Part shown: piece by piece, positions 1-60,999 of the stretch | How the letters are laid out: the number at the start of each line of letters is the position of its first letter | How positions within the stretch are numbered: position 1 is the first letter of the stretch | Source: a virus | DNA length: 60,999 nucleotides | Direction: 5' to 3' (one strand) | IMG/VR virus record: IMGVR_UViG_3300045051_001011 | Location: 1 to 60,999 of that record | The notes under the pieces: model-generated | What the model was told of the DNA's origin: nothing | The model's database searches: none | What the model saw: the letters and a program-made list of their open reading frames with translations, nothing else | Made by a program: the position numbers and the translations under genes

Positions 1-133
1 AGCCTCGCGTAAGGCAGGGCGTCGGTGATCTTGGCTACGGCCGAGACCGACGTATACATGCTTTCGATGATCGGCAGTGCCTTGGCAATACCCACCAGTG
101 TCCCGTCTCCGGTCAGCAGCTTCTGCCTGCACT
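1..133. repeat. Direct terminal repeat, left copy (contig overlap)
   Basis: These bases match 60866-60999 except that one C is missing here near base 9 (CTCGCGTAAGG here, CTCGCCGTAAGG at the right end). The repeat lies inside a coding sequence, and only the right-end version keeps the reading frame. This is what a circular or circularly permuted genome looks like when the assembly runs past its own start. I read it as an assembly overlap rather than a biological terminal repeat, although a short terminal redundancy cannot be excluded. Confidence 0.9.
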
Positions 134-755
134 GGTTGGCTGCGTTGAAGAACGGCAGGAACAAGCACTTGTCATGTACACCGGGCTGCCGGGTTTCGTG
201 CATGGGGAACACCTCGACCCTGGACTTGCCGTTGTTGGCGTACATCTTGTCAAGACCGATGATCTCGACAATGCGTTTCATCTCCGCAACCGCACGGCTT
301 GCTTCTTCTGCCTTCTGGTAGATGAAGTACAGGTGCAAGCCACCTGATTTCGAGATGAAGGCCGCGAACTTGTAGCCGAAGGCATACAACCTGCGCACAA
401 GGTCGGTGAAGTCAACACCGTACACATCGATGTCGATGACCGAAAAGAAACACACATTTCGCCGAGTTTCACCGTTCACAGTGATGTCGGTGAGCGGCGA
501 AATGGCAAGCCCTTCATCACCGTTCAAATGCGCTCGGTACTGCTCCTCAGCCAACGGCACATACGCATCCTCTTCAACGCCTTCGGGCGGTGCAGGATGG
601 TACTTGCTGTTGCTCTTGTACTGTGCCAAACCAACGAACTTGGCCTTGGTTTTGCCTTCGTCATCAGTGGTGAACGGCGGTGTATGTTTTACATAGCTCT
701 CAGTGTATCCGGTGAATATCGACCGGAATACTTCTACAATTGTTGGACCGCTCAT
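1..755 (-). CDS. Archaeo-eukaryotic-type (AEP) primase, N-terminal part; continues at the right end
   Basis: The ATG is at 755, preceded by TAAGG overlapping the stop of the upstream gene. The frame runs off the contig start and continues at 60865 down to 59867, giving about 584 residues once the one-base deletion at the contig edge is ignored. This half holds the AEP catalytic signatures: a DxD metal-binding motif (VIDIDVYG, residues about 107-113), SGGLHLY (about 137-143) matching the SxH motif, and EVFP (about 181-184) as motif III. Members of this family make primers or act as primase-polymerases. The gene is the last of the leftward replication run beginning near 58.7 kb by way of the junction. 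The AEP assignment is firm; the exact subfamily is not. Confidence 0.85.
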   Translation of the reverse strand, partial: MSGPTIVEVFRSIFTGYTESYVKHTPPFTTDDEGKTKAKFVGLAQYKSNSKYHPAPPEGVEEDAYVPLAEEQYRAHLNGDEGLAISPLTDITVNGETRRNVCFFSVIDIDVYGVDFTDLVRRLYAFGYKFAAFISKSGGLHLYFIYQKAEEASRAVAEMKRIVEIIGLDKMYANNGKSRVEVFPMHETRQPGVHDKCLFLPFFNAANQCRQKLLTGDGTLVGIAKALPIIESMYTSVSAVAKITDALPYAR

Positions 756-768
756 AGAGAGCACCGCC

Positions 769-1239
769 TTACTTGATGGTTACGACTACTGGTGACTTTT
801 CGGTATCGACCTTGGCGTCGAGCGCAACGTAAATTGAGCCGCAGATATGCAGCACTGCCATGCGTTCCTGCGCACGGTACTTGTAAGCGTCAGTAATGTC
901 ACCCAAGCGGACAAACCGGAAGCCCTTGTACGCAAGAGTTTCGACATTCGAGGCCACGTTGAACAGCGTTTTGGCGCCTTCAACTTCCTCTTCGCTGAGC
1001 TTGACGAAACGGGCAATGGTGTCGTCAATGTCCTGGAGTTGCACAGACTGTATGTCGCTGTAGAGATGCTTGTTCTCCTCGGTCAGCAAGTACACGACAT
1101 TGTCGAATACTTGTTTCTGGGTAAGCTCGCCCTTGGCGACGGCCTTCGACACACCGATGTCGCCGATGCGGTGCGCGACACGGCATAGGTGCTGGTTAAC
1201 GTACATTTTGCCGTCGATTTTCACTTTATAGTAAGCCAT
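769..1239 (-). CDS. Hypothetical protein, 156 aa
   Basis: I do not recognise this protein. It is soluble, with no membrane segment or cysteine cluster, and has mixed charge. It starts at an ATG preceded by AGCGAGGAACCAAA and ends 13 bases before the primase ATG, so the two are probably translated from one message. The SSB-like gene upstream is separated from it by a terminator hairpin at 1267-1289. Its place directly ahead of the primase suggests a replication-associated role, but that is inference from position only. Confidence 0.75.
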   Translation of the reverse strand: MAYYKVKIDGKMYVNQHLCRVAHRIGDIGVSKAVAKGELTQKQVFDNVVYLLTEENKHLYSDIQSVQLQDIDDTIARFVKLSEEEVEGAKTLFNVASNVETLAYKGFRFVRLGDITDAYKYRAQERMAVLHICGSIYVALDAKVDTEKSPVVVTIK

Positions 1240-1254
1240 TTTGGTTCCTCGCTC

Positions 1255-1289
1255 TAAACAAAATAAGGCACCCCATTGACTGGGGTGCC
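1255..1289 (-). terminator. Rho-independent terminator
   Basis: On the minus strand GGCACCCC pairs with GGGGTGCC around a 7-base loop, followed by TTATTTTG. It sits 14 bases after the stop of the SSB-like gene and would end or attenuate that transcript before the 156-aa gene. Confidence 0.8.
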
Positions 1290-1302
1290 ACGTCTGATCT
1301 GA

Positions 1303-2259
1303 TCAGAACCTGGTTCCGCCCGAGTTGTCGTCATCGTCTTCGCGGTATGACGCGGGCTGCGCCTTGCCGGGGGCGCCAATGGCCTTGGCACCATTGGCAG
1401 CCGGAGCACCCAGGAGGCCAGCGATGTCGCGTTTGCGGGCGACCATCTTGTTCTCCTGGTATTCCTTGGCAAGCTCGGCGCTGCGGCCCAGCAGATCCTT
1501 GATGGTAGCGACATCCAGGCCGCCAGCCTCTTCCTTGATGAGCTTGATCTTGCCGTCGACGTAGTCGAAATTCCGGCCAGCGATCTCGAAGGCCGGGTAC
1601 AGGTTGGTCTTGTCCCAGGTCTTGTTTTCGATGGCCTGCGAGGACACGGTCAGGCGGAGCTGGCTGGCCATTTCGCTGTTGTTCTTGATGAGCTTGGCGA
1701 GCTGGGTGTACACGCTGTTGCCGGTGGAGCGGAAAGACAGCACGGCGTCGGTGATCTCAGGGAACCGGTGGATGTAGAGCGCCACCCAATGCACGGGGCG
1801 CAGCACATGCTGGGTGCCATCTTTGGCAATAAAAGGCCGGTCAAAGATCCCATCAACAGGGATATTGTCGGCGTCTTCGGGCATCCAGTAGCCGAAAATC
1901 TTCGGCAGCTCCTTGGCGTTTTCCTTCTTGACCTCGGTTTCCTCGTAGAGCTTGAACATGCCCACGACAGTGGCATCGAACTTCAGCCCCAGGTTGAGCT
2001 TCTTGTTGCCGATAACGAAATGCTTGTACTTCGCACCCTTGATGTACTCGGGCTTGCCTTCAGCCAATTCTTTGGCCTGGGGGTCCTGGATGAGTTTGAT
2101 GAACGAGTTCTGACCGCCGGTCTCGTTCCGCATGATCTCTTCGCCGGTCTTGACGACGGCTGCGAGTTCGTTCAGTTCGTCCAGTTCGCTGGACTTGGCG
2201 GGCACTGCTGCTGCGGGCTTCTTGGCAGGCACTGCTGCCGGTTTGCTGGGAATGGCCAT
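1303..2259 (-). CDS. Putative single-stranded DNA-binding protein with acidic C-terminal tail, 318 aa
   Basis: The N-terminus is a low-complexity Ala/Pro/Lys stretch (residues about 5-22). A central globular region follows, and the protein closes with the acidic tail DDDDNSGGTRF. An acidic tail ending in Phe is the hallmark by which SSBs and T7 gp2.5-type proteins contact replication partners. The AEP primase of this phage ends in the very similar NSDGDDTRF, which supports a shared partner. I cannot see an OB-fold motif by eye, so the call rests on the tail, the size and the position between DUF1351 and primase genes. The start has TAGGAGGATC upstream. A terminator follows the gene. Confidence 0.55.
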   Translation of the reverse strand: MAIPSKPAAVPAKKPAAAVPAKSSELDELNELAAVVKTGEEIMRNETGGQNSFIKLIQDPQAKELAEGKPEYIKGAKYKHFVIGNKKLNLGLKFDATVVGMFKLYEETEVKKENAKELPKIFGYWMPEDADNIPVDGIFDRPFIAKDGTQHVLRPVHWVALYIHRFPEITDAVLSFRSTGNSVYTQLAKLIKNNSEMASQLRLTVSSQAIENKTWDKTNLYPAFEIAGRNFDYVDGKIKLIKEEAGGLDVATIKDLLGRSAELAKEYQENKMVARKRDIAGLLGAPAANGAKAIGAPGKAQPASYREDDDDNSGGTRF

Positions 2260-2268
2260 TTGATCCTC

Positions 2269-2598
2269 CTATGGCTTATCGAAAAGCCTCTTCTGGGCTT
2301 TTTCTTCTGTGGTATGAATATGCACCGACCGTGCATCAATGTGCGTGTGGGTTTCCGGTGCATTCTTGCCTTCCGCGATGGCTGCTCTGAGCAGCTCCAG
2401 TTCCTGGGCATGCCGCTGGTCAGCTCGGCGCTCTTCACGCCGACGAGCGCTATCCCGACCGGCGGAGATCAGCGCAAACGGCAACGTGACGATGGAGCAG
2501 AAAATAAAGAACGGCCAGAACAGCCCGGGGAAGCCGATGACGTTCACAAAGATGCCGACCGTCAGGGCGACACCCAACAAGGCACCGAGGACTGTCAT
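2269..2598 (-). CDS. Small membrane protein, 109 aa
   Basis: Two hydrophobic segments occupy residues about 1-22 and 25-45. A very charged Arg/Glu-rich segment (about 47-75, probably helical) and a His/Thr-containing tail follow. It overlaps the upstream DUF1351 gene by four bases (ATGA type) and ends just before the SSB-like gene, so it is co-translated with both. Function is unknown; a membrane anchor for a replication or host-interaction protein is only a guess. The pyrimidine motif variant TTTTTCTTCTG lies near its 3' end. Confidence 0.75.
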   Translation of the reverse strand: MTVLGALLGVALTVGIFVNVIGFPGLFWPFFIFCSIVTLPFALISAGRDSARRREERRADQRHAQELELLRAAIAEGKNAPETHTHIDARSVHIHTTEEKAQKRLFDKP

Positions 2599-3614
2599 TT
2601 CAGCTTCCCTCCGACCAGCTCTTCGGGCTTGACCACACGGGTGGTTATGCCGAAGTTCTTCAGCTCTTTAAAGAGCTTGGTCAAGGCGTCGCCGGCATCG
2701 ATGGGGTAGGTGATCTGGATCACCAGACTCTTGGTCTTGCCGGGGAAGTCGGTCTTCAAGTCAAGCTTGCGGGCGATCCCGGTGACCTGCTCCTCGACGG
2801 ATTCCTGATCTTCGGCGTCCGAGTCTTCTTCCTGCTCCTCGGGTTCCTGGTCTTCGTCATCGCTGGTATGCGGCGCAACGTCGACCTTGGCTGCGGCAAC
2901 CTGGGCCAAGCGCTCGATCTCGTTCTCGATCCATTCGAGAATCGACGCCACGTCCTCGCCGCGCTTCAGCTTGGCAATCTGCTCATCAACGTTGATCTCC
3001 GGCGTGTCGGCCAAAGCCTTGCGGATCAGTTTGACGCTGCCGTTGTAGGCTTTCTGCTCGGCGGCCAGGGTCTTGCACTGCAGCTCGATGTCGTCCTTGG
3101 AATCCTTCTCGCTGGCGGTCTTGTTGTAGTACTGCTGGCGGAAGACAATGGCGTCGGCATACTCGGGCTCCAGGGAGTACACGGTGACGAAGTGTTCCTT
3201 GTAGGCTTCAAAAGCCTCGGTCAACTCGTCGATGCGCTTCTGGTCTTCGGCCTTCAGGGCCTTGTCGATTTCGGCTTCGACCTCGCCGGTGATGGCCAGC
3301 AGGCCGTCCATCTTGGCGTCGAAAATGCGCTTGGGGTCATTGAAGCGTTGCTTCTTCACATCGGTCTGGATTTTGGTCAGCGACGTGCGGAGCGACACCA
3401 ATTCGGCCTTGATGATCTTGGCCTTGTCAATAGTTTCGGGCGTGAACGCCAGATCCTTGTACTTGGCGCAGACGCCTTTCAGGTAGTCTTCGACGGCCTT
3501 GAAGTTGCCATCAACTTCATAGGTCTTGACGGGGACGATGGCCAGCTCGGGCATCGCGGCTGCCGGAATGTCGTCGACAATCACGGCATCTTCAGCGTTC
3601 TTGGGTTTCGCCAT
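2595..3614 (-). CDS. DUF1351-like phage protein, 339 aa
   Basis: Residues about 35-125 have the alternating helical, Lys/Glu-rich pattern of the DUF1351 family, found in phage recombination or replication clusters next to SSB and recombinase genes. A very acidic low-complexity segment (about 250-280, runs of DDED and EEQEED) precedes a compact C-terminal domain that ends in GGKLK. It overlaps the upstream 127-aa gene by 23 bases and the membrane gene downstream by four. The biochemical role of the family is not established. The domain match is by eye. Confidence 0.6.
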   Translation of the reverse strand: MAKPKNAEDAVIVDDIPAAAMPELAIVPVKTYEVDGNFKAVEDYLKGVCAKYKDLAFTPETIDKAKIIKAELVSLRTSLTKIQTDVKKQRFNDPKRIFDAKMDGLLAITGEVEAEIDKALKAEDQKRIDELTEAFEAYKEHFVTVYSLEPEYADAIVFRQQYYNKTASEKDSKDDIELQCKTLAAEQKAYNGSVKLIRKALADTPEINVDEQIAKLKRGEDVASILEWIENEIERLAQVAAAKVDVAPHTSDDEDQEPEEQEEDSDAEDQESVEEQVTGIARKLDLKTDFPGKTKSLVIQITYPIDAGDALTKLFKELKNFGITTRVVKPEELVGGKLK

Positions 3615-3975
3615 GGGATTCTCCTTCTTTTTTCATGGCTTCAAGTGCCATGACGCGCGGCTCAACTTCTTCAATGTTTATCATCGCGCCAGCGTCTGTC
3701 GGGATCAGATGTTCAGACATAGCTTTCATGCCGTCAGTTATTGTAGCTTGCAGCCCTTCGTACTCTTTCACGCCGGTAAGCCACTTTTCGGTGTCAGCCA
3801 TCCGCTGGGCTTTCAGGCGCCGGCGGTCTTTCTTCGACATGCGCTTCTTTGGTACCAGATGTTCTATCTGGTACATGCCGCCACCGTTTTTCACGACTCG
3901 ATATTCTTCCGGATGCGCATAATGCGCAGTAAGCATCTTGTGCGCACGCTGCTGCGCTTCCTGAATCGGTGTCAT
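3592..3975 (-). CDS. Hypothetical basic protein, 127 aa
   Basis: Not recognised. A lysine/arginine cluster near residues 43-58 (KKRMSKKDRRRLKAQR) could contact nucleic acid. The rest is helical and charged. It overlaps the gene before it by four bases (ATGA) and the DUF1351 gene after it by 23, so the three are one translational unit. Confidence 0.7.
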   Translation of the reverse strand: MTPIQEAQQRAHKMLTAHYAHPEEYRVVKNGGGMYQIEHLVPKKRMSKKDRRRLKAQRMADTEKWLTGVKEYEGLQATITDGMKAMSEHLIPTDAGAMINIEEVEPRVMALEAMKKEGESHGETQER

Positions 3976-4289
3976 TTGCCCCTCGCTTTGGCCTCGCCGT
4001 TGCGCAGCTTGACGGTGCGCTCATCGAGCTGGCGCACGATGTCATCGACATCATCGCCGGTGCCGATGGTGGCGGTCAATCCGATACGGACTGTTTCGTA
4101 ATTACCGAGGTTGAACAAGCGCTCGAAATGCACTTCTTTGATCTTGGGTTCAGGCATACTATCCTCCTCGAAAAACTGTTGGCTCTGGTACTCCGCGTCT
4201 ATTTCATCATCCGTGCGCCGTTCGTAGTCTTCATCCTCTGCGGCACACCATTCTTGCGGGCTGACCTCTTCGCCGTTATATTCACTCAT
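3972..4289 (-). CDS. Hypothetical acidic protein, 105 aa
   Basis: The start at 4289 (MSEYNGEE) is chosen because GCGAGGAGCG lies just upstream; a longer in-frame extension would run through the regulatory element at 4302-4338. The first half is highly acidic (many Glu/Asp), the second half basic near the C-terminus. No known domain is visible. It is the first gene after that element and overlaps the next gene by four bases. Confidence 0.75.
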   Translation of the reverse strand: MSEYNGEEVSPQEWCAAEDEDYERRTDDEIDAEYQSQQFFEEDSMPEPKIKEVHFERLFNLGNYETVRIGLTATIGTGDDVDDIVRQLDERTVKLRNGEAKARGK

Positions 4290-4301
4290 GAAACGCTCCT
4301 C

Positions 4302-4338
4302 GCCTAATAAGCAATAGACCTGCGGTTTGCTACTATTT
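4302..4338. promoter_or_regulatory. Recurrent intercistronic element, copy A
   Basis: On the plus strand this reads TAAGCA, 17 bp, then TACTAT preceded by TGC. On the minus strand it begins with TAGTAGCAA overlapping the stop codon of the upstream nuclease gene and lies just ahead of the next start. It is one of eleven copies with the same internal spacing. Confidence 0.65.
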
Positions 4339-4902
4339 CTTGTAGAGAAGTTCGCGCACCATTTCGTGGCTCTTGGCAAACACCGGGTAGTACTCTTTGT
4401 CACGGAAAGACGCGCACCACATCTTGTGGACGGTATAGGGCGTGAACTCTTCGATGAAAAACTTGTAGATGGATAGCTGCCAGCTCACTGCGGGGCGTTT
4501 GAAGGACCGCTTCATGTCGAAGAGGTCCAGCCTCTTGCCAGGGTACTCGATGATAATGTCCACAGCCGAAGCGTACTCTTCCAAATCACTGACCAGTGTT
4601 TCGGCATGCAGGGTCACGGGCTTTTCGGTGGCGTAGCTCAGGATGGTATCGGTAAGCCACACCGCGCTCGGGTGTACGGACTCCAGCCGGCGGCCCCGGC
4701 ACTCGATCCATTTCTCGATGGCGTTGTGGATGTGCAGGCCCTCGCCGCGGGCTTCCCCGACGAATTCCTCGGGAAACTTGGTGCCCAGATGCTTGCCAAT
4801 CACGCCCGTCACACCGGACAGCTGCTTGCCACGTAGGTGGTATTCGTGCTTTGCTTCATCGAACACCACCCCGGGTGCAAGGACCAGTTTTTCTTCTGCC
4901 AT
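4333..4902 (-). CDS. PD-(D/E)XK nuclease, RecB/Cas4-like, 189 aa
   Basis: Catalytic signatures of the PD-(D/E)XK superfamily are in order: a His-containing helix (HIHNAIE, residues about 57-63), Asp115, Asp129-x-Lys131 (DMK), and QxxxY (142-146, WQLSIYKF), the motif typical of RecB/lambda-exonuclease-like enzymes. A role in resection or recombination of phage DNA fits its place upstream of the DUF1351 and SSB-like genes. I chose the second ATG (4902) because the first (4911) lies inside a promoter-like hexamer; see the site at 4909-4959. The gene ends TAG TAG inside the recurrent element. Confidence 0.75.
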   Translation of the reverse strand: MAEEKLVLAPGVVFDEAKHEYHLRGKQLSGVTGVIGKHLGTKFPEEFVGEARGEGLHIHNAIEKWIECRGRRLESVHPSAVWLTDTILSYATEKPVTLHAETLVSDLEEYASAVDIIIEYPGKRLDLFDMKRSFKRPAVSWQLSIYKFFIEEFTPYTVHKMWCASFRDKEYYPVFAKSHEMVRELLYKK

Positions 4903-4908
4903 ACCTAC

Positions 4909-4959
4909 CATCCTAAACTTGATAGACGCTAATTGTCAAGTATTATTTTATACTTGACA
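4909..4959 (-). promoter_or_regulatory. Promoter with overlapping 10-bp palindrome
   Basis: On the minus strand TTGACA (4934-4939) is followed after 18 bp by TAGGAT, seven bases ahead of the ATG at 4902. The -35 lies within a perfect inverted repeat TGTCAAGTAT/ATACTTGACA (4934-4943 and 4950-4959) around a 6-base AT loop. The palindrome also contains the stop codon of the upstream gene. It may be an operator or a hairpin; there is no clear U-tract. Confidence 0.55.
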
Positions 4960-5599
4960 GGAAGTTCATCTCACCGTTGGTCAGGCCCACAGCTTTCTGG
5001 GACCAGACACGATCACGCTCGGCAGACATGTACGGTTCCATTCTGTGGAACCCCATGTACTTATCCTGGTCGCGGTCATGGGCAGAAAAAAACTCTGTCA
5101 CGGAGATGCCAAGGTATCCGGACTTCCGGAACAGGGTCAAGGCGTTGTAGTACGTGGCACGCCAGCCCGCAGCCATGCAGATGCGGTCCATGAAGCCGAT
5201 ATTGAAGAGCAAGCTATAGTAGAAGTCAAAGCCAACCAAGCGGTGATTAGCACACCCGAGATACGCAGACTCGCGCCCCACGGCCGAGTGCAGGGCCGGC
5301 TGGTTAATCAGCGGCCAGATCGCCGAGGCATCGAACCGCTGCATACGAATGGTGTTGGCGTAGGTCAACACGAACAGTGGCTCATCCACGGTGTCGTTGG
5401 CCGCCAGCAGGGCGCGGGCACCGATGTCGCCCAGCCTTTCCACCGACATCTCGCCGGTGAGAAAGAACTGGACCAGCAGAGGCTGAACTTCGGTCAAGCC
5501 CCGTATGGCTGCCTTGTCCTTACTTGTGATCTCCCCGGGGCGGAAGCACCAGGGCTTGCAAAAATTGTCGGGGTTAACGGTCTTGGTGGTGTCGATCAT
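4943..5599 (-). CDS. Hypothetical protein, 218 aa
   Basis: I do not recognise this protein. It has a soluble mixed composition with several aromatic residues and scattered Cys (residues 14, 18 and others, no clear metal cluster). It overlaps the 62-aa gene before it by four bases. The exact pyrimidine motif TTTTTTTCTGC lies within it, read as Phe-Phe-Ser-Ala. Its stop codon sits inside the palindrome at 4934-4959, so the next gene has its own promoter. Confidence 0.75.
   Translation of the reverse strand: MIDTTKTVNPDNFCKPWCFRPGEITSKDKAAIRGLTEVQPLLVQFFLTGEMSVERLGDIGARALLAANDTVDEPLFVLTYANTIRMQRFDASAIWPLINQPALHSAVGRESAYLGCANHRLVGFDFYYSLLFNIGFMDRICMAAGWRATYYNALTLFRKSGYLGISVTEFFSAHDRDQDKYMGFHRMEPYMSAERDRVWSQKAVGLTNGEMNFLSSIK
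5082..5092 (-). repeat. Exact copy of dispersed motif TTTTTTTCTGC
   Basis: Seven A followed on the minus strand by the CTGC end; coding frame TTT TTT TCT GCC in the 218-aa gene. One of seven exact copies in the genome. Confidence 0.7.
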
Positions 5600-5784
5600 G
5601 CGTGCTCCTTTCGTGTGCCGTTCACTAATTCGATCAGCTCATCGAGCTGCTGCTTGTCTTCCGGGCAAGCTTTATCGTATGTGTCATCCGGCCCGCCTGC
5701 GTAGTCAGAGCTGTAGTACGACGCAGCAGACTGATAAAGCGACTCGGCAATTTCTACGACACGAGCCTTTTGTTTCTTAGTCAT
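5596..5784 (-). CDS. Hypothetical small protein, 62 aa
   Basis: The start at 5784 is set by AAAGGAGCACGC directly upstream and by an ATGA overlap with the preceding gene. It is a charged, probably helical protein with a Lys-rich N-terminus. Fifteen bases around its start (CATGCGTGCTCCTTT on the plus strand) recur around the start of the next gene near 5598, so the translation-initiation region has been copied. Function unknown. Confidence 0.7.
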   Translation of the reverse strand: MTKKQKARVVEIAESLYQSAASYYSSDYAGGPDDTYDKACPEDKQQLDELIELVNGTRKEHA

Positions 5785-6149
5785 GCGTGCTCCTTTGCTT
5801 GGGCTTGTGCCCATTTCATGACGGCCTCTTTGGCCATTTCGGTTGTGGTGGTTCTGTGGTGCGCAATGCCCACGAAGAAGTCGCAGTCACCAAGCACTTC
5901 TTTTTCACGGTTCGGCTTGTGGTTGGAGAACCGCACCTTGAACTGATTGCGGCGACTGCCGTTTTCGACGTAGACATACTTGGAAACCGTGCTGTGCGAC
6001 TCGTGCAGGAATACACGGAAACCGGCTTCGAGCGCCCACACGGAGAACTCGATGAACTTTGGTACCGGAAACCCGGCGCTGCGAGCGTAGTTTGCGCGTC
6101 GCATCAGGTAGTCTTTGGTGACGTATTGGTGTGCTTTCTTTTGTGGCAT
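5781..6149 (-). CDS. Hypothetical basic protein, 122 aa
   Basis: Not recognised. It is rich in Arg/Lys/His and aromatic residues with no membrane segment. It is the first gene after element B and starts at an ATG preceded by CGGAGGTTAAG. It ends in an ATGA overlap with the 62-aa gene. Its own promoter is probably within or near element B, since a terminator hairpin lies just upstream at 6203-6224. Confidence 0.7.
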   Translation of the reverse strand: MPQKKAHQYVTKDYLMRRANYARSAGFPVPKFIEFSVWALEAGFRVFLHESHSTVSKYVYVENGSRRNQFKVRFSNHKPNREKEVLGDCDFFVGIAHHRTTTTEMAKEAVMKWAQAQAKEHA

Positions 6150-6160
6150 CTTAACCTCCG

Positions 6161-6198
6161 ACTAATAGGCAATGAGATGCCCAACTGCTAACAAAATA
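6161..6198. promoter_or_regulatory. Recurrent intercistronic element, copy B
   Basis: The plus strand reads TAGGCA, 17 bp, TAACAA with the preceding TGC. It immediately follows, on the minus strand, the terminator of the 74-aa gene and precedes the 122-aa gene. Confidence 0.6.
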
Positions 6199-6224
6199 AA
6201 GAAGCCCGCCGGTAAGGGCGGGCT
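6190..6224 (-). terminator. Rho-independent terminator
   Basis: On the minus strand AGCCCGCC pairs with GGCGGGCT around a 6-base loop, followed by TCTTTATTTT. It ends the transcript of the 74-aa gene. Confidence 0.85.
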
Positions 6225-6249
6225 CTTGGGGAGGTAGACGGTCGGACGA

Positions 6250-6474
6250 TTACTCGTCGTCTTCTTCGGTGGCCTTGGCCTTCTTGGGCAGGCTGAAGCA
6301 GCCCTCGCGGTAGGCGGCCATGGCGCTGGCAATGAAGTCCTCGTCGCCGTTGAAGGCTTCGACCTGGGCGTAGATGATGCCGTAGTTGTCGGCTTCCTTC
6401 TTGGTGGCGAATTCTTCGCCGCGGTTCCGGAAGGTGGCTTCGGTTCCGACATCGGGTTTCTGATTCTTGGGCAT
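6250..6474 (-). CDS. Hypothetical small acidic protein, 74 aa
   Basis: The start at 6474 (MPKNQK) is set by ACAAGGAGCATAAC. It is acidic overall with a charged tail ending TEEDDE, and unrecognised. It forms a single-gene unit: a sigma70-like promoter lies at 6521-6549 and a strong terminator at 6203-6224, so it may be expressed separately and at high level. Confidence 0.75.
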   Translation of the reverse strand: MPKNQKPDVGTEATFRNRGEEFATKKEADNYGIIYAQVEAFNGDEDFIASAMAAYREGCFSLPKKAKATEEDDE

Positions 6475-6520
6475 GTTATGCTCCTTGTAATTGATTTCCA
6501 CTCGCTACGCGAATGGTTAA

Positions 6521-6549
6521 AATATAACATGATATTGCTTAATGCGCAA
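6521..6549 (-). promoter_or_regulatory. Sigma70-like promoter
   Basis: On the minus strand TTGCGC (6544-6549) is spaced 17 bp from TATATT (6521-6526). The predicted start is near 6514, leaving about 40 bases of leader with a good ribosome site before the ATG at 6474. Confidence 0.55.
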
Positions 6550-6552
6550 GTG

Positions 6553-6738
6553 CTATTTGAACAACTTACGCATGCTTGTGCGCAACCTTTTCCAGTAGTA
6601 AACCAGGGTTTCCACGGCAACGATGGCCGTGTTTTCTTTCTGCCTCGGCTCCGGCAGATACTTTGCCAATTCCGGCGCAGTCTCCAGGAGCTGCTTGTCA
6701 GTGCTGCAGGAATACAACACCTGTTCGCAGGCATTCAT
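6553..6738 (-). CDS. Hypothetical small protein, 61 aa
   Basis: The start at 6738 forms an ATGA overlap with the stop of the preceding 139-aa gene; a longer frame from 6810 lacks a ribosome site. It is helical and basic at the C-terminus (KRLRTSMRKLFK), unrecognised. Two variants of the dispersed pyrimidine motif fall in and just upstream of it. Confidence 0.6.
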   Translation of the reverse strand: MNACEQVLYSCSTDKQLLETAPELAKYLPEPRQKENTAIVAVETLVYYWKRLRTSMRKLFK

Positions 6739-7154
6739 GAAGTCCCGGCGAGCAGAAAAAAGACTGCGTACGGTGTCGACTGTGGGGTGTGGGGTGTGGG
6801 GTGTGCCCATGGGATATGGTGGTCGCCGAAGTTGCGTTCGTTGTAGCTACCAGCAAACTGCACTGGCAGTTTGATTTCCCAGGACGTTGACTTGTAAAAC
6901 TGCCGGTGCGCGTAGGGGTCGTCATCGCCCCACAGGAATTCCTTGAGGTGCATGTGGACACTGACGCTGGAGTGGATACTGATGTACTTTTCCCAGCCAC
7001 GGGGAATTTCTGCTGCAAGCTTGTCACCCAACAGCACCTTTTCGTCGGCAACTGCAAGCGAGACAGTATCCAGGGCCTCCGAGATCTTGGCCGCAAAGAG
7101 GTAGTTGGCTGCGGCGAACAAGATTTCCTGGCGAATGGTTTTAGTAAGCTTCAT
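6735..7154 (-). CDS. Hypothetical protein, 139 aa
   Basis: The start at 7154 (MKLTKTIRQ) follows GGGAGCGTGCG and overlaps the preceding gene by 14 bases. The first 110 residues look globular. The C-terminus is odd: three tandem copies of CACACCC (minus strand, about 6782-6806) encode a His/Pro/Thr-rich stretch followed by a hydrophobic end, which suggests repeat expansion has replaced the original C-terminus. Function unknown. Confidence 0.65.
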   Translation of the reverse strand: MKLTKTIRQEILFAAANYLFAAKISEALDTVSLAVADEKVLLGDKLAAEIPRGWEKYISIHSSVSVHMHLKEFLWGDDDPYAHRQFYKSTSWEIKLPVQFAGSYNERNFGDHHIPWAHPTPHTPQSTPYAVFFLLAGTS

Positions 7155-7374
7155 CGCACGCTCCCTTGCGATTGAGCTTTTCCAGGTGATCCTCAAACGC
7201 AGCTTCTTTGATGGCCTCGCGCTGCTCCTCGGTGAGGTCGAGGATGACGCTCTTGCCGTTTGACATCTGTTCGACGGACTGCAGGTACACGTACCCTTCG
7301 CTGTCGACGGTGTAGCTGACCTCCAGTTTCACCCGGGAAGGCCAGAGAGGTGGCGTGGCTTCGAATTCCATCAT
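7141..7374 (-). CDS. Hypothetical protein, 77 aa
   Basis: The start at 7374 follows AAGGAGAACTCC. It looks like a small alpha/beta protein with beta-strand-like residues 10-40 and a charged C-terminal helix (LTEEQREAIKEAA). It overlaps the next gene by 14 bases. Unrecognised. Confidence 0.7.
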   Translation of the reverse strand: MMEFEATPPLWPSRVKLEVSYTVDSEGYVYLQSVEQMSNGKSVILDLTEEQREAIKEAAFEDHLEKLNRKGACDEAY

Positions 7375-7384
7375 GGAGTTCTCC

Positions 7385-7645
7385 TTATATTGTGCTGGTC
7401 GGACGCAATGGGTCGCGCTCGCTGACGTAGCCAGTAGTGTTTTCCTTGGGCTGGCTGTTGTTGAAATCCTCGACAAGGCTGTCGACTGCCAGCAGAGTTT
7501 CGATGGCGATCTGCGCAGACACTGTGCCTATGATTACAAGATCGGACGGCGGTATGAGGTTGGGGTCACGGTCCTGCACAAAACCACCGGCGATGTTGCC
7601 GGCCATGCGGAGTAGTTGTCCGCGGTCCTTAGCGTCGATTTTCAT
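7385..7645 (-). CDS. Hypothetical protein, 86 aa; paralogue of the 66-aa gene at 56.4-56.6 kb
   Basis: Residues 1-60 align without gaps to the 66-aa product at 56382-56582, sharing the core GTVSAQIAIETLL (GTVSAKIAIETML there) and the MAGNIAGGF/MAGSIAAGF segment. The present copy has about 20 extra C-terminal residues. ATAGGAGAAACC precedes the ATG. The family is unknown to me; two copies in different operons suggest dosage or diverged roles. Confidence 0.75.
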   Translation of the reverse strand: MKIDAKDRGQLLRMAGNIAGGFVQDRDPNLIPPSDLVIIGTVSAQIAIETLLAVDSLVEDFNNSQPKENTTGYVSERDPLRPTSTI

Positions 7646-7663
7646 GGTTTCTCCTATCCACTG

Positions 7664-8455
7664 TCAGTCCCAGCGATCCAGCTTGTATTCCTGTGTGCCA
7701 GTGTCGGCGATGACACGTACGACATAGCCGAGCTGTGACTTGGCACTGAGGCCAAGACCGCAGGCAGTGGCTTCCTCGGCACCCTCGATCTTTCCGGCGT
7801 TGGAGTAGGCTTCGATGGTTGCCCTGATGCCGTGCAGCTCGGACTTCAGCATTTCTGGGAAGAGCGCCATGCCAGTGCAGGTCAAATCTCTGGCACCTTC
7901 CACTACCATAACCACACCATCAGGGTAGTTTGGCGATTTGCCATACCAATTGTGTGGGAAGTTACAGATCGCAATGATCTTCTTGTAGGTGCCAGCGACC
8001 AGTCCCCAGTGCGAGGCATGACTTCCGTTGTTGTATACATAGCTGCTGCAGGGGTTGCGCTGTTCCTCACGGTCCCACTGCAGAATGGGTGGTGCATCCG
8101 GATGCACTGCGGTGATGATGGCAGCGAAGTTGTCGCGGTCACTCGGGATACGCAGTTCGATGCTTTTGGCATTCGGCAACACGGTGCGGGAAAACTTTTC
8201 CCAGGTCATGGTGGTGATCGGCAATTGCAGCTCGCTGGGCTTGTTGTCGCCTTTGGCCTTTAAGTGGCCGAACACACCATCGGCTGGCTTCTCGGTCTTC
8301 GGTGACGGCCGCCAGATGGTGACAAGTTCTTCGACCTTGGCATAGCGCCGGGCAAGAGATTTGGCAATGCCGAGTTTTTCGACAACCTTTTCCGCCTCGG
8401 CGATATTGCCGGCAGTCGGTTTGGCCTGGGCACGCTGGTACTGCAGCGGGTTCAT
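7664..8455 (-). CDS. Conserved-looking phage protein of unknown function, 263 aa
   Basis: The ATG at 8455 overlaps the stop of the upstream gene (ATGA) and has CAAGGACAAA upstream. The sequence looks like a well-folded protein (PTAGNIAEAEKVVEKLG near the N-terminus; an aromatic, Gly-rich C-terminal half) but I cannot assign a function. The reading frame remains open and protein-like for about 13 codons upstream of the ATG (LPFDDVARKFKDK), whereas the overlapping upstream gene ends in an atypical Arg/Pro/Ser-rich tail. The two genes may therefore be one gene broken by a lost base near 8505. Confidence 0.65.
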   Translation of the reverse strand: MNPLQYQRAQAKPTAGNIAEAEKVVEKLGIAKSLARRYAKVEELVTIWRPSPKTEKPADGVFGHLKAKGDNKPSELQLPITTMTWEKFSRTVLPNAKSIELRIPSDRDNFAAIITAVHPDAPPILQWDREEQRNPCSSYVYNNGSHASHWGLVAGTYKKIIAICNFPHNWYGKSPNYPDGVVMVVEGARDLTCTGMALFPEMLKSELHGIRATIEAYSNAGKIEGAEEATACGLGLSAKSQLGYVVRVIADTGTQEYKLDRWD

Positions 8456-8925
8456 TTTGTCCTTGAACTTCCGGGCCACGTCATCGAACGGCAGGCCGGC
8501 ATGCGGGCAGCTTCGTCGATCCGACGAAGGGTTTCTTTCCGGACATCGACCTTGCCCGGTTTGCAGGGCTTGACCGCTTTCTGGTGGCCCTTGCTCCACT
8601 TTTTGCGCTTGAGTTGTGACGGCGAGCGGCCTTCTGCCCATTCCTGGCGCTGGCGTTCGAACATTTCCTCGTCAGCATCGACCTGCGCCTGTCGAGCGGC
8701 CTTCTCGCGCTCCTGGGCGAACTGCTCACGGCGCAGCCGATCTTGTTCGGCCTTGGCAGCGCGTTCGGCTTCCACCTTGGCGAGGCGTTGCTCGCGGGTC
8801 ATGCCGGTCTTCTTGTCCTTCTTGGATTTGAGGACGGGCATCTCATCGCAGCGAGTGGAAACGCTGTACAGACCAGAAACGGTAATGATCATCACACCAT
8901 CGGTGCCTTTGGTAACCTGTCCCAT
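8452..8925 (-). CDS. Charged coiled-coil protein, 157 aa (possible N-terminal half of a broken gene)
   Basis: The start at 8925 follows GGAGAAGTGATC. After a short beta-like N-terminus (residues 1-32), residues about 40-105 are a Lys/Glu/Arg/Gln-rich, coiled-coil-like helix. The last 18 residues (after RRIDEAA) have the look of out-of-frame sequence. Adding one C to the CCC run near 8505 would join it in frame to the downstream gene and make one protein of about 430 aa. Function unknown. Confidence 0.6.
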   Translation of the reverse strand: MGQVTKGTDGVMIITVSGLYSVSTRCDEMPVLKSKKDKKTGMTREQRLAKVEAERAAKAEQDRLRREQFAQEREKAARQAQVDADEEMFERQRQEWAEGRSPSQLKRKKWSKGHQKAVKPCKPGKVDVRKETLRRIDEAARMPACRSMTWPGSSRTK

Positions 8926-8927
8926 GA

Positions 8928-9068
8928 TCACTTCTCCTGTTTGCCGCGCAGCTTCTTGGTGATGCACACGATGCGGGCCAGCCGGCCGATGACCAAAATC
9001 ACGCCATCCACATAGACAGCATACTGCTTGCCCTTGTAGGGCCGCATTTCGATGTCGTGTTCGATCAT
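8928..9068 (-). CDS. Hypothetical mini-protein, 46 aa
   Basis: The ATG at 9068 overlaps the stop of the preceding gene (ATGA) and has GGAGGTACTGGT upstream. The core QYAVYVDGVILVIG resembles KFLLYVDGRVKAIG in the 54-aa gene at 10585-10749, so both may be copies of a small YVDG-type family. The tail is basic. Function unknown. Confidence 0.65.
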   Translation of the reverse strand: MIEHDIEMRPYKGKQYAVYVDGVILVIGRLARIVCITKKLRGKQEK

Positions 9069-9313
9069 ACCAGTACCTCCACGTGATCTGCCGGCATCAA
9101 GAACCGGCTTTCGATGTCGATGTCCACGCGGATGCGCGAACCCAGGGAAACAGAAGAAAGAATTGCGGCGTAGCGCTCGGGGTCACGTGCCATCAGGGGG
9201 CGCACGCTCAAGCGGACGCGCTGGGCAGTTGTACCGGGCTGGTTGACTTCCAGGACGATGAGACCTGCCGTGGTGTTGTAGTCCATGACGGTGCCGATGA
9301 TGGTGACCGTCAT
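9065..9313 (-). CDS. Hypothetical protein, 82 aa
   Basis: The start at 9313 (MTVTIIG) follows GAGGATAGGCAA and overlaps the upstream gene's stop. It is beta-rich with alternating hydrophobics throughout, compatible with a small barrel (OB/SH3-like), but no family is recognised. Confidence 0.7.
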   Translation of the reverse strand: MTVTIIGTVMDYNTTAGLIVLEVNQPGTTAQRVRLSVRPLMARDPERYAAILSSVSLGSRIRVDIDIESRFLMPADHVEVLV

Positions 9314-9624
9314 TTGCCTATCCTCGCCCACAGATCGGGAAGCTCGTCACCGGGCCAACTCACCAGCAAGATGTGGCAGTCCTTGGTGTCGGTTCTGGCG
9401 ATGACCTCGAAGCCCGCTTTTTCCAGGGCCTGCTGGGCCATCTCCCAAGTGTTGCTGAGTTCATGGCGGTAGCCGATGTACTTGCGCTTGACGTAGCGAT
9501 CCGGCATTTCCAAACTGACCCGCGAACCCCGGCTGTTGGTGGGGCTGTGGTACTTGACGACCACACCGGGGTGGTAGTCGATAATGGCACGTGCGAGCTT
9601 GACGGTGTTTTCAGTGGGTTTCAT
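9310..9624 (-). CDS. Hypothetical protein, 104 aa
   Basis: The start at 9624 (MKPTENTVK) uses the leader AAAGGACAAACC that recurs in front of several genes of this arm. Element C lies about 60 bases upstream. The leader can form a short hairpin, CGCAG-CGAA-CTGCG, just ahead of the ribosome site. The protein is unrecognised, soluble, with Trp/Gly-rich segments. Confidence 0.7.
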   Translation of the reverse strand: MKPTENTVKLARAIIDYHPGVVVKYHSPTNSRGSRVSLEMPDRYVKRKYIGYRHELSNTWEMAQQALEKAGFEVIARTDTKDCHILLVSWPGDELPDLWARIGK

Positions 9625-9680
9625 GGTTTGTCCTTTACGCAGTTCGCTGCGCTCCTGTGTGTAAGGCAATACCTCACGCC

Positions 9681-9713
9681 AATTAGGCAATGAGGTTGTG
9701 GTTTGCTACTATT
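9681..9713. promoter_or_regulatory. Recurrent intercistronic element, copy C
   Basis: The plus strand reads TAGGCA, 17 bp, TACTAT. On the minus strand TAG TAG CAA overlaps the stop codon of the 122-aa gene. Confidence 0.65.
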
Positions 9714-10077
9714 TGTCTTCAAGCGAGGCGAGGAAGGTGCGCTCCTTGCGGGCAACGATTAGCCACTCGCCCCAAGTATTGGTATCCCAGAAATCCTCCC
9801 AGGGAGTTTCGATGCACTCGTCTTGACCAGTGCGAAGCTTGATGGGGCAATTATCACAGATGACACCGCCGTTACCGTTACCGTTACCGTTACGGTTACG
9901 GTTTGCCAAACACATGGGGCAGTGTGTACCTGTCCAGTTCTCGCCGAGTTCGTCTCGCATGTCGCAGCGCATGCTACAGCCAGAATGGCGCTTGTCCTGC
10001 GGCTGTTTTTCCGCCCAGGCGATCATGCGGTCATAGTGGGCCAGAGTGGCGGCTTTCACCTTCTCGAAATCTTTCAC
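9709..10077 (-). CDS. Cys-rich protein with Asn-Gly repeat, 122 aa
   Basis: The GTG start at 10077 overlaps the preceding stop (GTGA) and has GAGGAGATCAA upstream. Cysteines are paired (C-x3-C near residues 33-37, C-x2-C near 53-56, C-x2-C near 74-77), typical of zinc binding. Between them an Asn-Arg/Asn-Gly repeat is encoded by tandem 6-bp units at 9871-9903. The repeat can change length without breaking the frame. Function unknown. Confidence 0.65.
   Translation of the reverse strand: MKDFEKVKAATLAHYDRMIAWAEKQPQDKRHSGCSMRCDMRDELGENWTGTHCPMCLANRNRNGNGNGNGGVICDNCPIKLRTGQDECIETPWEDFWDTNTWGEWLIVARKERTFLASLEDK
9871..9903. repeat. Hexanucleotide tandem repeat (GTTACC/GTTACG)
   Basis: About five and a half units of a 6-bp repeat inside the 122-aa gene, encoding Asn-Gly pairs. 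In-frame length variation is possible. Confidence 0.8.
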
Positions 10078-10598
10078 TTGATCTCCTCGCTTTCGATGGG
10101 TTCGATTTCTGCGTCGCAGCGCGGGCAACGGTCGTTGCACATGCAATCGGCAACATCGTACCACTGCTCACCGTCAAACGGACAGACGTAGTGATTGCGG
10201 AAGCATGCCTTTTCCTTGTCAAGATCCGTGTCCGCGAAGTCAACCCACACCCAGGCTTGCACGTAGGCTCCGTTGTCGTATCCCTCGCTCACCTTGGCAT
10301 CGTCGTCGACCTCGACACTACCCTCGATTTCGGCTTGTGCCTTGGCCATGTTGACGATGGCCTGCCGGCGGGCTTCCTGGGCTTGCTGTTCTTTCTGCTC
10401 TTCTTGGTCTTCGATGAGCTGACGCATAGCAAGCACACGCATACGCACAACCCATTGGTCGCGTGTTATGGTGGGGTCCAAATGCCCGCAATTTTGCAAC
10501 CCGATAGGACAGTAATCGCAGTATATGCGATCGCATGGTAGCAGAGACTGCTTCTCAGGCTCACTGGCAATTTGCACCAGCATTTCATGCCTTATCAT
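10074..10598 (-). CDS. Cys-rich, probable zinc-binding protein, 174 aa
   Basis: The start at 10598 (MIRHEM) has GAGGGAGGTACCC upstream. An N-terminal Cys cluster (CDRIYCDYCPIGLQNC, residues about 24-39) precedes a long Gln/Glu/Ala-rich helix. The C-terminal half contains CPFDGE and CMCNDRCPRC, a zinc-ribbon-like pattern. Co-translated with the other Cys-rich gene downstream by a TGA/GTG overlap. It could bind nucleic acid; no family is recognised. Confidence 0.7.
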   Translation of the reverse strand: MIRHEMLVQIASEPEKQSLLPCDRIYCDYCPIGLQNCGHLDPTITRDQWVVRMRVLAMRQLIEDQEEQKEQQAQEARRQAIVNMAKAQAEIEGSVEVDDDAKVSEGYDNGAYVQAWVWVDFADTDLDKEKACFRNHYVCPFDGEQWYDVADCMCNDRCPRCDAEIEPIESEEIK

Positions 10599-10749
10599 GG
10601 GTACCTCCCTCGATGGTTTTGACCAGCCACTCCATTTCTTCCTTGGTGCCGATGGCCTTGACGCGGCCGTCGACATACAGCAGGAATTTGTTGCCGATGA
10701 TCGGCACCATGCGGGTTCGCTTTGCGAGCGCGGGCGCTAACTTGAGCAT
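10585..10749 (-). CDS. Hypothetical mini-protein, 54 aa
   Basis: The ATG is at 10749. The sequence has a basic N-terminus, the strand-turn-strand segment KFLLYVDGRVKAIG and an amphipathic helix, then ends across the start region of the next gene (14-base overlap). It shares the YVDG core with the 46-aa gene at 8928-9068. Function unknown. Confidence 0.6.
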   Translation of the reverse strand: MLKLAPALAKRTRMVPIIGNKFLLYVDGRVKAIGTKEEMEWLVKTIEGGTHDKA

Positions 10750-10757
10750 AGTGTTGC

Positions 10758-11132
10758 CTACCAGTCGATTTTGAGCACCAAACTGGTGCCTACTTGCCGG
10801 GCCTCAAACATCGAATACCCGCGCGGGTCAGTCTGCTCAGTGACTGCCCACACGCCGTAGGCAGAGAAAATAGCCATGACCTGCCCCATCTTTTTGTTCC
10901 ACAGCTCGTCGTGCTTGTGGGTGTCGGCGTGCGACCAGCCACCCGGGCAACGCTTGTTACCGATCCAACCATTACCATTGACCTGATGAGTGGCCAGTGT
11001 GCGGAGGCTGGTGTTGATCCTGTGAAGGCAGTCGGCATCGTATGCAGTTTTTCCGCACATCGCAGCACGACTGTCCAGTTTACGGAGTTGTGCGATGAAT
11101 TGAAGCCGGCGCACGGCATCCTGTTTCGTCAT
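10758..11132 (-). CDS. Hypothetical protein, 124 aa
   Basis: The start at 11132 (MTKQDAVRR) follows CAGGAGGCAGCCGA and overlaps the upstream stop. It has a basic N-terminal helix and a His/Trp-rich middle (GWSHADTHKHDELW) that could bind metal. Unrecognised. Confidence 0.65.
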   Translation of the reverse strand: MTKQDAVRRLQFIAQLRKLDSRAAMCGKTAYDADCLHRINTSLRTLATHQVNGNGWIGNKRCPGGWSHADTHKHDELWNKKMGQVMAIFSAYGVWAVTEQTDPRGYSMFEARQVGTSLVLKIDW

Positions 11133-11518
11133 TCGGCTGCCTCCTGCCCGAATTCGAAGCCGATAAGATGGCGCTTGCTGACTACCTTGGTGTGGGCATG
11201 CAGCCGATGCACGGCAACGCCGATGCCGGGGCGCAGGATGACAATGGCTTCGTCGCGGTCCCATGCCCGGACGTGTTCGCTGAATGGCTCATTCCACTTT
11301 TCGATGGTGGTTTTCGCCGTCCAGTATTCCTGTCCTCCGGGCTGGTGCAGCATGGGCTCCACGATGCCGGTTTTCGGCAGGGTGACGGGGCAGGATTCGA
11401 TGGCCAAGACCTGTACGTGGTAGAGTGGTTCCCCCACTCCCCAGTAGGTTCCCTTGCTGTCGTAGCCCCCGCTGTTGATCGGCACACGCCGGCAGTAGAC
11501 TTTGTGGGTGGGTTTCAT
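11129..11518 (-). CDS. Hypothetical protein, 129 aa; paralogue of the 123-aa gene at 13.3-13.6 kb
   Basis: It begins MKPTHKVYCRRVPI and shares with the 13255-13626 product the start MKxTHKVYCxRV, the segment PLYHVQVLA, W-N-x-P-x-SE-x-x-RAW and a RPxIGVA stretch. The spacing is conserved, so this is a clear duplication about 2 kb apart. Function unknown; the conserved aromatic/His residues suggest a ligand-binding beta domain. Confidence 0.75.
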   Translation of the reverse strand: MKPTHKVYCRRVPINSGGYDSKGTYWGVGEPLYHVQVLAIESCPVTLPKTGIVEPMLHQPGGQEYWTAKTTIEKWNEPFSEHVRAWDRDEAIVILRPGIGVAVHRLHAHTKVVSKRHLIGFEFGQEAAE

Positions 11519-11865
11519 GTCCGCACCTCCGCCTTCCGCCGGAAGGAATAGCAGGATTCGGTGCGGCCCTCGTAGACGCACACGAGATCGTAATCCTTGT
11601 AGAAGTCAGCGGCTTCGCCATGGAGATAGTTCAGGTTGTTTGCGCCCAAGCTGACGTACCGGCCAGTACAGGCGTAGAGCATGCTTTCGATCATCGCCGT
11701 GTCCTTGGCATAGCCGCAGCCAGAGGCGAGGTCGATCTTTTCACCGTTGAACATGAGGGCGCAAGTCTGCCCCCAAGTGCTGGACTTCCGCCATTCGAGC
11801 GTGAAACAGATTTCGTTGTCACGGTCGAAAATTTCGCGGATGCGCTTGATGTTTTTCTTGTTCAT
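11515..11865 (-). CDS. Hypothetical protein, 116 aa
   Basis: The start at 11865 (MNKKNIKR) uses the recurrent leader AAAGGACAAACC; element D lies 20 bases further up. It has a basic N-terminal helix followed by a beta-rich region with several Cys and Tyr. It overlaps the next gene by four bases. Unrecognised. Confidence 0.7.
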   Translation of the reverse strand: MNKKNIKRIREIFDRDNEICFTLEWRKSSTWGQTCALMFNGEKIDLASGCGYAKDTAMIESMLYACTGRYVSLGANNLNYLHGEAADFYKDYDLVCVYEGRTESCYSFRRKAEVRT

Positions 11866-11885
11866 TGGTTTGTCCTTTCCTGCAT

Positions 11886-11920
11886 ATACAGGCACTGAGA
11901 TACTGATCTGCTACTAAAAT
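11886..11920. promoter_or_regulatory. Recurrent intercistronic element, copy D
   Basis: The plus strand reads CAGGCA, 17 bp, TACTAA. It is followed on the plus strand by a GCAGAAAAGAAA variant of the dispersed motif, the same arrangement as in copy G. Confidence 0.65.
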
Positions 11921-11938
11921 CGTGGAGCAGAAAAGAAA

Positions 11939-12232
11939 CTACCTGCGGATGGTTTCGTGCAGGTCGCAGCAGGCGATCCACAGAATGCACATGATGTTGT
12001 CGACCCGGCACGACAGCTCATCATCCGACCAACTGCCGTATTCCTTCAAGGCGTTGAACAGCGATGCATCGCTTATGGTCCAGGTCTGGGCAGTGATGGA
12101 CGGCATGTGGGCGAGGTTGAATAACCCTTCATCGGCCGGGCCTGTCGGTGGGACATGCATGACCTCATTCCGGGTTAACGACAATTCGATGTCGCCGGAT
12201 GATGAGGTCCAGACGTATTTCTTGCTTGCCAT
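11939..12232 (-). CDS. Hypothetical protein, 97 aa
   Basis: The start at 12232 (MASKKYVW) follows TTAGGAGGTAAT. It has a beta-type N-terminus (YVWTSSSGDIELSL) followed by helices with Trp and a Cys-rich end (MCILWIACCD). Unrecognised. Confidence 0.7.
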   Translation of the reverse strand: MASKKYVWTSSSGDIELSLTRNEVMHVPPTGPADEGLFNLAHMPSITAQTWTISDASLFNALKEYGSWSDDELSCRVDNIMCILWIACCDLHETIRR

Positions 12233-12233
12233 A

Positions 12234-12425
12234 TTACCTCCTAAGAGCTTCCGCGATGTGGTTGACGTAACAATTCGGGCAGACCAGAAGCCTTTGGCCA
12301 TTTTCCAGACTGAGCATTGCCCAGTCGAGGATTGATATTGCGCGATTTGTTGCTTTCCGGCGGTCATCGCCTATCACCTGTACGGTGGTGGCACAGCGAT
12401 TGCAGTTCAGTTCATGCATGGGCAT
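12234..12425 (-). CDS. Small zinc-finger-like protein, 63 aa
   Basis: Two CxxC pairs, CNRC (residues 8-11) and CPNC (49-52), lie about 38 residues apart, the layout of a zinc ribbon. TAAGGAGGCCATAC precedes the ATG. Probably a nucleic-acid or protein-interaction module; function unknown. Confidence 0.7.
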   Translation of the reverse strand: MPMHELNCNRCATTVQVIGDDRRKATNRAISILDWAMLSLENGQRLLVCPNCYVNHIAEALRR

Positions 12426-12436
12426 GTATGGCCTCC

Positions 12437-12730
12437 TTACTTGTGCCAGTGGCAGCGCTTGCGTAGCACAAGCACATCGTTGGCGTTGGGCAGCGTGTCG
12501 TAATACGCCTGCACCAAGGCAACGAACTTTTCCGCCGAGTCTTTGGGAGTCGCGGTAGTTTTCTGCCAGTAATATTCACGAGAGATGGTGGTGTGCCCTT
12601 CTTTGAATGTGAAACATGTCCTGTACGGCACAGAACCCGCAAAGAACAGATTATCCTTACTGGCAAATACCAGCACAAGCCGGTCCATGTCTTCACACCG
12701 CACCACGACAGGAACCCGTACTTTTTTCAT
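12437..12730 (-). CDS. Hypothetical protein, 97 aa
   Basis: I place the start at 12730 (MKKVRVPVV), with CACGGAGGCCTGAC upstream. An equally good in-frame ATG lies 81 bases further up, at 12811, because of a tandem duplication that copied the start region; using it would add 27 residues with little structure. The protein has a beta N-terminal half and a basic His-containing tail (KRCHWHK). Unrecognised. Confidence 0.65.
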   Translation of the reverse strand: MKKVRVPVVVRCEDMDRLVLVFASKDNLFFAGSVPYRTCFTFKEGHTTISREYYWQKTTATPKDSAEKFVALVQAYYDTLPNANDVLVLRKRCHWHK

Positions 12731-12878
12731 GTCAGGCCTCCGTGTGGAGCTTGTACTCGGAGTGCTGCCACAGCACCTGTTTTCCACGACAGTAAACCGT
12801 ACTTTTTTCATGTCACTTCTCCGTGTGGGGCTTGTACTCGGGGTGCTGCCACAATACCTGCTTTCCCCGACTGGTGAC
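12717..12878. repeat. 81-bp imperfect tandem duplication across a gene boundary
   Basis: Two adjacent units carry the end of the 132-aa gene (CTGTGGCAGCAC, GAGTACAAGC, CACACGGAG) and the start of the 97-aa gene (ATGAAAAAAGTACGG). Units are offset by exactly 81 bp, a multiple of three, and have diverged at several positions. Confidence 0.85.
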
Positions 12879-13211
12879 GATGCGCACGATGCAAGCCTCC
12901 AGCAGGCCTTCCCCGCCCATTGACCGCCTTGTCCGGATGAGGAGCGGGATTTTGATCGGTCCCATTGACCGGCCGATGGTGCCGGCGTTGGGAGTAGTAT
13001 TCGGACCCCAGGCCTGCCCTGTCTTCTGGTCACCGTATTCGATGATGACCCGGTCCTTGGTGGTGTGGAGCCTGACCAGCCAGCTTACGACAGCGGGCAG
13101 GGTTTCGGCGTCGAACCAGAAACCGGACTGGTGCCGGATTTGGTGAACGGGTTTACCCGGGATATGTTCGACGATGAGTTCGGTGTCGGTTTGCTTGATA
13201 ATGGTGCTCAT
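12813..13211 (-). CDS. Hypothetical protein, 132 aa
   Basis: Recurrent leader AAAGGACAAACC before the ATG, with element E directly upstream. It looks like a mixed alpha/beta protein with a Gly/Pro/Thr segment in the middle (GPNTTPNAGTIGRSMG). The last 17 residues were copied into the following 81-bp duplication. Unrecognised. Confidence 0.7.
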   Translation of the reverse strand: MSTIIKQTDTELIVEHIPGKPVHQIRHQSGFWFDAETLPAVVSWLVRLHTTKDRVIIEYGDQKTGQAWGPNTTPNAGTIGRSMGPIKIPLLIRTRRSMGGEGLLEACIVRIVTSRGKQVLWQHPEYKPHTEK

Positions 13212-13224
13212 GGTTTGTCCTTTG

Positions 13225-13262
13225 CCTATTATGCAATGAGATTGTGGTTTGCTACTAATTTT
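13225..13262. promoter_or_regulatory. Recurrent intercistronic element, copy E
   Basis: The plus strand reads TATGCA, 17 bp, TACTAA. Together with the leader it forms a cassette nearly identical over about 50 bp to copy F, so the two are recent duplicates. Confidence 0.7.
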
Positions 13263-13626
13263 CCTTGATTTCGTAGAACAGGTGGTGGGCCTTGCTCTGG
13301 ACTTTTGCCTGTGAGAGCTTGAACATGGCTACACCGATAGCCGGGCGGGCGATTATGATTGCCGCATCGCGGCTCCATGCCCTGTGGTACTCGCTGTAGG
13401 GCTTATTCCACGCCTGTTTCTTGCCAAGCCATTCCGTTACGGCCTTGCTGGGTACACCTTTCGCCCACTCGGCGTAGTCTGCGGGTGCGGCAGTCGGAAA
13501 GCTGTCGACAGCCAAAACTTGCACATGGTAAAGCGGCTTGCCAGTTCCCCAGTATTGGCCGCTTTTGTCGTAGCCGTAGCGGTCGATGGCAACGCGTTTG
13601 CAATAGACTTTGTGTGTGGATTTCAT
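13255..13626 (-). CDS. Hypothetical protein, 123 aa; paralogue of the 129-aa gene at 11.1-11.5 kb
   Basis: Starts MKSTHKVYCKRVAI and follows the leader AAAGGACAAACC. It shares PLYHVQVLA, the SEYHRAWSRD stretch and RPAIGVAM with its paralogue; the region between (residues about 50-70) differs most. It ends TAG TAG inside element E. Function unknown. Confidence 0.75.
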   Translation of the reverse strand: MKSTHKVYCKRVAIDRYGYDKSGQYWGTGKPLYHVQVLAVDSFPTAAPADYAEWAKGVPSKAVTEWLGKKQAWNKPYSEYHRAWSRDAAIIIARPAIGVAMFKLSQAKVQSKAHHLFYEIKEN

Positions 13627-13638
13627 GGTTTGTCCTTT

Positions 13639-13677
13639 GCCTATTAGGCAATGAGATCGTGGATTGCTACTATTTTA
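13639..13677. promoter_or_regulatory. Recurrent intercistronic element, copy F
   Basis: The plus strand reads TAGGCA, 17 bp, TACTAT, then TTTACC. On the minus strand TAG TAG CAA overlaps the stop codon of the 135-aa gene. Confidence 0.7.
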
Positions 13678-14077
13678 CCTTGTCGCCCCAACAGCCGATG
13701 AAAAACCGGCCAGAGTCGGCATAGCGCATGATGGTGCCCACATACGGGTCGCCGTGGTTGACGTAGTAGAGGTCGGTCCTGGCCTTGGTTTCTGAGCTGT
13801 CGATACGCTCATGCCCGAAACCTTTGGTCATTTCCGAAAATGCCTCCATAGCAATGGCATGGAATGTTGGCGTGCCATAGCACCCCGCCACCCACCTTGC
13901 AGTCGCCGGGTATTCCTTGTCCAACAGGCTCCACTCATCCGCGCCGTAGTTATGCGGGCGGATTTTGGACATGATTTTGAGTGCCGCCAGCTTGCGTCGG
14001 AAATCCTTGGCGGTCAAACCAGTCTTTTCACCGAATTCGGCCTCCATGGCTTTGGGTGAGGGCAGTATGATTTTCAT
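13670..14077 (-). CDS. Hypothetical protein, 135 aa (now in frame with an upstream broken gene)
   Basis: The start at 14077 (MKIILPSPK) has CAAGGACAAACC upstream, like other genes here, so it was probably an independent gene. The upstream frame now reads through to it without a stop because of the 17-bp duplication at 14131-14164, so a 230-aa fusion can also be made. The protein is helical, with a Trp-containing middle and GDPYVGTIMRYADSGRFFIGC near the end. Unrecognised. Confidence 0.65.
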   Translation of the reverse strand: MKIILPSPKAMEAEFGEKTGLTAKDFRRKLAALKIMSKIRPHNYGADEWSLLDKEYPATARWVAGCYGTPTFHAIAMEAFSEMTKGFGHERIDSSETKARTDLYYVNHGDPYVGTIMRYADSGRFFIGCWGDKVK

Positions 14078-14105
14078 GGTTTGTCCTTGTGGCAGAAAAG
14101 AAATG

Positions 14106-14362
14106 TCAGCCGTAATAGGCGCGCATGCAGCCGATGGAGCAGAATAGCCGATGGAGCAGAATAGCCGATGCTGCCAGTAGACGCGCCCGCCGTCCGTTTC
14201 GACACCGTACTGGAAAAGCCAGTGCTGACGATTTCCGCGTGGCGAAACGTGAACCTGCCCGCAGAGGTCACAGGTCCGCCCGGGCTGTACCTTGACAACG
14301 CGGCGGATGACGGACTGGCGGGCGAAACTGTTGTGGCAGATGGTAACGTAGGGTTTGGGCAT
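14106..14362 (-). pseudogene. Zinc-finger protein gene frameshifted by a 17-bp duplication
   Basis: From the ATG at 14362 (MPKPYVTICHNSF, GCGAGG upstream) the frame shows a zinc pair CDLC (residues about 33-36) and then RLFCSIG. At that point a 17-bp direct repeat shifts the frame. If one copy is removed, the protein continues CSIGCMRAYYG and stops at 14106, about 80 aa, with a second pair C-x3-C completing the finger. As it stands, the second Cys is lost and translation runs on into the next gene. Either the strain carries a new mutation or the extra unit is an assembly error. Confidence 0.7.
14131..14164. repeat. 17-bp perfect tandem duplication
   Basis: CCGATGGAGCAGAATAG occurs twice in a row, followed by a third partial start (CCGATG). 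Its length is not a multiple of three and it breaks the zinc-finger gene. Confidence 0.95.
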
Positions 14363-14363
14363 G

Positions 14364-15014
14364 TCAACCTCGCTGTCCGTCTTCGGTGAAATCGTATTCG
14401 TTGGCGAGGATTGCCTCATCAACCTGTTCGTCGGCGTTGCGCCAGTCATACGCTTCCTTCAGCCTGTAGTAAAAATCGTCGGCGATGTAGCGGAAATTGT
14501 CGACAATCGTGTCCTCGCTGTCTTTGGCGAGGTCGCTGTACCGGTCGCGGTAATTTCCGTTCAATTCGACGTTTACTGCCATACAGCCGGAGTGGTAATA
14601 GTGGCCACGATGCGTGATGGTGACATAGAGGTCGTAGAAGTTGGCCCGGTTTGCCTTGGCAATCGCGTCAAGGTATCCCAGCACCTTGGCATTGTGCTGG
14701 TGCCAGACTTCCACCTTGCCGTCCTCTCCCTTGACAGGATAGGCGTCCAGATATTCCTTGCGCCATCCCTTGCGATACTGGTAAGTGCCAGTAAAACTGG
14801 CCCCGTCACCTTGCGACCAGAAACCACGATAGTAGGCTTGGTCAAGCTCAAAACCAGCAATGGCCAGCATGTCGCGGAGATCGTCGCGGAGGCAATCGAA
14901 ATCGCCATTGTCATCCCACGATGCGGCTTGACGGTACCACTCCCGGGCTTTTTCTTTTGCCTTGTCGGAGAGTTCATTGAACTTGAAAAGGGTTGTGGTT
15001 TTGGTGGTCGGCAT
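14364..15014 (-). CDS. Conserved-looking phage protein with FNELSDKAKEKA motif, 216 aa
   Basis: The start at 15014 (MPTTKTTT) follows GGCAAAGGATTAACC. The N-terminal FKFNELSDKAKEKAREWY and the middle SQGDGASF are signatures I associate with a widespread but uncharacterised phage family, sometimes labelled antitoxin-like; I would not infer that function. It is acidic and rich in Tyr/Asp/His. It is the first gene after element G and ends one base before the zinc-finger gene. Confidence 0.7.
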   Translation of the reverse strand: MPTTKTTTLFKFNELSDKAKEKAREWYRQAASWDDNGDFDCLRDDLRDMLAIAGFELDQAYYRGFWSQGDGASFTGTYQYRKGWRKEYLDAYPVKGEDGKVEVWHQHNAKVLGYLDAIAKANRANFYDLYVTITHRGHYYHSGCMAVNVELNGNYRDRYSDLAKDSEDTIVDNFRYIADDFYYRLKEAYDWRNADEQVDEAILANEYDFTEDGQRG

Positions 15015-15049
15015 GGTTAATCCTTTGCCTTTCGGCGTGTTTGTTTGGT

Positions 15050-15083
15050 TATTCGGCAATGGCAAGCGCCTTTGCTACTAAAA
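15050..15083. promoter_or_regulatory. Recurrent intercistronic element, copy G
   Basis: The plus strand reads TCGGCA, 17 bp, TACTAA. Followed at 15091 by GCAGAAGAAAAA, a variant of the dispersed motif, as in copy D. Confidence 0.6.
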
Positions 15084-15103
15084 CCGCGGAGCAGAAGAAA
15101 AAG

Positions 15104-15373
15104 TCAGTCCGCGGGCCAGCGTTCGCTAACCTCAAGCCCGAGAATCTGAGCTTGTGCCTTGCACAGTGCAATGGCTTCCTCGATGTCGTCGCTGACCAAT
15201 GCGCACACGATTTTGTACTTGGCGGCTTGGCCGAGTTCGGGCAGTATTGCCTCTAACTGGGTGGCGAAGAGTTCGCGCAGTTTGTTGGAAACATGATTTT
15301 CTGCTTCTTTGAAGCTGTCAAACCATACATGGTCAAAGGTTTCGAATTTTTCGACGGTTTTGTAAACTGACAT
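15104..15373 (-). CDS. Hypothetical protein, 89 aa
   Basis: The start at 15373 follows GAAAGGAAAGACATA. It looks like an all-helical soluble protein (long amphipathic segments from residue 20 to 75). It ends 20 bases upstream of element G. Unrecognised. Confidence 0.7.
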   Translation of the reverse strand: MSVYKTVEKFETFDHVWFDSFKEAENHVSNKLRELFATQLEAILPELGQAAKYKIVCALVSDDIEEAIALCKAQAQILGLEVSERWPAD

Positions 15374-15386
15374 TATGTCTTTCCTT

Positions 15387-15728
15387 TCAGGCTTTTGCCT
15401 GCCAGCCGGAAACCGGCTTTCCGTTGAGACGCCACTCGCCATTGACCCGGCTTACTCGGCCAAAGCCATAGTATTGCGCAAAGCCATTGAGCCGTTCGGC
15501 TGTAGTGGCGGTGCACCATTCTGGCGGGAAGTTGATTGCGATGTCACAGGGCATGCCTTGCGCCATCACTTTTGTTCCAGGCTTGTAACCCATGACCACA
15601 ATGTCAGTGTTATACAGCCGGTACTTGATGACGTTTCCGTCAAGATCAAATACTACACTGTCAGCACCGGATTTCCACTCTTGCTTAATCGAAAAATGCT
15701 CAAGCGCTTGTTCTGTAATCTTACGCAT
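15387..15728 (-). CDS. Hypothetical protein, 113 aa
   Basis: The start at 15728 (MRKITEQAL) has TTGGGGGCAATT upstream; a longer open frame reaching 15929 would run through a hairpin and element H and is not credible. It has mixed beta/alpha character with a Gly/Arg-rich C-terminus (GFGRVSRVNGEWRLNG). Unrecognised. Confidence 0.7.
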   Translation of the reverse strand: MRKITEQALEHFSIKQEWKSGADSVVFDLDGNVIKYRLYNTDIVVMGYKPGTKVMAQGMPCDIAINFPPEWCTATTAERLNGFAQYYGFGRVSRVNGEWRLNGKPVSGWQAKA

Positions 15729-15752
15729 AATTGCCCCCAATTTGTTGCGTTC

Positions 15753-15790
15753 GCTTATCAGGCGATAGAGTAGCGGATTGCTACTAAAAT
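15753..15790. promoter_or_regulatory. Recurrent intercistronic element, copy H
   Basis: The plus strand reads CAGGCG, 17 bp, TACTAA. On the minus strand it directly follows the hairpin at 15794-15826, so it is well placed to restart transcription. Confidence 0.65.
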
Positions 15791-15793
15791 AGT

Positions 15794-15826
15794 GCCCGCC
15801 GTCAGGCAACACGCCATCGGGCGGGC
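15794..15826 (-). terminator. Stem-loop, possible weak terminator
   Basis: On the minus strand GCCCGCC pairs with GGCGGGC around a 19-base loop, followed by ACTATTTTAG. The U-tract is poor. Its stem resembles that of the stronger hairpin 100 bases upstream. Confidence 0.45.
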
Positions 15827-15885
15827 TGGAAACTGTAGGCCGGTGATGAGACCGGCGGCTCCGCTTTCGCGTGTTCACTATAAAT

Positions 15886-15926
15886 GAAAAATGCCCGCCA
15901 CCAGGATTTCTCCATGATGGCGGGCA
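15886..15926 (-). terminator. Rho-independent terminator
   Basis: On the minus strand TGCCCGCCA pairs with TGGCGGGCA, followed by TTTTTC. It ends the transcript of the 45-aa gene 14 bases after its stop. Confidence 0.85.
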
Positions 15927-15939
15927 CAATTGGGGGCAA

Positions 15940-16077
15940 TTACTTGACGATCTTAAACAACGGCCGTCCGGTCACGTTGGCTACCCACAACAGGGCATCG
16001 GCTGGTGATAAAAACTTGCGGGTTATGCCGTACACGGTGGCCTTAAACTGTCCATTCTCCGGTTTTATTGTATACAT
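15940..16077 (-). CDS. Hypothetical mini-protein, 45 aa
   Basis: The ATG at 16077 follows AATGGAGGCCAGC. The sequence MYTIKPENGQF...LLWVANVTGRPLFKIVK looks like a compact alpha/beta mini-domain with no Cys. It is the first leftward gene after the AT-rich divergent region, is preceded by element I and followed by its own strong terminator. It should therefore be an early, abundant product; a host-takeover or regulatory peptide is plausible but unproven. Confidence 0.7.
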   Translation of the reverse strand: MYTIKPENGQFKATVYGITRKFLSPADALLWVANVTGRPLFKIVK

Positions 16078-16104
16078 GCTGGCCTCCATTGATTTTTAAC
16101 GTGT

Positions 16105-16147
16105 CGCTTATCAGGCAATGAAGGCGCTAAATGCTAACTATTATTTT
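16105..16147. promoter_or_regulatory. Recurrent intercistronic element, copy I
   Basis: The plus strand reads CAGGCA, 17 bp, TAACTA, then TTATTTTTTG. It is the outermost copy, at the edge of the AT-rich region and just ahead of the 45-aa gene. Confidence 0.6.
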
Positions 16148-16970
16148 TTGTTTTTTGTGAATTGGACTCTGAAAACGGTTTTGTATATGCCGATAACGGT
16201 TTTGTATATGGTGATTTTACTCTAACGTTGTGCTGGTTTGGAGATAAATCAAAACGATATGTCTAATCGGCTATTGCTTACCGTGGTAGTCAGCATTGGC
16301 AATTGCTTATATTATATCAAGTTGCTTATTGTCAGTGATTCTGCTATATATATAACTATGTTTTTACAAGTTTCCAGGGATTTTTCCCCCTACTTGCTTC
16401 GGATTTCTTGGCTTGGTCTGGAAATTTCGGATTTTTTGGAGCCTATCTGGTCGGTTGCTTGCATTGCACAAGCGCATAGATATGACTCATCCAATACGAT
16501 AGCACGATATGCGAATACATGCAAGGGTTTTGTGGTATCGATGGTATCGACTCCATCTATGGTTATGAAGGCATAACCATGTATATACGTCACTTGATAA
16601 TTATCATCTACATACATTGGTGTTTTCGATGTGCTAATTCGTTCTGAAAATATAACTGTTATACTAATATAACCAATTAACACCTCGATTCTCAAATTCT
16701 CCCCAGCTCATGCAAAAACATACCTATATATAAAGCAGAATCACTGACAACATGTAAAGCCATACATCATAAAGAGTAAGAGCGATAAAAATATACCGAT
16801 AACCGGCGGCCCGCTTTCTTTTTTGCTTTTTAGGCCGACCGATTTTCAAGGCAAGAATCGTGCCAAGTCTAACGTATGCATCATTTATGCAAAAACAGGC
16901 CGATAAAACCGAATATTTATTCATTTCGTGAAATGTAAAACAGTATTTTACAATAAACGCGAATTGCTGA
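16148..16970. other. AT-rich gene-free region between divergent arms
   Basis: About 820 bp, visibly richer in A/T than the rest, separating the leftward and rightward arms. Open frames here (for example 16390-16695 on the minus strand) lack ribosome sites and have no protein-like character. It contains the 21-bp-period direct repeats at 16174-16210, several GCCGATAA-type boxes (about 16189, 16890) and poly-T stretches. It is a natural place for an origin of replication and early promoters; I see no DnaA-box array. Confidence 0.55.
16174..16210. repeat. Two direct repeats AACGGTTTTGTATATG, 21-bp period
   Basis: Perfect 16-bp copies at 16174-16189 and 16195-16210. Two helical turns apart, as expected for iterons or tandem operator sites. 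Confidence 0.8.
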
Positions 16971-16999
16971 TTGACAATTGTATAGTTGTGTGCTACTAT
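16971..16999 (+). promoter_or_regulatory. Strong sigma70 promoter for the rightward arm
   Basis: TTGACA (16971-16976), 17-bp spacer ending TGTGC, TACTAT (16994-16999). Predicted start near 17006, about 20 bases before the ATG at 17027. The -10 region TGCTACTATTTTA is identical to the core of recurrent element F. Confidence 0.8.
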
Positions 17000-17026
17000 T
17001 TTATTAGGCCAATGGGGGGCCCAAAT

Positions 17027-17662
17027 ATGGAAAAGACTTTTGAAAATCTGGCTGTACATTTCGGAAACGATTTAGCGGCAAGGATTTACGGCTGCGCCAT
17101 CATCATGCGCGACAATTCCAGCAAGCTGGACGGTGCCACCGATGAAGAAGCTATTCGCTTCACAATCGGTGCGTTGAAGCGCCGGAGAATCCAAGGCGGC
17201 AAAAAGGTGTTGACATGGCTGGAAGCCGTCGAAAAGCTGGAGCTTGAGCAGGACGAGGACCGGCACTATGGCATGGTCCAGTATGTAGATAGGGACATCA
17301 AGCGTATTGAGGCTATCAATCGCAATGATTACGTCGATAGCAATGGTGCGACGGTGGCGACGGGGAAGCATGCCCGCGAGGAAGCCGAGGCAAGGGCCGC
17401 TAACATGATGGCGCAAGCTCTTCAAGTACAGCATGACCGATACAATGCTGACCCGGTTGAAGCGCTGGCAGTGAAGGAATGGGTTAGCCAGTACATGGCC
17501 AACATATCCCGAACCAAACTGTCATTCATACGGAAGGTTATGGCCGATATTCAGGCGGGTAAGGGTATCTCCCGGAACGATGCCCAAAACATACGGCTTC
17601 ACTATGTACCCAAGGGAGTACAGGCCGATGATTTCATGGAATTGATTGCACGGTATGCGTAA
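17027..17662 (+). CDS. Hypothetical protein, first gene of the rightward arm, 211 aa
   Basis: The start at 17027 (MEKTFENL) follows GGGGGGCCCAAAT and a sigma70 promoter; the longer frame from 16928 would start upstream of the promoter. The protein is highly charged and helical (Arg/Glu/Asp-rich, residues 50-140), with a C-terminal region including MADIQAGKGISRNDAQNIR that could be a small helical DNA-binding domain. It stands alone between a promoter and a hairpin, upstream of the packaging genes. A regulator of late genes is possible; no family is recognised. Confidence 0.75.
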   Translation: MEKTFENLAVHFGNDLAARIYGCAIIMRDNSSKLDGATDEEAIRFTIGALKRRRIQGGKKVLTWLEAVEKLELEQDEDRHYGMVQYVDRDIKRIEAINRNDYVDSNGATVATGKHAREEAEARAANMMAQALQVQHDRYNADPVEALAVKEWVSQYMANISRTKLSFIRKVMADIQAGKGISRNDAQNIRLHYVPKGVQADDFMELIARYA

Positions 17663-17672
17663 TGGGCATATT

Positions 17673-17709
17673 GGAGGGATTGCGGGCTTTAGAGGTCCGC
17701 GATCCTTCC
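17673..17709 (+). terminator. Long stem-loop after the first rightward gene
   Basis: GGAGGGATTGCGG pairs with CCGCGATCCTTCC (13 bp, two wobble pairs) around an 11-base loop. No U-tract follows, so it may be a terminator needing Rho, an mRNA-stabilising end, or a processing site. Confidence 0.5.
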
Positions 17710-17801
17710 TGAAAATTTACCTTGAAAATTGATTTTGGAGGTGCATACGGTTAATAACGCGCGATTTTCAAGTTTTTCGTATGCGCTAATTAATAATTGT
17801 C

Positions 17802-17865
17802 ATTTTACAGTTAAATACGATATAGAATGAGGCACTTTACAGTTAAATACGCGATAGAATGAGGC
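17802..17865. repeat. 32-bp tandem repeat, two copies
   Basis: Units share TTTACAGTTAAATACG and TAGAATGAGGC, and a third copy begins (ATTTTGCACC). They lie 35-100 bp upstream of the promoter for the terminase genes, suggesting operator or activator sites. Confidence 0.85.
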
Positions 17866-17898
17866 ATTTTGCACCAAAATTGCACCGATTTGCTCGGT

Positions 17899-17928
17899 TT
17901 GACAAACGCTCATTATCAGTTGTAAAGT
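17899..17928 (+). promoter_or_regulatory. Promoter for terminase genes, leaderless type
   Basis: TTGACA (17899-17904), 18-bp spacer, TAAAGT (17923-17928), then six bases to the ATG at 17935. No ribosome-binding sequence precedes the ATG, so the transcript probably starts at the start codon. Confidence 0.55.
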
Positions 17929-17934
17929 ATGGGT

Positions 17935-18612
17935 ATGCCGCCACTCGATTTCAGCAAGCCAAAAACCAACGAAGAAACGGCCAAAGAAAAGCCGAAAAAG
18001 TTCGCCAGACCAACGCTTCCGCCGAAAGACGATCCAACGTACTTTGACGCGCTCGTTGAAGCATGTATTGTCGCGTTTGAAAAGTTCGGCGACGACGCCA
18101 TGGCGCTCGATTACATGGGTGTTACCGGCAAGATCAGGCCATTGGTGCTCGAAAACGAGCGTTACCGCACCATGAGCAAGCAATCCCGGGCCGAGAAATT
18201 CCTTGAAGAAATCGACGAAATCGAGCAAATATCCAGGCAGTTAAAAGATACGGCACCAAAAGAGAGCGCATACGATTCCAGGAACCCCAAAGATGTTGAC
18301 AACTATGTAAAGGACGTGAAAGACACGCTCGCACTGCGGCTCAAGGTAGCTGACATGCGGCGTGACATTCTCTCGATCCAGAAAACAAAAGAGGCCGAAG
18401 AAAACGATGCGCTCAATGTGTTTTTCATCGCGCTAACCGCCGAAGAGTTTGCTGCCATGGACAACGTAGAAATACACGAAGGCACTGATGCAGCCAAATT
18501 TGACGAGTCAAAGAAAAGTGTGGCGCCGAAAGGCTCTGGAACTGAAGAGGATCACACGCCAGACCCATTCTTCATAACTGAAGACGGCTCGCTCGAAGAG
18601 ATCAACGCATGA
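17935..18612 (+). CDS. Probable terminase small subunit, 225 aa
   Basis: I infer this from position: it lies directly upstream of the large terminase and overlaps it by four bases (ATGA). The size suits a small subunit that recognises the packaging site. The N-terminus is Lys/Pro-rich and disordered-looking. The centre (residues about 35-160) is helical and charged, and the C-terminus acidic, as in proteins that hand over to the large subunit. No helix-turn-helix is obvious. Start at 17935 rather than 17929 because the -10 box ends at 17928. Confidence 0.6.
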   Translation: MPPLDFSKPKTNEETAKEKPKKFARPTLPPKDDPTYFDALVEACIVAFEKFGDDAMALDYMGVTGKIRPLVLENERYRTMSKQSRAEKFLEEIDEIEQISRQLKDTAPKESAYDSRNPKDVDNYVKDVKDTLALRLKVADMRRDILSIQKTKEAEENDALNVFFIALTAEEFAAMDNVEIHEGTDAAKFDESKKSVAPKGSGTEEDHTPDPFFITEDGSLEEINA

Positions 18613-19982
18613 AAAAGAAAATGCTCCTAAAGCACCAGGGGCAATTCATACAGTCTCCAAACCTATTCCCCAAAGCCCGGTTCCACATCTTAGTGGCTGG
18701 GTATGGCGCCGGTAAAAGCAGCTCGATTTCATCGGCAATCCAGTACTGGATTAAGCAGTTGCAGGGCAAGGTCGATACGGAAGGGCACAGCCCCATGATC
18801 ATTCTTGGTGGCGTTACGTTGAGCCACCTGGAAAAGACTACGGTATCCATGCTCAAAGAAGACCTCGACAGGTCCAAAACAGTCTACAAGTATGATTCCA
18901 AAAACAACATGATCATCGTGGGCAATGTCAGGGTGCAGTTGGTGTCGCTTTCCGAGCCTGCAAAAATCGTGGGTTACAACGCCTACACCAGCTTTGGCGA
19001 TGAGGTCGACGATTTGGGCAGCCTCACCCAGGCCGACGACCTGACTTTCGAAGCCATCAAGGCATTGAACGAACGTACCCGCCAGATCATACCCGACATG
19101 CGAAAGCCCTTCCTGTGCTTTGGCTCGACCAGCCAGGGCCAGAAGGGGCTATACCGCGTGTACACCCAGTTCATCAAAACCGGTGTGGCGTTCAACCTCA
19201 TCAGGGGCTCGACCTACGACAACAAACACCTGGACCCCGAGTATGTGGACTCGCTCAAGCGCATGTACAACGAAACCGAGCGGAAGGTTTTCCTCGAAGG
19301 GCACTTTCTCCCCATCGCAACGGGGCGGGTCATCGGCGACTTTGACTGGGGGAGGAATTTCCTCAACATCGACATGGACCAAAAGATCGGACCAGACGAA
19401 ACACTCTACTGGGCACAGGACTTCAACACCGGCTATTTCCGCGGGTGCGTTGGGGTTGAGCGGTCAGGGCGGATATACATCGTTAAGGGCTACGACTTTC
19501 CCGACATCAGGGAAGCACCGTCTGTGGTCAGGCACGACTTTCCCGACAACAAGATTCTGTGGATACCCGATACCACGGCCAAGGACCAAATTTCCCAGTT
19601 CACCAAGGAGCTGCGGAAGCATAGGATTCACTGGATCAAGAGAGGGAAGAATCCGCTGGTCGAAGACTCGGCATTCCTCGTCAACAAACTGCTCTACACC
19701 AAGCGGCTGTTTTTCACCACCATGGCCAAGGATGTCGCGGAAGCCTGCGCATTGGCACAGCGGGACAAGAACGGGAAAATACCAAAGGGCATCGGGCCAC
19801 TGTCGCCTATCCACTATGTCGACGGGGTGCGCATGCTCTGTTACTTCCTGGCCAGTAACAAGCAATCCCTCCAGGACATCCGGAGGGTGACCATCGACCG
19901 GCACTTGGCGATGTACGAGGACGAGCCTTCGGTGGTAGAATTGAACGCCGGGTATGTCGAGTACAGCCCAGAAGCTGTTTGA
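18609..19982 (+). CDS. terL: Terminase large subunit, 457 aa
   Basis: DNA-packaging ATPase/nuclease. Walker A is GYGAGKS (residues 31-37). A Walker B-like acidic pair sits in FGDEVDDL (about 130-137), followed by a coupling-motif-like FGSTSQG (about 170-176). The C-terminal half has the RNase H-like nuclease pattern: Asp in WAQDFNTG (about 260), a middle Asp in IPDTTAKD, and a late Asp near HYVDGVRM. Length is normal for the family. It starts at an ATG overlapping the small-subunit stop. Confidence 0.9.
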   Translation: MKKKMLLKHQGQFIQSPNLFPKARFHILVAGYGAGKSSSISSAIQYWIKQLQGKVDTEGHSPMIILGGVTLSHLEKTTVSMLKEDLDRSKTVYKYDSKNNMIIVGNVRVQLVSLSEPAKIVGYNAYTSFGDEVDDLGSLTQADDLTFEAIKALNERTRQIIPDMRKPFLCFGSTSQGQKGLYRVYTQFIKTGVAFNLIRGSTYDNKHLDPEYVDSLKRMYNETERKVFLEGHFLPIATGRVIGDFDWGRNFLNIDMDQKIGPDETLYWAQDFNTGYFRGCVGVERSGRIYIVKGYDFPDIREAPSVVRHDFPDNKILWIPDTTAKDQISQFTKELRKHRIHWIKRGKNPLVEDSAFLVNKLLYTKRLFFTTMAKDVAEACALAQRDKNGKIPKGIGPLSPIHYVDGVRMLCYFLASNKQSLQDIRRVTIDRHLAMYEDEPSVVELNAGYVEYSPEAV

Positions 19983-19990
19983 CCGGCCTC

Positions 19991-20001
19991 TTTTTTTCTG
20001 C
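19991..20001 (+). repeat. Exact copy of dispersed motif TTTTTTTCTGC
   Basis: Intergenic copy, nine bases after the terL stop. No stem precedes the T-run, so it is not a simple terminator. Confidence 0.7.
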
Positions 20002-20038
20002 TCCAATCCGGTGTAGTATAGAGGCAAAGGAAGGCATC

Positions 20039-21913
20039 ATGTCAGATTGGTATAGAGAAGTTTGGCGGATCATCAATTCTCAGAAGACAAGCACGGGCAG
20101 AACAAGAGACGGCATGCGCGTACTCAACAACGGCAGCTCCTTCAAGGGCTTGCCCATCGGTAAGCAGCAGCTTGTCAACGAGTTAATCGAGAATCACCAG
20201 AAAGCACAGGTGACGCGTGTGCTCGGGCAGCCAGACACCCTGGACGATGTCAAGCGGCGATCCAGCCGGCTCATCCCAATGATCGTCAACAACTACAAGA
20301 CCGACAAACCCGTCGATGACCGCGTGCGCGACGCACTGGGCATGCGTGACATGGCGCCAGTCAGTAGCCAGTTTCCAGGTGGCATCTCAAACAGCAACAG
20401 TCAGTCTGGCGTTTACGGCCAAGATCCGGCGCTTGCCAACCACGTAGTTCCGAACATTTGGATCAGCCCCATGGAAGCTGCTGCGATCTACAGCCAGAAG
20501 GGTTTGCCCGAGATCATCATCAGGAAAAAGAGCCAGTCGGTGCTCATCAATGGTGTCAAGATCAAGTGCAAGCTTTTCACCGCCGAGCAGCACGAAAAGG
20601 TAGCCATGAGCATGCAGAAAATTGGGCTCGCGCAGCACATCGCCGAGGTCATCAGCATGAGCCTCATCCACGGTGGTGGGCTGCTGTACCCGGTGTTCAA
20701 ACGCGACTCGCCGGCAAGCATGGGTATGCCCATCGGCATGCTTGCCAAGTACGGCATACTCGGCAAGGACTGCATCGATTACATGGTGCCGCTCGACCGC
20801 TGGAACGTCGTGCACATACCCAATTGGAACCCTACAGCCAAGGATTTCCTGATGCCCAAGGAATACTACATTCCGTATCTCGGGGCTGATGTGAATGGCC
20901 AGCGCTGCGCCCGCATCGTGACGGCGCCGCAGTCCGGTTTCTGGGGAAACATCATGACCCTGGGCTGGGGTATTTCCGACATCCCGGGATGGATTGAGCC
21001 GATCTACAATTACTACAATGTCATGCAGGCAATTCCCACCATGATCAACCAGATGTCGATCATGGTCAGAACTTTTAACATCGAAGGCTTACTGGCCACA
21101 GAAGGGACGGACGTTTTCGATGCCATCGACCGCAACGAAACCCTGCGCATCCGACAAACCAGCGTCAACAACCCCATCAACATGGATGTCATCGGCGACC
21201 TGCAGGCCATCAAGCGCGACTTCCAGAAGGTACCGGAACTCGTGCGGCTGATCCGCCAGGATGCTGCGGCGCGTGCCACCATTCCAGAAGAGCTTCTGTG
21301 GTCGAGTGAACGCGGGGCCTTCTCCTCCGGCGACAGCACGGACTCGGCCTACGAGAAGCAATCGGAGGGAACCCGGTACATCCACATTGACGTGGCGAAC
21401 CAGCTTAAGCCCATCGCCCAGCTTGCGGTCATCAACGCCCTGGGCCTGGACCGCGACGTGCTGAAGGCGTTGCCGTATGTCACCATCGAGTTCGACAACC
21501 CCAGGATCACCAATTCCAAGGACAAAGCCGAGGTCTCGGGCAAGATCACCAAGGGTATGTTCGACATGGTGGCCGCTGGTCTTCCCATGGATGGCGCAAT
21601 CGACATCAGCCGCCAGTTCTCCGACGACGAGTTTGTGGTTTCGCCGGAACTCATGGACCAACTGCGTGAGCGCCAAGCTACAAAGGATGCCAGGGAAGCC
21701 GAAAAGCACGAGAAAGAAATGGAGCTGCTTGACGCGCAGATCGAGGCAGCAAGAATGCATGCGGCTGTTCCAGGCGGAGCAAAGCCAAAATCCGGCGACG
21801 ACAAGGAAAAGAAAGGTCACAGCTACGGTGACCGACTCGAACAAAAAAAGCATGAGAAAGTAGGTGAAGGCAGCAAGCAAGGCATCGCAAAAGCTCGTGC
21901 GAAGGAACAATAA
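20039..21913 (+). CDS. Portal protein, 624 aa
   Basis: Identified by position after terL, by size and by the portal-like arrangement: an N-terminal arm, a central alpha/beta region (MSLIHGGGLLYPVFKRD; DRWNVVHIPNWNP), a long helical stem (YNVMQAIPTMINQM), then a helix containing IPEELLWSSERGAFSSGDS before a charged coiled-coil C-terminus (about 550-624). The portal forms the dodecameric ring through which DNA is packaged. Start at 20039 because CAAAGGAAGGCATC precedes it; an upstream in-frame ATG would include the pyrimidine motif. Confidence 0.85.
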   Translation: MSDWYREVWRIINSQKTSTGRTRDGMRVLNNGSSFKGLPIGKQQLVNELIENHQKAQVTRVLGQPDTLDDVKRRSSRLIPMIVNNYKTDKPVDDRVRDALGMRDMAPVSSQFPGGISNSNSQSGVYGQDPALANHVVPNIWISPMEAAAIYSQKGLPEIIIRKKSQSVLINGVKIKCKLFTAEQHEKVAMSMQKIGLAQHIAEVISMSLIHGGGLLYPVFKRDSPASMGMPIGMLAKYGILGKDCIDYMVPLDRWNVVHIPNWNPTAKDFLMPKEYYIPYLGADVNGQRCARIVTAPQSGFWGNIMTLGWGISDIPGWIEPIYNYYNVMQAIPTMINQMSIMVRTFNIEGLLATEGTDVFDAIDRNETLRIRQTSVNNPINMDVIGDLQAIKRDFQKVPELVRLIRQDAAARATIPEELLWSSERGAFSSGDSTDSAYEKQSEGTRYIHIDVANQLKPIAQLAVINALGLDRDVLKALPYVTIEFDNPRITNSKDKAEVSGKITKGMFDMVAAGLPMDGAIDISRQFSDDEFVVSPELMDQLRERQATKDAREAEKHEKEMELLDAQIEAARMHAAVPGGAKPKSGDDKEKKGHSYGDRLEQKKHEKVGEGSKQGIAKARAKEQ

Positions 21914-22579
21914 ATGAGCGGACCAGTAACTGTCGTGAACAATTCAGTGGGCAAACCCAACTTCACCCAGCGGAAAAACCCGGACGATCCCAGCACGCCC
22001 TGGAACGAAACAGCGGAGACCTGCAACGTCACCGCCGGGGCTACCGCCATGGCTGCTGCCGGCTGGGACTTGCAGAAGCTCAATAAGGGCTTCCACCCCC
22101 GGCCTTCCATGGACCTGCTGTATTTCATGCGTGCCAATCCGGCATGTCAGGCGCTCTACGACAAGGTCGATGCCAAGCACGTATACCCGATGAACGAGTG
22201 GATGCCGGTGTTGGCGCTTGCCATGCGCGAGTACGCAGCCTCGAAAGAAATCTGGTTGGTCTATGGGATCGACCGGACGGTGCTCCACAACAACCTGTGG
22301 GCAGGCGGCACCGCGGTCATACACGGCGAATTCACCTTTACCAGGGCTGACAAGAGCAAGGTCAAGAGTAGCCACTATCAGGCGCTGATTGGCTACAAAT
22401 GCGACCTCTCGGGAGTGTTCGCCTGGATCGTCGATGATCCCTGGGGAGACCCGACCACCGAATACACGTCGCAGTTCGGCGACGACGTGGTGCTGTCCAA
22501 GGAGCAGGTCGACAAGCTCATCAAGCCCTTCGGCCCCGCTGGCAAGGACGCGATAATCATCACCAAGCACGATGATTGA
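21914..22579 (+). CDS. Papain-like cysteine peptidase, C39-like, 221 aa
   Basis: A Cys near the N-terminus (ETCNVTAGA, Cys37), His in SSHYQALIGY (His154) and Asp in WIVDDPWGD (Asp174/175) form the Cys-His-Asp order of peptidase C39-like domains. The order and the HYQALIGY/DDPWG context are characteristic. It lies between portal and prohead protease, starting immediately after the portal stop. It could be a virion-associated cell-wall or capsid peptidase, or the missing endolysin; it has no signal peptide or wall-binding domain. Confidence 0.7.
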   Translation: MSGPVTVVNNSVGKPNFTQRKNPDDPSTPWNETAETCNVTAGATAMAAAGWDLQKLNKGFHPRPSMDLLYFMRANPACQALYDKVDAKHVYPMNEWMPVLALAMREYAASKEIWLVYGIDRTVLHNNLWAGGTAVIHGEFTFTRADKSKVKSSHYQALIGYKCDLSGVFAWIVDDPWGDPTTEYTSQFGDDVVLSKEQVDKLIKPFGPAGKDAIIITKHDD

Positions 22580-22590
22580 TTTTTTTCTGC
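22580..22590 (+). repeat. Exact copy of dispersed motif TTTTTTTCTGC
   Basis: Intergenic copy starting one base after the stop of the C39-like gene, immediately upstream of a promoter-like sequence. Confidence 0.7.
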
Positions 22591-22593
22591 TAC

Positions 22594-22622
22594 TTGCATA
22601 AGTGGAAACTCGGATGTAGAAT
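22594..22622 (+). promoter_or_regulatory. Promoter-like site for capsid assembly genes
   Basis: TTGCAT (22594-22599), 17 bp, TAGAAT (22617-22622), ten bases before the ATG at 22633. The same -35 hexamer is used at 39694. The transcript would have a leader of only a few bases. Confidence 0.5.
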
Positions 22623-22632
22623 TGGAGTCAAC

Positions 22633-23871
22633 ATGGTAAACACAAGTACGAAAGATAGCCATCCTGCAATTATGGTAAAGCCGAGTATTCTTGCTCGGTC
22701 TGGCGTTTATCTTTACTCGCATGACGAGATGGTCAAACGAGGGTTTACTCCGCCCGTCAAGAAGGATTTCTACAAGGAATACCGTCCCGCGCATGTGCTG
22801 ATACGAGCCAAGGACAAGTTTGCGTTTTCCGCCATGACTGTAGAACACACTCCAGACGAAACGAATCCCGACAACTTTCGCGCACAGGTAAGCGGAGTTG
22901 TTGGGGACTCTATCGAGGTTACGACACTTAACAATGGTGAGGTTGCGCTGCAGGGCAAGATTGCTTTTTACACCCAGGACGCGGTAGATTACTTCAACGC
23001 TGGTAACAAAGAAACCAGCGCAGATTATCGCTCCAAGGTTGTGCTCAGCAAGAATCCAGAGTATGATCTTGAAATGGTTGAAATCCTGTCGGTAAATGGT
23101 GTAGTCCTGACCGAGCGGGGAAGAGGTGGACCGAGCGTGCGTGTCATGGACAGTGCCTCGGTTATCGACAACAAAACCGGAGGTTTGAAAATGAAGAAAG
23201 GCGTTTTGAGTACCCTGTTCGGTATCGGACGCGTGGAGGACAAGTCCTTCAAGCTCTCCAAACTGGTCATGGAAAAGGTCAAGGCCGTCCATACCATGGA
23301 CGCTGCTGGCGTCACCAAGGCCGTCGAAGACGTGATGGCCCACATCACTCCCCTGGGCGAGCGTGAAGAGCGCGAGATCCTGATCGGTGCGGTCACCGAC
23401 AGCTTCAAGCATCCCGTCGAGGTCGTCACCAAGGAGAAGGAAGTCTCCGAAATGATCGACAAGCTCTACGGCCGCTGCATCGACGCCGACGAGAAGGATC
23501 TGAAGAAGACCATGGACGGCACCAGCGAAGAAGTCGCCGAAGAGCTGGAAGGCGATGCCAAGAAGCACCTCACCGAGGCCGAAAAGCTGGAAGGTAAGGG
23601 CAAGGAAACCGGCGCCAAAGACACTGCCAAGATCGTCGAGGAAGCCGTGGCCAAGGTTCTGGCCCCCATCAGCGAAGAACTGAAGCGAGTCAAGGACAGC
23701 ATTCCGGCCGCCATTGACGCCGGTGTGGCCAAAGCCCTGGGCATTGCCGGTGACGGTAAGGGTGGTGACGGTAAGGGCGGCAAGGGCGGTGACAGCCGCA
23801 CCACCGACGGTGCTGGCGAAGTCGACAAGGAAGAAGCGAGCTTCGTGCTTGATAGCGCTTTTGGTCGCTGA
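22633..23871 (+). CDS. Prohead protease (DUF2213-like) fused to scaffold, 412 aa
   Basis: The N-terminal ~185 residues match the DUF2213-type phage protease pattern: His72 in VEHTPDETNPDN followed by the GxVxDS-type strand and Ser129 in NKETSADYRS, the likely His/Ser catalytic residues. The C-terminal ~225 residues are acidic, Lys/Glu/Ala-rich and helical, ending in Gly/Lys/Asp repeats, as expected of a scaffold. Start at 22633 (TTGGAGTCAAC upstream). Codon use changes visibly near 23170: the first part is less GC-rich. An internal in-frame start at 23191 probably makes free scaffold. Confidence 0.7.
   Translation: MVNTSTKDSHPAIMVKPSILARSGVYLYSHDEMVKRGFTPPVKKDFYKEYRPAHVLIRAKDKFAFSAMTVEHTPDETNPDNFRAQVSGVVGDSIEVTTLNNGEVALQGKIAFYTQDAVDYFNAGNKETSADYRSKVVLSKNPEYDLEMVEILSVNGVVLTERGRGGPSVRVMDSASVIDNKTGGLKMKKGVLSTLFGIGRVEDKSFKLSKLVMEKVKAVHTMDAAGVTKAVEDVMAHITPLGEREEREILIGAVTDSFKHPVEVVTKEKEVSEMIDKLYGRCIDADEKDLKKTMDGTSEEVAEELEGDAKKHLTEAEKLEGKGKETGAKDTAKIVEEAVAKVLAPISEELKRVKDSIPAAIDAGVAKALGIAGDGKGGDGKGGKGGDSRTTDGAGEVDKEEASFVLDSAFGR
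23191..23871 (+). CDS. Internal in-frame product: scaffold protein, 226 aa
   Basis: ATG at 23191 is preceded by GGAGGTTTGAAA, one of the best ribosome sites in the window, inside the protease gene and in the same frame. The product MKKGVLSTLFGIG... comprises the whole helical scaffold part. This mirrors lambda C/Nu3, where the scaffold is made from within the protease gene. Confidence 0.6.
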   Translation: MKKGVLSTLFGIGRVEDKSFKLSKLVMEKVKAVHTMDAAGVTKAVEDVMAHITPLGEREEREILIGAVTDSFKHPVEVVTKEKEVSEMIDKLYGRCIDADEKDLKKTMDGTSEEVAEELEGDAKKHLTEAEKLEGKGKETGAKDTAKIVEEAVAKVLAPISEELKRVKDSIPAAIDAGVAKALGIAGDGKGGDGKGGKGGDSRTTDGAGEVDKEEASFVLDSAFGR

Positions 23872-23905
23872 AACAGGCTCGAATACCCCAAGGAGGTAGA
23901 TACAA

Positions 23906-24613
23906 ATGAGCAATAACGGACCCGGTGCTCCTATAAGCATCAATCAGAACAATGTTTTCCGTGGCCAGGACAAGACCAACGGCTTCCTGATGCGGAATTC
24001 CGATGGCCGAGTCGCGGCCATCACTGAAGGCTTTTCCAAGCTGAACATCGCTGCAGCCAGTGCGCTGTTTGCTGACGGCGTCGTGCCCTGGGGCTCCGGC
24101 CTGTGGCGCGACATCGCCACCATCGATGCTTCCCCCGGTGCGGTGCACGCCAACAAACCCACCAAGGGTTGGTTCGTCGGTGCGCTGAAGTTAGAGCAGG
24201 GCCAGCAGACCGGGAATCCCGTGCAGCCCTGGGGTATACCCACCTTCAGCCGCGGTACCCTGGTGCGAAAGGGTCCGATGGGCTACAAGGTCACCATGAC
24301 CGCGGTTGGCCAGGAAGCCAACTTCCTCGCCTATCTGAAGGGCGACGCCACCAAGGACACCGTCACCGTGCGCAAACTCTACGCCGACTGGATCGCTGCG
24401 CTGAAGGCCGGCGCTGACGGTGATCGCCTGGCACTCTTCTTTGCCAATGACAGCGGTTTCCCCATCATCTCGCTGGTTGTGGCCGCCGAACTCGGCTATC
24501 CCACCCTGGCGAACGCCACTTTCGCCGGATGGGTCGAGCATCTCGAACCCGAGAATCAGGCAGTGTACGTCGACCTGCGGGCCGACCAGATCGGTGTTGC
24601 TCCGGCGCCCTGA
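23906..24613 (+). CDS. Capsid-associated structural protein, 235 aa
   Basis: It lies between the protease/scaffold and major capsid genes with CCAAGGAGGTAGATACAA upstream. That position is usual for a head decoration or cement protein. The sequence is Gly/Ala-rich and beta-like, with no enzymatic motifs. I do not recognise the family; the call is positional. Confidence 0.6.
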   Translation: MSNNGPGAPISINQNNVFRGQDKTNGFLMRNSDGRVAAITEGFSKLNIAAASALFADGVVPWGSGLWRDIATIDASPGAVHANKPTKGWFVGALKLEQGQQTGNPVQPWGIPTFSRGTLVRKGPMGYKVTMTAVGQEANFLAYLKGDATKDTVTVRKLYADWIAALKAGADGDRLALFFANDSGFPIISLVVAAELGYPTLANATFAGWVEHLEPENQAVYVDLRADQIGVAPAP

Positions 24614-24659
24614 TAGGCGTCAAGCAACGAGCCAAATCCAACGAGTATAGGTGAACAGC

Positions 24660-26228
24660 ATGAATAAAGGAAGTTTCCTGACCGCTCCCAAGCCCTACGA
24701 CAACTGGACCCGAAAGGCCGAAGAGCACTTGGTCCGCCAGTTTCCGGAAATGATCGATGGCGGTCATTTCCAGGGTATCGCCATTGGCCGCAACAAGGAT
24801 GGCGGCATCGGCAGCAACGCCGCACACCGCGTTCGCGGCAATGTCGCCACTGCCTCCCAGGCCCTTTTCGTGGACGTGCCCAAGCGCATGATCATGGAGA
24901 GCATCATCGCCAACGAGGATGCCAAGCGCAAGACCATCATGACCCGTGCCAGCGATGCCATCCAGATGATCGCCGTCGAAAAGGTCAACGAGCTGATCGA
25001 GAAGGGCGTCGAACGCAAGGATGCGCAGAAGCGCGTTATGGACAGCCTCAAGACCTACGGCTTCTACGACAAGAAGACCGGGATGTTCATCGCAGAACGC
25101 ACCGATGGCCGTGTCAAGGACTCCGTTCTTTCCGGCATGACCACTCCCTACTGGGATATCGCCCGCATCCAGAAGATCTTCAAGCAGCCCTTCCTGCGCG
25201 GGTATTCCGATACCCTGATCAACAAAGTCGGTGTGCCCAACATGTGGGCAGACTTGGTGCAAATCTACACCGAAACCTTCGAGGGTTCGGCCCGGGTGAG
25301 CAACGTTGCCAAGGGTACCGGCGAGTTCAACACCTCCATTGGTGTCAAGAACCGCACCGGCACCATGCTGTCGGAAGTCATCAACCTGGTGATCGACTAC
25401 GAGTCCCCGACCCCCAACGAAGGGATCATCGGCGGCATGGACGGCAACTGGCTGACCAACGCCGTCATCGGTGACCGCGACGCCTACGCCAACCTGATGC
25501 TGGAACAGCTTGCCTGTCTGCTGTACTACTTCGGCCATGCCGAATCCGGGTTCGAGGGCCTGACCCAGATCGCCAACCGCGACGGCACCTACGACAACTA
25601 CCCCGACACCATGCCGCCTGCCCAGTACATGTGGGACAACGACGGCGCGGGCTCCGGTGTTGGTCCGGTCAACATGACCGTTGGCGCCGATCTGCTGCTG
25701 ATGTTCAACCACCTCATCGCGGACAAGATGGAAGAGCTTTTCTTCTTGCCCGTCAACATGAAGGTGACTTGCTCGCCGATTCTCTACAAGGCCCTGAAGT
25801 TCAGCATGCTGTCCAAGGTCTACAACCAGAACAGTCCGCTGACCATCATCGACAAGGCGTTCGAGGCCGGCAATAAGATCCAGGGAACCTTGGTCACCAA
25901 CTCCGGGGACAACCTGTACCGGACCTTCGAGCTGGTGCCCGATCCCATGCTGATGCCGAACACCCCCTTCAACCCCACGGACGAAGACCTGATGTTCATC
26001 ACCTTCCCGACCCTGCAGTCGGAGCTGGAAGACGGCAATCTCGTGGACCTGATCATGGCCCCCGTGCCCATCGACAAGATGGTCCTGCCCAGCGCTCCTG
26101 GCTTCCGTGATGGCGTTGTCCGCACTGGCCTGAAGCGCGTCGGCAGCCTTCTCTGCCCGGTTGCCAAGACCGTGCATGTCATCAGCGGCATGGGCGTGAA
26201 CAGCCGGTACACCCCGCCCGCACCCTGA
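24660..26228 (+). CDS. Major capsid protein, 522 aa
   Basis: Size, codon use and position after the scaffold and ahead of the connector genes identify the capsid shell protein. The start at 24660 (MNKGSF) has AGGTGAACAGC upstream; the GTG nine bases earlier is less likely. GC-rich, highly biased codons fit strong expression. Residues about 60-110 are helical and the C-terminal half beta-rich (SGDNLYRTFELVPDPML). I cannot assign HK97 subdomains by eye. Confidence 0.75.
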   Translation: MNKGSFLTAPKPYDNWTRKAEEHLVRQFPEMIDGGHFQGIAIGRNKDGGIGSNAAHRVRGNVATASQALFVDVPKRMIMESIIANEDAKRKTIMTRASDAIQMIAVEKVNELIEKGVERKDAQKRVMDSLKTYGFYDKKTGMFIAERTDGRVKDSVLSGMTTPYWDIARIQKIFKQPFLRGYSDTLINKVGVPNMWADLVQIYTETFEGSARVSNVAKGTGEFNTSIGVKNRTGTMLSEVINLVIDYESPTPNEGIIGGMDGNWLTNAVIGDRDAYANLMLEQLACLLYYFGHAESGFEGLTQIANRDGTYDNYPDTMPPAQYMWDNDGAGSGVGPVNMTVGADLLLMFNHLIADKMEELFFLPVNMKVTCSPILYKALKFSMLSKVYNQNSPLTIIDKAFEAGNKIQGTLVTNSGDNLYRTFELVPDPMLMPNTPFNPTDEDLMFITFPTLQSELEDGNLVDLIMAPVPIDKMVLPSAPGFRDGVVRTGLKRVGSLLCPVAKTVHVISGMGVNSRYTPPAP

Positions 26229-26251
26229 TCGAAAACTGAAGGAGACAGTCG

Positions 26252-26788
26252 ATGGCTAAGTACATCCAGAACGCGCACATCGCCAATGTGAAGTGCAAGA
26301 TCGAAGAAAAGGGAGGCCAGCTTGCTGCTGGCCGCCCGACCTCCCGGGAATTCATATTCCGGCCCTACAGCGCTGACCGGCGCGACGGCCGGCAGGGCGA
26401 ATCCGGGTACACCGAACTGACTGACGATGAGTATAAGATGCTCACCGAAAACAGCAAGCTCTTCAACCACAGCGTCGAAAAGAGGTTGCTGATCGTGCAC
26501 GACGAGCTTCCCGCGGAAGCGCAGACTCCCTACGACACCATCGTGGCGGCTCGGCGCGAGAACGCAGCGCTCCGCGCCAGGATCACCGAACTGGAAGCCG
26601 AGATTGGCGCCAACGTCGACCCCAAGGCCAAGAAAGCCCTGGTTGACGCCCAGGAAGAGATCGAGGCATTGCGGGGCAGCAAGGAAGCCACCGACAAGGC
26701 ATACGCTGCCCTGGAAGCCCTGGTGGCCGCCATTGATCCGGAAGTGATTGCAAAGGCTCGGGAGAGCGTGGCAGCCACGCAGTTCTGA
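26252..26788 (+). CDS. Structural/neck protein with coiled coil, 178 aa
   Basis: GAAGGAGACAGTCG precedes the ATG. The first 90 residues include beta segments. Residues about 95-150 are an Ala/Glu/Arg coiled coil (ENAALRARITELEAEIG). It overlaps the next gene by one base (TGATG). Probably a head-completion or minor structural protein; the family is not recognised. Confidence 0.6.
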   Translation: MAKYIQNAHIANVKCKIEEKGGQLAAGRPTSREFIFRPYSADRRDGRQGESGYTELTDDEYKMLTENSKLFNHSVEKRLLIVHDELPAEAQTPYDTIVAARRENAALRARITELEAEIGANVDPKAKKALVDAQEEIEALRGSKEATDKAYAALEALVAAIDPEVIAKARESVAATQF

Positions 26789-27264
26789 TGGCCGAAGCAA
26801 TTTTCGTAGACGGAATTCCTGCCCGGATCACGGCGCAGGAATTCCTTCGTTACCACCTTCAGCAATTCCCAAAACTGTCGCGGCCCGAAAATGCGGGTAT
26901 CATCGACGAGGCCATAACCTCCGTCTATGCGATGTTCACGGGAGTGGCCACTATCTGGGATCTCAATTCCCGCGATGTGTGGTATGAAAAAACCGTGTTG
27001 TGCTACCGGCTTCTGGTGGCATGGTACATCGCGGATACCAATCCGAAGTTTCTGTCGGGTGTTCCGGTCATGGGTGGCATACCCGTCAAGCGGAAAAAAA
27101 TCGGTGATGTCGATATAACATACTCGGATTCCATGTCATCGGAATCCGGGAACTACCAGGATCTTATGTCCTCGCTGAAAAGCAACCCATTTGGGCATAA
27201 GGCGTACCTGATGATCCGTTCGTCTGGCAAGCGGGTCATGTTGCGCGGCGCAACGCAAGTGTAA
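26788..27264 (+). CDS. Head-tail connector, DUF4054-like, 158 aa
   Basis: Helical N-terminal half with an aromatic core (VWYEKTVLCYRLLVAWYIADTN is the central hydrophobic region). A segment with IGDVDITYSDS and NPFGHKAYLMIR follows, consistent with DUF4054-type adaptors that sit below the portal. Overlaps the preceding stop. Position in the neck cluster supports it. Confidence 0.55.
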   Translation: MAEAIFVDGIPARITAQEFLRYHLQQFPKLSRPENAGIIDEAITSVYAMFTGVATIWDLNSRDVWYEKTVLCYRLLVAWYIADTNPKFLSGVPVMGGIPVKRKKIGDVDITYSDSMSSESGNYQDLMSSLKSNPFGHKAYLMIRSSGKRVMLRGATQV

Positions 27265-27277
27265 CGGAGGAATCATC

Positions 27278-27637
27278 ATGGAAAACGAAGTCAAGAAGGA
27301 AGACGCTGCCTTTTTCAGCGTCAAGCATTCGTGCACCATCGGTGGCGGTCAGTTCCGTCCTTCGATCTGCTACCCTATCCCAAACAGTCTGGCCAAGGTC
27401 ATCGGTGAAATGGCGGACCAGGGCATGGCCAGGCTATACGCCCAGGAAGTGCGCTTCGTTTCGGGTGTGGCGCGTCCCATGGCCGGCCCTGTGCAGGAGA
27501 CCGTCATGACCACGAACGCCGTGGTCAAAGACCCGGTCAGGACCAGCAACAACCGGAGAGGGGCAACCAGCGCGGCAAAAGCGCCCGCCGACAAGTCGAA
27601 AGACAAGCCGAAAGACACGCAGGAAGATGAGAGCTGA
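27278..27637 (+). CDS. Neck-cluster hypothetical protein, 119 aa
   Basis: ACGGAGGAATCATC precedes the ATG. A compact N-terminal domain (residues 1-75, CTIGGGQFRP) is followed by a Lys/Ala/Asp-rich disordered tail. It lies between two connector genes and four bases before the next start, so probably a minor head or neck component. Confidence 0.6.
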   Translation: MENEVKKEDAAFFSVKHSCTIGGGQFRPSICYPIPNSLAKVIGEMADQGMARLYAQEVRFVSGVARPMAGPVQETVMTTNAVVKDPVRTSNNRRGATSAAKAPADKSKDKPKDTQEDES

Positions 27638-27640
27638 GCC

Positions 27641-28048
27641 ATGAGCGGTGTGTACGGCGCCCAGCTCGCGTATTTTCCTGAGCTGTTTGACGACTACGAG
27701 ATATTCAAAATGGTCCCTAACATTGGAGCAGGGTTTGGTGCACGCCAGATTCTGCTCACTGTTTATGGCTACTTTTCCCGGAACAAGGGTGGCGAGGAAG
27801 GTGTTGTCACAGACCTGCGCACCGAAAACCAGAAGGCGTCATTCTGGTGTGAGGATGAAATTCCTCGCAGCATTATACGCCAGGGCGTGTATATCGAGGA
27901 CGACGGCGAGGTCTATCAGTTTGTCGTCGACAACGCGTATGTGCGGGAAGGCGGCTTTGTTCGCCATGGCCTGCAGCTCATAACTGGCAACAACAACAAG
28001 CAGACACCACACGCCAAGGTTAATCTTGGCCTTGATGAGTACAAATGA
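27641..28048 (+). CDS. Head closure/stopper-like protein, 135 aa
   Basis: Beta-rich small protein (QVFVDDGEVYQF-like strands) directly following the adaptor genes and overlapping the next gene (ATGA). Size and order match the stopper or head-closure protein of contractile-tailed phages. Inference from position. Confidence 0.5.
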   Translation: MSGVYGAQLAYFPELFDDYEIFKMVPNIGAGFGARQILLTVYGYFSRNKGGEEGVVTDLRTENQKASFWCEDEIPRSIIRQGVYIEDDGEVYQFVVDNAYVREGGFVRHGLQLITGNNNKQTPHAKVNLGLDEYK

Positions 28049-28806
28049 CGGACGAGTGGGTACCAAGTAACCTGCCCATAATGCTCCAAAGCAGATCACT
28101 GCTTACCGCGACCCGGGCAAAGCCGATCCGTATCGGCAGGGCCAGGGTGACATCGGCTGACGCTGACGCGCTGCTCGCCATGGACGCGGCCTTCGCCGAA
28201 AAGCCGGCCGACGAGGGGTTCCGGAGCCGGTATGAGGCCGAGGCAGCGTGGATCGAGGAGCTGACTGGGTTACCGTATCAGGTCAGCTACTACTTCCCGT
28301 CGTCCACCCGAAACAACCGTGTTGGCAAGGGCAAGTACGGCGCCGGCGATATGACCTACCGTGTCCTCTACGAGGCATTGTGCAACGCCTTCAACGGCGG
28401 CCGGCGCTTCATCGAGGACTATTTTTTTTCTGTTTTCAAGGATCACATGAAGGACCAGTACGACAAGGCCGTCATGGATTTGAAGCAGATGATTGCCGAT
28501 GAAGCCCAGGCAAGGCGACGGTCGCACAGGGCGTACCTGTCGAACTACGACACCTGGACCAGCCCGATGGTTAGGGCAACGTTTGGCAGGCTTGCCAGAG
28601 AGACCAAGTACGACATCATCGCAAGTCTCGCGTCGGGCAAGATACCGCTGGCAAAAAGCGGCATAAGCCCGAAAACAATGGCTGCCAGGGCAAGGCTTGG
28701 CATATCGTCGAACGCTGTTTTTTACGCGACAGGCAGGCTGATCAGTAGTATAGTGGTATCAGTGATACTGCTTGATGGCGCAACTGCAGTGAAGGAAGAG
28801 GAATAG
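28045..28806 (+). CDS. Neck or tail-completion protein, 253 aa
   Basis: Helical and Arg/Lys-rich, with SYYFPSSTRNNRVGKGKYG in the middle and a hydrophobic C-terminus (FYATGRLISSIVVSVILLDG). The layout is like tail-completion proteins of the HK97-gp10 type. ATGA overlap with the stopper-like gene. An eight-T copy of the pyrimidine motif (28422-28433) is read as Phe-Phe-Ser. Family uncertain. Confidence 0.5.
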   Translation: MTDEWVPSNLPIMLQSRSLLTATRAKPIRIGRARVTSADADALLAMDAAFAEKPADEGFRSRYEAEAAWIEELTGLPYQVSYYFPSSTRNNRVGKGKYGAGDMTYRVLYEALCNAFNGGRRFIEDYFFSVFKDHMKDQYDKAVMDLKQMIADEAQARRRSHRAYLSNYDTWTSPMVRATFGRLARETKYDIIASLASGKIPLAKSGISPKTMAARARLGISSNAVFYATGRLISSIVVSVILLDGATAVKEEE

Positions 28807-28807
28807 C

Positions 28808-29392
28808 ATGGCGAACAGGGTAAACTACGTAGGCGTGACATTTGGGCGGGTCAGGGCCGTGCTTTTCAACATGTACTTTTATTACCAGGGCATGCCCGAG
28901 GCAGAAGCCGAGGAAACGCTCGAAAAGTACGTCGTGCCCATGCAGCACAACTTCGAGAACCCACTCCAGGGCGACAATGCCAAGGATACCTTCATCGAAT
29001 TCTGGATAGCCAGGGATGAGCGGGTGACACAAGATTTTTCGGAAGCAACTGTAGGCGGCGGGGAAAATGCTATATGGAGGAAATTGGCCACCGTCGACCT
29101 TCGGTTTGTGGGGTGTGAGGCCGAGACCTGGGCGAAGGCGTTCCACCACATTGCCCAGCGTGATCAGGTTGCACTGGCATTTTTCGAGCTTTGCCAGGGA
29201 CGTGTCCTGGAAGGTATAGGCGACATAGTTCCTGTGAACATCGACTATTACGGTGTCGGCAACTCGTCGATAGCGTTTGACCTCTCGATAAAGATAGAGT
29301 ATAAAGAGAGTATTGAGTTAACGTGGAAACCGCTCGAATACATCTCGTTGGCTCCCGGCGAGATAATAGAGGGTGGAATTAGTAGCCAGTAG
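28808..29392 (+). CDS. Tail terminator-like protein, 194 aa
   Basis: Last gene before the sheath; GAGGAATAGC precedes the ATG. Contains TFIEFWIARDERV and a beta-rich second half, consistent with tail-terminator or neck proteins. No family recognised with certainty. Confidence 0.5.
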   Translation: MANRVNYVGVTFGRVRAVLFNMYFYYQGMPEAEAEETLEKYVVPMQHNFENPLQGDNAKDTFIEFWIARDERVTQDFSEATVGGGENAIWRKLATVDLRFVGCEAETWAKAFHHIAQRDQVALAFFELCQGRVLEGIGDIVPVNIDYYGVGNSSIAFDLSIKIEYKESIELTWKPLEYISLAPGEIIEGGISSQ

Positions 29393-29421
29393 CTCACGCC
29401 TGTGGGCAGGAGGGTAGGATC

Positions 29422-31098
29422 ATTAATGTAAACTATGAAGGCAGTATTGCGCAGCGAAAGATGCAGTTTTCGTCTTCCGTTGAAGTCGTTGTCAACGAAA
29501 AGAACGAGCTGTTCAACGCGATTTCGCTGTATGTGCCGAAGTCCTATGCAGCCGCGAATCTCGTCGGCTGGGAAGACCTGGACGCCGAAGTGACACCCAC
29601 CAAGCCCGTGGTGCTCACGGTCGATGTCACCAACTACGCCAAGGTCATGCAGGGCAACATGCTCGCGCAGTTCACCAAGGCGTTCAACCAGGACACCAAC
29701 ATCGCGCTGCTGATCTACATCATTGTTTTCGATGACGGTGAAGTCGGCGGCTGGGCCATCGGGGCCAAGTCCATCACCTACGCGCCGCTTACCCTGGCCT
29801 TCCAGAAACTGTACTTCGTGTCTTTCGTCAAGATGATGTTCGACGAGAAGTACGACGGCAATCCGGTCGTCATTCCGTATCCTGGTACCAAGGCCAAAAT
29901 GACCATCAGCATCACCAACGGCACCTTAGCCAACAAGACCCTGGCGGCCGGAACCTACGTCTACAACGACGGGGTCAAGACCTTTGCGCTTGAGGTGCTG
30001 GCGAACATCACCCTGGAGCCCTCAGATTCGCTGACCGGCATCGTCATTGTCGCCAATACTGTCGGTGTGGACGCCAACCTCGCCACTGGCGCCATGGATG
30101 TCGGCGACTTCACGCCTGCCCTGAGTGGCGGTGCCGAGCTGCTGACTTTTGCCTGTACTGCGATCACCCAGGGAACCGACGCCGTTCCCGCGCCCGCTCC
30201 GGTCGACTCCAAGTACTTCGACCTGACCCTGGCGCTCGCCTACCAGTGCAAGCTCTACCAGAAGCTGTCCTACTGCTGGGCGCTGGTTCGTGTGGTGCTC
30301 TCGCAGAACGGCTACCCCGTGGCGAGCGCTGTTGACACCAACCCCTGTCGCATCACCAGCCAGAATTCTGCCGAGCAGAAAGTGTTCATGACCGCGCTCA
30401 ACATGCCGGCCACCGTGGAAGTTCCGGAGCCCCGCGCCCAGTATTTCTGGGGAGCGCTCTGGCTCATCGAAGCCCCGAATACCTGGACCATCGTGCACTC
30501 CGAGGACACCAACGTCTTCAGCGAGATCATGGCCTCCTGGTTTGCGGCCAGGAACCCGAGCGGTCAGTACATCGGCAACAAGCTGTCGCTGCTGCGGCTG
30601 TCCGGTGCCAGCATCAAGCCGCTGGGCTACCCGTCCTGGTTGAACTCCGAGGTGAATGAAAACTTCTCCGCGGTGTTCGACGACCTCGACGCCATGAATG
30701 TCGGCTACCTGAGCACCATCGCCGACAACACCCCGCAGGATTCCGCTGTTTCTTCTGCTCGTGGCACCACAGGCATACCGGTCAATGCCTCGATGATCTC
30801 CAAGTTTGTCGACTACACCAGCGCCCAGGAATGTGCGAAGCTGATCACCGACAAGGGAACCCTGACTGACCCGGTGCTCACCGACGAGGCCGCGTACAGC
30901 CAGATCCAGGAGATCGTGAAGAACAACCTGATGCTGTTTGGCGACACCCACCGGCTGCGTGCGATCACGCTGCAGTTCCCGCCCTTCAGTGTTGCCAAGA
31001 CCGGTATGACCAAGCTCGAAGCCGCGAGCGCCTGGGCCGCCAAGTACGTGGACGATCTCGACGAGGTCGTTGTTACTGGCGGGATCACGGCGGAATAA
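29422..31098 (+). CDS. Tail sheath protein (DUF3383-like), 558 aa; probable ATT start
   Basis: Contractile sheath by position (before the tube), size and the C-terminal pattern (DDLDAMNVGYLSTI; LRAITLQFPPFSV), which resembles the DUF3383 sheath family. The first ATG (29461) has no ribosome site. AGGAGGGTAGG lies 8 bases upstream of an in-frame ATT at 29422, which would add 13 residues reading NVNYEGSIAQRK. I therefore start at ATT, the rare codon used by infC. If ATG is used the product is 545 aa. Confidence 0.7.
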   Translation: MNVNYEGSIAQRKMQFSSSVEVVVNEKNELFNAISLYVPKSYAAANLVGWEDLDAEVTPTKPVVLTVDVTNYAKVMQGNMLAQFTKAFNQDTNIALLIYIIVFDDGEVGGWAIGAKSITYAPLTLAFQKLYFVSFVKMMFDEKYDGNPVVIPYPGTKAKMTISITNGTLANKTLAAGTYVYNDGVKTFALEVLANITLEPSDSLTGIVIVANTVGVDANLATGAMDVGDFTPALSGGAELLTFACTAITQGTDAVPAPAPVDSKYFDLTLALAYQCKLYQKLSYCWALVRVVLSQNGYPVASAVDTNPCRITSQNSAEQKVFMTALNMPATVEVPEPRAQYFWGALWLIEAPNTWTIVHSEDTNVFSEIMASWFAARNPSGQYIGNKLSLLRLSGASIKPLGYPSWLNSEVNENFSAVFDDLDAMNVGYLSTIADNTPQDSAVSSARGTTGIPVNASMISKFVDYTSAQECAKLITDKGTLTDPVLTDEAAYSQIQEIVKNNLMLFGDTHRLRAITLQFPPFSVAKTGMTKLEAASAWAAKYVDDLDEVVVTGGITAE

Positions 31099-31112
31099 GG
31101 AGATAGACCAGA

Positions 31113-31901
31113 ATGGCTTACGCGAATAACCGCGCTGCGGCGCACCCCCGGAGTAGCTTCCAGATTGCCGGCGGCACCATCATGAAGTTCCGCCATCCGT
31201 TCTTGTCGGGGCAGATCAGTCAGGCATCGCCCGTCGACGAGATCGATGTGTCGCGTTCGTTGCGGCTCAATGAGCTGTTCCTGGACGCGGCGCCGTCCCA
31301 GGACAGCAGCTTCCAGGAAACCCTGGTCGACGGCTCTGTCATCACCATCACCAACCACCTGATGGCTGGCCAGCTCACGCTGCCGGTCATCCGTACCACC
31401 GGTCTGGTGGGCACCGGCGACTTCATCGCCGCAGCGCACCTGATCGTCGCTTCGAAGGACGATATCGGCGGTACATTCACGCATATCGAGTCCATCAACG
31501 GCAAGCGGCTCGTTACCATTTTCTACGGGTGCAGCTTCAAGAATGTGCCGCATCTGCGAAAGGCCGGGAACTCGGTCGTGGTCTACAACATGGTCATGCT
31601 GTACGCCGGCTGGGTCCAGGGCATCAGCGGTGCCGCGGACATCAACGAGAAGGCCATCTGGGCGGTCGGCAACAAGTCCGGGCTCAAGGGTGTGTACAAG
31701 CCCTACGCCATCCAGGAATCCGAGAATCAGGCCAACTTCTACGGTGGCCAGCCCATTGGTCTGGTTGGTGGAGTCAACGCCGGCGACGCCGACAGCGCCA
31801 CTGGTGACATCGACACCCTGGTATCGGCGACTCCGCCTGCTGGTGGGTACCCGAGCGTCGATCCGAGCGCTTCCAACCCGAATCCGACCTGGACGCCGTA
31901 A
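31113..31901 (+). CDS. Tail tube protein, 262 aa
   Basis: Follows the sheath with TAAGGAGATAGACCAGA upstream and is followed by a terminator, as usual for the abundant sheath-tube pair. Beta-rich (QLTLPVIRTTGLVG) with a Pro/Ser-rich disordered end. High GC and strong codon bias fit high expression. Confidence 0.75.
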   Translation: MAYANNRAAAHPRSSFQIAGGTIMKFRHPFLSGQISQASPVDEIDVSRSLRLNELFLDAAPSQDSSFQETLVDGSVITITNHLMAGQLTLPVIRTTGLVGTGDFIAAAHLIVASKDDIGGTFTHIESINGKRLVTIFYGCSFKNVPHLRKAGNSVVVYNMVMLYAGWVQGISGAADINEKAIWAVGNKSGLKGVYKPYAIQESENQANFYGGQPIGLVGGVNAGDADSATGDIDTLVSATPPAGGYPSVDPSASNPNPTWTP

Positions 31902-31929
31902 GGGCAAAGGGCTGGGAGGTAGACAAAGG

Positions 31930-31967
31930 CGGGCAAGGTGGGTTAAACTGCCTTGCCCGTACTTTTT
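31930..31967 (+). terminator. Rho-independent terminator after the tail tube
   Basis: CGGGCAAGG pairs with CCTTGCCCG around a 12-base loop, followed by TACTTTTT. It overlaps the ribosome site of the next gene (AGGAGG at 31968-31973), so read-through and initiation compete. Confidence 0.85.
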
Positions 31968-31975
31968 AGGAGGAC

Positions 31976-32482
31976 ATGATGCAACCAAACCTTGGGTCAC
32001 AGGTGAGCGGCGCCGAGCCGCCGAGAAGCTTCCTGCTCGATGCCTCAGTGATGGATTTTCATGAGGATCAGCAGATCATTCGGGAGGACGTGAAACAAAA
32101 CCGCGTCGTCTTCAACTTTCCGTCAGGCGTGAACAAGCTCGATCTGCTCGAAGAGTGTCGTGCGCTTACCATGATCGATGACTTCGACATGATGTTCGAC
32201 ATAACCATGCAAATGCTGGTTGACAAAGACCTTGAGATATACATCAAAAACCTGGACGGAAAGCCGATTCTGCAGACCAGCTTACACGTCACTGATCGGT
32301 ACCAGAACCTGCGCGGTGATAACTTCATCGACGAGTATCCGGTGGTGGTCACGTGGCTCGTCAGCTTCATTGGAGAGTTGCTGCTAAAAAAATTTCCAGT
32401 GCCTGGGAAGCCAGTAAGCGCTCCGCCCCAGGTACCGGCGAAGGCTGGAGCGAAACTTTGGAAGCCGAAGGGTCAAGCATAG
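31976..32482 (+). CDS. Tail assembly chaperone, short form, 168 aa
   Basis: Lies between tube and tape measure, the position of lambda gpG-type chaperones, with TTAGGAGGAC upstream (either of two adjacent ATGs, 31976 or 31979). The heptamer A AAA AAA at 32386-32392 lies in the correct phase for a -1 slip into the next open frame. After the slip site the zero-frame tail is Pro/Ala/Lys-rich. Confidence 0.75.
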   Translation: MMQPNLGSQVSGAEPPRSFLLDASVMDFHEDQQIIREDVKQNRVVFNFPSGVNKLDLLEECRALTMIDDFDMMFDITMQMLVDKDLEIYIKNLDGKPILQTSLHVTDRYQNLRGDNFIDEYPVVVTWLVSFIGELLLKKFPVPGKPVSAPPQVPAKAGAKLWKPKGQA

Positions 32483-32673
32483 ATGTGGTTTCCGTCATCA
32501 AGTCGCACTTCGGTGACGAGCTGCTTTTTTTCTGCTACGAGTTCATGAGCGAGCTTGGTAGCAGGCCGAAGTCATTCACAGAGCTGTTCGAGTTTTTGCG
32601 GTATAATACGACGAAGGGCATTATGAAAAGCATGGCCATAGACGCCATCAAATCGAGGCAGGAAAATGGATAG
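31976..32673 (+). CDS. Tail assembly chaperone, frameshifted long form, about 232 aa
   Basis: Slipping -1 at the seven A (codons cta aaa aaa) moves translation into a frame reading KKISSAWEASKR and ending at 32673, eight bases past the tape-measure ATG. The second part is helical (ELLFFCYEFMSEL) and corresponds to gpT in gpG-GT systems, which recruit the tape measure during tail assembly. The downstream frame has no good start of its own. Confidence 0.75.
32386..32392 (+). other. -1 programmed frameshift site A AAA AAA
   Basis: Canonical X XXY YYZ heptamer of seven A with zero-frame codons CTA AAA AAA. The 17 bases before it are otherwise ordinary and I see no strong pseudoknot by eye downstream. 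Confidence 0.75.
32525..32535 (+). repeat. Exact copy of dispersed motif TTTTTTTCTGC
   Basis: Inside the -1 frame of the chaperone, read as CTT TTT TTC TGC (Leu-Phe-Phe-Cys). A GCAGAAAAAAT variant follows in opposite orientation at 32747. Confidence 0.7.
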
Positions 32674-35359
32674 GTCGACAGCAAAAAAGATACTGAATGA
32701 GTTTACCGTAGACATTGACTTGAAGCGCCCAGGCGGTATCCTGAGTGCAGAAAAAATAGACAGCATGGTTATGCAGGCGCTGAAGCCATTCATGGACGAG
32801 GGGAAGGCTTTTCGGCAGGTCATGGTGAACCGGGAGACCGGGGTGCGGAGCACCGTCTATTCCTACCAGGGCGGGCGCGGCGTCAAGTCTGCCGTCGAGG
32901 GCGTGCTCGGGAGCATTCCGGAGGCTATCGGCATGGACCCAGCCAACGCGCCGTTCAGCATCAGCGAGCAGCGGCGCCGGCAGTACACCGAGACCAGGGA
33001 ACGGATTCTCGACCCTCGGACTGCGGCTGCTGTGCAGGCCCAGGCGCTCCGTGTCGGCGGAACCGCGCACATCGACAAAAACACCGGGTTCACCACCATC
33101 TTTACACCGACCAAGGCCACCTCGGGTATCCACAGCATCATAGCCCAGGGAGACGCCCGGTACATGTCTGGCATGTCGTCCTCAGTCATGGGACAGGCAT
33201 CGGCGGCCACACCCGACGAGAGAGCCTACGCCATGGTGTCCAGGCGGAACATGACCGTGGAGGCCGAGCAGCGGGCCAAGGCCGAATTCATCCGGCAGAA
33301 CCCGAACAGCGCAATGGCCAGGGAAGCGGCGGACATGAAAGAGCAGGACCGGAAGGAGAAGCTGGAGGGCACTGCCCGGATGGCCCGGGGCACGGTCCTG
33401 GGTATACTGACCACAATGGCCGCACTGCTGGCCACATCGGTGGGAGTGCTCACAAAGATCCTGGGCGGCGTTATGGAGACTGCCAAGAGCACCACCAAGA
33501 TGATGCTCGAAAGTGCCCGCTACAACCTCTCCTCCCAGGAAATGGCCCAGTTCAAGAACATGGCCGTTGCCATGGGCTTCGACGCCTCCGCGGACAATCC
33601 TTTTTCTTCTGTTCTCGGAACTTTGGTGGAAAAATTTGCCAATCCTGCGAGTGCTGGGTTTGGCGGAAACATAGCGTCCGCAGCAGCATTTCTGCAGAAA
33701 GACACCGCGCATCTCACTGATTTCATTACAGGCAATATCCGCGATCCGAAGGCGATGATGTATCAGTTGCTGGCTGACAGCATGAACATCACACTGTCGT
33801 CTCGCGGTGGTGTGCTCCAGTACGGCTCTCCCGAGGCTGCGGCCATGGCGAACATGCCGGAAGTAAGCAAGCTTTTGGGGAGTCAGGGCGGCGACATATT
33901 CAGCAGAATCATTGCCTACATGAAGAATAATGGCGGGCTGCAGCGTGATGCGACATTTACCGCCTACGAAATGCAAAACTTTATGGAGCGTGCTTTTGGC
34001 GTTCAGCCGGGTGGAACTGCGAACGGATTGGTACCGAGTACAGTATCCATACGTGCTGGCCAGGAAGGTAGCCGGCAGATAAACGAATTCAAGCAGATTT
34101 GGTCCGGGCTCAACGACACCGTATTCACAAAGCTACTCGGCTATGTGGGGCAGATTCTTGAGATACTACGCGCTGCACTTCGGCCGTTTATCGCAAAGCT
34201 GGACCCGGGTTGGGAAGCAAGAGAAAACGCAATGGCGGTTGCTGCTAACGCTGCTGCGACGAACAGCGTCATGTCGGACATCAACTTCTACATGCCGAAG
34301 GGAATGGATTTTGCCAAGGCGAAAGCAGCAGCCGGATTTGCGGCTACCGCGCAAGATATGGCACAATTTCCAGGTGTCAGACTAAATGCGGAAAAGCAGT
34401 TACAGGAATTGTTGGGCGGTAAAGCAAAGGCCGATGCGTTTATGATGAATAACGTACCGCTCATTGAAAATTTCAAAGAGCTGTCACGCCTTGAAGCCGG
34501 AAGAAATGTAACGCTAAAAGGAATACCAGGATTTACGGATGACCTAAAGGGCAGAACCATCATGCCTAATTATAGTAGGTCGACTGTTGCACAGCGTATA
34601 GCAGATGCCATGCTTGCGGTAGCACAGCAAAAAGCTACCGAAAACAACACACTGCAGATGATTAATGAGCTTGGTGCTACCGACCCGAATAAGGTGCCGC
34701 TGATTGATCCTATGCGCGGTAGAAGAAATCTCATGGCGTACTCGCTTATGGCTGATATGTCGAAGCTTGCCGGTCAAACTATGAAAGGTAGTGATACGAG
34801 CAAAGCGATGGCAGCGCTTGTCGAACTGTGGGGTGCCGACAAAGAGGGTAAGACTCCTAAGCAGTTCATACCGATGATGCGGGACAGAGGATTCACGTCC
34901 TCGCAGATACAGGCAGCCATTGATTTTGTGTCAAAAAATGCCGGCAAGAATACTGCCAAGGACGCACTGCTTAGTGATCTCGGTATTCTTGGAACGTACA
35001 TCGGATATGGCGACGCGAGTGTTGGTGGTGGTAAAATACTTGCTGACGCGCAGACTGCTGGGCTTCGGGCAGGGTCTGACTTTGACTTGAAAGGTCTACT
35101 GCGTGATGCGATATACAAACAGGTCATGTCCTCATTCAGTGGAACTATAATAGATGAAGAAGAAATGAAAACACTTGCTGGTAAGTTCTACCAAACCAGA
35201 GAGGGCCGGATAGGATTCGACATTAACTTCTTTGACAAGGAAAGGAACAAGCGGCTGTCGGTATCTGGTGATTTGACTAATCCAGGCGTGCTCGCGCAGA
35301 GTGGTGATATGGTAGGTACCACCATAACGAACGTCGCCTACAGCACTGAAAAGCAGTAA
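32666..35359 (+). CDS. Tail tape measure protein, 897 aa
   Basis: Longest gene in the window, following the chaperone pair. It is helical and Ala/Lys/Gln-rich with a hydrophobic segment near residues 245-275 (LGILTTMAALLATSVGVLTK) and further Ala-rich helices. Tape measures fix tail length and help DNA cross the inner membrane. By the usual rule of about 1.5 angstrom per residue, 897 aa implies a tail of roughly 130 nm. The second half has visibly lower GC than the first. Confidence 0.8.
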   Translation: MDRSTAKKILNEFTVDIDLKRPGGILSAEKIDSMVMQALKPFMDEGKAFRQVMVNRETGVRSTVYSYQGGRGVKSAVEGVLGSIPEAIGMDPANAPFSISEQRRRQYTETRERILDPRTAAAVQAQALRVGGTAHIDKNTGFTTIFTPTKATSGIHSIIAQGDARYMSGMSSSVMGQASAATPDERAYAMVSRRNMTVEAEQRAKAEFIRQNPNSAMAREAADMKEQDRKEKLEGTARMARGTVLGILTTMAALLATSVGVLTKILGGVMETAKSTTKMMLESARYNLSSQEMAQFKNMAVAMGFDASADNPFSSVLGTLVEKFANPASAGFGGNIASAAAFLQKDTAHLTDFITGNIRDPKAMMYQLLADSMNITLSSRGGVLQYGSPEAAAMANMPEVSKLLGSQGGDIFSRIIAYMKNNGGLQRDATFTAYEMQNFMERAFGVQPGGTANGLVPSTVSIRAGQEGSRQINEFKQIWSGLNDTVFTKLLGYVGQILEILRAALRPFIAKLDPGWEARENAMAVAANAAATNSVMSDINFYMPKGMDFAKAKAAAGFAATAQDMAQFPGVRLNAEKQLQELLGGKAKADAFMMNNVPLIENFKELSRLEAGRNVTLKGIPGFTDDLKGRTIMPNYSRSTVAQRIADAMLAVAQQKATENNTLQMINELGATDPNKVPLIDPMRGRRNLMAYSLMADMSKLAGQTMKGSDTSKAMAALVELWGADKEGKTPKQFIPMMRDRGFTSSQIQAAIDFVSKNAGKNTAKDALLSDLGILGTYIGYGDASVGGGKILADAQTAGLRAGSDFDLKGLLRDAIYKQVMSSFSGTIIDEEEMKTLAGKFYQTREGRIGFDINFFDKERNKRLSVSGDLTNPGVLAQSGDMVGTTITNVAYSTEKQ

Positions 35360-35368
35360 GGAGATACT

Positions 35369-36274
35369 ATGCCCGGTGGACCTATAAATGGAAGCGGTGG
35401 ATACCCATTTGACCTGCTGAAAACGACGCCTGCGGCAACCATCATCGTGCCGACTATGTTGCAAATCGGCTCTGATGTAGTGGACAGTTTTACGCATGTC
35501 ACTTGCCTGTATGACAGATTCTGGTACAACAGGCCGGACAAGATGACGCTTCCGATATGCTTCTTTTATGTGAAGTCAATCAGCGAAACCACACAAACTG
35601 AGACCTCGAAAAAACGCATACTGCTGTACGAACCGCAGATGAAAGATGTCACTATGGGCGATCTAAGTGACCAGATTCGTAAGGGTGTGCAGGAGGTGGT
35701 AGTCGACAATTCGGTCATCAAGCCAAGGACCTACAACCTGGAAATCATACTGCCGTTTCAGCCAGTCAGCAAGCAGTTTGGCCGAACTGTGTTTGAGGCA
35801 CAGCAAATATTCGAAGCCTTTACCGAAATATTTGCGGGTTCGGTGGGGAACCTGCCGCAGACAGCGGTTGCTGCGGAGCTGTACAAGTCAGCGAATAACC
35901 TCACCAGCTTGGCTGCAATGTTCAGTGACAATCCTGGTGCCAAGTTCATCAACAAGAATTCGCTTGAGGCAATGCAGGAAGGCCAGAAGGTGCTCACGAT
36001 GAAAATGTGGACTGGTTACGATTACCGGTATGCGCAGATAGTCGGCCTGGACATCAAGAAAGTGGGTACCGAGGATGATGTGTTCCGTGCTACACTACAG
36101 CTTGAGACCAGACCGGTGCTCACCATGACCCCGGCAATAGACGCCACCAAGCCTGGGCTGCAGAATAGAAATTGGGCGGCTGCTATAGTTCGCGGAACGT
36201 CGAAGGCGTACTCAGCGCTTGCAGCGGAACTTACCGGAGTGCGCGCAGCATCCGGGCAAACCAACAGTTTCTGA
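35369..36274 (+). CDS. Baseplate/tail protein after tape measure, 301 aa
   Basis: AAGGAGATACT precedes the ATG. First gene after the tape measure, beta-rich at the start with a helical centre (LPQTAVAAELYKSANNLTS). The position corresponds to distal-tail or hub-associated baseplate proteins of contractile tails. No motif allows a firmer call. Confidence 0.55.
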   Translation: MPGGPINGSGGYPFDLLKTTPAATIIVPTMLQIGSDVVDSFTHVTCLYDRFWYNRPDKMTLPICFFYVKSISETTQTETSKKRILLYEPQMKDVTMGDLSDQIRKGVQEVVVDNSVIKPRTYNLEIILPFQPVSKQFGRTVFEAQQIFEAFTEIFAGSVGNLPQTAVAAELYKSANNLTSLAAMFSDNPGAKFINKNSLEAMQEGQKVLTMKMWTGYDYRYAQIVGLDIKKVGTEDDVFRATLQLETRPVLTMTPAIDATKPGLQNRNWAAAIVRGTSKAYSALAAELTGVRAASGQTNSF

Positions 36275-36286
36275 TAGGAGATATAT

Positions 36287-36604
36287 ATGCTGATCGTACT
36301 TGAAGAAAGCATGTTCGTGAACAACAAGTTGCTGGTTTCCTATGGGACTCGGCAGCAAGCAGAATTCACTATAATTGATGAAGAATTTATGGGTGCCAAC
36401 AACCTTGGCAGGGTAAACCGCGTAACCTGCCTCATACGGAAGTTTGACGCCGCAAACGAGGTAATATCCACCAGTATAGCCACGACCGTCATCGGTATAG
36501 GTGACGGTAAGGTGGGCGTTACCTCCGACAATGCAGATCTTCGAGGGAAGATGATGACACACCAGAACATGGCAGAATGCGTAGTCGAGTTGTACGAGGA
36601 TTGA
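36287..36604 (+). CDS. Small baseplate protein, plug-like, 105 aa
   Basis: Beta-rich, no enzymatic motif, ATAGGAGATATAT before the ATG, embedded between baseplate genes. Size and place resemble the baseplate plug proteins of small myoviruses. Low confidence in the specific role. Confidence 0.5.
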   Translation: MLIVLEESMFVNNKLLVSYGTRQQAEFTIIDEEFMGANNLGRVNRVTCLIRKFDAANEVISTSIATTVIGIGDGKVGVTSDNADLRGKMMTHQNMAECVVELYED

Positions 36605-36605
36605 C

Positions 36606-38498
36606 ATGGCAAAAACCGGCAGAATAGCGCAAGCGCAACTGTATCAGCCTCAGGTTCCGAAGTCATCTGTGAAGACCGGCGCTGAAAGTGTCACGCTTAC
36701 CTCAGAAGACTTGATGGACCGGGTAATAAATATCCGGTTTGTGCATAAGCCATTAACTGCCGGTGCATTACCCAAGACATTCACGCTTCGATCTGACTAC
36801 GAAGTCATGTACACGAAGACCGGATTCTTCTACATAGACTGTATTCAAAAACCAGCAATAAAAGTGTCGTATAAGCAGGTAGCCAACTCCACCGTGGTAG
36901 AGCTAAATGTCGACATCTCGAACTTGTTCATAAAAGACATGACGGCCATGGAGCGCAGCAATGGAGCCGTGCAGCAGCTCGAAATACAGATGGGCTACAA
37001 AAGCCAGATGATAGATTGGGCACGCGATCCTATCTGGAGCAAGAAGGGCATCAGCGAGTTCTATGCACTGAAGGACAACTACGTTGCTGCCGACAATACC
37101 GGCCTTGTTCCGCCCACAGTAATAGTGGCCCAGGTACTCACTACACAGCGTATAAGTGCGCCGCCAGATGGTGTCACCAGATTCCAATGTGTTGTCGGCA
37201 CAATGGAACAGGGTATGCGCTGGAAAATCGATGGATCGTCAACCTACGTCTCGACTGCAGTTAGTAGCCACTGGGATGGTAGAGAGCCCGCGAACGCGCT
37301 TCCCAGCGTGTTCTTTGAACTGGTGACACGGAGGTTCATAAGGCCAACACAACGGCACGACATAACCGACGTGGTCCGCCAAGTTGTTGGACAGGATGGC
37401 GTCACTGTTGATGTAACAGACCAGTTCGTGACGGTATACGACAATGAGTACTCTACCGCGACTCCGCTTGAAACTGTACTCGGTAGAATGAGTGAATCCG
37501 ACGCTGACCTGTATGGTGTCGTGGTCTACATGTCCGATGTACTCTGGAACACTCCTCTCAACGAGCTTCCGATGTGGAATCTCACGCCGGAGGAAACCGC
37601 AAAAGCGGAACCGATAGAACAGCCGCTTCCGGTGGAGTTTTTCGACAAAGTTCCGGCGCAGCTCGAAGCCATCAGGAAGCAGTATGATTTTGTTCGCTAC
37701 TACCTGCTGAAGGACGGCAACTATTTCGCTTACCATGTTCGGGAAAAGGAAGCGGACATATTCAAAGACCGATTCGTGAACGGGAAGCAGAAAGAAAGAA
37801 TTTTCAAGCTCCCTGCGGTGTACGACATAACGTGGTCCGGGACTCGGATCATCCGCTCACTCTTTTTTTCTGCTATCGGGTCTTTGGACACTGTGGCATT
37901 TCAGTCGAAGTATGTACTGAACGATCAGACTGGGAACTTCTACTCTCCGGAGAAAGGTAATAACTGCTATCTTGTGCTGTTGCTGGATGTAAGTTTTGCC
38001 ACCGAAGAAGACGACAATATGATGGTGCTGACATGTACCGACATTGCTGGTGATTACGAGCCAGAAACACTGCCTGACGGGCGCATAGTTCCCAAGCAAC
38101 TACCAAACGCTGCAGAAGACGCGAGGCGTGACAAAATATGGAAGGATGTTGACCTGACGGTAACCTATATCTACAGCGGAGATCCGAGCACCACCGACAG
38201 CAGTTGGTCAAGCATTATTGAGCGATTGCGGGCGTCGGCGCTTCGGTATAAAGACCGGTGGGGAACGATGCCAGACAATGACAAGATTATCGATGATCTT
38301 ACATCGTGGAATGACCCAGGCGTGTTTTCGCAGAGCCGGATAGACGCTGCTGTGTCCATAGAGACCAAGGCGTATGGTAGGGATATGCCAGTTATTTACG
38401 GCAAAGAGTACAATCCAGTGAACCCAGGGTTTGGTGATGTCATACACATCAAAGAACCGTACCTGCCAAACTACAACGATAACGAGAAAATAGTATGA
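36606..38498 (+). CDS. Baseplate hub-like protein, 630 aa
   Basis: Large beta-rich protein ahead of the spike gene; the next gene overlaps its stop (ATGA). The order tape measure - small proteins - large hub - spike - wedge is that of contractile tails, so I assign the hub (gp27/gpD-like) from context. No catalytic motif is visible. Confidence 0.5.
   Translation: MAKTGRIAQAQLYQPQVPKSSVKTGAESVTLTSEDLMDRVINIRFVHKPLTAGALPKTFTLRSDYEVMYTKTGFFYIDCIQKPAIKVSYKQVANSTVVELNVDISNLFIKDMTAMERSNGAVQQLEIQMGYKSQMIDWARDPIWSKKGISEFYALKDNYVAADNTGLVPPTVIVAQVLTTQRISAPPDGVTRFQCVVGTMEQGMRWKIDGSSTYVSTAVSSHWDGREPANALPSVFFELVTRRFIRPTQRHDITDVVRQVVGQDGVTVDVTDQFVTVYDNEYSTATPLETVLGRMSESDADLYGVVVYMSDVLWNTPLNELPMWNLTPEETAKAEPIEQPLPVEFFDKVPAQLEAIRKQYDFVRYYLLKDGNYFAYHVREKEADIFKDRFVNGKQKERIFKLPAVYDITWSGTRIIRSLFFSAIGSLDTVAFQSKYVLNDQTGNFYSPEKGNNCYLVLLLDVSFATEEDDNMMVLTCTDIAGDYEPETLPDGRIVPKQLPNAAEDARRDKIWKDVDLTVTYIYSGDPSTTDSSWSSIIERLRASALRYKDRWGTMPDNDKIIDDLTSWNDPGVFSQSRIDAAVSIETKAYGRDMPVIYGKEYNPVNPGFGDVIHIKEPYLPNYNDNEKIV
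37863..37873 (+). repeat. Exact copy of dispersed motif TTTTTTTCTGC
   Basis: Inside the hub-like gene, read as TTT TTT TCT GCT (Phe-Phe-Ser-Ala). A GCAGAAAGAAAG variant in opposite orientation lies 75 bp upstream at 37786. Confidence 0.7.
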
Positions 38499-39640
38499 AA
38501 AACGTATCACCGTTTGACATGTTGAAAAACAATGGATTAAGCAACGCCAGTCAGTGGCTGAAAGAGACTGACATCATATCGTATGGTGCAGTCATAGAAG
38601 TGCTGTCTGACAGCATCGTGAAGGTCGAGGAAATTGTTAGAAACGGCACAGCGAGAAAAATCTATAATGTGACGTTGTTATCCGGCTCTTCGAGCTTGAG
38701 CGAAGAGCTTGTGGAACCAAAGATCGGTGATCTCGTAATGTTGCTCTTTGTGAACCGGTACAATCGCAATATGTTTGACGCACCTTCCACCAGGGATGAA
38801 CTCAGCATCTACGATGCCGATGCCACCGGGTACAACAAATTTTCTGGCGTAGGCATCCTGATGGCACCCGGAAGAGGCTTTGCCGAGACCGTGGTGCGAC
38901 ATTACCTGGACGGAGCAGTGCCCAACCGTTCGATGCGCACCCGGGCTGTGGTCCAGGAGATGTACCGACGCGAAGTCAGGTCGATCTACGATGCCATGCC
39001 CGACGAGGGTGGTTTCGTGGACAGGCCCATCGAGCGGATCTTGGGCGTGCACAATCCTGCGCTCGACGACTATCGGGCCAAGTATCGGCGGCTGCACGGG
39101 TTCTCGGTGTTGTCAGATAAGACTCTGGAAGACTTCGATGCCACAGTCGAGGAATTTTACTCGCCCAATGCGCCGATCATTAAGAACATCCAGGCAGCAC
39201 AGACCATCACTATCGGGAAGGGCTTCGACCCTGCCGGTGACTTTGGGGGCGGTACCCAGGATGTCGACGCGCCTATCGATGTGACCATTGGGTCACAAGC
39301 TGATCTTACAGTGACAAGTGATTCCGGGCTCTCCATGACCTTCGAAAAGGCAGTGCTCCTGAAATCCAACGACACCTTCAAGATCGAGGCCCAGGGCAAG
39401 ATCACCATCGCCGGCCAGGATGCCATCGAGATAACGGCTGGTGCCATGGACCTACTTAAAATCGGCAACGGCATTGACACGCTTGGTGCCATGATCTCGG
39501 ACCTTGCGGACACCTTGGCTGCAGCCGACTCGATCATCGTCAGCGGTGGGTCCGGCGCCCCGGCGGTAGGGGCACCAAACCCGGCGTTTGTTACCAAGGT
39601 CAACCTGTTCAAGGCCAAATGGGGCGCCGTATTCGAATAA
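38495..39640 (+). CDS. Central spike / baseplate puncturing protein, 381 aa
   Basis: N-terminal OB-fold-like barrel (residues about 25-100) followed by helical linkers and a C-terminal repetitive beta region (residues about 250-320: DVTIGSQADLTVTSDSG, TFKIEAQGKITIAGQDAIE). Alternating hydrophobic/charged strands of this kind form the triple-stranded beta helix of gpV/gp5C spikes. No HxH iron motif is seen at the tip; the C-terminus is hydrophobic and helical instead. Confidence 0.65.
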   Translation: MKNVSPFDMLKNNGLSNASQWLKETDIISYGAVIEVLSDSIVKVEEIVRNGTARKIYNVTLLSGSSSLSEELVEPKIGDLVMLLFVNRYNRNMFDAPSTRDELSIYDADATGYNKFSGVGILMAPGRGFAETVVRHYLDGAVPNRSMRTRAVVQEMYRREVRSIYDAMPDEGGFVDRPIERILGVHNPALDDYRAKYRRLHGFSVLSDKTLEDFDATVEEFYSPNAPIIKNIQAAQTITIGKGFDPAGDFGGGTQDVDAPIDVTIGSQADLTVTSDSGLSMTFEKAVLLKSNDTFKIEAQGKITIAGQDAIEITAGAMDLLKIGNGIDTLGAMISDLADTLAAADSIIVSGGSGAPAVGAPNPAFVTKVNLFKAKWGAVFE

Positions 39641-39669
39641 CGGTCTTGCCCTGATTAGCGGTCTTGCCC
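39641..39669. repeat. Two direct repeats CGGTCTTGCCC, 18-bp period
   Basis: Perfect 11-bp copies at 39641-39651 and 39659-39669, just after the spike stop and upstream of the promoter at 39694. Confidence 0.85.
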
Positions 39670-39693
39670 GTCAACAGCTCACGCAGACTTGGA

Positions 39694-39722
39694 TTGCATT
39701 ACAGGCGTTTGTGGTGTAATAT
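39694..39722 (+). promoter_or_regulatory. Promoter for baseplate wedge and fibre genes, leaderless type
   Basis: TTGCAT (39694-39699), 17 bp, TAATAT (39717-39722), then six bases to the ATG at 39729, with no ribosome-binding sequence. The transcript should start at or within a base or two of the ATG. Confidence 0.6.
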
Positions 39723-39728
39723 CTACTT

Positions 39729-40919
39729 ATGGCAGTAGAAAGTAAGTCAATTGACGAAATCCTTGTAACCATGGCAGACGCTTACGACGGCTTGACAGCG
39801 CCCAAGCGTATTTATAGAAACGACAACAACAAGTTGTGGCTTGTCTTCAAGGCAATCGCGGCCGGCTATGTGCTGCTGCTCAACGCGATTATTGCGCTGC
39901 GCGACAAGTTCAGTCCAGAGCGCTGTGCAGACGAAGACCTTTACTCCACTGCCGATCTTGTGGGCACCAAGTTCAAAAGTGGTAGTGGCTCACTGCTACA
40001 AATTACGGCTACAAACACTGATTCCGCGAACAGTAAAGTACTTGAGGTTGGCGTGTACAACTACACGTCGGTGAGCGGCGAAATATTTGAATTTGAGCTG
40101 ACAGTTGCTTTGTCGATTGCGGCTTCCGCTGCGAAGCAGATAACTGCCATCTCAAAAACACAGGGTGCGTTCCTGGTAACTGAAAACGCAAACATCGTCG
40201 TATATCGCGTAGACGCAGCCACCATTGATCCAGCTATCAAGTTCTCCTGTGCTGACAACTCGGGAACGCTTGGTTACGGTGACGAAACTGCCTGGGAATT
40301 TCGCAAACGTATACTGTCAGACACCGACAGGCAGGACGCGATAAAAGAGCTTGAACTAAATATTCGCAATTTGCCGAACATACTTGAGTGCAATGTCATA
40401 TTGAATCAGTCGAACTCCGTGGCTGTTTACGACGGAATATCACTCAATCCCTATCAGTTGCTCATTGTCATAACTGGTTCTCCTGGTGCTGATCTTGCAG
40501 AACTGGTGGCATCGAGCACCATCTACTTGACGAAAATGGTTGACCCGGACGACGTAGTTTTCTACGCAGACAGCCACTATATAGGTGGCGGGTATCCAGT
40601 GTATTTTGCAAGGCACCAAGGCAAGGATTTCGCGCTAAATATTACATACCAATTTGACAGCACAAAGATACTTCAGATTAACGCTGAAACCGCAATGAAT
40701 ACCGCACTCAACGCGTACAGAAATTCTTCTCGGCATGTTGCTATGCTGACGGAGAACGATGTATACGCGCTGCTCAATGACCTGGGGCTCACCAGCGTAA
40801 AGATTCTGAATGTCGACATACTGGTAAGTGCCGTTGAGGTTCCCTACCTTGTTGTCGAGGGTACACGAGTACTCAACCTCACCGGCGAAGCATTTGTCGG
40901 CATAGACACTATGGCATAA
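39729..40919 (+). CDS. Baseplate wedge protein, gpJ/gp6-like, 396 aa
   Basis: Contains DETAWEFRKRIL (near residue 190), matching the E-x-x-x-x-R-x-R-I region of Baseplate_J proteins, and is followed by a gpI-like gene and a fibre, the normal J-I-H order. The C-terminal domain (LTENDVYALLNDLG, VKILNVDILVS) also fits. GC is lower than in the capsid genes. Confidence 0.65.
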   Translation: MAVESKSIDEILVTMADAYDGLTAPKRIYRNDNNKLWLVFKAIAAGYVLLLNAIIALRDKFSPERCADEDLYSTADLVGTKFKSGSGSLLQITATNTDSANSKVLEVGVYNYTSVSGEIFEFELTVALSIAASAAKQITAISKTQGAFLVTENANIVVYRVDAATIDPAIKFSCADNSGTLGYGDETAWEFRKRILSDTDRQDAIKELELNIRNLPNILECNVILNQSNSVAVYDGISLNPYQLLIVITGSPGADLAELVASSTIYLTKMVDPDDVVFYADSHYIGGGYPVYFARHQGKDFALNITYQFDSTKILQINAETAMNTALNAYRNSSRHVAMLTENDVYALLNDLGLTSVKILNVDILVSAVEVPYLVVEGTRVLNLTGEAFVGIDTMA

Positions 40920-40928
40920 GGTGGCGAT

Positions 40929-41786
40929 ATGAAACTGCCTTTCCGGTTCCACCGCGGCGAACTCAATGGTTTTTTTCTGCGTCCTCTGGTGACGTTCCTC
41001 AATTTTGCCGTGGGCGATATTATTGAAGAACTCGTCTACTGGGCCAATGTGCAGTTCAAAACTGAATCAGAAGTAACAAGTGGCGAAGTGGCAATGCGCG
41101 ATGATGATATCCTCGGTATTGCCACTATTGCTGGTGTGTTCCCGCTTTACATGGCTGGCGGGGTTTGGCGCGGCATGGTGTACTTTACCCAGAGCAACGT
41201 GGTGGCAGGTAAAGAACGTAGCGAGCGCGGGCTGTACGTTGGATCGACGGACAGCTTCAAATTTATACGCGTGGAGAACAACGACTACCCAAACGATATT
41301 GTCACGGAAGCGACTCCGGCTCAACGGGCCACGCATGTACCGGAGGGGTACACGCCACTCGGCTATGTGCGTGCTGACCAGCCACTTTATGATATTAACG
41401 GGCATGTAATATGGGCAAATGTGCACCCAGCACCGCCTGTTGGCGTAGCATACGACCTGTTTTACGGCGAACAATTCCTGACAATGAGCAACGATATAAG
41501 CGTCATCTCAGTTATACCAATAGAGCTTGTAAAAGCACTAATTGTTATAATGCAGAACGTGCGCCGTAACGGGCCGAGCACTAAGACTTTTTTAGATTTA
41601 ACAAACTTACTGTGCGGTGAGTACATATACGATATAAACATCGAGTACAACAATATGCACTTTATTGTGTTCTATAGCTTGAACGAATTAGCAGCAATTG
41701 AAAATCGTTTGGCAAAGTTCACTATATGGCAGTATATTGCACGCACAAAATTCAAGCTGTTTGAACTGTCTGAAGTAGTGATATAA
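40929..41786 (+). CDS. Baseplate/tail protein, gpI position, 285 aa
   Basis: AAGGTGGCGAT precedes the ATG. Lies between wedge and fibre genes. It is aromatic and beta-rich with no recognised motif. Towards the 3' end the gene becomes very AT-rich (codons such as ATA and AAT common), suggesting different ancestry from neighbouring capsid genes. Confidence 0.5.
   Translation: MKLPFRFHRGELNGFFLRPLVTFLNFAVGDIIEELVYWANVQFKTESEVTSGEVAMRDDDILGIATIAGVFPLYMAGGVWRGMVYFTQSNVVAGKERSERGLYVGSTDSFKFIRVENNDYPNDIVTEATPAQRATHVPEGYTPLGYVRADQPLYDINGHVIWANVHPAPPVGVAYDLFYGEQFLTMSNDISVISVIPIELVKALIVIMQNVRRNGPSTKTFLDLTNLLCGEYIYDINIEYNNMHFIVFYSLNELAAIENRLAKFTIWQYIARTKFKLFELSEVVI
40970..40980 (+). repeat. Exact copy of dispersed motif TTTTTTTCTGC
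   Basis: Near the 5' end of the 285-aa gene, read as GGT TTT TTT CTG CGT (Gly-Phe-Phe-Leu-Arg), a third reading frame compared with other copies. Confidence 0.7.
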
Positions 41787-41796
41787 GGAGAATACG

Positions 41797-43761
41797 ATGT
41801 CAGTAAACGATATTTCACCCATACTTGCACTGATTGAAAGACTTGACGCATCAAAGCCGTCTCGATTTTCGTTTACTCAAGCTGCGTTTGACAACAACGA
41901 TATCGAGGGTGTTGAAAATTTTGACATAAACAACGCACAAAACATACCGCTCGATACCAAAACAGATTATGATCCATTGGTGCTTGACCGCGGTGCGCGT
42001 ACCCAGGCGGCGAGCATACCTCGCATGGCTTGGGATCATTTTATTGGCCGTTTCAGCTACAACATTGCCAAGCTCACGCAGCAAGTACTCGCATTTTTCA
42101 GAGCAGAAAAGAAAGCCTGGGCGCACAACGCTTTTGAATATGATGCGCTTGCGGAATACCTGACTGGCGATGTGTGTTACGTTGTCGAGGCAGTCGACAG
42201 CGTCAGCACAATTTCGTATTTTAAGCGCGTCAGCGTTACGCCGCTTAAACTTACCGGAGTCAGCCCTCTGGATGTCGGCCAAACCGACTGGGATGAAATG
42301 GAACTCCGTTCGAATCTTTTTCCTTTGCTTCCCGTTAGCAGCAAAGGTTATAGGCATCGGTATTCGCTAATTGACTTGTCTAATACCGGTGTGTATGACG
42401 TGAATACATGGTATCCTGTAACCACTGCGCCATTCCAGGCCATGATGGCTGATGATGACAATACCCTGCAGGTGCTTTTTGAGGCGTACAGTTCTGGGCT
42501 ATCGGCAGGTAATAACCGAGCTGAGCTTGGTATTATTTCTAAGTTCACTGGGTTTACTGGCAGCAGCACCAGCATTGTGCTCAATGACTCGTTTATATCG
42601 TTGATAGATGGGGCGCCTCTCAACAGCAACGACAACCCAATAGGGTTCTCGATTTTGCCACTTGGCAAGCAGGCCGTGGTATGGCTTCGTGGCGGTGCTC
42701 CATACGCACTGTGGAATAGCTTTGGTGCAGAGTATACTGTGCGCACAGCGTCGTATGATAATGGCTCTGATGCTCCTATTGTGCCAAATGCCGGAAGAGT
42801 ATTTTCTTACGCGGTAGGAAAGGTGGCGGCTGACGTAGATTTGCTGGATGGAAAACACGCGTATGAAATCGCAGAAAGTATCGCACCAAACGGCATGTGG
42901 AATGTCGGGCTTGCTGCTGCTGTTGCTGCAAATGCGCTAACCATATCGCTTAAGCAAAAAGACGGTGTTACAAATCCTGGCGTAAACGAAAACGCGTGTA
43001 AGGTCAATTTCCGTATATCGCCTGTTACCAGCGGTGGGTTTGTAACGGCAGTAGCCAACGCTGCCACCTCCACCGTAATATCGTCAGGATCTACCGCAGG
43101 ATTATCCGCTGGTGTAGAAGATAAACTGTTCATTTACGCCATCAATAATGCGGGTGTCATCGAGCTTGCTTGGTCCACGTCTGCGTTATTCGATGAGGGC
43201 ACTTTACAAACTACCACTGCGGAAGGTGGAGCTGGGGCGGCAGACAGCAGGGCAGTACTTTACTCCACTGTGGCAAGAGCAAATGTGGCAGTCAGGTTAA
43301 TCGGCTATATCGTGGTAACGGAAGCGGTTGCTGGCGTATGGGCAACTGCTCCCTCTAAAATTGCGCTTTGGTCACACAAAGAAGAGATACCGAATGTTCG
43401 CGCTCGTTGGACTTCTCCAGCAGCAAAATCAGGCACCGGAAATATCGACAGTACATGGACAGTGCAGTACAACTCGCATGGATTTTTGTTCAACGCTTCG
43501 AAAGAGCTTGTTGTGCAGATAGCCGGGATGTACTTGCTGTTTATGAACGTACTCCCACAAGACCCAAATGCATACGCATATGCTGATATCTGGGTCGACG
43601 GAATCAGAATAGCCTCTGGTGGCGGTCCTGCTGGCATTGGCGTTACTACGCAAGCAACAGTAAACGCCCCATTATACTTAGCCGCTGGCGCCAAAGTACA
43701 GTTTGTGTGGAACGGCGCGAACTGCTACCCCAGCGCGTCAATAGTTCGTTTGTTTAACTGA
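41797..43761 (+). CDS. Tail fibre / receptor-binding protein, 654 aa
   Basis: ATAAGGAGAATACG precedes the ATG. Long Ser/Ala/Gly/Val-rich protein downstream of the wedge genes. The last ~120 residues (from about Trp535) look like a jelly-roll head: alternating strands with WTVQYNSHGFLF, MYLLFMNVL, DIWVDGIRIASG and AGAKVQFVWNG, resembling the C1q/TNF-like domains that trimerise at fibre tips. Likely host-recognition protein. Confidence 0.65.
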   Translation: MSVNDISPILALIERLDASKPSRFSFTQAAFDNNDIEGVENFDINNAQNIPLDTKTDYDPLVLDRGARTQAASIPRMAWDHFIGRFSYNIAKLTQQVLAFFRAEKKAWAHNAFEYDALAEYLTGDVCYVVEAVDSVSTISYFKRVSVTPLKLTGVSPLDVGQTDWDEMELRSNLFPLLPVSSKGYRHRYSLIDLSNTGVYDVNTWYPVTTAPFQAMMADDDNTLQVLFEAYSSGLSAGNNRAELGIISKFTGFTGSSTSIVLNDSFISLIDGAPLNSNDNPIGFSILPLGKQAVVWLRGGAPYALWNSFGAEYTVRTASYDNGSDAPIVPNAGRVFSYAVGKVAADVDLLDGKHAYEIAESIAPNGMWNVGLAAAVAANALTISLKQKDGVTNPGVNENACKVNFRISPVTSGGFVTAVANAATSTVISSGSTAGLSAGVEDKLFIYAINNAGVIELAWSTSALFDEGTLQTTTAEGGAGAADSRAVLYSTVARANVAVRLIGYIVVTEAVAGVWATAPSKIALWSHKEEIPNVRARWTSPAAKSGTGNIDSTWTVQYNSHGFLFNASKELVVQIAGMYLLFMNVLPQDPNAYAYADIWVDGIRIASGGGPAGIGVTTQATVNAPLYLAAGAKVQFVWNGANCYPSASIVRLFN

Positions 43762-43785
43762 TGAGCTTTTAATTAGGAGTACAGA

Positions 43786-44559
43786 ATGAGTGGACCTGCG
43801 ATGGTAGCGTTGTTGGCGTATACACCGTTACAGTATTTGTTCTATGCGGTGATTGGTTTGATCGTGGTTATCGTGTTGGTAAAGCTTGGTGTAACTGAAG
43901 CTTTCTTTGGCAAGTTCGGTGTCAAGATTGGCAAGCGCGATGCCTACTGGTTTGACTACTCGGCGGAGCTTGCAAAGCTCGAAGCACAGAAACTCACGAT
44001 ACCGTTCGTGATGAAAGAGAAAGCCAGGGACAAAACCCGCGAGTTTGCAGAGGCTGTCAACAACGCGCTGTCGGTCGAGCATATCAGGCTGGTAAAGCTA
44101 AACGACTACACCAGCAAGATCGCGCCAAATACCGTTGACCTGGACTTCGAACATCTGCTTGACGGTAAAATATGGAAGTACCTTGTGACGTTTGGTATGA
44201 CCATCCAGGAAAAGAATGGTTTGCCTGAAATGACTGACCGAGAGTTCCACGACCGCGAGGAGGTCAACTACGACAGGTTCATAAGCGGGCTCAAGAACAT
44301 CCTGAGCCGCCGGTGGACTTGTCAGCACTACCCAGTCGAGCAGTACGTTGGTACCGAAAGCATGCAGGGTGCCATCGACGAACGGCGTGAGTGGCTCCGC
44401 GAGCAGCTTGACGAGTTGCATGAGCAGTACCGGTACATCGGCCTGCAGAAAGAAAACGAGATCCGGAAAATAGACACCAAGGTGAACCAGCTCGTCGCGT
44501 TCGTGAAAAAGAACCGGTGCATGCCGGGGCTCGAAGGTTGTAACGACAAAAAGGAATAG
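43786..44559 (+). CDS. Membrane-anchored protein with coiled coil, 257 aa
   Basis: One transmembrane segment at residues about 15-35 (YLFYAVIGLIVVIVLVKLG), then a hydrophilic region and a C-terminal coiled coil (about 195-245). CxxxxxxxC at the end (CMPGLEGC). Located between fibre and lysis-type genes; could be part of host lysis or a virion-membrane protein. Not recognised. Confidence 0.6.
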   Translation: MSGPAMVALLAYTPLQYLFYAVIGLIVVIVLVKLGVTEAFFGKFGVKIGKRDAYWFDYSAELAKLEAQKLTIPFVMKEKARDKTREFAEAVNNALSVEHIRLVKLNDYTSKIAPNTVDLDFEHLLDGKIWKYLVTFGMTIQEKNGLPEMTDREFHDREEVNYDRFISGLKNILSRRWTCQHYPVEQYVGTESMQGAIDERREWLREQLDELHEQYRYIGLQKENEIRKIDTKVNQLVAFVKKNRCMPGLEGCNDKKE

Positions 44560-44561
44560 TC

Positions 44562-44957
44562 ATGGACCTGAAGGTTAGCAGAAAAGAAAAGCGGATGCAG
44601 CCACAGGGCATGGTGGAGGTACTGGTCAGTAATGTTTTTGACCTGTACCCTATCTACAGTCCGGTAGATGAGAACCTTGTCATGGATGTAGAAATGCTCG
44701 ACGACGACGAAATCGAATTGCTCGACCGTGCGCTCTTCGCCACTGTCAAGCAGCGAGGGAGTGACCCGGTCGACGCCGCCGACGGTATCCAGTGGGCCGA
44801 GGCCATCCTGGGCGAGGTGCCGGTTCCGGCGATCATGCTGCAGGTCCAGGCCGCGGTCCAGGCCGAAGGCCCGGGCGTCCGGGTGGTATTCGACACGCTC
44901 AACGCAAACGGTAAGCAGTATTTCCAGTATTCCGTAAAGCTGGACAATGCCGTATAA
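44562..44957 (+). CDS. Hypothetical acidic protein, 131 aa
   Basis: AAAAGGAATAGTC precedes the ATG, two bases after the preceding stop. It has a Lys-rich N-terminus, an acidic middle (EMLDDDEIELLDRAL) and an Ala/Val/Gln C-terminus. Unrecognised; expressed with the lysis-type genes. Confidence 0.6.
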   Translation: MDLKVSRKEKRMQPQGMVEVLVSNVFDLYPIYSPVDENLVMDVEMLDDDEIELLDRALFATVKQRGSDPVDAADGIQWAEAILGEVPVPAIMLQVQAAVQAEGPGVRVVFDTLNANGKQYFQYSVKLDNAV

Positions 44958-44992
44958 TGGTTGATAGCCCTTCGTGGGCAAAGGAGTTTCCC

Positions 44993-45376
44993 GTGAAAAA
45001 GCTTTTTTTCCTGCTTCTGATCGTACTGGCCCTGGCGGTTCCCCTCGCGGCCCAGGCCCTGCCGCTGGTCCCCGACATGGGGGTCACTGACCTGCTGCCG
45101 GCCGCCGTCATCGGTGCTGCCATCGCCTGTACCAGTCTTTTCAAGGTCTACGTGGCAAAGATCATTTCCCAGGATTTCGTCGACAAGTTTATCTGGCTAC
45201 CGTCGATCATCGTCGGCGTCATCGGTGCTCTGCTGCTCACCAACCCATTGACTTGGCGTATGGTGGTCTGGAACGCCTTCTGTTGGGCGGCCGGTGCGGC
45301 TTTCATTGTGCTCATCGTCAAGCGACTCGGTGACAAGAAACCGGCCGAGCCCGGTAATACCGGATCGGGGGCATGA
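44993..45376 (+). CDS. Holin-like membrane protein, 127 aa
   Basis: I choose the GTG at 44993 because AAAGGAGTTTCCC precedes it. The product starts MKKLFFLLLIVLALAVPLAAQA, a secretion-signal-like helix, followed by further membrane helices at about residues 33-50, 63-83 and 88-110 and a charged tail (KRLGDKKPAEPG). Several short helices and a charged tail are typical of holins. An alternative ATG at 44957 would bury the ribosome site. Confidence 0.6.
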   Translation: MKKLFFLLLIVLALAVPLAAQALPLVPDMGVTDLLPAAVIGAAIACTSLFKVYVAKIISQDFVDKFIWLPSIIVGVIGALLLTNPLTWRMVVWNAFCWAAGAAFIVLIVKRLGDKKPAEPGNTGSGA

Positions 45377-45942
45377 TGTGGCGTGGCTCAAGAAGTATTG
45401 GTGGCTTTGTCTGGTTCTGGTACTTGTTGTGGCTGGTGTCGGCATCGCTATTTGGGCAGGCGCCGGCGCCGGTAACGCCACCGTTATCGGTGGCGGAATC
45501 CTCGCCACAGCAGCAGAGCTTGGACGCCGAATTCTTGGCAGTCGCCGCCGAAATGGTGGAGGCGCTGCCGCAGACAAAGCCATTCGTGGCCAGGATGTCG
45601 GCAGTGTTCAAGAAAATATCGGCCGAATCGAAGGCGAACACCAAGGCATTGACGCAGACAATCGACGAGCAAGCGAAGAAAATCGCCGAACAGAAGGACT
45701 CAATAGCGGCATCGCAGACGACAATCGACTCGCAAGCCAGCAAATTGAAAGAAAACGAGAAGACGATAGCCGACTTGAAAACATCGCAGACGGCCTCGAC
45801 AGACTATCAAAATGATTTTGAGCAGAGCCTGCGAGACGATGCTGCCAACATGCAAACGTCGTCGACTATCGGCTGGACCCTGTTCGGTGTGGCTGCCCTG
45901 GGTGATGTCATCCAGGCATTTATCTTGGCGTTCCGACCATAG
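45373..45942 (+). CDS. Membrane coiled-coil protein overlapping a second frame, 189 aa
   Basis: Begins with an N-terminal hydrophobic segment (FVWFWYLLWLVSASLFG, residues about 12-28), then a Pro/Ser linker, a coiled coil (about 75-155: repeated Lys/Ala/Glu heptads) and a C-terminal membrane-like segment (TIGWTLFGVAALGDVIQAFILAF). It overlaps the holin-like stop by four bases and for about 438 bases a second long frame also codes. An inner-membrane spanin-type role is plausible. Confidence 0.6.
   Translation: MMWRGSRSIGGFVWFWYLLWLVSASLFGQAPAPVTPPLSVAESSPQQQSLDAEFLAVAAEMVEALPQTKPFVARMSAVFKKISAESKANTKALTQTIDEQAKKIAEQKDSIAASQTTIDSQASKLKENEKTIADLKTSQTASTDYQNDFEQSLRDDAANMQTSSTIGWTLFGVAALGDVIQAFILAFRP
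45378..45815 (+). CDS. Nested out-of-frame membrane coiled-coil protein, 145 aa
   Basis: GTG at 45378 with GGGGG eight bases upstream. It has an N-terminal transmembrane helix (YWWLCLVLVLVVAGVGIAIW, residues about 7-26), then a basic loop (GRRILGSRRRNGGG) and a charged helix rich in Asp/Glu/Arg/Asn (about 70-145). It is entirely inside the 189-aa gene in another frame. Nested frames in this position recall Rz/Rz1 spanins, but no lipobox Cys is seen, so the role is unproven. Confidence 0.5.
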   Translation: MAWLKKYWWLCLVLVLVVAGVGIAIWAGAGAGNATVIGGGILATAAELGRRILGSRRRNGGGAAADKAIRGQDVGSVQENIGRIEGEHQGIDADNRRASEENRRTEGLNSGIADDNRLASQQIERKREDDSRLENIADGLDRLSK

Positions 45943-45951
45943 GAGGTCAGT

Positions 45952-46383
45952 ATGATTGTAAAACAGAATGAGTATGCGGTTCGGTTCACCAACCAAACCG
46001 AAAAGGTAGTGATGGCCGACAGCATGAAAACTGTGGCCATCAACTACGAAGAGCCGCTGGCTCCTCTGGCGCAGATCACGCTGGTCAGGCCCAACGTCGA
46101 CTCCATTGTCGTCGATGCGCCCAACCCCGTGCATTTCGCCGTGGAAGTCACGCCGGCGCCCGCTGCTGCGGCTGGCTGCGTTGGTACTCCCAATGACTTC
46201 ACCGTCAATGACGGCACCGAAGTCATTTTCCAGGCAGTGACCACCACCGGGTTCAACTTCGTCGGCTGGTACAAGAACAACGTACTGGTCAGCGATCAGG
46301 CGACCGTGGTTCTGCAGGTTGACGCTCCGGCGGTTGCTGGCCAGACGGTCCAGTTTGAGGCCCGTTTCGTAGCGACTCCCTGA
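45952..46383 (+). CDS. InlB-B/Ig-like repeat protein, 143 aa
   Basis: ATAGGAGGTCAGT is a very strong ribosome site. The C-terminal half (residues about 85-143) has the pattern GFNFVGWYKNNVLVSD...QFEARF of listerial InlB B-repeat-like (Flg_new) beta domains, usually surface-exposed adhesion modules. Last gene of the rightward arm; its end overlaps the convergent gene by 95 bases. A decoration protein on capsid or tail is likely. Confidence 0.55.
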   Translation: MIVKQNEYAVRFTNQTEKVVMADSMKTVAINYEEPLAPLAQITLVRPNVDSIVVDAPNPVHFAVEVTPAPAAAAGCVGTPNDFTVNDGTEVIFQAVTTTGFNFVGWYKNNVLVSDQATVVLQVDAPAVAGQTVQFEARFVATP

Positions 46384-46636
46384 CCCGGCCCTGCCGGTAT
46401 AGGCTAATGGCGGTCACCACCGATAAAGCTGCCAAGGCGGCAATAAAGGTGATGACCGTCATTATCTGGTAGACCTGGGCCGGTACTTCCAGGGCCGCGA
46501 TCTCGTTGAAGGTCGTTACGAACATCATAAGGACGCTCACCAGCACGACGGCACCGAACACCACACCCACGGCAACCAGCAACCAATAGCCCGCCCACAC
46601 CAGACCAACACCGATCAACGCTTTGATCTTGTTCAT
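46289..46636 (-). CDS. Membrane protein, 115 aa
   Basis: Two transmembrane helices (residues about 7-38 and 52-80) and a disordered Pro/Arg/Gln tail. Last gene of the leftward arm. The last ~30 codons overlap the end of the rightward arm in antisense, so this tail may be only weakly constrained. GGAGGATTGA lies before the ATG. Function unknown. Confidence 0.6.
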   Translation of the reverse strand: MNKIKALIGVGLVWAGYWLLVAVGVVFGAVVLVSVLMMFVTTFNEIAALEVPAQVYQIMTVITFIAALAALSVVTAISLYRQGRVRESLRNGPQTGPSGQQPPERQPAEPRSPDR

Positions 46637-47002
46637 TCAATCCTCCCCACTACCAACGTAGCTCTTCAGTATCTCGACGATTTCTTCGGTTGTGAAGTGG
46701 TCGTCGGCAAGCTGCCGCAAATACAGGTCTTGCCCGTATTTCGCCGGCAGTGGAGTGCCGCCGGTGCACATCTGACTGTAAATGCTCGCCAACCAGACGC
46801 CGGTAAGGCAGAAGAAAAAGCGGCCGATTACGGCGCGCAGCTTCTTTTTTGCTTCCTGTTCCCGGGCTGTTTTGCTGCGCTCTGGCCAGTAGCCTTCGCC
46901 GGTTTCGGGAACCTCGTCCCAGCCAGGAGCCATGCGCTGCCAGTCCGGTGCAAGGCTCAGGTCTGCGGAAAAGGATGTGGGTAACAGTGCGGCGTCATTC
47001 AT
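46637..47002 (-). CDS. Hypothetical protein, 121 aa
   Basis: The start at 47002 (MNDAALLP) overlaps the upstream stop (ATGA) and has GGTGGTGGAGTG before it. A Lys/Arg-rich segment (KTAREQEAKKKLRAVIGR) precedes a hydrophobic stretch (FFFCLTGVWLASIYSQM, about 62-78) that could be one membrane helix. Unrecognised. Confidence 0.65.
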   Translation of the reverse strand: MNDAALLPTSFSADLSLAPDWQRMAPGWDEVPETGEGYWPERSKTAREQEAKKKLRAVIGRFFFCLTGVWLASIYSQMCTGGTPLPAKYGQDLYLRQLADDHFTTEEIVEILKSYVGSGED

Positions 47003-47550
47003 CACTCCACCACCCAGCATTCACCACGGGCCAGGAATTGTTCCTTGGTCCACTTGCGCTCTTCCATGGAACGAGCGGCAGCAATAAATAATACGCCTTC
47101 TGTCGGCTCACTCGATCCTTCGCACCAGACAAAATGTGTCACGTTGCCGTTCTCCCAACCGATCAGTACATCATCGCCGTACTTCGGCCTCCAGGCCGTA
47201 GTGGGTCGGTAAATGGTCTGCAGCTCGCTGACGTATGTGAGATCATTGCGGAACACCGGAACAATTCTATCAGCAACGGTCGGCCACTCCACCCCGCGCA
47301 GGTCGAGCACCAGTGGGTCGGCGAGCAGGGCGGCCTGGGCACACCCCCAAAGTTCACGGTAACCTTCGTCTGATTGTGGGTACATGTGGACTTTCAACCA
47401 GGCAAGATAGCCAGCTTCATCAACTTTTTGGGCCATACCTTGGCGGGCCAGCTTCCAAAGACCAGTAATCAGCGATCCTGGACTTCCTGTTGGAGCGCCA
47501 AGTTCGAGCAAAGCTTCTTCGAGGGTAAGCATCTTTTCACTCATTGTCAT
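47002..47550 (-). CDS. Hypothetical protein, 182 aa
   Basis: The start at 47550 follows CGGAGGACGGTG and overlaps the upstream gene. Soluble with many Trp/Leu/Glu residues. The final part (GVLFIAAARSMEERKWTKEQF) is typical of compact domains. Not recognised. Confidence 0.65.
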   Translation of the reverse strand: MTMSEKMLTLEEALLELGAPTGSPGSLITGLWKLARQGMAQKVDEAGYLAWLKVHMYPQSDEGYRELWGCAQAALLADPLVLDLRGVEWPTVADRIVPVFRNDLTYVSELQTIYRPTTAWRPKYGDDVLIGWENGNVTHFVWCEGSSEPTEGVLFIAAARSMEERKWTKEQFLARGECWVVE

Positions 47551-47761
47551 CACCGTCCTCCGAACTTTCGGTCAGCGACGCTGCAACGCCTGCTGCAACT
47601 ATGGCGAGTACGGCCACCGCAAATACGGTTCCAGCACGCTCACAAGCGCTCCATTCCGAAAAGTTGTAGTCGTATTTGATGAACACCGCAGCGGCCACAG
47701 TCAATACAGCCACCAGCAGCGCCGACATCACGACCACGATGCCACGAATTGTTTTACGCAT
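47537..47761 (-). CDS. Small membrane protein, 74 aa
   Basis: The start at 47761 (MRKTIRG) has GAGGAGGAAGAGA immediately upstream, inside the end of the preceding gene. Two transmembrane helices (about 7-28 and 43-62) and an acidic tail (SSEDGDDNE). Size and topology also fit a small holin or antiholin, but it is in the opposite arm from the other lysis-type genes. Confidence 0.6.
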   Translation of the reverse strand: MRKTIRGIVVVMSALLVAVLTVAAAVFIKYDYNFSEWSACERAGTVFAVAVLAIVAAGVAASLTESSEDGDDNE

Positions 47762-49046
47762 TCTCTTCCTCCTCATGCTTTCTTTCTTCGTATAACATCA
47801 TGCCCACAGTCAGTGCAAACGGGCTCATCAGGTCGTAGAAAACCGCCGGTATGACGTACACGATGAACTTCAAAAGATCCTCGGCGATCCCAAACAGCTT
47901 GGCAAACATGCCGTAAACCGTGGCCTCCCGGGCTTCCTGGATGACTTTCTCCTCAACGGTTGCCGCACCTCCATCAGTGTTCATGATCACTGCCAGATAC
48001 GGTGCGCGTTCCTTGGTGGCGGCTTCGGCGGCTTTGGCGGCCTTGGTGTAGGTATTGTAGTACTGCCAGCGGAGGCTTTGGTTACCCTCCTTGCCGAGGG
48101 AGGTTTCGGCATCGTAGAGCGGGCGGTACTTGGCGACCAGTGCGTTGTTCTCCTCGATGACCTTGAGCAGCCGCGCCGACTCCGAAGCAGCCAGTTCTTC
48201 CTTGGCCGTAGCGGCTTTGACGGCGCTCGACTTGCTGACGACTGCCTCGATCTTGACTTCTTCGCCGCTCTTGAACTGGTCGTAGTTGACCTTGATGGTG
48301 GCGAACATGGCGAAGGCGATCACGATGACGCCAAACAGCACGAAGGCTCCAGCGAGCGCTCGGTTTGGCCCCTTGCCGGTCATCCAAAAGTGCCGCGCAG
48401 CAGTGAAGGCGATAGCAGAAAAAAGAGTCATGATGAGGCCGGTGGTGACGGCAATCGCCCAGGCACGTCCGCCGTCGTGCATGTAGGTCGTGATGTGGTA
48501 GGCGCTCATCACCAGGGAGCCAAGGCCGACGATGACGATGACGGCGAGCATCATCAGCGGTGAGCTATGGACCGTGTGTACCGCCTTTTTCTTCTGCTCC
48601 TCCGGAGCCCTTTCGGCGGGTTTGTCCTGGGGTGGCTGTGCTGCAGCCGGTACTGCTGGCTCTTCGGCCGTGACAGGCTCCGGCATTGGGCCAGCCTCGG
48701 GCTCCTCCTCGGCGACACCGGCCAGTATCTTGGTCATGCTGGGCGCCGTGTTGCGAAGCGGAGGACGCGCAGCGGGAATCGGTGGGCTGCTGATCTCCAC
48801 ATCCGCGGGCACAGGCTTGCCCTTACGCTGTAGAGCGCCGGTCTTGGCGGCGTGGTCAAAATCAAAGCCGGAGAATTCCGGGCTGTTGGCAAGCCCCAAA
48901 ACCTGCTGCATGACGATGCCTTTCCGGTCCCAGTCAATGAAATCCTGGACCTTGGCGATTACGCCTCCCTGGCGGAACAGCACCTTGGTGCTGCCCTGTA
49001 TATATTCGAGGCCGGTGTTTTTGTATTTCTTGACTTCGATTGCCAT
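47754..49046 (-). CDS. Large multi-pass membrane protein, 430 aa
   Basis: The start at 49046 (MAIEVKKYKN) follows AGAGGTAAT. It has a cytoplasmic-looking N-terminal domain (1-90), a long Pro/Ala/Glu-rich linker (about 90-160), three hydrophobic helices (about 164-180, 196-214, 232-250), a large Lys/Glu/Ala helical region (about 255-375) and a final hydrophobic region (about 382-418) with a charged tail. No family recognised. It directly follows the helicase motif-I gene; whether they cooperate is unknown. Confidence 0.7.
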   Translation of the reverse strand: MAIEVKKYKNTGLEYIQGSTKVLFRQGGVIAKVQDFIDWDRKGIVMQQVLGLANSPEFSGFDFDHAAKTGALQRKGKPVPADVEISSPPIPAARPPLRNTAPSMTKILAGVAEEEPEAGPMPEPVTAEEPAVPAAAQPPQDKPAERAPEEQKKKAVHTVHSSPLMMLAVIVIVGLGSLVMSAYHITTYMHDGGRAWAIAVTTGLIMTLFSAIAFTAARHFWMTGKGPNRALAGAFVLFGVIVIAFAMFATIKVNYDQFKSGEEVKIEAVVSKSSAVKAATAKEELAASESARLLKVIEENNALVAKYRPLYDAETSLGKEGNQSLRWQYYNTYTKAAKAAEAATKERAPYLAVIMNTDGGAATVEEKVIQEAREATVYGMFAKLFGIAEDLLKFIVYVIPAVFYDLMSPFALTVGMMLYEERKHEEEENA

Positions 49047-49047
49047 A

Positions 49048-49341
49048 TTACCTCTCCAGCCACGCTGCAAATTTCCGAGAGTATGCCTCGGGGTTACGGT
49101 GTTCTTCGGGAGCCGACGCGATGAAAATGTCGGCAGGATCTACACCCATCTCAATCAATTCATCGCGCCACTGCTCGCACAATGAGTTCGGCGCAATTAC
49201 CATAGTCGGCATTTTGCGGTGCTGTGCGATGAACGATGCGGTCAGTGTCTTGCCGAGTCCACAGGCAAAATTGAGACAGAAGAAAAGCGAATCGGAAAAA
49301 CGGGCAAATGCCTGTCGCTGGTATCCACGAAGTTGCTTCAC
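49048..49341 (-). CDS. SF2 helicase fragment with motif I (Walker A), 97 aa
   Basis: GTG start at 49341 after GAGGAGATCACT. The product begins LRGYQRQAF (Q-motif-like), carries Walker A CGLGKT (residues 27-32) and a motif Ia-like APNSLCEQWRDEL, and stops after AAWLER, before any motif II. The missing motifs II-VI are in the upstream gene at 49389-50726, transcribed first. Together they form one helicase cut in two with swapped order. The motif-I half cannot hydrolyse ATP alone. Confidence 0.75.
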   Translation of the reverse strand: MKQLRGYQRQAFARFSDSLFFCLNFACGLGKTLTASFIAQHRKMPTMVIAPNSLCEQWRDELIEMGVDPADIFIASAPEEHRNPEAYSRKFAAWLER

Positions 49342-49355
49342 AGTGATCTCCTCAA

Positions 49356-49393
49356 GCAATCAGGCAATGAGTACCTGCTTTGCTACTATCATT
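49356..49393. promoter_or_regulatory. Recurrent intercistronic element, copy J
   Basis: The plus strand reads CAGGCA, 17 bp, TACTAT. Sits precisely between the two halves of the split helicase. Confidence 0.65.
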
Positions 49394-50726
49394 CGAAACG
49401 AAAAACGTCCTTGGTATTAGACGAAGCAAGCAGCTCCTGGCCGACGTTCAAGGCCATGATGTTGCGCTCCTCGACTGATTTTTGCACGTATATCTGGTAG
49501 GCGAACTTCGGTGTCTTACTTTGACCACGAAGCAGCCGGTGCTGTGCCTGATGGTGGTGCTCGACCGAAGCCCCACAAACATACCACACCATGTAGTTCG
49601 CGTCACGCAAGCAGTTGAGCCCATAGCCTGCGCTGGCCTGATTTGCCAGAAACACGCGTGCCTCGCCGCTGGCAAATAGGCGCTCAGATACCTCTTTCGC
49701 CAACTTGCTTTCCGATCCGGAGTACCGGACATGCGAGACGCCCATCTTATCCAGGCGTTCGCTGATTGAGTCGAAGGCATTGGTGCGCGAGCACCACACC
49801 ACGACCTGATTCTTGTCGGTGTCGATTTCTTCGAGTAACTCTTCCAGTTCGTCGAGCTTGGGATTCTCGGATAGCGGGCGGTAGGTGACCGTGCCAGTCT
49901 CCTCATCCTTTATGGGCTCAAAGCCGTTGCAGATATCTTGCAGCCTGACCACCAGCTCCAGAGCTGGTGCTTTGCCGAGGACGAGCTGGTCGGTGAAGCC
50001 AAGCTCAATCAGTTCGTTGGCGAGCTTCTTCGCGGCTTTGCCGATGGTGACCGGGCGTTTGATTGGCTCGTAGATGTACTTGTCCTTTCTGATGTCAAAC
50101 ACGTCTTCGCGTTCAACGGTCATCGTCACATGAGCTACGCGGCGCATCAGTTCATCCTGATGCAGGAACGGCGTGTAAGTCTTGTGCACCATGATGTGGT
50201 CGAGCTTTTCTTCATTGATGCCGAATTCATTCGTGATTCTTACACGTGAGGCTTCGAGCTGTGGATCGCCACCAAACCGGTAAGCGTTGACCATCCGCTT
50301 CCGTATGGCTGTGTAGTCCTTCTGGCTGATGATGACGCGCCGACCGCGCGCAGTTCGGAGGTTGGTCATGACACAGTAGCGCTCCGCAAAGGCGTAGGGG
50401 CTTTCAGGGAAAAACTCACGCGACAGGAATTGGTACTGGTCGATCATATTCATCGGAGACTTGGACTTGAGCGTACCGGTGAGGATAGCCCGAGAATGCG
50501 TGTAGCGTTCGAGCAGCTTGATCATCCGGCAGCGCTGGCTCTTCTTGTCCTCGGTCATGGCCTGGGTGGTCTTGATCCATGAACTCTCGTCGAGTACCGC
50601 GAATACTTTGCCGCTGAAGTACTTCAGGAACTTATGCACGACAGAAGGCAAATCACCAAAAACGGGCTCTTTCTTACCTTTCAGCGCACCGCTGAAATTC
50701 TGTGTTGGCACGATCAGGTACTTCAT
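49389..50726 (-). CDS. SF2 helicase fragment with motifs II-VI, 445 aa
   Basis: Starts MKYLIVPTQNF (ATTGAGGAGCAGCG upstream). Motif II is LDESSW (residues 45-50) with the following IK, motif III LTGT (82-85). The C-terminal RecA-like domain has WCSRTNAF (motif IV region), ASAGYGLNC (motif V) and QAQHRLLRGQS (motif VI, arginine finger, near residue 400). Walker A is absent. It needs the 97-aa product of the next gene to be complete. SNF2/DEAD-type phage helicases usually have both on one chain. Confidence 0.8.
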   Translation of the reverse strand: MKYLIVPTQNFSGALKGKKEPVFGDLPSVVHKFLKYFSGKVFAVLDESSWIKTTQAMTEDKKSQRCRMIKLLERYTHSRAILTGTLKSKSPMNMIDQYQFLSREFFPESPYAFAERYCVMTNLRTARGRRVIISQKDYTAIRKRMVNAYRFGGDPQLEASRVRITNEFGINEEKLDHIMVHKTYTPFLHQDELMRRVAHVTMTVEREDVFDIRKDKYIYEPIKRPVTIGKAAKKLANELIELGFTDQLVLGKAPALELVVRLQDICNGFEPIKDEETGTVTYRPLSENPKLDELEELLEEIDTDKNQVVVWCSRTNAFDSISERLDKMGVSHVRYSGSESKLAKEVSERLFASGEARVFLANQASAGYGLNCLRDANYMVWYVCGASVEHHHQAQHRLLRGQSKTPKFAYQIYVQKSVEERNIMALNVGQELLASSNTKDVFRFE

Positions 50727-50735
50727 CGCTGCTCC

Positions 50736-51071
50736 TCAATAAATATCCGGCATTGCTGCAACTGCTGCGGACGGTTCAAACTTCTCAACCGGCTGTGGCT
50801 TTGCAAAAACTGGCTTTACCGCCGGCTCTTTCCAGCTTGGCCCAAGCTTGTTGTGCAACTTGTTGTGACACCACCGGCAAAGCCATACCACATCCGTCCA
50901 GTGTTCACGCAAATATGACCAGTGGTGGGCCTCGATCATGCGCTTGGCAAAGCGTTTACCGCACTTCTCACATACGCATGGTTTGATGAGCTTGCCGCGC
51001 CGCACGGCGTTCTTGACCGCCCACTTCGCACGCTCCTGGTCGGGCCACAGCTCGCGGTAGCGTTTGCTCAT
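50736..51071 (-). CDS. HNH-type endonuclease, 111 aa
   Basis: Two zinc pairs flank the HNH core: CEKCGKRF (about 34-41), IEAHHWSY (His49-His50), then CRWCHNKLHN (about 66-75). The order CxxC, HH, CxxCHNxxH is that of HNH nucleases with a structural zinc. ATGA overlaps are absent; nine bases separate it from the helicase gene. It may act in DNA processing or be a free-standing homing-type enzyme. The tail after residue 80 is Pro/Ala-rich. Confidence 0.7.
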   Translation of the reverse strand: MSKRYRELWPDQERAKWAVKNAVRRGKLIKPCVCEKCGKRFAKRMIEAHHWSYLREHWTDVVWLCRWCHNKLHNKLGPSWKEPAVKPVFAKPQPVEKFEPSAAVAAMPDIY

Positions 51072-51481
51072 ATTTCCTCCGGCTTCATTGCGTAATCGAC
51101 ATGCCTGGGCAGACGGATCGAAAGACTCTTGTACTTGAGTATTTCTTCCGCAGTAAAGCAGATGGACTGACTGGTACGCTTATCCCAAGCCAATATCAGT
51201 ATCCAGTGCTTCTTGTAGTTCTGGCGGTAAAACAGCGGCTGAGACTTCTTGAACGCTATCTTGCCGCTGGCATCCGAGCACTTAAATTCTATCATTGTGG
51301 CGTTGGTCTGGTACCTGTCAAGTGGTAACTTTAATACGTCAGGAAAACCAGGGATAGTCTCCTCCGTTTCGATGCAGAAAAAAGATGCCTCGCCCAGGGC
51401 GGAAAGGCGCTTGACGACAGCGCCCTTGAACTCCGTTTCGTCGGCAAACGGTCCTTCTACCAGACCGGGCACTACCCTCAT
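51068..51481 (-). CDS. VRR-NUC/resolvase-like PD-(D/E)XK nuclease, 137 aa
   Basis: Glu17 in DETEFKGAVV, Asp48 in PGFPDVL, Glu65-x-Lys67 in MIEFKCSD and a following Gln in KKSQPLFYRQ give the E...GxPD...ExK...Q order of VRR-NUC and related nucleases. Such enzymes cut branched DNA. It overlaps the HNH gene by four bases and its ATG overlaps the upstream stop. A GCAGAAAAAAG variant of the dispersed motif lies in it. Confidence 0.7.
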   Translation of the reverse strand: MRVVPGLVEGPFADETEFKGAVVKRLSALGEASFFCIETEETIPGFPDVLKLPLDRYQTNATMIEFKCSDASGKIAFKKSQPLFYRQNYKKHWILILAWDKRTSQSICFTAEEILKYKSLSIRLPRHVDYAMKPEEI

Positions 51482-51651
51482 ACCCGCCCCCTGTCTTCTT
51501 CGTCGAACTCAATCCCAAGCTGGGCTGCCTCGTCTTCGGTAATGGGGTCAACGCAGCTTGAGCACGGTGGATTTATGTGGCACGAGCACCCGCGCAGATT
51601 CCGTAGCGCTGCAATCTGTTCTTCAGTCAGTTCAATGGCTTCAAGCTTCAT
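51478..51651 (-). CDS. Cys-rich mini-protein, 57 aa
   Basis: ATG at 51651 overlaps the stop of the TOPRIM gene (ATGA) with TAGGAGTAACAT upstream. It holds a Cys cluster CSCHINPPCSSC (residues about 22-33) that can bind one zinc, flanked by acidic helices. Its stop overlaps the next ATG. Probably a small adaptor; function unknown. Confidence 0.65.
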   Translation of the reverse strand: MKLEAIELTEEQIAALRNLRGCSCHINPPCSSCVDPITEDEAAQLGIEFDEEDRGRV

Positions 51652-52625
51652 ATGTTACTCCTATCGTCTTCGTCGAACAATCCGGGTTGCTTCGAGTAGT
51701 CGTTCTCGATGACGGGCACACGCTGCCAAAGCTCGGGCTTCCGCACGAACTCTTCCGCGTGTTGGAGGGTGGCTTTTTCTTCTGCTTGCCGCTCCAATGC
51801 CGCATCCATGAGGTCTTGGTCGACCAATTCGACGATCCTCTGCTCAATCAGGTCGTCGAGGATCTTGGGGTTCAGGGCGTCAAGCTCCCAGGACGACTCG
51901 CCGTGGATGCGGATGTAGGCTTCGGCTCTGGAGTCGGTGATCTTGGCTGGATTGGGAGGCGGCTGGTACTCCTCGACCTGCTCCATGTTCAAAGCGATGC
52001 GGTCGATGGTGAGGCCCAGCTCACCATGGGTGAATTCGACCAGCCGCTCCTCGATGTCGCGGGTCATGTCGATGCCCGAGGGGTCATGGTCACCCAGGTG
52101 GATGATGGTAACCGGGCGCCGGCAGCCCTTCGACTTTTCGAGCAGGCGCTGGGCTGCGTGCCACATTTCGGACTGGCTGGTGTAGCCTCGGCAGCTGAAG
52201 CACGAAACATCGTGACGCTGGGCGACTTGCTCGATGACACCGATCAAGGCGTCTTTTTCGACCCAGACCTCCACGTAGTTGGGCTGGTCTTCCCAAAGGT
52301 CGATGCGGTATTGGTTGGCAGCTGCGGAAATGATGTCGCCCGGGGTGTTCCAGTGCGGCAGACTCCGAATGTACCGGGTCCGGTCCTCTATGGCGTACCA
52401 GTCGATGCGGCCAGTCAGGCGGCCGTTGGAAATCAGCTCGCCGATGTTTTTGTAGCTGCGCTCATTGTTTGGGATAATTCCACGAGCGACGAGCTGATAG
52501 TAGACCTGCCGCAGGGTAAGTGAGTAGCCAGCGTCACCGTACTCCTTGATGATGGCATTGATCTGCTTGATCAACGCAAGGCCGGCCATCCTGATCTTTA
52601 TTTCACGGTACTTCATTATTGGCAT
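51648..52625 (-). CDS. Spo11/TopoVI-A-like protein with TOPRIM domain, 325 aa
   Basis: Residues 37-45 (LTLRQVYYQ) match the LTxRxIYY segment that carries the catalytic tyrosine of Spo11/TopoVI-A. A TOPRIM domain follows: Glu123 in WVEKDALIG and Asp179/Asp181 in GDHDPSG. Gly-Tyr in CRGYTSQSE also fits. Such proteins cut DNA by a tyrosyl intermediate, usually with a GHKL-ATPase B subunit, which I do not see. The start at 52625 (MPIMKYREIK) has GGGAGAAG ten bases upstream and overlaps the thyX end. The C-terminal ~130 residues are acidic. Confidence 0.75.
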   Translation of the reverse strand: MPIMKYREIKIRMAGLALIKQINAIIKEYGDAGYSLTLRQVYYQLVARGIIPNNERSYKNIGELISNGRLTGRIDWYAIEDRTRYIRSLPHWNTPGDIISAAANQYRIDLWEDQPNYVEVWVEKDALIGVIEQVAQRHDVSCFSCRGYTSQSEMWHAAQRLLEKSKGCRRPVTIIHLGDHDPSGIDMTRDIEERLVEFTHGELGLTIDRIALNMEQVEEYQPPPNPAKITDSRAEAYIRIHGESSWELDALNPKILDDLIEQRIVELVDQDLMDAALERQAEEKATLQHAEEFVRKPELWQRVPVIENDYSKQPGLFDEDDRSNI

Positions 52626-53239
52626 TGTTCTACTTCTCCCATGTCGAAAATCTCTGGCATGTTGCGCCGCAACTCCTGGTACAGTGGAATGGTGAGTGCG
52701 CGCATTTGCGGATGCGCTGCTTTCTCGACGGCGCGCAGCTTCAGGAAGTGACGCCACTCACGGAAGTTCGCGGTTATGATGATTTCGGTCTTGGTGCTGT
52801 TGTTGAGCACTTGGCGGGCTTGCTGGGGAGTCTGGCCAAGCTGAAGCAATCGAAGATATGACGACTCGCTGTCTTGACAGGCTATAAGCCACAGCGCATC
52901 TGGTGCATCACTTTGGCCATGCCAGATCGGTCGCACAAACGTGCACTCGCCTGCGTTGCCGTAGTTCACATACCGGGTGGACTCCTGGGCGAAACTGGCA
53001 ATGCGGTGGCGCACCAGTTCATGAGACACGCCCCGGTCGGTGACGAAGCGCACAGATAGGCTGGCGTGCTCGATCATCGCAAGATGCCCGCGCTTGACAA
53101 GCATTTCGACAAACTTTATGGCACTGTCTGCGGTAATCTTATCTTCGGACTTGTAGCAGGTCCGCCCGATACGCTCGATGGCCAAATAGGGCTGCTCGGT
53201 CATCCACTCAATTTGGTAGCTTTGTTCAACGATCTTCAT
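52616..53239 (-). CDS. thyX: Flavin-dependent thymidylate synthase, 207 aa
   Basis: The ThyX signature RHRIASFAQESTRY (residues 77-90) is intact. Makes dTMP from dUMP with FAD, NADPH and methylene-tetrahydrofolate, raising thymidine supply for phage DNA. Length is normal. It overlaps the DUF3310 gene upstream by 14 bases and the TOPRIM gene downstream by 10. Confidence 0.95.
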   Translation of the reverse strand: MKIVEQSYQIEWMTEQPYLAIERIGRTCYKSEDKITADSAIKFVEMLVKRGHLAMIEHASLSVRFVTDRGVSHELVRHRIASFAQESTRYVNYGNAGECTFVRPIWHGQSDAPDALWLIACQDSESSYLRLLQLGQTPQQARQVLNNSTKTEIIITANFREWRHFLKLRAVEKAAHPQMRALTIPLYQELRRNMPEIFDMGEVEQCQ

Positions 53240-53723
53240 GCTCTACTCCTTGTTCGGCCTGCAGCCGCTTGATCTCGTCATTGATGTACCACGCGGCTTT
53301 CTGCAGGTCTTCGATGTGCTTGGCCGGGTCTTTCTTACCGGCACGCCACAAATACTTTATGGCATTACCAATGTTGAAATTGTGCCGGCGTGTAATGACG
53401 ATGCATTCGACTGGCTTTCCACAGTGTTCGCAAGCAGGACCGTCCTGATAGTGATGGGGGTGATTCACGTGATCGTTCTTGACATCATCGCCGAGTTCGT
53501 AATTTTGTCCGACGTTAATTGCCGCACCTTCGACATGTGACTCTGGTTTTGGTGTGACCGGTACCTTGCCTGTTCCCAGACCAAGGCGGCTGGGTGGTGT
53601 TACCCAACCTACTTTGTCACCTTCCCATGTTACGATGCATCCGCACGACGCGAACATTTTACCTGATAATGCACCGCCAGTCTGCAAAGTGCCGCGCTTG
53701 TGAATCGGGCATGTCAATTTCAT
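53226..53723 (-). CDS. DUF3310 protein with N-terminal Cys-rich region, 165 aa
   Basis: The C-terminal ~65 residues contain the DUF3310 core: NHPHHYQ, then NIGNAIKYLWRAGKK and AAWYINDEI. DUF3310 proteins are common in phage nucleotide-metabolism clusters, with no settled activity. The N-terminal part has Cys5, CGC near residue 27 and CEHC near 98, suggesting metal binding. It sits between polymerase and thyX and is coupled to both. Confidence 0.8.
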   Translation of the reverse strand: MKLTCPIHKRGTLQTGGALSGKMFASCGCIVTWEGDKVGWVTPPSRLGLGTGKVPVTPKPESHVEGAAINVGQNYELGDDVKNDHVNHPHHYQDGPACEHCGKPVECIVITRRHNFNIGNAIKYLWRAGKKDPAKHIEDLQKAAWYINDEIKRLQAEQGVEHEDR

Positions 53724-55945
53724 TCCTCATCCTCCTCGTCATCGTCCTCTTCGCCCAGGGCGTCGAAGTCGATGTCGTCGTCATCGTCATCATCTTCGCA
53801 TGAAAGTGCGGTCTTGTCAACTATATCCACCTTGCCCGACTTAATTTCTTCGATCACCCGGAGCAGCATGTTAGGCACCGACTCGTCGAACAGCCCGTCC
53901 TCGCCCTTGTGCTGCCCATCCACATCCGCCCAGTTAATGCCAGCTTCCGGATCTGCATTGATCGGAATTTCGAGCTTGACCGCAGAGCAGAAAAAAATCT
54001 GGATGAGAAGCACGGCAGCAATGCCTTCAGGGGTCATGGGCACCGAGAACCCGCCTTCGTCGTGGACGGTGAGTAACAGGGTCACAATCTTCGCCGCATC
54101 GGACTCCGCGTATTTGATGAGCGCCATCTTCATCATGTCGGCTGCGCTGCCTTGGATCAGATAGTTGTAGAACTTGTAGGCGTCGCGGTCCATGCCTTCG
54201 CGCAAGTGCGTGCGCCGGCCCATGATAGTCTTGATGTAGCGCCGCTGGCGGCCCTGGTACCGGCCCCTGCCAAGCAGCATGTCCTGAATGGCTTCCATGG
54301 TCTCGGGCACCCAGGGTGATGCGTCCTTGACGGCAGCGATCAGTGGCTCGGCAAAATCCTTCTCCCAGCCGAACTGCTCGCACATCGTGGCGATCTGCAT
54401 GCCGTAAGCCAGCCCGAAGCGCACATTCTTGGCGTACTTGCGGCCGACCGATTTGCCGTGCTGCTCTTCCAGACCCGACCGTGTGGCGACGAACTGGTGC
54501 TCGTCCAGTCTGGGGTTGTCCCTGTACATCTGGCGGATGCGCTCACCGTTGGCGCCGACCGCGAAATGGGCCTGCAAAACGTTCTCCTGGCCCGAGAAGT
54601 CGAGCTTGACAAACATCTGCCCGCGGTCGGGCACGAATACTTCACGGCACATCTTGGCGAGGTTGACTTCATGGTCGGTCTTCTCGAACAGCTTGGTCTT
54701 GGACGGAATGTTCTGCAAATTCGGTTTCGAGGAAGACAGGCGTGAGGTCTGGCGCGCACCCACGGGGTCAAATGTCGCGTGGATTCTCCAGTCACCGTTC
54801 TTGTCGAGCACCAGGAATCGTTCAAATTTCGGGCCAAGGAATTTGTCGATAATGTTGGAAACCTGCTTCAGCTCGACGATCTCGGCGACCAGCGGATAGG
54901 TGGCCTTCGTGGCGTTGAAGGTGAACTTGTTGATTGAGGGATTGCAGGTCACTTGGTAGCCCATGTTCTGGGCCTGATGCACGGTGCGCTCCGCGTATTG
55001 CTTGGGTACCATCAAGATGATCTTGCCCTTGGCGACGCGAACGTTGGGAAAACTTTCCTTCAGGCGCTTGCGCTGATCCCAAACATCATCACCCTGGAAC
55101 CAGTCGCCCTTGGTGAACTTGCGGCCATCCGGCGCCCAGCCCTTGAAGACAATTTTGTACTTGTAGGGTACATCGTGTTCGTCGAACAGTTCGGCCATCT
55201 GCTTGCCAGACCGGAAATTCACGGCACCGTACTTGGCCACGAATTCGCCGTTGAGCTTGTCGTAAGCCTCTTTGCAGATGCGGCAGTTCTCCAGCCACTT
55301 GTCGTGGTCAATGCGGATTCCGTGATACTTCATCTGCGAGGTAATGCGCACCATTTTCATATTCATCTCGAAGGCAGGCAACAGGCCCTGCTCTTCCAGG
55401 ATCGGCCGCTGCTTCTCCCAAATGCGGACGGGCTGGTCGGCGTCTGAGATAACGTACTCGCGGATCTCGGCCTTGTACTCGCGGCCATCCGGAGTCTCAC
55501 CGTACCACAATTTCTTGAGGTATTTCCGGAAGTCACCCTTCCAGCCATACGCGGCCACAATGGCTGCCAGTTTCTCGTGGCCCTTGCGCTCGCGCAGGTA
55601 CTTCCAGGCCAATGCATCCAGGCTGAAGGGCTGGTACTCGTCGATGAGGCTCTCAGCAATGGCTACGTCGATGAGCATGCACGTGGTATACCTTGGCTCA
55701 ATACCCAGCTCCGCGCACAGCCACTCCAAATCGTAGCTGATCTTCGCACCGACAATCGCCGTATCAGAAGAAAAAAGCATCCCTCGGGTGGCCTCGCCGC
55801 CATTCCCGTCAATGGATTTTTTCTTCTGCTTTTGTGCATCGTAGATGCCAGTTACTAGGACTTCGCCCTGCCCAAAGATCCAGGATGTGCCTTGGTCGTT
55901 AAGGAGAGGGTCGTGTGTTTCGGTGTCGAGGCCGTAGTATTTCAT
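53720..55945 (-). CDS. Family A DNA polymerase with 3'-5' exonuclease, 741 aa
   Basis: Replicative enzyme. The exonuclease domain starts with GLDTETH (Asp7, Glu9). The polymerase has motif A KLDFSGQE (about 446-453), motif B RKYAKNVRFGLAYG (about 500-513; the Lys and Tyr-Gly are conserved) and motif C LLTVHDEGG (about 624-632). The last 45 residues are almost purely acidic (long Asp/Glu runs), unusual and possibly a docking or DNA-mimic tail. Two variants and one exact copy of the dispersed motif lie in the gene. ATGA overlaps on both sides. Confidence 0.9.
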   Translation of the reverse strand: MKYYGLDTETHDPLLNDQGTSWIFGQGEVLVTGIYDAQKQKKKSIDGNGGEATRGMLFSSDTAIVGAKISYDLEWLCAELGIEPRYTTCMLIDVAIAESLIDEYQPFSLDALAWKYLRERKGHEKLAAIVAAYGWKGDFRKYLKKLWYGETPDGREYKAEIREYVISDADQPVRIWEKQRPILEEQGLLPAFEMNMKMVRITSQMKYHGIRIDHDKWLENCRICKEAYDKLNGEFVAKYGAVNFRSGKQMAELFDEHDVPYKYKIVFKGWAPDGRKFTKGDWFQGDDVWDQRKRLKESFPNVRVAKGKIILMVPKQYAERTVHQAQNMGYQVTCNPSINKFTFNATKATYPLVAEIVELKQVSNIIDKFLGPKFERFLVLDKNGDWRIHATFDPVGARQTSRLSSSKPNLQNIPSKTKLFEKTDHEVNLAKMCREVFVPDRGQMFVKLDFSGQENVLQAHFAVGANGERIRQMYRDNPRLDEHQFVATRSGLEEQHGKSVGRKYAKNVRFGLAYGMQIATMCEQFGWEKDFAEPLIAAVKDASPWVPETMEAIQDMLLGRGRYQGRQRRYIKTIMGRRTHLREGMDRDAYKFYNYLIQGSAADMMKMALIKYAESDAAKIVTLLLTVHDEGGFSVPMTPEGIAAVLLIQIFFCSAVKLEIPINADPEAGINWADVDGQHKGEDGLFDESVPNMLLRVIEEIKSGKVDIVDKTALSCEDDDDDDDIDFDALGEEDDDEEDEE
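53987..53997 (-). repeat. Exact copy of dispersed motif TTTTTTTCTGC
   Basis: Inside the polymerase gene, read ATT TTT TTC TGC (Ile-Phe-Phe-Cys) between motifs C and the acidic tail. Confidence 0.7.
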
Positions 55946-56385
55946 GTTCTTCTACTCCAGTATCGCATAGTGCCGAGTTCTGCCATTTTCAGGCGCTCCT
56001 CAATGGTGAACTTGCGTGCATTATTCGGCTTTGCTTTTCGGTGTACGTATGCGTGGTTTAGTGACTCGTTCTCGCGCACCAATATTATGCCTGCGTTTTT
56101 AGGGCACAGTTCCTCGAATGTCTCTTTCAGAATTTCTGGTCCAGCGTACCATAGGCAGCGTATTTTTATGCTGTTGTGCTGATGCTTTTTATCAAGGTCA
56201 GCCCGCATGTCGGCTCTGCTGATCTTGATCTCTATCTCATGTGCCATGTTTGATGAGCTTAACGCCAATAGATCGCACTCATGCAAGTCCAGTCCCCAAC
56301 TAATATTTGGCACTACGAGGTATCGTCGCCATGGGAATGGCCCATTGTAGCCGGTAATGGCTTGCTCTACGTCGCGGGATGTCAT
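55942..56385 (-). CDS. PD-(D/E)XK nuclease, MmcB-like, 147 aa
   Basis: Residues about 35-68 hold HECDLLAL (Glu36, Asp38), then HEIEIKISRADMRADLDKK (Glu52-x-Lys54 core). The E-x-D...E-x-K-x-S-x-x-D arrangement is that of a small PD-(D/E)XK family which includes MmcB-type repair proteins. Probably a nuclease or DNA-repair factor working with the polymerase it overlaps by four bases. Confidence 0.65.
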   Translation of the reverse strand: MTSRDVEQAITGYNGPFPWRRYLVVPNISWGLDLHECDLLALSSSNMAHEIEIKISRADMRADLDKKHQHNSIKIRCLWYAGPEILKETFEELCPKNAGIILVRENESLNHAYVHRKAKPNNARKFTIEERLKMAELGTMRYWSRRT

Positions 56386-56582
56386 TGCTTTTCCCCGTTT
56401 ATGTCGGCTACCATCGTATCGACGGTGAGCATGGTTTCAATGGCAATTTTCGCCGACACCGTGCCTATAAGAATAAACTCAGATGGTGAAATGTCTTCGG
56501 GCCGTCGCTGTTGTGCAAAACCAGCGGCAATGCTACCAGCCATAAGACGTATTTGCTCGCGGTCTTTGTTTGACAGTTTCAT
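56382..56582 (-). CDS. Hypothetical protein, 66 aa; paralogue of the 86-aa gene at 7.4-7.6 kb
   Basis: Start at 56582 (MKLSNKDREQ); GGAGTGTGCGCA precedes it and overlaps the upstream stop. Shares MAGSIAAGF, SEFILIGTVSAKIAIETML with the 86-aa protein at 7385-7645. Helical; function unknown. Confidence 0.7.
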   Translation of the reverse strand: MKLSNKDREQIRLMAGSIAAGFAQQRRPEDISPSEFILIGTVSAKIAIETMLTVDTMVADINGEKQ

Positions 56583-56869
56583 TGCGCACACTCCGCTTCG
56601 CCAGAGCCACGGTTAAGCATAACGTGGTAACAGTCATCACAAATGACATCCATGTTTTTGGCGTCAAAAGTTCCAAAGTTTTCCATTGCCTCGGCTTGCG
56701 CTTCCTCATCAGACCAGCCGCGCAAGAACACACCACCACAAGCATCACATTTGTACGCTTCGCCGCTTTCGAGCATCTTTGTTATGCAGGTGTCACACAC
56801 AGGCATTTTGTCGTCTTTGTCTATGGTGAATTCACTGCCTTGGCCGCATTTTGTGCATACTTTGCTCAT
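56579..56869 (-). CDS. Zinc-ribbon protein, 96 aa
   Basis: Four CxxC pairs, at residues about 5-8 (CTKC), 25-28 (CDTC), 41-44 (CDAC) and 76-79 (CDDC), can bind two zinc ions. A helix GWSDEEAQAEAMENFG sits between them, a combination I have seen in small phage proteins of unknown role. Likely binds DNA or a host protein. Confidence 0.75.
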   Translation of the reverse strand: MSKVCTKCGQGSEFTIDKDDKMPVCDTCITKMLESGEAYKCDACGGVFLRGWSDEEAQAEAMENFGTFDAKNMDVICDDCYHVMLNRGSGEAECAQ

Positions 56870-57114
56870 AACAGCACCTTGAAATGGCTGGCCCGGTTAT
56901 ACATGAGCTTGCACATCAGACGGTCGAGCGTGCCGCCGGGAAGGCTGGTGCGCAGTGCGTCGAACAGCAGCTGTGCGTCACGCTCGAAAGCTTCGTCATG
57001 CTCGAAAAGGCTCGCGCCATCCGGGATATTGAAGCTATCGTAGATGTTGATGGTCGTCTTTTCCACGACATTGTTGCCGATTGGCGCAGCACAGTGCACA
57101 TTGATATTACGCAT
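56866..57114 (-). CDS. Hypothetical protein, 82 aa
   Basis: Start at 57114 (MRNINVHC) because CAAGGAGATCAAAT precedes it; a longer frame has no ribosome site. Mixed alpha/beta, single Cys near the start, basic C-terminus (YNRASHFKVLL). It overlaps the zinc-ribbon gene by four bases. Not recognised. Confidence 0.65.
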   Translation of the reverse strand: MRNINVHCAAPIGNNVVEKTTINIYDSFNIPDGASLFEHDEAFERDAQLLFDALRTSLPGGTLDRLMCKLMYNRASHFKVLL

Positions 57115-57169
57115 ATTTGATCTCCTTGAATGTTTATATGCTCGGTTATTGGCGAACTTGAAAGCCACG

Positions 57170-58675
57170 CTATTCCTCCTCGATCATGTCGCGGACAAGC
57201 TCGATCACGTTGTCCATGCCATATTTACCTTCGCTCGGTATCAGGTACAGCCCAATCTTTGGCCGGCTGCAGGCCACGTAAAGCACGCGCAGCTCGCTGT
57301 CCAAATCGAGCATGGTGTTCTCGCTGACCAGTCGCGTGGAGTCCATGAATACTGAACAGAAATCGCACTCACCGCCCTTGACTTTGTAGGTAGTGGCAAG
57401 CAGAAGAAAAGGCGGAGCTTTTGACATCCTCTCGATTTCTTCAATGCCGAACTTCTGCACGTAGTCATAATAGACATAGCGCCGCGTGGACGGGATCAAC
57501 TCGCTTTCGGTGAAGTCGTCGTTGATGTCCTTGATCCCGTTGGCGTCCATGAAGTGCTGGCGAGTATCCTTGGTGCCGAATCCTTCGCGGCGATAGGCGT
57601 AGAAGCGCTTGATCTTCGCAATGTCTCGCTCCGGGATTACGAAGCCCTTGGTAGTGTGATATGGTACCGTGAAGGCTTCCAGGGTTTCTGCGACGCCGGC
57701 AATGAAGTGGTTGGCGCGGAACAAAAAGTACCAGCGATTTGGCAAGCACCCGTTCTCGTCGAGGTCTTTCCTGACGATGCGCGCAAGTATGCCGCGATCA
57801 GGGATCGTCTTGACAAAGCCCTCGATGTCTTTGGCGGGCGCGTAATCCTTGTCGACCTTGTTCTGGATGAGCGCGGTGATACCCTTGGCGAACCGGTAGA
57901 CCGCACGCGGCAGCCGGTACGAGAGTTCGAGCTTGACGGTCTTGTGCTTGCCTGCGAGGTGGATCAAGGTCTCTGGTGACGCCCCGGAATACGAGAACAA
58001 CGATTGAAAATCGTCCCCGGCTATGCGGATCTTTTCAGCGTTCCGGGAAGCGATCTCCACGACCTCCCAGTGCATCTTGGTCAAGTCCTGGGCTTCGTCG
58101 ATGAGAAACACCTTCACGCCCACTGGCTTGTTGCGTTCCTTGAACCTAACCAAGCAGTCGTAAAAATCCACAAGATCGTTCTGCTGCTTGAAGGCTTCGT
58201 AGGCACTGACCAGCCGGTCGTAGTGCTCCTCGTCGTAGGTCGAGTGAATGAAGACGCCCTTATCGCCGCCACTCCGGATGGCATCGTAGCGCTGCAGCAT
58301 CTTGTCGTCGTCGGTCTGGTTGTCGAAGGTCGAGGCCAGATTCACGTGGAAGCCCAGGAGCTTGTTGAAGCGCTCGATGTCGCGCCGTTCTATGATGTTC
58401 TTGTGTTTTAGCCCGGACTCGTGAAAGCACAGCCGGTGCAGGGTCTGGAAATACGGCAGATCGTCGGGTGTCAAATGCGGGTTGGCCTTGATAGCGCGGT
58501 CGATACCGTTGTGCACACCCTTCCGGGTGAAGGTGACAAAGGCAATTTCGTCTGGCCGGTATACCGACAGGAGTTCCGCCATCTCTTCCATCATGGCGTG
58601 AGTCTTGCCTGCACCAGCAGCGGCAAGGTAGACCACCACATCGTCGGTATTGAATCTGGCGTCGTAGGGCTTCAA
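57170..58675 (-). CDS. SF1 helicase, UvrD/Rep-like, 501 aa; TTG start
   Basis: Walker A AAAGAGKT (residues 18-25), motif II LIDEAQD (about 195-201), motif III GDDFQSLFSYSGA, motif IV/V region LSYRLPRAVYRF and motif VI-like YVACSRPKIGL near the C-terminus. Shorter than UvrD, lacking the large 2B domain, like phage Dda/UvrD-like enzymes. The start is a TTG at 58675 (AAGGAGATAGGTGA upstream), overlapping the preceding stop as TTGA. Probably unwinds DNA for replication or recombination. Confidence 0.85.
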   Translation of the reverse strand: MKPYDARFNTDDVVVYLAAAGAGKTHAMMEEMAELLSVYRPDEIAFVTFTRKGVHNGIDRAIKANPHLTPDDLPYFQTLHRLCFHESGLKHKNIIERRDIERFNKLLGFHVNLASTFDNQTDDDKMLQRYDAIRSGGDKGVFIHSTYDEEHYDRLVSAYEAFKQQNDLVDFYDCLVRFKERNKPVGVKVFLIDEAQDLTKMHWEVVEIASRNAEKIRIAGDDFQSLFSYSGASPETLIHLAGKHKTVKLELSYRLPRAVYRFAKGITALIQNKVDKDYAPAKDIEGFVKTIPDRGILARIVRKDLDENGCLPNRWYFLFRANHFIAGVAETLEAFTVPYHTTKGFVIPERDIAKIKRFYAYRREGFGTKDTRQHFMDANGIKDINDDFTESELIPSTRRYVYYDYVQKFGIEEIERMSKAPPFLLLATTYKVKGGECDFCSVFMDSTRLVSENTMLDLDSELRVLYVACSRPKIGLYLIPSEGKYGMDNVIELVRDMIEEE

Positions 58676-58941
58676 TCACCTATCTCCTTTATCTTGTGAG
58701 CGAGCATGATCAGACGATGATCTGGATACCTGCTGCTCGCGGCAGTCACAGCCTCAACAAGCTCGTCAATCAGGCAAAACAGTTTGGCGTCTCTCTCACT
58801 GTAAAATGCACCAAAATGGACTTCTTCTCCTGTCAACGAATTCTGCTCGGCGGCAACCGTCATCAGTGACATGCTGTGCTCGTCCGCAACCGCAAACGCA
58901 TTGGTTCCGAGCTGTACTACCTGTAATTTTCTATTACTCAT
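58672..58941 (-). CDS. Hypothetical protein, 89 aa
   Basis: ATGA overlap with the gene before and TTGA overlap with the helicase after it, so strictly coupled. N-terminal beta strands (LQVVQLGTNAFAVAD) then helices (DAKLFCLIDELVEAV). Unrecognised. Confidence 0.65.
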   Translation of the reverse strand: MSNRKLQVVQLGTNAFAVADEHSMSLMTVAAEQNSLTGEEVHFGAFYSERDAKLFCLIDELVEAVTAASSRYPDHRLIMLAHKIKEIGD

Positions 58942-59135
58942 TTATCATCTCCAAGGAATTCTCGCAGATCGCTCGTCCACCGATAGCCGGCTGTGCGGTA
59001 TGCTCTTTGTCCACAGTGTGTGCATTTGGTGGCTTCCACCTCTATGCCGCCAAACATGAACTTGTGCGTGGCATGTGCGCCAACATGTCCGCATTTTTGC
59101 GGATTTGGCATGGGTGGAGGTCCAGCGCTTGTCAT
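58938..59135 (-). CDS. Small zinc-binding protein, 65 aa
   Basis: CGHVGAHATHKF and CTHCGQRAY (residues about 15-45) supply Cys/His ligands for one zinc finger. Coupled to its neighbours by ATGA overlaps. Function unknown. Confidence 0.65.
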   Translation of the reverse strand: MTSAGPPPMPNPQKCGHVGAHATHKFMFGGIEVEATKCTHCGQRAYRTAGYRWTSDLREFLGDDK

Positions 59136-59398
59136 TCCCCAGCCTCAATGCTGTCTGCCCATAACCGTAGAAATTCCACCACTTCGGCTCGGTTTTCTTG
59201 TACACGCGGGTAGCGGTGCTTCAGCTTCTCCAGGTTGTCCTTCGGCATATTTCCACCAACATCGTAGGCATAAGGATGGACACCGGCGGCCTCAACAACG
59301 GCACCGAAACGGGTCAACTTGCGAACGGGATTTCCATCACCATCCGTACCAATTTCTTCCGAGCAAGCCATTTCCCAAACATACGCTGCGTTTTTCAT
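59132..59398 (-). CDS. Hypothetical protein, 88 aa
   Basis: Start at 59398 (MKNAAYVWEM) after GAAGGAGTTCGT, overlapping the upstream stop. Contains GDGNPVRKLTRFG and a helical C-terminus. Not recognised; coupled into the replication operon. Confidence 0.65.
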   Translation of the reverse strand: MKNAAYVWEMACSEEIGTDGDGNPVRKLTRFGAVVEAAGVHPYAYDVGGNMPKDNLEKLKHRYPRVQENRAEVVEFLRLWADSIEAGE

Positions 59399-59820
59399 AC
59401 GAACTCCTTCAGGAACTCCGAGCCGTTCCTTTTCTTCATGTTGGCGTAAAACGACGGCCAATCGTCGTTGGATTGCTTGCGCACCAAGCGCTGGTAAAGT
59501 GCTACGGCCTCGCCGGCAGTGATGTGTATGGGACGCGGCTGGTTACGCACGATCTCGACATAGCTGTTGGTGCTGAAATCAAACTTGTACTGGCCTTCTT
59601 CCCAGGTCTTTACGCCGGTCATGGCGACAAGCTGGGCCAGTGCCTGAGCACGTTCGTTACGACCAGCCCGCACAGTCGGCTGCTCTTTGCAAATCGACAC
59701 ACGGATCTGCACGTCCAGGGTATTGATGATGTCCTTCCGGCTATCGATGTATTCGAGCACGGCTTTGGTGACGTGCTCGGGATCGATGACAGTAAGATCG
59801 ATATAGTCGATTACTTCCAC
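59395..59820 (-). CDS. Hypothetical protein, 141 aa
   Basis: GTG start at 59820 because AAAGGAGCCCCAA precedes it; the ATG at 59841 lies inside recurrent element K and has no ribosome site. Beta-alpha protein with EIVRNQPRPIHITAGEAVALYQRLVRK in the C-terminal half. First gene of the coupled run leading to helicase and polymerase. Unrecognised. Confidence 0.65.
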   Translation of the reverse strand: MEVIDYIDLTVIDPEHVTKAVLEYIDSRKDIINTLDVQIRVSICKEQPTVRAGRNERAQALAQLVAMTGVKTWEEGQYKFDFSTNSYVEIVRNQPRPIHITAGEAVALYQRLVRKQSNDDWPSFYANMKKRNGSEFLKEFV

Positions 59821-59838
59821 TTGGGGCTCCTTTGCGCC

Positions 59839-59873
59839 CATCAGGCAACAGGGCGCCTATTTGCTACTAAAAT
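59839..59873. promoter_or_regulatory. Recurrent intercistronic element, copy K
   Basis: The plus strand reads CAGGCA, 17 bp, TACTAA. On the minus strand TTT TAG TAG CAA contains the primase stop codon, and the next gene starts 20-40 bases on. Confidence 0.65.
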
Positions 59874-60999
59874 CTGGTGTCGTCACCATCAGAATTTCCG
59901 CGGTCTTCCTTGTTCAGCTTGTTACTGGCCAGCACTTCGGCATCGGCTTCCATGATGTCGTCGTAGAAGGTATCGAGCGCCAGCAATTCTGGATCGTCTA
60001 CTTTCTTCCAGCATGGGATGGTCTTCTCGACACCGCTTGCGGTCGTGTATTTGATTTCGCCTTCGGTGCATCCGTAGAGCACGAGCTGCTCGCGCAGATT
60101 TGTACGCCCCAGCACAAATTTCATGGTCCGCAGATAATCCTGGAAACCATCGGTCTTGAAGTAATAGGCACCGTCCGCATGGTAGACCTGCTTGACATTG
60201 ACGGTGTAGGGCTGCTTGTTCTGAGCCTGCCGATGGGTCAAGTACCGCAGGAACAGCTCGCGCAGAGCCTGCATTTCGGTGGTGTCGGTGGCCTTCGGAA
60301 CCTCGCGCTCTTCTAGCATCGCCAAGCACTCATTGACGGTTTCTTCCCAGCGAGCCTGGGTGACCGAAACCGAGAGCTGCCCCAGGGTGTCGATGCATGC
60401 CTTCTGGACAGTCTTCTGGTTGAGCAGGTTGTCGGCCCCATCGATACGCAGGAGCTTGTACTCCTCAGTACCCGACAATCTGGCTTCCCACAGGTAGTAG
60501 GGCGTTTCCGCCAACATGCGGATAATCTTGCCGAACTCGATGTTCGAGACCACGTTTCCTTTCTGCTTACCAACCCCATATTTCCGCAGCTTGCAAAGCT
60601 TCTTGTCACACACCGACGCACAGGGCTCCTTCTTGCATCGTCCAAAGAGCTGGTAGTCCTTGGCAGAAACAGAAGAAAAAATCCCGTCAATCTCGCGCTG
60701 CGAGATGGGAGCGGCCAAGCGTTCGTTCATCTCCTCCAGGTCTTCCTTCTTGACCGAGGCGCCGTCCCGTGTCTTCAGGTAAATGGCAGCGGTCGTCAGG
60801 AACTCATTGCGGCCACTGTTCTCGTCCAGCCAGCCGGAGAGTAGCAGCATCTGAATACAGAATGGAGCCTCGCCGTAAGGCAGGGCGTCGGTGATCTTGG
60901 CTACGGCCGAGACCGACGTATACATGCTTTCGATGATCGGCAGTGCCTTGGCAATACCCACCAGTGTCCCGTCTCCGGTCAGCAGCTTCTGCCTGCACT
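59867..60999 (-). CDS. AEP primase, C-terminal part; continues from base 755 at the left end
   Basis: This is residues about 207-584 of the primase. It contains a Cys cluster RCKKEPCASVCDKKLCKLRK (about residues 327-347), typical of the zinc or iron-sulphur segment following the AEP domain of phage primase-polymerases, then helical regions and an acidic end NSDGDDTRF that resembles the SSB-like protein's tail. The frame is intact here. The stop is inside recurrent element K. Confidence 0.85.
   Translation of the reverse strand, partial: CRQKLLTGDGTLVGIAKALPIIESMYTSVSAVAKITDALPYGEAPFCIQMLLLSGWLDENSGRNEFLTTAAIYLKTRDGASVKKEDLEEMNERLAAPISQREIDGIFSSVSAKDYQLFGRCKKEPCASVCDKKLCKLRKYGVGKQKGNVVSNIEFGKIIRMLAETPYYLWEARLSGTEEYKLLRIDGADNLLNQKTVQKACIDTLGQLSVSVTQARWEETVNECLAMLEEREVPKATDTTEMQALRELFLRYLTHRQAQNKQPYTVNVKQVYHADGAYYFKTDGFQDYLRTMKFVLGRTNLREQLVLYGCTEGEIKYTTASGVEKTIPCWKKVDDPELLALDTFYDDIMEADAEVLASNKLNKEDRGNSDGDDTRF
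60866..60999. repeat. Direct terminal repeat, right copy (contig overlap)
   Basis: Matches bases 1-133 with one extra C; this copy keeps the primase frame and is probably the correct version. Confidence 0.9.

What the first reader, a model, noticed from the sequence alone, without database searches (positions are those of the whole stretch)
49048..50726. SF2 helicase split into two genes in permuted order
Motifs II-VI are encoded by 50726-49389 and motif I (CGLGKT) with the Q-like and Ia motifs by 49341-49048, which is transcribed second. In ordinary helicases motif I comes first. The gene boundary carries recurrent element J. A frameshift cannot explain the order; a rearrangement with subsequent assembly of two chains would. 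Neither chain can be active alone by known chemistry.
Basis: partly seen in the sequence, partly recalled or inferred. Interest (0 to 1): 0.78.

Follow-up and report, generated by a model that had tools for sequence, protein, structure and literature searches.

The report
Phage helicase split and order-swapped
A group of uncultivated phages encodes one DNA-helicase motor as two separate proteins, with the gene for the front piece placed after the gene for the rest; the arrangement is shared by 29 contigs, so it is a stable, probably working two-part enzyme and not a broken gene.

Summary
Window 50726-49389(-) encodes motifs Ib-VI of an SNF2-like SF2 helicase. Window 49341-49048(-), transcribed second, encodes the Q-like region, Walker A (CGLGKT) and motif Ia. 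Joined as small+large, the chains align to intact phage helicases as one collinear hit (model columns 26-475); in genomic order they break into two hits. The cut lies inside RecA domain 1, between Walker A and Walker B.

It is not peculiar to this phage. 28 viral contigs (26 non-redundant) and one Clostridium MAG contig carry both chains, always large then small on the same strand, despite identities down to 32% (large) and 22% (small). Every small chain keeps GxGK[ST]; every complete large chain keeps DESS. Each half forms one clade, with equal stem lengths. Measurable dN/dS is below 0.15. No intact or fused member was found, nor any member among 50,697 GenBank phage records. AlphaFold2 on an L003 read-through folds both parts (pTM 0.74); the window's large chain alone is weaker (0.49) and its first strand does not form.

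Most likely the chains assemble into one composite SNF2-type motor; assembly and activity are inferred. Gene fission is known; a helicase cut between Walker A and B in swapped order appears undescribed.

The parts
49389..50726 (-). Large chain (445 aa): motif Ib strand, motifs II-VI, i.e. C-terminal part of RecA domain 1 plus RecA domain 2; no Walker A
49048..49341 (-). Small chain (97 aa, GTG start; 103 aa from TTG 49359): Q-like region, Walker A, motif Ia, i.e. N-terminal part of RecA domain 1
49246..49263 (-). Motif I / Walker A CGLGKT in the small chain
   Evidence: sequence; GxGK[ST] kept in all 28 small chains
50580..50591 (-). Motif II / Walker B box DESS in the large chain
   Evidence: sequence; kept in every complete large chain
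50706..50723 (-). N-terminal strand of the large chain (KYLIVP, motif Ib region), the point where the ancestral chain is cut
   Evidence: joins directly to the small chain C-terminus in the alignment with intact homologues; strand formed, not
49348..49388 (-). Copy of a recurrent intergenic element (TAGTAGCAAA...CTCATTGCCTGAT...) between the two genes; window-specific, not part of the conserved arrangement
   Evidence: absent at the L001, L006 and L017 junctions
51068..51481 (-). PD-(D/E)XK/VRR-NUC-like nuclease gene, conserved neighbour upstream of the large chain
   Evidence: in 25 of the 26 clade loci scanned, the exception (L073) beginning inside the large gene, and in L118; nuclease label rests on weak hits of relatives
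50736..51071 (-). HNH endonuclease-like gene directly upstream of the large chain; found only in window, L001 and L002
47754..49046 (-). Conserved downstream neighbour of the small chain, family unknown; membrane protein by its hydrophobic stretches (my reading)

Best explanation
An SNF2-like SF2 helicase/translocase gene of a phage ancestor was cut once, in the loop between the helix after motif Ia and the motif Ib strand of RecA domain 1, and the two pieces ended up in reversed gene order (large C-terminal piece first, small N-terminal piece second). The pieces have since been inherited together. Inferred mechanism: the large chain supplies strand Ib, Walker B, motif III and all of RecA domain 2; the small chain supplies the P-loop strand, Walker A and motif Ia and completes the sheet of domain 1, so that ATP is bound between residues of two polypeptides and the pair works as one ATP-driven DNA translocase in the phage replication/recombination block (PolA - nuclease - helicase). 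Shown: the split, the order, its conservation, common descent of both pieces, selection. Inferred: physical assembly, ATPase and translocase activity, and the biological role. Not determined: the route. Permutation by tandem duplication with opposite truncations, as proposed for DNA methyltransferases, is the simplest one.
For: Complementary pieces that are collinear only when swapped. 28 viral contigs (26 non-redundant) plus one Clostridium MAG contig with both chains, always large->small on one strand, gaps from -4 nt (ATGA overlap) to 3.45 kb. Walker A kept in every small chain, DESS in every complete large chain. Large chains form one clade, 100/100, stem 1.62; small chains form one clade, 99/98, stem 1.67; pairwise distances of the two chains correlate at r = 0.946, 0 of 2000 permutations as high. 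dN/dS 0.05-0.15 where dS is small enough to be measured. One Helicase_C match over the cut-off in each of 13 whole records, namely the large chain, and the small chain is the main ResIII match in 11 records. AlphaFold2 on the L003 read-through (large - 71 aa linker - small): pTM 0.74, small part pLDDT about 92, strand 3-7 of the large chain formed, linker disordered; window large chain alone: pTM 0.49, strand 3-7 not formed. Conserved block PolA - nuclease-like - large - small - membrane protein.
Against: No direct evidence of assembly or activity. The AlphaFold comparison uses orthologues (L003 against window) with different alignments and a read-through chain in place of a true two-chain complex, gives no interface score, and its Foldseek matches in PDB are sequential, so they cannot superpose a permuted chain. 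In several members the genes are 0.3-3.5 kb apart, which weakens translational coupling as a general assembly aid. The Mantel correlation is also expected of any two linked genes, so it shows common inheritance and not contact.
Confidence: 0.85

Rival explanations
1. Decayed gene: a helicase broken by rearrangement, both pieces now pseudogenes or junk.
For: Fission and shuffling are common in phage genomes; the window has an HNH endonuclease gene next to the large chain.
Against: 29 contigs, deep divergence, all motifs kept, dN/dS below 0.15 where measurable, tight start and stop signals.
Confidence: 0.02
2. Two separate functions: the large chain is a P-loop-less scaffold or DNA-binding protein, the small chain an independent nucleotide-binding protein, and they no longer form one motor.
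For: Genes can lie up to 3.45 kb apart (L032); the L007-L010 group has GKS and a degenerate motif Ia (TPKN..EDF) plus acidic C-terminal tails.
Against: Walker B (DESS), motif III and motif VI arginines stay invariant in the large chain, which makes little sense without ATP bound by a P-loop; a 97-aa half RecA domain is unlikely to fold and hydrolyse alone; parallel inheritance without exception.
Confidence: 0.1
3. A single permuted polypeptide is made from both genes by frameshifting or bypass at the junction (a circularly permuted helicase).
For: Four members read at sequence level (L007-L010) have overlapping or touching stop/start codons; more have gaps of -4 or -1 nt.
Against: In the window the large frame ends in TGA and is followed by TAG TAG within a 47-nt spacer; other members have whole genes or 3.45 kb between the pieces; each small gene has its own start codon; no contig has an in-frame fusion.
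Confidence: 0.02
4. Assembly artefact in one contig.
For: None beyond the window being one metagenomic record.
Against: The same arrangement in 29 contigs from many IMG/VR datasets and a MAG, with conserved flanking genes.
Confidence: 0.01

Closest known systems
Intact phage SNF2-like SF2 helicases (PHROG phrog_62; e.g. Vibrio phage phiVC8 AEM62931.1, Pelagibacter phage HTVC027P QGZ17868.1, Xanthomonas phage FoX6 QJB22104.1)
   Same: All motifs and the full domain order once small+large are joined; about 25% identity
   Different: One gene, motif I first; about 480 aa; a separate clade
Two-chain C5-DNA methyltransferases M.AquI and M.EcoHK31I, and circularly permuted C5-methyltransferases (M.BssHII and others)
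   Same: One catalytic unit assembled from two gene products, or a permuted motif order; permutation-by-duplication has been proposed (PMC3404938, PMC5944983)
   Different: Methyltransferases, not motors; natural permutation sites there fall in the variable region and leave both domains intact, whereas here the cut is inside the P-loop domain and split and swapped order occur together
Split DNA polymerase III alpha of group 2.2 jumbo phages and multi-piece phage RNA polymerases
   Same: Phage replication or transcription enzymes encoded as separate chains that are thought to reconstitute (PMC7824862)
   Different: Not P-loop motors; no swapped adjacent order described there
Fractured genes with split inteins
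   Same: Gene fission in phage-like genomes
   Different: No intein at either end of the two chains in the sequences read; inteins sit in other genes of relatives

Membership tests
SF2 helicase (SNF2-like, phrog_62) | Walker A / motif I | tested here: met
   CGLGKT in small chain; GxGK[ST] in all 28
SF2 helicase (SNF2-like, phrog_62) | Walker B / motif II DExx and motif III | tested here: met
   DESS and TGT invariant in large chains
SF2 helicase (SNF2-like, phrog_62) | Helicase_C domain with motifs IV-VI | tested here: met
   PF00271 27.3 bits against cut-off 23.5; G369, Q393, R397, R400 invariant
SF2 helicase (SNF2-like, phrog_62) | All motifs in one chain in order I-VI | tested here: not met
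   Two genes in swapped order
SF2 helicase (SNF2-like, phrog_62) | ATPase and translocase activity | not testable with these tools
   needs purified proteins
Split-intein fractured gene | Intein halves at the break | tested here: not met
   no Hint or intein match in either chain; chain ends in 11 relatives show none
Circularly permuted single-chain protein | One open frame with C-part before N-part | tested here: not met
   no fused frame in any contig found

The most novel reading that the evidence does not exclude
The first natural P-loop motor whose Walker A and Walker B lie on different polypeptides by gene fission, with the small P-loop chain acting as a separately supplied, exchangeable subunit that switches the phage translocase on; in the window the small gene even has its own copy of a recurrent upstream element.
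Probability: 0.12. Interest if true: 0.8.

Novelty: new variant of a known kind. Interest (0 to 1): 0.62.

Why it matters
If the pair works, a RecA-type motor domain can be built from two chains cut between its two nucleotide-binding boxes and kept so over deep phage divergence. It gives a natural system for asking how motor domains tolerate fission and permutation, a ready-made split helicase for control by complementation, and a clear marker of an uncultivated phage lineage. Annotation pipelines would call the large gene a helicase and miss that its Walker A is in the next small gene.

Tried and rejected
Homing-endonuclease origin: the HNH gene adjoins the large chain in only 3 of the 26 clade loci scanned, so it is not a general cause. 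Intein-mediated trans-splicing: no intein sequence at the ends. Fusion by frameshift: contradicted by stops and long spacers. Element J as cause: absent from the relatives' junctions read. First genome-contig scan with four large chains found nothing; the second, with eleven, found L118. Plasmids: no match. Outgroup synteny to decide which piece moved: the upstream nuclease gene is not found beside intact homologues, so undecided. Foldseek on the read-through model gives SNF2-family matches (INO80, ISWI, Mot1), but as sequential alignments with large rmsd, so it confirms the family and not the joint fold. Foldseek of the large chain in BFVD gave phage helicases, the named top ones of full length, and no clear member of the clade. 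Literature searches found no description of such a split helicase; most subscription papers are not held.

Full report
The observation. Reading the minus strand, window 50726-49389 is an open frame of 445 aa with motifs Ib, II (LDESSWIK), III (TGT), IV, V and VI, and window 49341-49048 is an open frame of 97 aa with a Q-like YQ, Walker A CGLGKT and motif Ia. Pfam gives only Helicase_C for the first and only the N-terminal part of ResIII for the second. PHROG phrog_62 (DNA helicase) is matched at columns 807-1125 by the large chain and at 696-778 by the small one. With an HMM of 16 intact phage helicases, small+large gives one continuous domain (columns 26-475, 182.7 bits), whereas the genomic order large+small breaks into two domains (159.2 and 12.6 bits); the same holds for L001, L002, L028 and L038. 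The intact homologue L011 reads ...VKKFIQTPSQK-CKILVMNVEAFST..., and the pair reads ...RKFAAWLER / MKYLIVPTQNFSG...: neither missing nor doubled sequence at the cut. The cut falls after the helix that follows motif Ia and before the motif Ib strand, so Walker A and Walker B are on different chains.

No other copy. Own-record searches find each chain once and no other match to the intact-helicase HMM. Helicase_C gives one match over the cut-off in each of 13 whole records of the clade, the large chain; L032's record has one further match below the cut-off. The further ResIII-like P-loop in the window belongs to a UvrD-type SF1 helicase at 57170-58675. The record has a 126-nt direct repeat near its two ends, so it is probably near complete.

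Conservation. Scans of IMG/VR with single chains and alignments and a script over all loci give 28 viral contigs with both chains, 26 after removing two near-identical ones (two of the 28 have a truncated large chain). The second genome-contig scan adds L118, a contig of an uncultured Clostridium MAG, with the same layout. In every case the order is large then small on one strand. Gaps, measured from the large stop to the start of the small-chain HMM match, run from -4 nt through 7-50 nt and a few hundred nt to 3.45 kb in L032. Walker A is present in all 28 small chains, DESS in all complete large chains. HMM scores leave an empty space between the clade (401 bits and up for large chains with at least 350 aa present, 438 for L118) and intact homologues (up to 130 bits). 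No intact and no fused-permuted member was seen. None of the GenBank phage records belongs to the clade: the best matches are intact helicases near 25% identity, and the small chain finds nothing.

Common origin and selection. The large chains form one clade (100/100, stem 1.62) beside 27 intact helicases; the small chains form one clade (99/98, stem 1.67) beside the matching N-terminal segments, with the same main groups inside. Large and small distances correlate at r = 0.946 over 24 members, 0 of 2000 permutations as high; linkage alone would also give this. Pairs with measurable dS show dN/dS of about 0.05-0.15 in both chains; dS is saturated in most pairs, including those with the window, and two small-chain estimates rest on very large dS. 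Gene order around the pair is conserved: PolA, then a PD-(D/E)XK/VRR-NUC-like gene, large, small, then a protein I read as membrane-bound; the nuclease label rests on weak hits.

Structure. An AlphaFold2 run on the L003 read-through (large, 71 aa of unrelated linker, small; stops read as Gly) with 21 rows gave pTM 0.74, mean pLDDT 82, the small part about 92, the linker below 50, and strands 3-7, 42-46, 78-83 of the large part with 550-555 and 576-580 of the small part. The window's large chain alone with 11 rows gave pTM 0.49, and residues 3-7 no longer form a strand. This is what a shared sheet would give, but it is a proxy: different orthologues, different alignments, a tethered chain and no interface score. 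Foldseek places the model among SNF2-family motors (INO80, Mot1, ISWI).

Mechanism. The best reading is a single motor made of two chains, ATP held by the small chain's P-loop against the large chain's DESS and arginines. The role is inferred from neighbours and family: an SNF2-type DNA translocase in phage replication or recombination. The route to the swapped order is open; tandem duplication with opposite truncation is the standard model for permuted methyltransferases (PMC5944983), but no remnant was seen. The HNH gene beside the large chain occurs in only three members, so it is not a general cause.

Known relatives. Split enzymes are known: M.AquI and M.EcoHK31I (PMC3404938), split PolIII alpha and RNA polymerases of jumbo phages (PMC7824862). 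I found no paper on a helicase split between Walker A and B, nor on swapped split order in a motor, within an open-access library only. I therefore rate it a new variant of a known kind.

Noticed in passing
window 59869, 49388, 16998, 15786, 15080, 13672, 13257, 11916, 9711, 4335 (minus strand): Recurrent element TAGTAGCAAA-N8-CTCATTGCCTNATNGGC, mostly just upstream of a ribosome-binding site and start codon; the best copies contain the palindrome TTGCCTAATAGGCAA, so it may be an operator or leader element.
   Followed up: partly
window 8-133 and 60874-60999: Identical 126-nt direct repeat near both ends, suggesting a near-complete (terminally redundant or circularly closed) genome.
   Followed up: no
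L001:2253-4313: DNA-topoisomerase-like gene (phrog_6247 in the window, 51648-52643) carries an intein with LAGLIDADG domain in L001 but not in the window.
   Followed up: partly
L007:600-4043 and L025:745-4212: PolA frames of about 1150 aa against 741 aa in the window, with LAGLIDADG homing-endonuclease domains inside: likely inteins in the polymerase of relatives.
   Followed up: partly
window 47754-49046: Protein of unknown family, with hydrophobic stretches, always found shortly downstream of the small chain in the clade.
   Followed up: partly
window 12703-12864: Two tandem 81-nt direct repeats, 88% identical.
   Followed up: no
L003:6365-6589 and L002:6525-6806: Related small gene (CDYCEE.../CDHCGDE...) inserted between the large and small chains in these two relatives.
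   Followed up: no
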